Part shown: positions 1 to 10,016 of the stretch, piece by piece
Position numbering within the stretch: position 1 is the stretch's first letter
Layout of the letters: each line of letters opens with the position of its first letter
DNA from: an uncultured Lentisphaeraceae bacterium
GTDB taxonomy: Bacteria > Verrucomicrobiota > Kiritimatiellia > RFP12 > DVOR01
Length of the DNA: 10,016 bases
Direction of reading: 5' to 3'
NCBI GenBank assembly: GCA_946056345.1
Contig: CAMGJH010000015.1
Location: forward strand, 1 to 10,016
Translations under genes and position numbers: made by a program
The notes under the pieces: generated by a model
Told to the model about the DNA's origin: nothing
The model's database searches: none
The model's input: the letters and a program-made list of their open reading frames with translations, nothing else

Positions 1-1352
1 ATGGTTTCCCAGCGCCCACGCAGGAAGCGAATCAGCAGACCGCAACCGGCGAGCGTGACGTAAAAGACAATCGACAGCCACAGGGCCACAATGCCAAAGC
101 CGGCCAGATAGAGGCCAAAGAGCGCCGGCATCCAAAGGAAGACGGCCACCGAGCAGACCCAACCCATCACGAAGTGGGTGTCGCCCGCGCCCTTCAACGC
201 GCCGCCCAAGACGAGGTTCCAGGTGTCAAAGAGGGCCCAGGCCAGGAAGATGACGATGAGCTTTTGGCTCAGGGGGAGGAACTCGGCATAGGTGAAGGGG
301 GCGTGCGCGGGGAAAAAAGCGCGCAGGATGGGGCCGTTGAAGCCCAGGATGACCGCCGCACAGAGGACTAGGTAGCCCCAACCCAGCAGCACGCAGTTGC
401 GGCCGACGCGCCGGGCACCGGCCACGTCCCGGTCGCCCATACACTGTCCGGTGAGGATGTTGGCCGCCATTCCCAGGCCCATCAGGGGCGCAAAGACCAG
501 GTGGTTGATGGAGAAGGCGATATTGCTGGCGGCGAAGGAGAGCGCGTCCAGCCGCCCGGTGAGGAAGACGAAGACCGCAAAGGTGCCCACATCCAGCAAG
601 ACGTGGCTCCCGCTCGGTAGCCCAAAGCGCGTGATCCCGAGCAGGGCGCGGGTCTGCCAAGCAAAGGCCACGCGCCGACGGCGACGGGTGGCGAAGTGTG
701 CTTCACGGAAGACGGCCACCACCAGGATGGCGAGGACGAGGTACTGCGAGAGAGCGGTCGCCAGTCCGGCCCCGGCGATGCCGAGCTCGGGCAAACCCCA
801 CCAGCCCCAGATGAGCAGCGGATCGAGCAGGATGTTGAAGGCGTTGCCCACCACGTTAGCCACCATCACCAGGCGCGTGAAGCCCTGCCCGGTGAAGAAG
901 CCCGAAAGGGCGGCATTGAAGGGAATCGCCAAACTGCCGAAGACGAGCATTCGGTAGTAGCTGACCTCCTCGGCCACCACCTCAGGCGCGTGGCCGGCCA
1001 GGGCGAAGAGCCAGTTGCCCAACGGCAAGGTCAACAGCAAGATCGGCACGCAGAGCGCCGCCAGCCAGACCCCCTGCCCCATCGCCCGCGCACAAGCCGC
1101 CCGCGCCCCCGCCCCGGCATACTGCGCCACAAAGGTCCCCGAATAGGCCACCACATTCTGCAGGAAGGCAAGGATGATAAAGCTCATCAACCCCGCCGGC
1201 ATTGCCGCCTGAATGCTCACGGCGCTATAACGCGCCAGGAAGAGGCGGTCGGCAAACATCATCACCGCCTGGGCGGCCATTGCCAACACCAACGGCCAGG
1301 CCACCGCCAGGCACGAACCCAGACTGCCGCGCGCTTGCGTCCGCTCCGCCAT
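1..1352 (-). CDS. MATE-family multidrug/sodium antiporter, C-terminal end cut by window edge
   Basis: An open frame of 450 codons runs from an ATG at 1352 to the left edge without a stop. MATE proteins are usually about 440-480 residues, so probably only a few C-terminal residues are missing. The protein is very hydrophobic, with alternating membrane segments in two similar halves, as in the twelve-helix MATE fold. Residues about 144-200 carry the family-typical stretch of a proline-led helix, a GFFTGQGFTR loop, an N-x(3)-NILLDPLLIWG helix and an ELGIAGAGLATALSQ segment. A charged Asp sits at residue 35 in helix 1, where MATE proteins often have a functional acidic residue. By family, it exports cationic drugs or metabolites in exchange for Na+ or H+ at the inner membrane. 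The substrate cannot be read from the sequence. The start lies 3 bp after the stop of the HAD gene, so it is probably translationally coupled as the last visible gene of the LysM-ftsW unit. Confidence 0.9.
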   Translation of the reverse strand, partial: MAERTQARGSLGSCLAVAWPLVLAMAAQAVMMFADRLFLARYSAVSIQAAMPAGLMSFIILAFLQNVVAYSGTFVAQYAGAGARAACARAMGQGVWLAALCVPILLLTLPLGNWLFALAGHAPEVVAEEVSYYRMLVFGSLAIPFNAALSGFFTGQGFTRLVMVANVVGNAFNILLDPLLIWGWWGLPELGIAGAGLATALSQYLVLAILVVAVFREAHFATRRRRRVAFAWQTRALLGITRFGLPSGSHVLLDVGTFAVFVFLTGRLDALSFAASNIAFSINHLVFAPLMGLGMAANILTGQCMGDRDVAGARRVGRNCVLLGWGYLVLCAAVILGFNGPILRAFFPAHAPFTYAEFLPLSQKLIVIFLAWALFDTWNLVLGGALKGAGDTHFVMGWVCSVAVFLWMPALFGLYLAGFGIVALWLSIVFYVTLAGCGLLIRFLRGRWET

Positions 1353-1355
1353 CGC

Positions 1356-2024
1356 CTAGGCCCCCACGCCCTCGGCGCAGAGGGCCTGCACCCGCGCCAC
1401 CGTCACCTCGCGCAGACTTTCCACCACCGGATAACCTGCGCGCGCCAGGCGCTCAGGCGTCTGATGGCCCGCCGCGCACAGCAGGCACTGCCACCCCTGC
1501 GCGCGCGCCACCTCGGCATCGTGCAGCGTATCGCCAATCAGCACCACCGGCCCGCGCAACGCCAGACGCTCGGCCGCCTTGGCCTTCGAGGCCCCCTCGT
1601 AGTTGCTGCTGCCCAGGACGAAGTCCATCCCCTCGGCCAACCCGAATTGCTGCAACTGCATCTCCAGCAGCCCCTGCTCCAGCGCCGAGAGGACCCCCTG
1701 GCGCAGATGCCCTTCGCGGAAGGCCCCCACGCACTCGCGCGCGCCCGGCTGCAGCCGCAGGTGCTTGGAGAAGAGGTAGCGCAAATGAAAACTCTCGGCC
1801 AGGGCCTCCCAGTCGAAGGGCGTGGCCGGCTCCATCCCCAGAGAACGGTAGAAGGAGGCCACGGGGAAGTCGAAGCGCCGGCGGTAATCCTCGCGCGACA
1901 GGGGCGGAAGACGATGGGCGCGCAGAATGGCGTTGAGGGCATCGAGGCACGCCTGCAAATCGTCAATCAGCGTGCCATTGAAGTCCCAAATCACAGTCAC
2001 AGGTGCGGGCGGGGGCGGGGTCAT
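1356..2024 (-). CDS. HAD-superfamily hydrolase (phosphoglycolate-phosphatase-like)
   Basis: This 222-residue protein carries all four HAD motifs. Motif I is WDFNGTLIDD (residues 13-22, nucleophile Asp14). Motif II is probably Ser113 in GVLSALEQG. Motif III is probably Lys147 in GASKAK. Motif IV is IGDTLHDAEVA (residues 163-173). An alpha-helical cap fits between motifs I and II. The frame stays open upstream to 2138, but the ATG at 2024 is chosen because it overlaps the ftsW stop in a classic ATGA arrangement, and because the upstream residues would be a proline/arginine-rich read of the ftsW coding strand. By family it should be a cytosolic Mg2+-dependent phosphatase on a small phosphorylated metabolite; the substrate is unknown. 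Motif I has Asn16 where the usual second Asp (the general acid/base) stands. A WD(F/W)NGT motif occurs in a recognised HAD subgroup, so this is not necessarily inactivating. The gene lies between ftsW and the MATE gene in one probable transcript. Confidence 0.88.
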   Translation of the reverse strand: MTPPPPAPVTVIWDFNGTLIDDLQACLDALNAILRAHRLPPLSREDYRRRFDFPVASFYRSLGMEPATPFDWEALAESFHLRYLFSKHLRLQPGARECVGAFREGHLRQGVLSALEQGLLEMQLQQFGLAEGMDFVLGSSNYEGASKAKAAERLALRGPVVLIGDTLHDAEVARAQGWQCLLCAAGHQTPERLARAGYPVVESLREVTVARVQALCAEGVGA

Positions 2025-3139
2025 ACGGTAAAAGGGACGGGCTTGAGGGTGTTGTCTTCGGGGTCGATTTCTTGGTTGAGCGTGACGCGGCCGACCCCTA
2101 GGAGGATGCCGACAGCGGAGAAAGAGGCCAGGAGGCAAGAGCCGCCATAGGAGAGGAAGGGCAGGGCCAGACCCTTCGTCGGGAAGAGGTGGGTGACCAC
2201 GGCCATATTGGCCGCGCCCTGCGCGCAGAGCAGCATGGTGGCACCGAAGGCCAGGAGCGTCCCCTGCTTATCCTTGGCGCGGAAGGCAATCGTTGCCCCG
2301 CCGCCCAGGAGTAGCAGGTAGGCCAACCACACCCCGCCGGTGGCCACGAGCCCCATATCCTCGGCCACCACGGCAAAGATGAAGTCGGTATGGCACTCGG
2401 GCAGATAGTACTCCTTCTGCATCCCCTGCCCAATGCCCACGCCGCGCAAGCCGCCGTTGCGGAAGGCAATCTCCGACTGGATTGCCTGGTCGTTCTCGTC
2501 GTTCGCCTCCTTGCGCAAGCGCGCCATCCGGTTCGGGTTGAGCGCCACCAGAATGCCAATCGCCGCCACGCCAATCATCCCCAGCAGCAGGCAACGCCGA
2601 ATAGAAACGCCCCCCAATAGCAAGGTCAGCCCGCAGAGCGCGCAATAGACAAACGAACCTCCGAAGTCCGGCTGCGCCAAGGTCAACATCAGCGGCACGG
2701 CCACCATTGCCATCGGCACGGCAAAGCCGCGCCCAAAGCGCCGGATCAGCCCCCCCTGCACCTCCAGGTAGGCCGAGAGCACCACGATGATAAAGAGCTT
2801 GACGAACTCAATCGGCTGCAGACTGAACGGCCCCAAGTTGATCCACCGGTGCGCCCCCTTGGCTGCGCGCCCAAGCCCCGGCACAAAGACCGCCACCAGC
2901 GCGCACACCATCAGCGCAAAGAGCGTCCACATCACCGCCGGGCGCCGATAGAAGCGGTAGTCGATGAAGTAGAGCCCCGTGGCCAAGAGCACGCCCAGCC
3001 CCAGAAAGGCGCTCTGCATAATACAGTAGTGATAGGGCCCCAACCCCTGCGACTTGCTGGCATACGAGATGACCATCACCCCGAACACCGCCAGAGCGAA
3101 GGTGACAATCATAATCGTGCGAAGGGCAAGCTTGAGCAT
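2021..3139 (-). CDS. ftsW: FtsW/SpoVE-type peptidoglycan glycosyltransferase (SEDS family)
   Basis: This 372-residue polytopic membrane protein belongs to the SEDS family, which polymerises lipid II into glycan strands together with a class B penicillin-binding protein. Family landmarks are in the right order. GAHRWINLGPFSLQP lies at residues 95-109. LPECHTDFIFAVVAEDMGL lies at 246-264 and includes Asp252, which aligns with the catalytic Asp of E. coli FtsW and RodA. The C-terminal signature runs from Asn311 (NMAVVTHLFPTKGLALPFLS) into YGGS at 331-334. The 'PTKGL-x-LPFLSYGGS' form is typical of FtsW/SpoVE rather than RodA, so I call it FtsW-type. The usual QPSE has become QPIE (residues 108-111). 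The ATG at 3139 is preceded by GAGAGG about 12 nt upstream. It follows the LysM lipoprotein gene by 92 bp and overlaps the HAD gene by 4 bp. No murG, ftsQ or PBP gene is in view, so this is not obviously the canonical dcw cluster. A SpoVE-like or second SEDS copy remains possible. Confidence 0.93.
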   Translation of the reverse strand: MLKLALRTIMIVTFALAVFGVMVISYASKSQGLGPYHYCIMQSAFLGLGVLLATGLYFIDYRFYRRPAVMWTLFALMVCALVAVFVPGLGRAAKGAHRWINLGPFSLQPIEFVKLFIIVVLSAYLEVQGGLIRRFGRGFAVPMAMVAVPLMLTLAQPDFGGSFVYCALCGLTLLLGGVSIRRCLLLGMIGVAAIGILVALNPNRMARLRKEANDENDQAIQSEIAFRNGGLRGVGIGQGMQKEYYLPECHTDFIFAVVAEDMGLVATGGVWLAYLLLLGGGATIAFRAKDKQGTLLAFGATMLLCAQGAANMAVVTHLFPTKGLALPFLSYGGSCLLASFSAVGILLGVGRVTLNQEIDPEDNTLKPVPFTV

Positions 3140-3168
3140 AACTGCGGGCCTCTCGAGGGGAAAGAAGA

Positions 3169-3207
3169 GGCGGATTGCAAGTGGCGCGGGCCAGGGTGCA
3201 ATCCGCC
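3169..3207 (-). terminator. 11-bp perfect inverted repeat between LysM gene and ftsW (weak terminator or attenuator)
   Basis: GGCGGATTGCA at 3169-3179 is the exact reverse complement of TGCAATCCGCC at 3197-3207, with a 17-nt loop. On the minus transcript, the hairpin forms after the LysM stop and is followed by TCTTCTTTCCCC. That tail is pyrimidine-rich but not a proper U-run. It may partially terminate or stabilise the LysM mRNA so that the lipoprotein is made in excess of FtsW. I see no promoter between it and ftsW. A second small palindrome, CAGCGCC-A-GGCGCTG, lies at 3214-3228 next to the LysM stop codon. Confidence 0.45.
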
Positions 3208-3231
3208 AACTATCAGCGCCAGGCGCTGGAC

Positions 3232-4302
3232 TTAGTGCTTCGGGATGCGGAGCGTGGTGCCGGGGGCCACAGCGTTATTCGTGGTGTCCTCGAGGTTGTT
3301 CGCCGCGCGCAGGTCGGTCAGGAGCACATTGAACTTCAACGAAATGCTCACCAGGTCCTCCTTCTCGCCCACCACGTAGGTGGTAAACTCCTCGGCCGGG
3401 GCCGCCGGGAGCTGCTGAGGCACCGGGGGCTGAGGCGCAGCCTCTTCCACAGGCACGGCCGGCGGCGGAGGCGGCAACGCCTCTTCGCCCTGCTGGGGCT
3501 GGACATCCACCGGCGTGACAATCACCGCCGGCTCCTCGACCACCGGCGCGAGGGTCTCCGGCTTCGGAGCCGGCGGATCGACCACCGGCTTCTTCTGCTC
3601 GGCGGGCTTCTGGGCGGCCGGCTTCTTCTCGACCGGCTTCGCGGCAGGCTTCTTCGTCGCGCCCGGGATGGTGAGCTTCTGGCCCACCCAAATGGTGTCG
3701 CCCTTCAAGTTGTTGGCCTTCTTGATGGCCTCCACCTTCACCCCGTGCTTGCGCGCAACCGTGCCGAGCACATCGCCGGACTTGACCACATAGGTCGTCG
3801 ACCCAGCCGGCGCCGCCGGCTTAGCCGCACGCGGCTTGGCCTTGACCGTCACATCCGTCCCCGCCGGCAGAAGCACCTTCTGCCCAATGCGCAGGTTATT
3901 CGGGTTCCCGCGCAGCGAGGGGTTGAGGGCCAGAATGTCAGGCTGGCGAACCTTGAAACGGGTGGAGAGCGCGCTCACCGAGTCGCCCGCCGTCACCGTG
4001 TAGCTCACCGGCTGGGGATGGACCGCCTCGGGCTTCTTCGGCTCGGCCTTGGCCTCCGGCTGCGCAGCGGGCTGAGCCTCGAGCTCAACATTGCCCGCCT
4101 CGGGCTTCACCTCGGCCTCGTTGGGCGTGACCGTCGGCTCGGCACTCACCTCGGCCTCGACCTGCTCGGCCTCCTGGCGATTCACTTCAATGGCTTCCTG
4201 CTGCGCCTGGCTGGCCGCAGCCTCCTGCTTCGTGGCGCAACCAGTCAGCACCACGGCCGAACACGCCGTCAGACAAAGGGAAAACAAGACTTGCTTCTTC
4301 AT
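3232..4302 (-). CDS. Lipoprotein with three LysM domains (peptidoglycan-binding)
   Basis: This 356-residue protein has a lipoprotein signal peptide: MKK, a hydrophobic stretch, and the lipobox LTGC, giving lipidated Cys22. Three LysM modules follow at about residues 99-147, 169-213 and 306-354, each starting with a (T/S)YxV segment. They bind the GlcNAc backbone of peptidoglycan. The modules are joined by disordered Pro/Ala/Lys/Glu-rich linkers: an acidic one at 40-98, a Lys/Pro-rich one at 215-265, and a proline-rich one around 275-300. The third module departs from consensus (VGEKEDLVSISLKF instead of a xxGD start) and may be divergent in function. The ATG at 4302 is chosen over the longer open frame to 4338 because AGGAG stands 7 nt before it and the signal peptide begins exactly there. 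The protein is probably anchored in a membrane and holds the wall. It is followed by ftsW on the same strand, which fits a role in wall assembly or remodelling. No catalytic domain is present. Confidence 0.92.
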   Translation of the reverse strand: MKKQVLFSLCLTACSAVVLTGCATKQEAAASQAQQEAIEVNRQEAEQVEAEVSAEPTVTPNEAEVKPEAGNVELEAQPAAQPEAKAEPKKPEAVHPQPVSYTVTAGDSVSALSTRFKVRQPDILALNPSLRGNPNNLRIGQKVLLPAGTDVTVKAKPRAAKPAAPAGSTTYVVKSGDVLGTVARKHGVKVEAIKKANNLKGDTIWVGQKLTIPGATKKPAAKPVEKKPAAQKPAEQKKPVVDPPAPKPETLAPVVEEPAVIVTPVDVQPQQGEEALPPPPPAVPVEEAAPQPPVPQQLPAAPAEEFTTYVVGEKEDLVSISLKFNVLLTDLRAANNLEDTTNNAVAPGTTLRIPKH

Positions 4303-4348
4303 CGATAACTCCTGATCTCGAGGCTCACTCGCCCTCAAAACGCCGCCT

Positions 4349-4377
4349 ACGATAGCAAATCACGTCCCAAAAGGCAA
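4349..4377 (-). promoter_or_regulatory. Predicted sigma70-type promoter of the LysM-ftsW unit
   Basis: On the minus strand, TTGCCT (4377-4372) is followed after 17 bp by TATCGT (4354-4349). A TG one base before the -10 hexamer gives an extended -10. Transcription should start near 4342, leaving a leader of about 40 nt before the LysM ATG. It lies just after the SWIM gene stop, where no terminator hairpin is visible, so the units may also be connected by read-through. Confidence 0.6.
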
Positions 4378-4399
4378 GATTTGCGCGCGGCAAGGTCCG

Positions 4400-5182
4400 T
4401 CACGCCGGCGGGACATCTTCGGGGAAACGCAGGTCTGCCGCCGCCGTCTCCAAGGCCGTCACCGCCCGCTCGTGCGCCCGGCGATAGGCCACCTCCAGCG
4501 TCTTGCGCAAATCCTCCTCCCCCCGCCAATAGGGGAGCGAGCCCAGGCGCCGGGGAACGGCCGCCGCATCGGCCACCGCGCGCAAGGCCAAGAGCTCGCG
4601 CTCGGGCAGGCACGTGGGGGTACAATCCGCCTCGGCCGCCGCCACCGAAATCCCACGTAGGCGCAAGAGCACCTGCGGCTCGGAGGCAATCACGTCGGCA
4701 AAGAGACAGAGGGCCGCCGCGAGGTGCTTGCACGGGCGTGCCCAATCGCGGCAGGTGCAGCGAAAGCTCACCCCCTCGCGCCCCTCGGGAAAGAGCGCAT
4801 AGCCCAACTGCCGAATCGCCTGGTCGAAGGCCACCGGCAGGCGGTTCGCCGCCAATTGCGCGGCAAAGACCGGCGAAGCGCGCAACACCTCCGCCACCGG
4901 CGCGCTCGGCAAGGGTGCCCAACGCATCTCCACGCGGTAGGGCTCGCGCTCCATCCCCTGCACCTGCGCGCGCAGCACCCCCGGCTCCACCTCCAACGTC
5001 TGCACCTGACCGCGCTGGGCATAGTTCCGCCCGCGCCCCAATCGCGCCCCCATCTGCAACCGCTCAAGCCACGCTATCCACGCCTTGCGCCACCACGCAT
5101 CGCGATGGTTCCCCTGCAACCGCAATCCGCCATAGACCGCCAAGGGAATCCGCGGCTGGTGACGCGAAGCGCCCTGACCCAT
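4400..5182 (-). CDS. SWIM zinc-finger protein
   Basis: This 260-residue protein has a SWIM-type zinc finger, CxCx6CxH, at Cys142, Cys144, Cys151 and His153 (FRCTCRDWARPCKHLAAAL). SWIM fingers mediate nucleic-acid or protein contacts. In bacteria, this type of protein is often encoded beside SNF2-type helicases, but none is visible here. The N-terminal half (WWRKAWIAWLERL, then a GARLGRGRNYAQRGQV stretch and a beta-rich VQGMEREPYRVEM part) matches what I know of stand-alone bacterial SWIM proteins. The C-terminal 70 residues are helical and charged, with no motif I recognise. There is no signal peptide or membrane segment, so it should be cytosolic. I chose the ATG at 5182, which is 2 bp after the pseudopilin stop. 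An in-frame ATG at 5212 would overlap that gene by 28 bp. No good ribosome binding site favours either start, so coupling is likely. It is the last gene of the FHA operon. Its function there is unknown. Confidence 0.85.
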   Translation of the reverse strand: MGQGASRHQPRIPLAVYGGLRLQGNHRDAWWRKAWIAWLERLQMGARLGRGRNYAQRGQVQTLEVEPGVLRAQVQGMEREPYRVEMRWAPLPSAPVAEVLRASPVFAAQLAANRLPVAFDQAIRQLGYALFPEGREGVSFRCTCRDWARPCKHLAAALCLFADVIASEPQVLLRLRGISVAAAEADCTPTCLPERELLALRAVADAAAVPRRLGSLPYWRGEEDLRKTLEVAYRRAHERAVTALETAAADLRFPEDVPPA

Positions 5183-5184
5183 CG

Positions 5185-5862
5185 TCACTGCTCGCCAATC
5201 GTGCCGGCGCACAGGAAGTCGAAGGAGACCTTGTCGCCCGTCTCCTCGCCGCGCTCCACATCCTCGCGGGGCAAAATCCGCAGGGAGAAGGGGCGCGTGG
5301 TGCCATTGGCGCGCACCGTGACCGAAAAGGGCTCCCCGGCCAGTTGCGCGCTCGAGCGCGCAGCACCCGCCAATTGCTCCTGCTCCTCGCCCGGCACGCG
5401 GCGGCGAAAGTCAGCCGGCGCGCCATCCTCGGCCGAGCGCCCCTGCGTCACGGAGTCGTCATAGCCCAAGAAGGTGAAAGCCACCAGGTCGTAATGCTTC
5501 GTCAGCCCCACCGCGTCAATCTCGCCGGCCACCACCGCTCCCCCCGGCGAGCGCTTCGCGGGGCCCTCATCCGCGCCCGCATCGTCCGGCTCCTCGCGCG
5601 CGCTCGGCTCGGCCGCCCCCTCGTCGAAGGCCGAAGAGAGAGCAATCTGCCCGGGCGAAAAGGAGACCACCATCGGCTGCTGCGTCTGCAAAGCCATATT
5701 ACGCGCATAACGCATCAGGCGCAGCACATCCTTCGCCGCCATCGACACCTGCGTGCTGGCCGAGTTACCGATTTGCGGCATAACCACCGCCACGGCAATC
5801 CCAAGAATGGCCAGGATCACCAGCAACTCAATCAGCGTGAACCCACGCTTCACGCCATACAC
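5185..5862 (-). CDS. GspH/FimT-like pseudopilin (type IV prepilin leader)
   Basis: This 225-residue protein begins with a class III leader, MYGVKRG, cut before Phe8. The conserved FTLIELLV follows, with Glu12 at position +5 of the mature protein and a hydrophobic helix to about residue 30. The next segment (about 42-75, KDVLRLMRYARNMALQTQQPMVVSF) has the look of the GspH/FimT region of type II secretion minor pseudopilins. Prepilin peptidase should process it, and it should assemble into a periplasmic pseudopilus. Residues 79-108 form a low-complexity acidic insert rich in Asp, Glu, Ala and Pro. The C-terminal domain (about 110-225) is not recognised. Translation starts at a GTG (5862) immediately after the FHA stop, with 0 bp between. 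A second GTG at 5853 is possible but would shorten the leader to VKRG. No other secretion or pilus genes are in the window, so it may be an orphan that works with a system encoded elsewhere. Confidence 0.87.
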   Translation of the reverse strand: MYGVKRGFTLIELLVILAILGIAVAVVMPQIGNSASTQVSMAAKDVLRLMRYARNMALQTQQPMVVSFSPGQIALSSAFDEGAAEPSAREEPDDAGADEGPAKRSPGGAVVAGEIDAVGLTKHYDLVAFTFLGYDDSVTQGRSAEDGAPADFRRRVPGEEQEQLAGAARSSAQLAGEPFSVTVRANGTTRPFSLRILPREDVERGEETGDKVSFDFLCAGTIGEQ

Positions 5863-6366
5863 TTACAAAATGCCCAGCAACTTCAAGACCAACACCGCCG
5901 CCAACGCGATAATCACCACAATCGACACGCCGATGATCAGGTTGAGCGTCTTCTTACTCTCGGACTTCTTGGCAAAGCCCTCCACCGGGCGCGAAGAGGC
6001 CGTCGTCGGCCGCATCACAATCGTCGTGCGCGGGATGGAATCGACATTCTCCGTCACGCCAGGATCGGCCTCTGGCACATCGTCGCCGGCAATCGAGAGG
6101 GCAATATCGCCCAGGTTAATCACGTCGTTACGATGGACCGTGGTCATCGTGATACGCACCTCATTCACGCGCGTACCATTCGTAGAGTCCAGGTCCTTGA
6201 CCCGCCACCCGCCGTCACAACGCTCGATAATGCAGTGCTCGCCGGAGACCGAGGCATTCGTAATCACAAAGTCATTGGCGCTATTGCGGCCGATGCGGAT
6301 CTGATCCGCCGTCCAGCTATAGTTCTTACCAATTTCGTCACCATTCAGAATCGTAATGTTTGGCAT
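5863..6366 (-). CDS. FHA-domain protein with C-terminal membrane anchor
   Basis: This 167-residue protein has an N-terminal forkhead-associated domain (about residues 1-95) that should bind phosphothreonine peptides. The phosphopeptide-binding residues are all present: Gly26-Arg27, Ser41 and His44 in SGEH, and Asn63-Gly64-Thr65 in DSTNGT. A Thr/Ser/Arg-rich linker (about 100-138) contains several Thr residues that could themselves be phosphorylated. A lysine-rich patch (133-139) is followed by a single hydrophobic helix (about 141-165) ending at the C-terminus. The topology is therefore a tail-anchored protein with the FHA domain in the cytoplasm. The ATG at 6366 is supported by AAGGAG 6 nt upstream. 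It is the first gene of a three-gene operon with the pseudopilin and the SWIM protein. FHA proteins are known parts of type VI and type III-like secretion and of Ser/Thr kinase signalling. No kinase gene is visible here. Confidence 0.92.
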   Translation of the reverse strand: MPNITILNGDEIGKNYSWTADQIRIGRNSANDFVITNASVSGEHCIIERCDGGWRVKDLDSTNGTRVNEVRITMTTVHRNDVINLGDIALSIAGDDVPEADPGVTENVDSIPRTTIVMRPTTASSRPVEGFAKKSESKKTLNLIIGVSIVVIIALAAVLVLKLLGIL

Positions 6367-6395
6367 CGCAAACTCCTTCGACTACGTTGCTTTGG

Positions 6396-6424
6396 AGTAT
6401 AGAACAAGCCTCTCCCACTGTCAA
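6396..6424 (-). promoter_or_regulatory. Strong sigma70-type promoter of the FHA-pseudopilin-SWIM operon
   Basis: On the minus strand, TTGACA (6424-6419), a 17-bp spacer and TATACT (6401-6396) form a near-consensus promoter. Transcription should begin near 6389, giving a leader of about 23 nt that carries the AAGGAG ribosome binding site. Confidence 0.8.
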
Positions 6425-6473
6425 GCATTAACCGCGCGGCGCATGCGAAAGGGCCCACGCGCCAGTCTATAAG

Positions 6474-6494
6474 GCATACGCGCGCGCACGCGCG
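6474..6494. other. 21-nt alternating purine-pyrimidine tract, mostly CG (Z-DNA-prone)
   Basis: From 6474 to 6494 every base alternates purine and pyrimidine, and most steps are CG. Such tracts can flip to left-handed DNA under negative supercoiling. It begins about 50 bp upstream of the -35 box of the FHA operon promoter, between that promoter and the 22-bp repeat array. A regulatory role is only inferred. Confidence 0.4.
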
Positions 6495-6522
6495 AGGCTG
6501 CTGCAAGGCGCGCACGCCCCAG

Positions 6523-6742
6523 GTCCAAAGTCAACCCGGGCCTACCTCGAGGTCAACCCGGCCCGGGTCCGAGGTCAACCCGGGGCGGGTCCGAGGTCAA
6601 CCCGGGGCGGATAAAAATGTAAAACGCCCGGGGTCCAAAACGAACCCGGCCCGAGTCCGAGGTCAACCCGGGCCTACCTCGAGGTCAACCCGGGGCGGAT
6701 GCGAAAAGAACCCGGGGCGAGTCCGATGATTAACCCTGAGGG
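6523..6742 (+). repeat. Ten-unit tandem array of a degenerate 22-bp repeat with AACCCGG core
   Basis: Ten consecutive 22-bp units start at 6523, 6545, 6567, 6589, 6611, 6633, 6655, 6677, 6699 and 6721. Eight carry the heptamer AACCCGG at unit positions 11-17. The fifth reads AAAACGC and the tenth AACCCTG there. The units starting at 6567 and 6589 are identical. The left part of the unit comes in a few forms: GTCCGAGGTC, CCTCGAGGTC, GTCCAAAACG and ATGCGAAAAG. The right part is mainly GGCGG, GCCTA or CCCGG. A unit ending in GCCTA is always followed by one starting CCTCGAG, which makes a palindromic junction ACCTCGAGGT. The period is not a multiple of three and no conserved frame runs through it, so the array is non-coding. 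It lies between the terminator of the glycogen-binding-domain gene and the FHA operon promoter. A matching array is at the right edge of the window. Confidence 0.85.
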
Positions 6743-6850
6743 TGAATGGTTGAGGACGGGGCGAGCGTTGGATGGGGCTGACCCTCGGTCGGGTCCCTCT
6801 GCGAGCGCCAGCTATTCCCGCCCATCGCCTAACGCCTATCGAATCCACCT
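6743..6850. other. Intergenic stretch between repeat array and terminator
   Basis: I see no gene here. The first 22 bp (6743-6764) end in GACGGGGCGA and may be an eleventh, badly decayed repeat unit. A GACCC...GGGTC inverted repeat with 6-nt loop lies around 6779-6794. Short frames that read through this stretch have no ribosome binding site or recognisable protein. Confidence 0.4.
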
Positions 6851-6881
6851 AAACAAAAGAGCCCCCGGTGTGGGAGCCCTT
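6851..6881 (-). terminator. Rho-independent terminator of the CBM48 gene
   Basis: The minus-strand RNA reads AAGGGCUCCC (6881-6872), loop ACACC, GGGGGCUCUU (6866-6857), then UUGUUU. The 10-bp stem contains two G-U pairs, which become A-C mismatches on the opposite strand. The hairpin is therefore specific for minus-strand transcripts. It begins 23 bp after the stop codon of the glycogen-binding-domain gene. Confidence 0.8.
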
Positions 6882-6904
6882 GTTGTTTGCTTGGGGGAAC
6901 AGCG

Positions 6905-7399
6905 TTAGTCAACCGTGATGACGCTGTTGATGGTGCCCATATCGTTGGTGACCCAGTCGGCGCAAGCGCCGTCGGCCTTCCAGGTGCCGTTGACGACGAA
7001 CTTGTATTCGTAGCGGCCCTTGGGCAGGTTCAGGCAGCAGGTGAAGTCGCCCGTGCCATTCTTATCGGTGAGCTGCTTGGCGGTGGCATCCCAGTTGTTG
7101 AAGCTGCCGGCCAGGAAGACCTTGGCGCCGACCTCTTCACGGATGCGGAAGGTGACGCGGGTGGTCTTGGGGGCGGCGGGCTTGGCAGCCTTGGGGGCCT
7201 TCGCCGGCTTCTCGGCCTTGGGGGCGGCCTTGGTTTCGCATGCGCAAGTCGCAGGGCAGACGGTGTCGAACAACTCGGGCTCGACGACCTTGGCCGCCTT
7301 GACGGTCTTGGCCGCAACGGGGGTCTTCTTCGCGGGGGCTTCCTTCTTCACGGCAGGGGCCTTCGCGGTCTTGGTCTTGGCGGTCTTCTTGTTAGCCAT
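6905..7399 (-). CDS. Small protein with H1-like Lys/Ala-rich tail and CBM48/AMPK-type glycogen-binding domain
   Basis: This 164-residue protein has two parts. Residues 1-79 are lysine/alanine/proline-rich with KTAK, PAKK and KAPKAAKPAAPK runs, like histone-H1-like bacterial tails. They are interrupted at 40-56 by an acidic, cysteine-bearing segment (EPELFDTVCPATCACE). Residues about 81-163 form a CBM48/isoamylase-N (early-set E) domain with the usual marks: a VFLAGSFNNWD turn with Trp103, then YEYKFVVNGTWKAD with Lys133 and Trp140. In AMPK-beta, the equivalent Trp, Lys and Trp bind glycogen-type glucans. No catalytic glycosidase domain is attached. The ATG at 7399 follows AAGGAG by 9 nt. It is monocistronic, with a perfect-consensus promoter and its own terminator, which suggests abundant expression. 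It could bind glycogen, or could link a nucleic acid or another polyanion to glucan; the second idea is inference. There is no signal peptide, so it should be cytosolic. Confidence 0.88.
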   Translation of the reverse strand: MANKKTAKTKTAKAPAVKKEAPAKKTPVAAKTVKAAKVVEPELFDTVCPATCACETKAAPKAEKPAKAPKAAKPAAPKTTRVTFRIREEVGAKVFLAGSFNNWDATAKQLTDKNGTGDFTCCLNLPKGRYEYKFVVNGTWKADGACADWVTNDMGTINSVITVD

Positions 7400-7420
7400 A
7401 CTCTTTTACTCCTTTTCGTC

Positions 7421-7434
7421 TCCTAGCAGTAGGA
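7421..7434 (-). promoter_or_regulatory. Small 5'-leader hairpin of the CBM48 gene
   Basis: TCCTA and TAGGA form a 5-bp stem around a 4-nt loop, placed about 5 nt after the predicted transcription start and about 9 nt before the AAGGAG site. It may protect the 5' end of the mRNA. It does not cover the ribosome binding site. Confidence 0.4.
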
Positions 7435-7445
7435 AAACGCGGCGT

Positions 7446-7473
7446 ATTATATGAAAAGGCCCCCCCGTGTCAA
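7446..7473 (-). promoter_or_regulatory. Perfect-consensus sigma70 promoter of the CBM48 gene
   Basis: On the minus strand, TTGACA (7473-7468) and TATAAT (7451-7446) are both exact consensus hexamers separated by 16 bp. The spacer contains a run of seven G. Transcription should start near 7439, giving a leader of about 40 nt. Confidence 0.85.
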
Positions 7474-7586
7474 GCAAAATCTTTTCTGACGCGCCTTTGC
7501 ATAACTGCCGCTCTTTGCGCGAGTTTTGGCTTGCCAGCCGGTCAGTGACCCGGTGCCGGGGCAGAAAGTTGGCGCGATTGGAGGAT
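7474..7586. other. Intergenic region between fusA terminator and CBM48 promoter
   Basis: There is no gene here. The only structure I see is GGTCA-G-TGACC at 7540-7550, inside a CCGG-rich segment. It lies about 67 bp upstream of the -35 box of the CBM48 promoter and could be an operator, but nothing else supports that. Confidence 0.3.
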
Positions 7587-7620
7587 AAAAAAGGCGGGGC
7601 CCGCGTTGTGCGAGCCCCGC
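7587..7620 (-). terminator. Rho-independent terminator of fusA
   Basis: On the minus strand, GCGGGGCTCGC (7620-7610), loop ACAAC and GCGGGCCCCGC (7604-7594) form an 11-bp stem with one U-G pair, followed by CTTTTTT (7593-7587). It starts 28 bp after the fusA stop codon, so fusA and the next gene are transcribed separately. Confidence 0.92.
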
Positions 7621-7648
7621 TTTTGGGGTGGCCTTGAGGGGCCTAGGC

Positions 7649-9754
7649 TTATTCGTCGGCTTCGGAGTAGCCGAGGACCTTGCCGGCTTTGCGGCGCTTC
7701 TCGACGATCTCGTCCTGCAGGGCGCGGGGGACGGGCTCGTAGTGGTCGAAGACCATCGTGAAGGAGCCGCGGCCCTGCGTGAGGGTGCGGATGGTGTTGG
7801 AGTAGCCGAACATCTCACCCAGGGGCACGAAGCCGTGGACCAGGCGGGCGCCGCCGCGCTCTTCCATCCCTTCCACGCGGCCGCGACGCTGCGAGAGCGA
7901 GCCGGTGGCCGCGCCCATGTAGTCCTCGGGCACCACGACTTCCACCTTCATAATCGGCTCGAGCAGCTGCGGCTGGCTGGCCAAGAAGACCTGCTTGAAG
8001 CACTGGCGCGCAGCGGTCTGGAAGGCGAATTCCGAGGAGTCGACGTCGTGATACGAACCGTAGAAGAGCGTCGCCTTGAGCGGGAGGACCGGGTAGCCAG
8101 CGAGCGGACCGGACTCCATCGCCGCGCGGATACCCTTTTCGACGGCCGGGATGTACTCGCCGGGGATGACGCCGCCCTTGATGTCGTTGACGAACTCGAA
8201 CTCCTTGCCGGATTCCAACGGCGCGAACTTCATGCAGACATGGCCATACTGACCGCGACCGCCGGACTGCTTTTTGTGCTTGTACTCGCCCTCGCCCTCG
8301 ACGGCGATGGACTCGCGGTAGGCGACTTCGGGGCGGCCGACTTCGCAGGCCACGTTGAACTCGCGCTTCAGGCGGTCAACGATGATTTCGAGGTGGAGCT
8401 CACCCATACCCGAGATGATGGTTTCGGAGGTCTCCTGGTCGAAGGCCACGGTGAAGGTGGGGTCTTCCTGAGCCAGGGCGTGCAGGGCGTTGCCGAGCTT
8501 CTCGTTATCACCGCGGGAGACGGGCTTGACGGCGATCGAGATCACCGGGGCCGGGAAGTCGATGGACTCGAGGTGAATCGGGTTCTCGGGGTCGCAGAGG
8601 GTGTCGCCGGTGCGGGTGTTGGGCAGGCCGATGACGGCCACGATGTCACCAGCGTGGGCCTCTTCGAGCTTCTCCTGGTGGTTGGCGTGCATACGGAAGA
8701 GGCGCGAGATGCGGGCCTTCTTGCCGATGGAGGAGTCGAGGATTTCCGCGCCGGCCACGAGGGTGCCCGAGTAGACGCGGGTGAAGATGATCTTCCCCAT
8801 GTTCTTATCGGCCATAATCTTGAAGGCGAGGGCGGAGAGGGGCTCGTTGTCATCGGCCTTACGAATGATGGAGGGATCGGCTTCGTCCTGCACCGGGGGG
8901 ATGTCGAGCGGGGAGGGGAGGTAGCTCACCACCGCGTCGAGGAGGATCTGGATGCCCTTGTTCTTGAAGGCGGTGCCGCAGAAGGCCGGCATAATCGAGC
9001 GGGCGATGCAGCCCTTGCGCAGACCCTTGATAATCTCTTCCTTCGTGAGGGTGCCCTCTTCGAAGTACTTGTTCATCAGCTCTTCGTCCTGCTCGGCGGC
9101 GGCCTCGATCATCTCGTGGCGCATTTCCTCGCACTTCTCCTTGAGCTCGGCGGGGATCTCGGAGTAGATCTGCTTCATCCCCTGCGATTCCTTATCGTAG
9201 GTGACCAAACGGTTCTCAAGCAAGTCCACCACGCCCTCGAAGGTCTCGCCAGCGCCCAGCGGGCAGACCATCGGCACCGGACGGGCCTTGAGCTGATCGC
9301 GAACCTGGTCCATCACCGAGAAGAAGTTCGCGCCGATGCGGTCCATCTTGTTGACGAAGATGAGCTTGGGCACCTTGTACTTCTCGGACTGACGCCAGAC
9401 CTGCTCGGACTGCGGCTGCACGCCACCGACCGCGCAGAAGACCGCCACCGCGCCATCAAGCACGCGCAGCGAGCGCTCTACCTCGGCCGTAAAGTCCACG
9501 TGGCCGGGGGTGTCGATCAGCGAGATCATATAGTCGCCCCACATCACGGCCGTGGCCGCGGAGGTAATCGTAATGCCGCGCTCCTGCTCCTGAACCATCC
9601 AGTCCATCGTGGCGCCGCCATCGTGCACTTCGCCAATCTTGTGGTTCTTGCCGGAATAGAAGAGGATACGCTCGGAGGTCGTCGTCTTACCGGCGTCGAT
9701 GTGGGCCATAATGCCAATGTTGCGCAGATGGTCCAACGGGATTTTGCGTGCCAT
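7649..9754 (-). CDS. fusA: Translation elongation factor G
   Basis: This 701-residue GTPase drives ribosome translocation and, with ribosome recycling factor, subunit splitting. The length is normal for EF-G (about 690-705). The G-domain motifs are intact: AHIDAGKT (17-24), RGITI (59-63), DTPGH (81-85) and NKMD (135-138). Domain III has [19 protein letters not shown]. Domain IV has [25 protein letters not shown] and the HDVDSSE tip loop that enters the decoding centre. Domain V has [16 protein letters not shown]. The ATG at 9754 is preferred over a GTG at 9796 because AAGGAG lies 6 nt before it and EF-G proteins normally begin near MARKIPL. It is transcribed alone from its own promoter and ends at a strong terminator. 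No rpsL, rpsG or tuf gene adjoins it, so it is outside the usual str operon or is a second EF-G copy. Every key GTPase residue I checked is present. Confidence 0.98.
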
Positions 9755-9796
9755 AACTGACTCCTTAGAAAAGGCTTTCAACGTGAAATGCCGCAC

Positions 9797-9826
9797 ACTC
9801 TATCAAAACTCCCCCGCCGCGTGCAA
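9797..9826 (-). promoter_or_regulatory. Predicted promoter of fusA
   Basis: On the minus strand, TTGCAC (9826-9821) and TAGAGT (9802-9797) are 18 bp apart, with a TG one base before the -10 hexamer. The start would be near 9790, giving a leader of about 36 nt that contains AAGGAG. The hexamers are less perfect than those of the other promoters here. About 28-40 bp further upstream (9854-9866), GGCTC-AGC-GAGCC can form a small hairpin. The same GGCTC can pair instead with GAGCC at 9848-9844, which is followed by CTTTT; this may be a weak terminator for a gene beyond the window. Confidence 0.55.
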
Positions 9827-9871
9827 CTCTTTTCGGCGAAAAGGGCTCTGCCGGGCTCGCTGAGCCGTAGA

Positions 9872-9899
9872 GTCGACAGTGAACAGTCGACAGTCGACA
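9872..9899 (+). repeat. Four tandem copies of the heptamer GTCGACA
   Basis: Four contiguous 7-bp units read GTCGACA, GTGAACA, GTCGACA, GTCGACA; only the second differs, at two bases. The tract lies about 45 bp upstream of the fusA promoter in gene-free DNA. Heptanucleotide tandem repeats of this sort are known from cyanobacteria and other bacteria; their role is mostly unsettled. Confidence 0.75.
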
Positions 9900-9940
9900 G
9901 GGCGCGTACCGCGACGGAGAGGCTGGAGGCGGAACTGTGC

Positions 9941-10016
9941 GGGCCCCGGCCCTTTTTCGCATCCGCCCCGGGTTCGACTCGAGGTAGGCCCGGGTTGCCC
10001 CTCGACCCGGGGCGGG
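9941..10016 (-). repeat. Second array of the 22-bp AACCCGG repeat, inverted, cut by window edge
   Basis: Read on the minus strand, three full 22-bp units start at 10006, 9984 and 9962, after the 10-bp tail of another. The first two carry AACCCGG at unit positions 11-17, and the third has GGGCCGG. The order of unit types (ending GCCTA, then starting CCTCGAG and ending GGCGG, then starting ATGCGAAAA) is the same as in the units at 6655, 6677 and 6699. The array is in opposite orientation to the first one and ends about 115 bp upstream of the fusA -35 box. Confidence 0.8.

Follow-up and report, generated by a model that had tools for sequence, protein, structure and literature searches.

The window analyzed here, a stretch of 10,016 nucleotides, contains a real periodic array at positions 6523–6742, which we consider somewhat more probably than otherwise to be a copy of an interspersed mosaic repeat that is lineage-restricted, non-autonomous and for the most part non-coding. 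The family is multicopy, dispersed, modular and mostly intergenic, keeps a near-constant pitch, is patchily distributed and includes two in-frame copies. We infer active mobility, a trans-acting helper, recognition based on structure and a recombination step.

The array in the window

Identity at a lag of 22 bases across 6523–6742 is 0.641, compared with a maximum of 0.435 at any lag from 8 to 69 in 2000 mononucleotide shuffles, and TRF reports rows of period 22, 44 and 66 within 6522–6726. The 22-bp periodicity described in the first-pass annotation is therefore confirmed. Of its ten units, eight carry the core AACCCGG, in register on the + strand, with starts at 6533, 6555, 6577, 6599, 6643, 6665, 6687 and 6709. 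The unit at 6621–6642, reading AAAACGCCCGGGG, keeps the register and lacks the core, and the final AACCC (AACCCTGAGGG, 6732–6742, +) begins at 6732, one base off register; it is similar to the cores found in one AT-rich 22-bp family and in the arrays of a second genome of the genus (G009).

Read along the + strand, the unit order is B A C D E A B C C. A degenerate leader segment, CCCAGGTCCAAAGTC (6511–6532, +), which by sequence is similar to the terminal part of an E unit, is followed by B (AACCCGGGCCTACCTCGAGGTC, 6533–6554), A (AACCCGGCCCGGGTCCGAGGTC, 6555–6576), C (AACCCGGGGCGGGTCCGAGGTC, 6577–6598), D (AACCCGGGGCGGATAAAAATGT, 6599–6620) and the in-register, coreless E (AAAACGCCCGGGGTCCAAAACG, 6621–6642), and then by A (AACCCGGCCCGAGTCCGAGGTC, 6643–6664), B in identical form (6665–6686), C (AACCCGGGGCGGATGCGAAAAG, 6687–6708) and a C variant with four mismatches (AACCCGGGGCGAGTCCGATGAT, 6709–6730). 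The annotated interval, 6523–6742, does not include another array of this family, which lies on the − strand at the right edge of the window (9953–10016). It consists of A-like, B and C units and is truncated by the contig end. Outside these two arrays the window contains neither AACCCGG nor its complement.

The first array lies between two genes identified by Pfam, both on the − strand: an FHA domain gene (PF00498, 5863–6366) that turns its 5' end towards the array and an AMPK1_CBM gene (PF16561, 6905–7399) that turns its 3' end towards it. Heptamer repeats of the AGTCGAC, GTGAACG and GCTAACC types are also present, at 9871–9900 of the window and at many other loci, and in the sample of the source genome described below TRF reports period 7 in 44 intergenic rows.

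A modular family dispersed through the genome

The source genome (G000; 1.45 Mb in 293 contigs, 77.6% complete) contains 115 exact AACCCGG-N15-AACCCGG pairs (52 + 63), with none for a reversed-pattern control and none in the 58 further genomes searched (16 from the genus, 42 from the order). The organism is probably a member of Kiritimatiellae: the homologues of one gene that come with a named source organism comprise five from Kiritimatiellae/Kiritimatiellia and one from Lentisphaerae. The annotation had reserved the verdict of local slippage for a genome with no other copies, or with copies that had lost the period; copies with the period kept occur genome-wide. A search with a 20-base B core, which may omit records of the source genome itself, returned one match, on a Nocardia contig, that we take as chance, and none in viral contigs.

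The family was examined in 82 stretches of G000 totaling 495,022 bases (60 around listed matches, 20 without a listed exact match, one with a Y1_Tnp match and the window), a choice based on listed matches, so that array densities in this sample are not unbiased. They hold 71 clusters of at least two units. Unit A is AACCCG[GC]CCCGGGTCGAGGGTC, unit B is AACCCGGGCCTACCTCGAGG plus two variable bases, unit C is AACCCGGGGCGGATGCGAAAA, unit D is AACCCGGGGCGGA[CT]AAAAATGT and unit E is AAAGCGGCCCGGGGTCCAAAACG-like. Modules usually follow the order A, then one to four copies of B, then C, or D and E-like sequence; longer arrays are chained cassettes, and a minority depart from the usual order. B copies are near identical, and the outer cassette ends, CCGCCCCGGGT...ACCCGGGGCGG, are imperfect inverted repeats as judged by eye. 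Same-strand neighboring cores less than 100 bp apart are spaced by exactly 22 bp in 123 of 145 cases and by 22, 44 or 66 bp in 137 of 145. The annotation's rule that GCCTA always precedes CCTCGAG is obeyed in the array itself (2/2) and is a common association rather than a rule in the genome sample, where it applies to 66 of 77 AACCCGG[GC]CCTA units.

One ordered cassette is seen on dozens of contigs with mostly different flanks. A product of local slippage, or a neutral satellite, that lacks any means of dispersal would account for the tandem structure and the near-identical B copies, but slippage alone cannot disperse a cassette, and we find this reading scarcely credible; as a purely local event, slippage is ruled out by the 115 exact pairs together with the recurring ordered cassettes. 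The recurrence bears out the earlier suggestion that multi-unit segments are copied, and spread by copying or recombination, also raised there, is likely. On the mosaic-repeat model, multi-unit cassettes would spread in their usual order, mainly into intergenic gaps and occasionally in frame into the linker of a gene, and unequal recombination within an array would alter the number of B units with the register kept.

Arrays lie within 250 bp of 28 of 110 contig ends (55 whole contigs examined), which suggests why the G000 assembly is fragmented. At five loci (L079, L101, L120, L133 and L139) the array follows a long flank that is alike among the loci and finishes at roughly CGCCTATCGAAAAAGC, indicating repeated blocks larger than the array itself. 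Of the 42 stretches that were looked at first, 8 contain a CCGTCGCGG repeat.

Placement relative to genes

By gene models that are codon-score predictions and not annotation, 68 of the 71 arrays in the 495-kb G000 sample lie outside predicted genes and three overlap one. In G000, arrays occur in 7 of 13 gaps between divergent genes, 11 of 257 between tandem genes and 1 of 17 between convergent genes; the corresponding counts for G009 are 3 of 15, 11 of 225 and 2 of 19. Gene ends facing arrays in G000 are 5' ends in 63 of 90 cases versus 70 of 140 in control gaps of at least 100 bp (Fisher p = 0.004); in G009 the counts are 24 of 39 versus 62 of 116 (p = 0.46, not significant). Array strand shows no preferred orientation relative to the gene, with 35 same and 31 opposite on 5' sides and 13 same and 16 opposite on 3' sides, these strand counts being drawn from a slightly different array list than the 63 of 90.

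The 5' lean in G000 counts against a parasite that is merely tolerated downstream of genes. It favors a different explanation, a helically phased functional binding array, in which a putative DNA-binding or nucleoid protein would recognize dyads spaced every 22 bp, either upstream of genes or as landmarks on the chromosome, selection keeping the pitch while the cores drift. The absence of an orientation preference argues against such an array, as may the comparison of syntenic loci that the annotation had proposed. Among 51 reciprocal orthologue pairs of G000 and G009, 39 have both upstream sides visible, and both orthologues have upstream arrays in 2 of 39, which is not beyond chance at low power (p = 0.22); downstream arrays are found in both in 0 of 40. 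That arrays are not shared at orthologous loci beyond chance would, within that low power, favor the mosaic repeat.

Arrays inside genes

Two unrelated proteins contain in-frame three-unit arrays (L115 and L091) that encode similar peptides, PGSTSTRAGFASDPGRV in the first and PGSGSTRAGSEVNPGRV in the second; a third array (L099) is found where an open frame finishes, next to the end of its contig. Homologues of the first protein carry PF05157, and the distant homologues of the second are YfhO-like. For the second protein, the linkers at all 12 of the congener loci compared differ from that of G000, with 17–20 residues against 25 (counted by eye). Among its homologues, P0012 (97%) has the same linker, P0014 and P0015 have linkers of 17 residues, and in P0013 (90%) the site is taken up by a longer piece of unrelated sequence; relative to P0002, P0013 has some 44 extra residues of unrelated sequence where the G000 linker is the array-coded peptide. 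The nearest homologues of the first protein, P0004 and P0005, share its linker, and P0006 and P0007 (91%), shorter by six residues, are similar to part of it (RAG-AS-G-VGP in P0006), which makes the first in-frame case ambiguous. None of the 16 congeners yields a match to P0001.

None of the genic linkers compared offered a clean empty site, and since these linkers are hypervariable, gain of an array is indistinguishable from replacement of a linker. The genic copies fit array gain at a permissive site, not clean insertion. The ambiguity of one of the two cases slightly lowers our confidence in the mosaic repeat and slightly raises that in a binding array, although two copies within reading frames are themselves a point against binding. 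Rickettsia palindromic elements are short palindromic repeats found in frame inside unrelated genes; the present family differs in being mainly intergenic and tandem, with only the three arrays of 71 overlapping predicted genes.

One pitch, several sequences

The 22-bp step is not confined to the AACCCGG family. Non-redundant intergenic TRF rows of period 22 in G000 number 43, and the 42 with a 22-letter consensus fall into five clusters: two of the GC family (27 arrays), two AT-rich (14 arrays) and one single array. The AT-rich units, such as AATAAGNNNNNNNCTTATT and ATTAACCCTAAGGGATAATTCA, are spaced by 22 bp in 41 of 41 neighboring pairs less than 60 bp apart; one AT-like array (L118, 3000–3066) has a TRF period of 23, contrary to the rule. 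Their inner nine bases occur in 23 kinds that form 2.74 of 4 possible pairs against 1.99 ± 0.18 when reshuffled (0 of 5000 reach the observed value), figures that come from a repeat of the test in which units were selected by the outer frame only, an initial set having been picked by symmetry. A search for both AT patterns found neither in the 16 congeners.

Self-complementarity of the whole unit is 0.73 (p = 0.033) and 0.82 (p = 0.023) in the two AT clusters. The idea that all 22-bp families are wholly palindromic does not hold for the GC family (0.55, p = 0.58 against shuffles), nor do two smaller clusters bear it out (0.45, p = 0.99 and 0.55, p = 0.20); the GC value is a point against the mosaic repeat. 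At L087, L090, L103, L105 and L118, palindromic 22-bp arrays of the AT-rich kind lie directly beside GC arrays within one gap, an arrangement resembling nested or alternative internal modules.

The same step recurs in a third sequence family. Sites of the form CCCTNAGGG-N13-CCCTNAGGG number 176 in G009, 17 in G015 and 11 in G000, with none in the other 14 of the 17 genomes of the genus, and in a 344-kb sample of G009 the spacing is 22 bp in 35 of 36 neighboring pairs. TRF rows from 714 kb of the 16 congeners include 12 of period 22, five each of periods 19 and 20 and one of period 23. A looser joint pattern (AACCC, CGAGG, AACCC) has 98 sites in G000, 81 in G009 and two in G015, and one site each in 3 of the 158 remaining genomes of the order. 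G015 has a further 22-bp array with a different core, CGAAAGTCGGGAGGGTTTTGGG (L195, 10390–10450). Arrays are thus found in 3 of 17 genomes of the genus. In a tree from three proteins, whose alignment has gaps, G009 is joined by G003 and G006 with support of 0.998, and a group supported at 0.973 unites G000 with G012 and others but leaves out G015. The array-bearing lineages are not grouped in this tree, and their distribution is therefore patchy.

A pitch that is common to unrelated families and to another species makes the constraint on spacing suggested in the annotation plausible. The near-constant pitch in three families, together with AT cores that vary in sequence and remain self-complementary, speaks for a binding array. 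On the other side are the E units that hold the register without the core, the 14 of 17 genus genomes that have neither core pair and the AT-like array of period 23. The annotation's own version, with all cores on one face of the helix, is hard to square with the arithmetic: for a helix of 10.5 bp per turn, each 22-bp unit is rotated by about 34 degrees relative to the one before, so that ten cores would leave one face unless the DNA were underwound to 11 bp per turn. Taken together, we regard a functional binding array as a serious possibility, if not a likely one.

Folding and candidate mobilizers

Arrays with at least three core matches were compared with dinucleotide shuffles. The mean fold z-score is −2.45 for 62 arrays in G000 (36 below −2) and −3.89 for 24 arrays in G009 (23 below −2); 59 control gaps average −0.88, with 16 of them below −2. 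These scores would suit a transcribed, structured RNA element such as a terminator or an mRNA-stability element. Such an element is poorly compatible with the lack of a preferred orientation and with a lean towards 5' rather than 3' gene ends, the window has no Rfam match, and 24 single-B elements of the GC family show no two-sided change in 15 pairs of the consensus structure. The helices of this family are invariant, so covariation is uninformative and neither supports nor refutes the structure. On balance we think an RNA element very unlikely.

Hairpin-prone DNA and inverted-looking cassette ends suggest that structure or dyad symmetry is recognized by a helper in trans, and under the mosaic-repeat model an enzyme of this kind would act on the folded or dyad form. 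No transposase or other helper was found; the sole Y1_Tnp match in G000 (PF01797, 20.4 bits against a cut-off of 23) is weak and lies on an array-free contig. This Y1_Tnp-like frame, the interspersed, mostly extragenic and hairpin-prone character of the arrays, their cassette ends and a GTAG on the other strand of unit B are what a REP/REPIN family moved by a RAYT, a Y1 tyrosine transposase, might leave. Against that reading, the contig bearing the frame (C131) yielded no array and has a 44-bp repeat of its own, the array-bearing genomes G009 and G015 (both incomplete) have no PF01797 match, G016 has two such matches and neither core pair, and GTAG is, by eye, limited to B units. A RAYT family is accordingly improbable, and as a common mobilizer a RAYT is unsupported, because the PF01797 pattern does not track the arrays in these incomplete genomes. 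The 44-bp tandem repeat behind the Y1_Tnp-like frame (L119, 3274–3432) is by eye unlike the AACCCGG family.

Relation to known interspersed repeats

The annotation had called the array unlike any nameable repeat class, which was too strong, since STAR, BOX and BIME elements are of the same kind. By analogy, the array may work as these elements do; we claim membership in none of them. According to the parts of the literature cited here, STAR elements of staphylococci are intergenic direct repeats of a motif and spacers that expand and contract, are plentiful in certain species but missing from others regardless of phylogeny, occupy unshared loci and disperse by an unknown mechanism (PMC3532100). 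The present arrays are likewise patchy among related species with loci unshared (the 2 of 39 above, at low power). They differ in their 22-bp pitch, STAR spacers at the gapR locus being 40–44 bp, and in the A-B-C/D-E module order, which the cited part of that account does not describe for STAR (PMC3532100). A STAR consensus, allowed up to two mismatches, has five matches in the window against 5.27 expected, none inside either array.

BOX elements of pneumococcus, as described in the cited sections, have end modules and a variable internal tandem module with predicted stem-loops, cluster with other repeats and in some copies disrupt genes (PMC3049150). The likeness, drawn by description, lies in end modules around a variable central tandem module, here one to four B units; the difference is that the pneumococcal repeats are there reported to be favored downstream of genes, whereas our arrays lean upstream (PMC3049150). 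REP, BIME and REPIN sequences are, in the portions of the sources used, short, high-copy, extragenic and hairpin-forming, with species-specific differences and some evenly spaced tandem arrays (PMC3116915, PMC3733652). The present arrays share the high copy number, mostly extragenic position and hairpin propensity. Unlike REP, BIME and REPIN sequences, they have no cognate RAYT across the array-bearing genomes, which are incomplete, and they run in direct 22-bp tandem order rather than as inverted doublets. Of the GTAG/CGTC tag of REP and REPIN sequences, GTAG is seen by eye in unit B, read on the other strand, and in no other unit. In Haloquadratum, a 22-bp direct repeat is, on the account cited in part, two copies at the ends of an element and no array (PMC3119063). 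Literature searches returned no paper or title on such a repeat in Kiritimatiell*, which does not prove its absence in print.

Implications of a shared pitch

The unusual and unexplained part of these findings is a single 22-bp pitch common to unrelated families and species. Sequence is the usual basis on which interspersed repeats of bacteria are defined; in the present case the letters differ and the 22-bp step is common to three sequence families. Two of these belong to a single genome, and the third is found chiefly in another species of the genus. We can envision, as a tentative and rather doubtful extension, that the pitch itself is what selection or a copying machine keeps: a factor would read spacing and two-fold symmetry and not letters, and unrelated ladders (AACCCGG, CCCTNAGGG and the AT-rich ATAAG..CTTAT) would arise repeatedly as species-specific dialects. 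More generally, the 22-bp pitch may reflect a copying mechanism or a spacing-reading protein, and its occurrence within one genus makes it testable whether a copying enzyme imposes the unit length or a protein reads the spacing.
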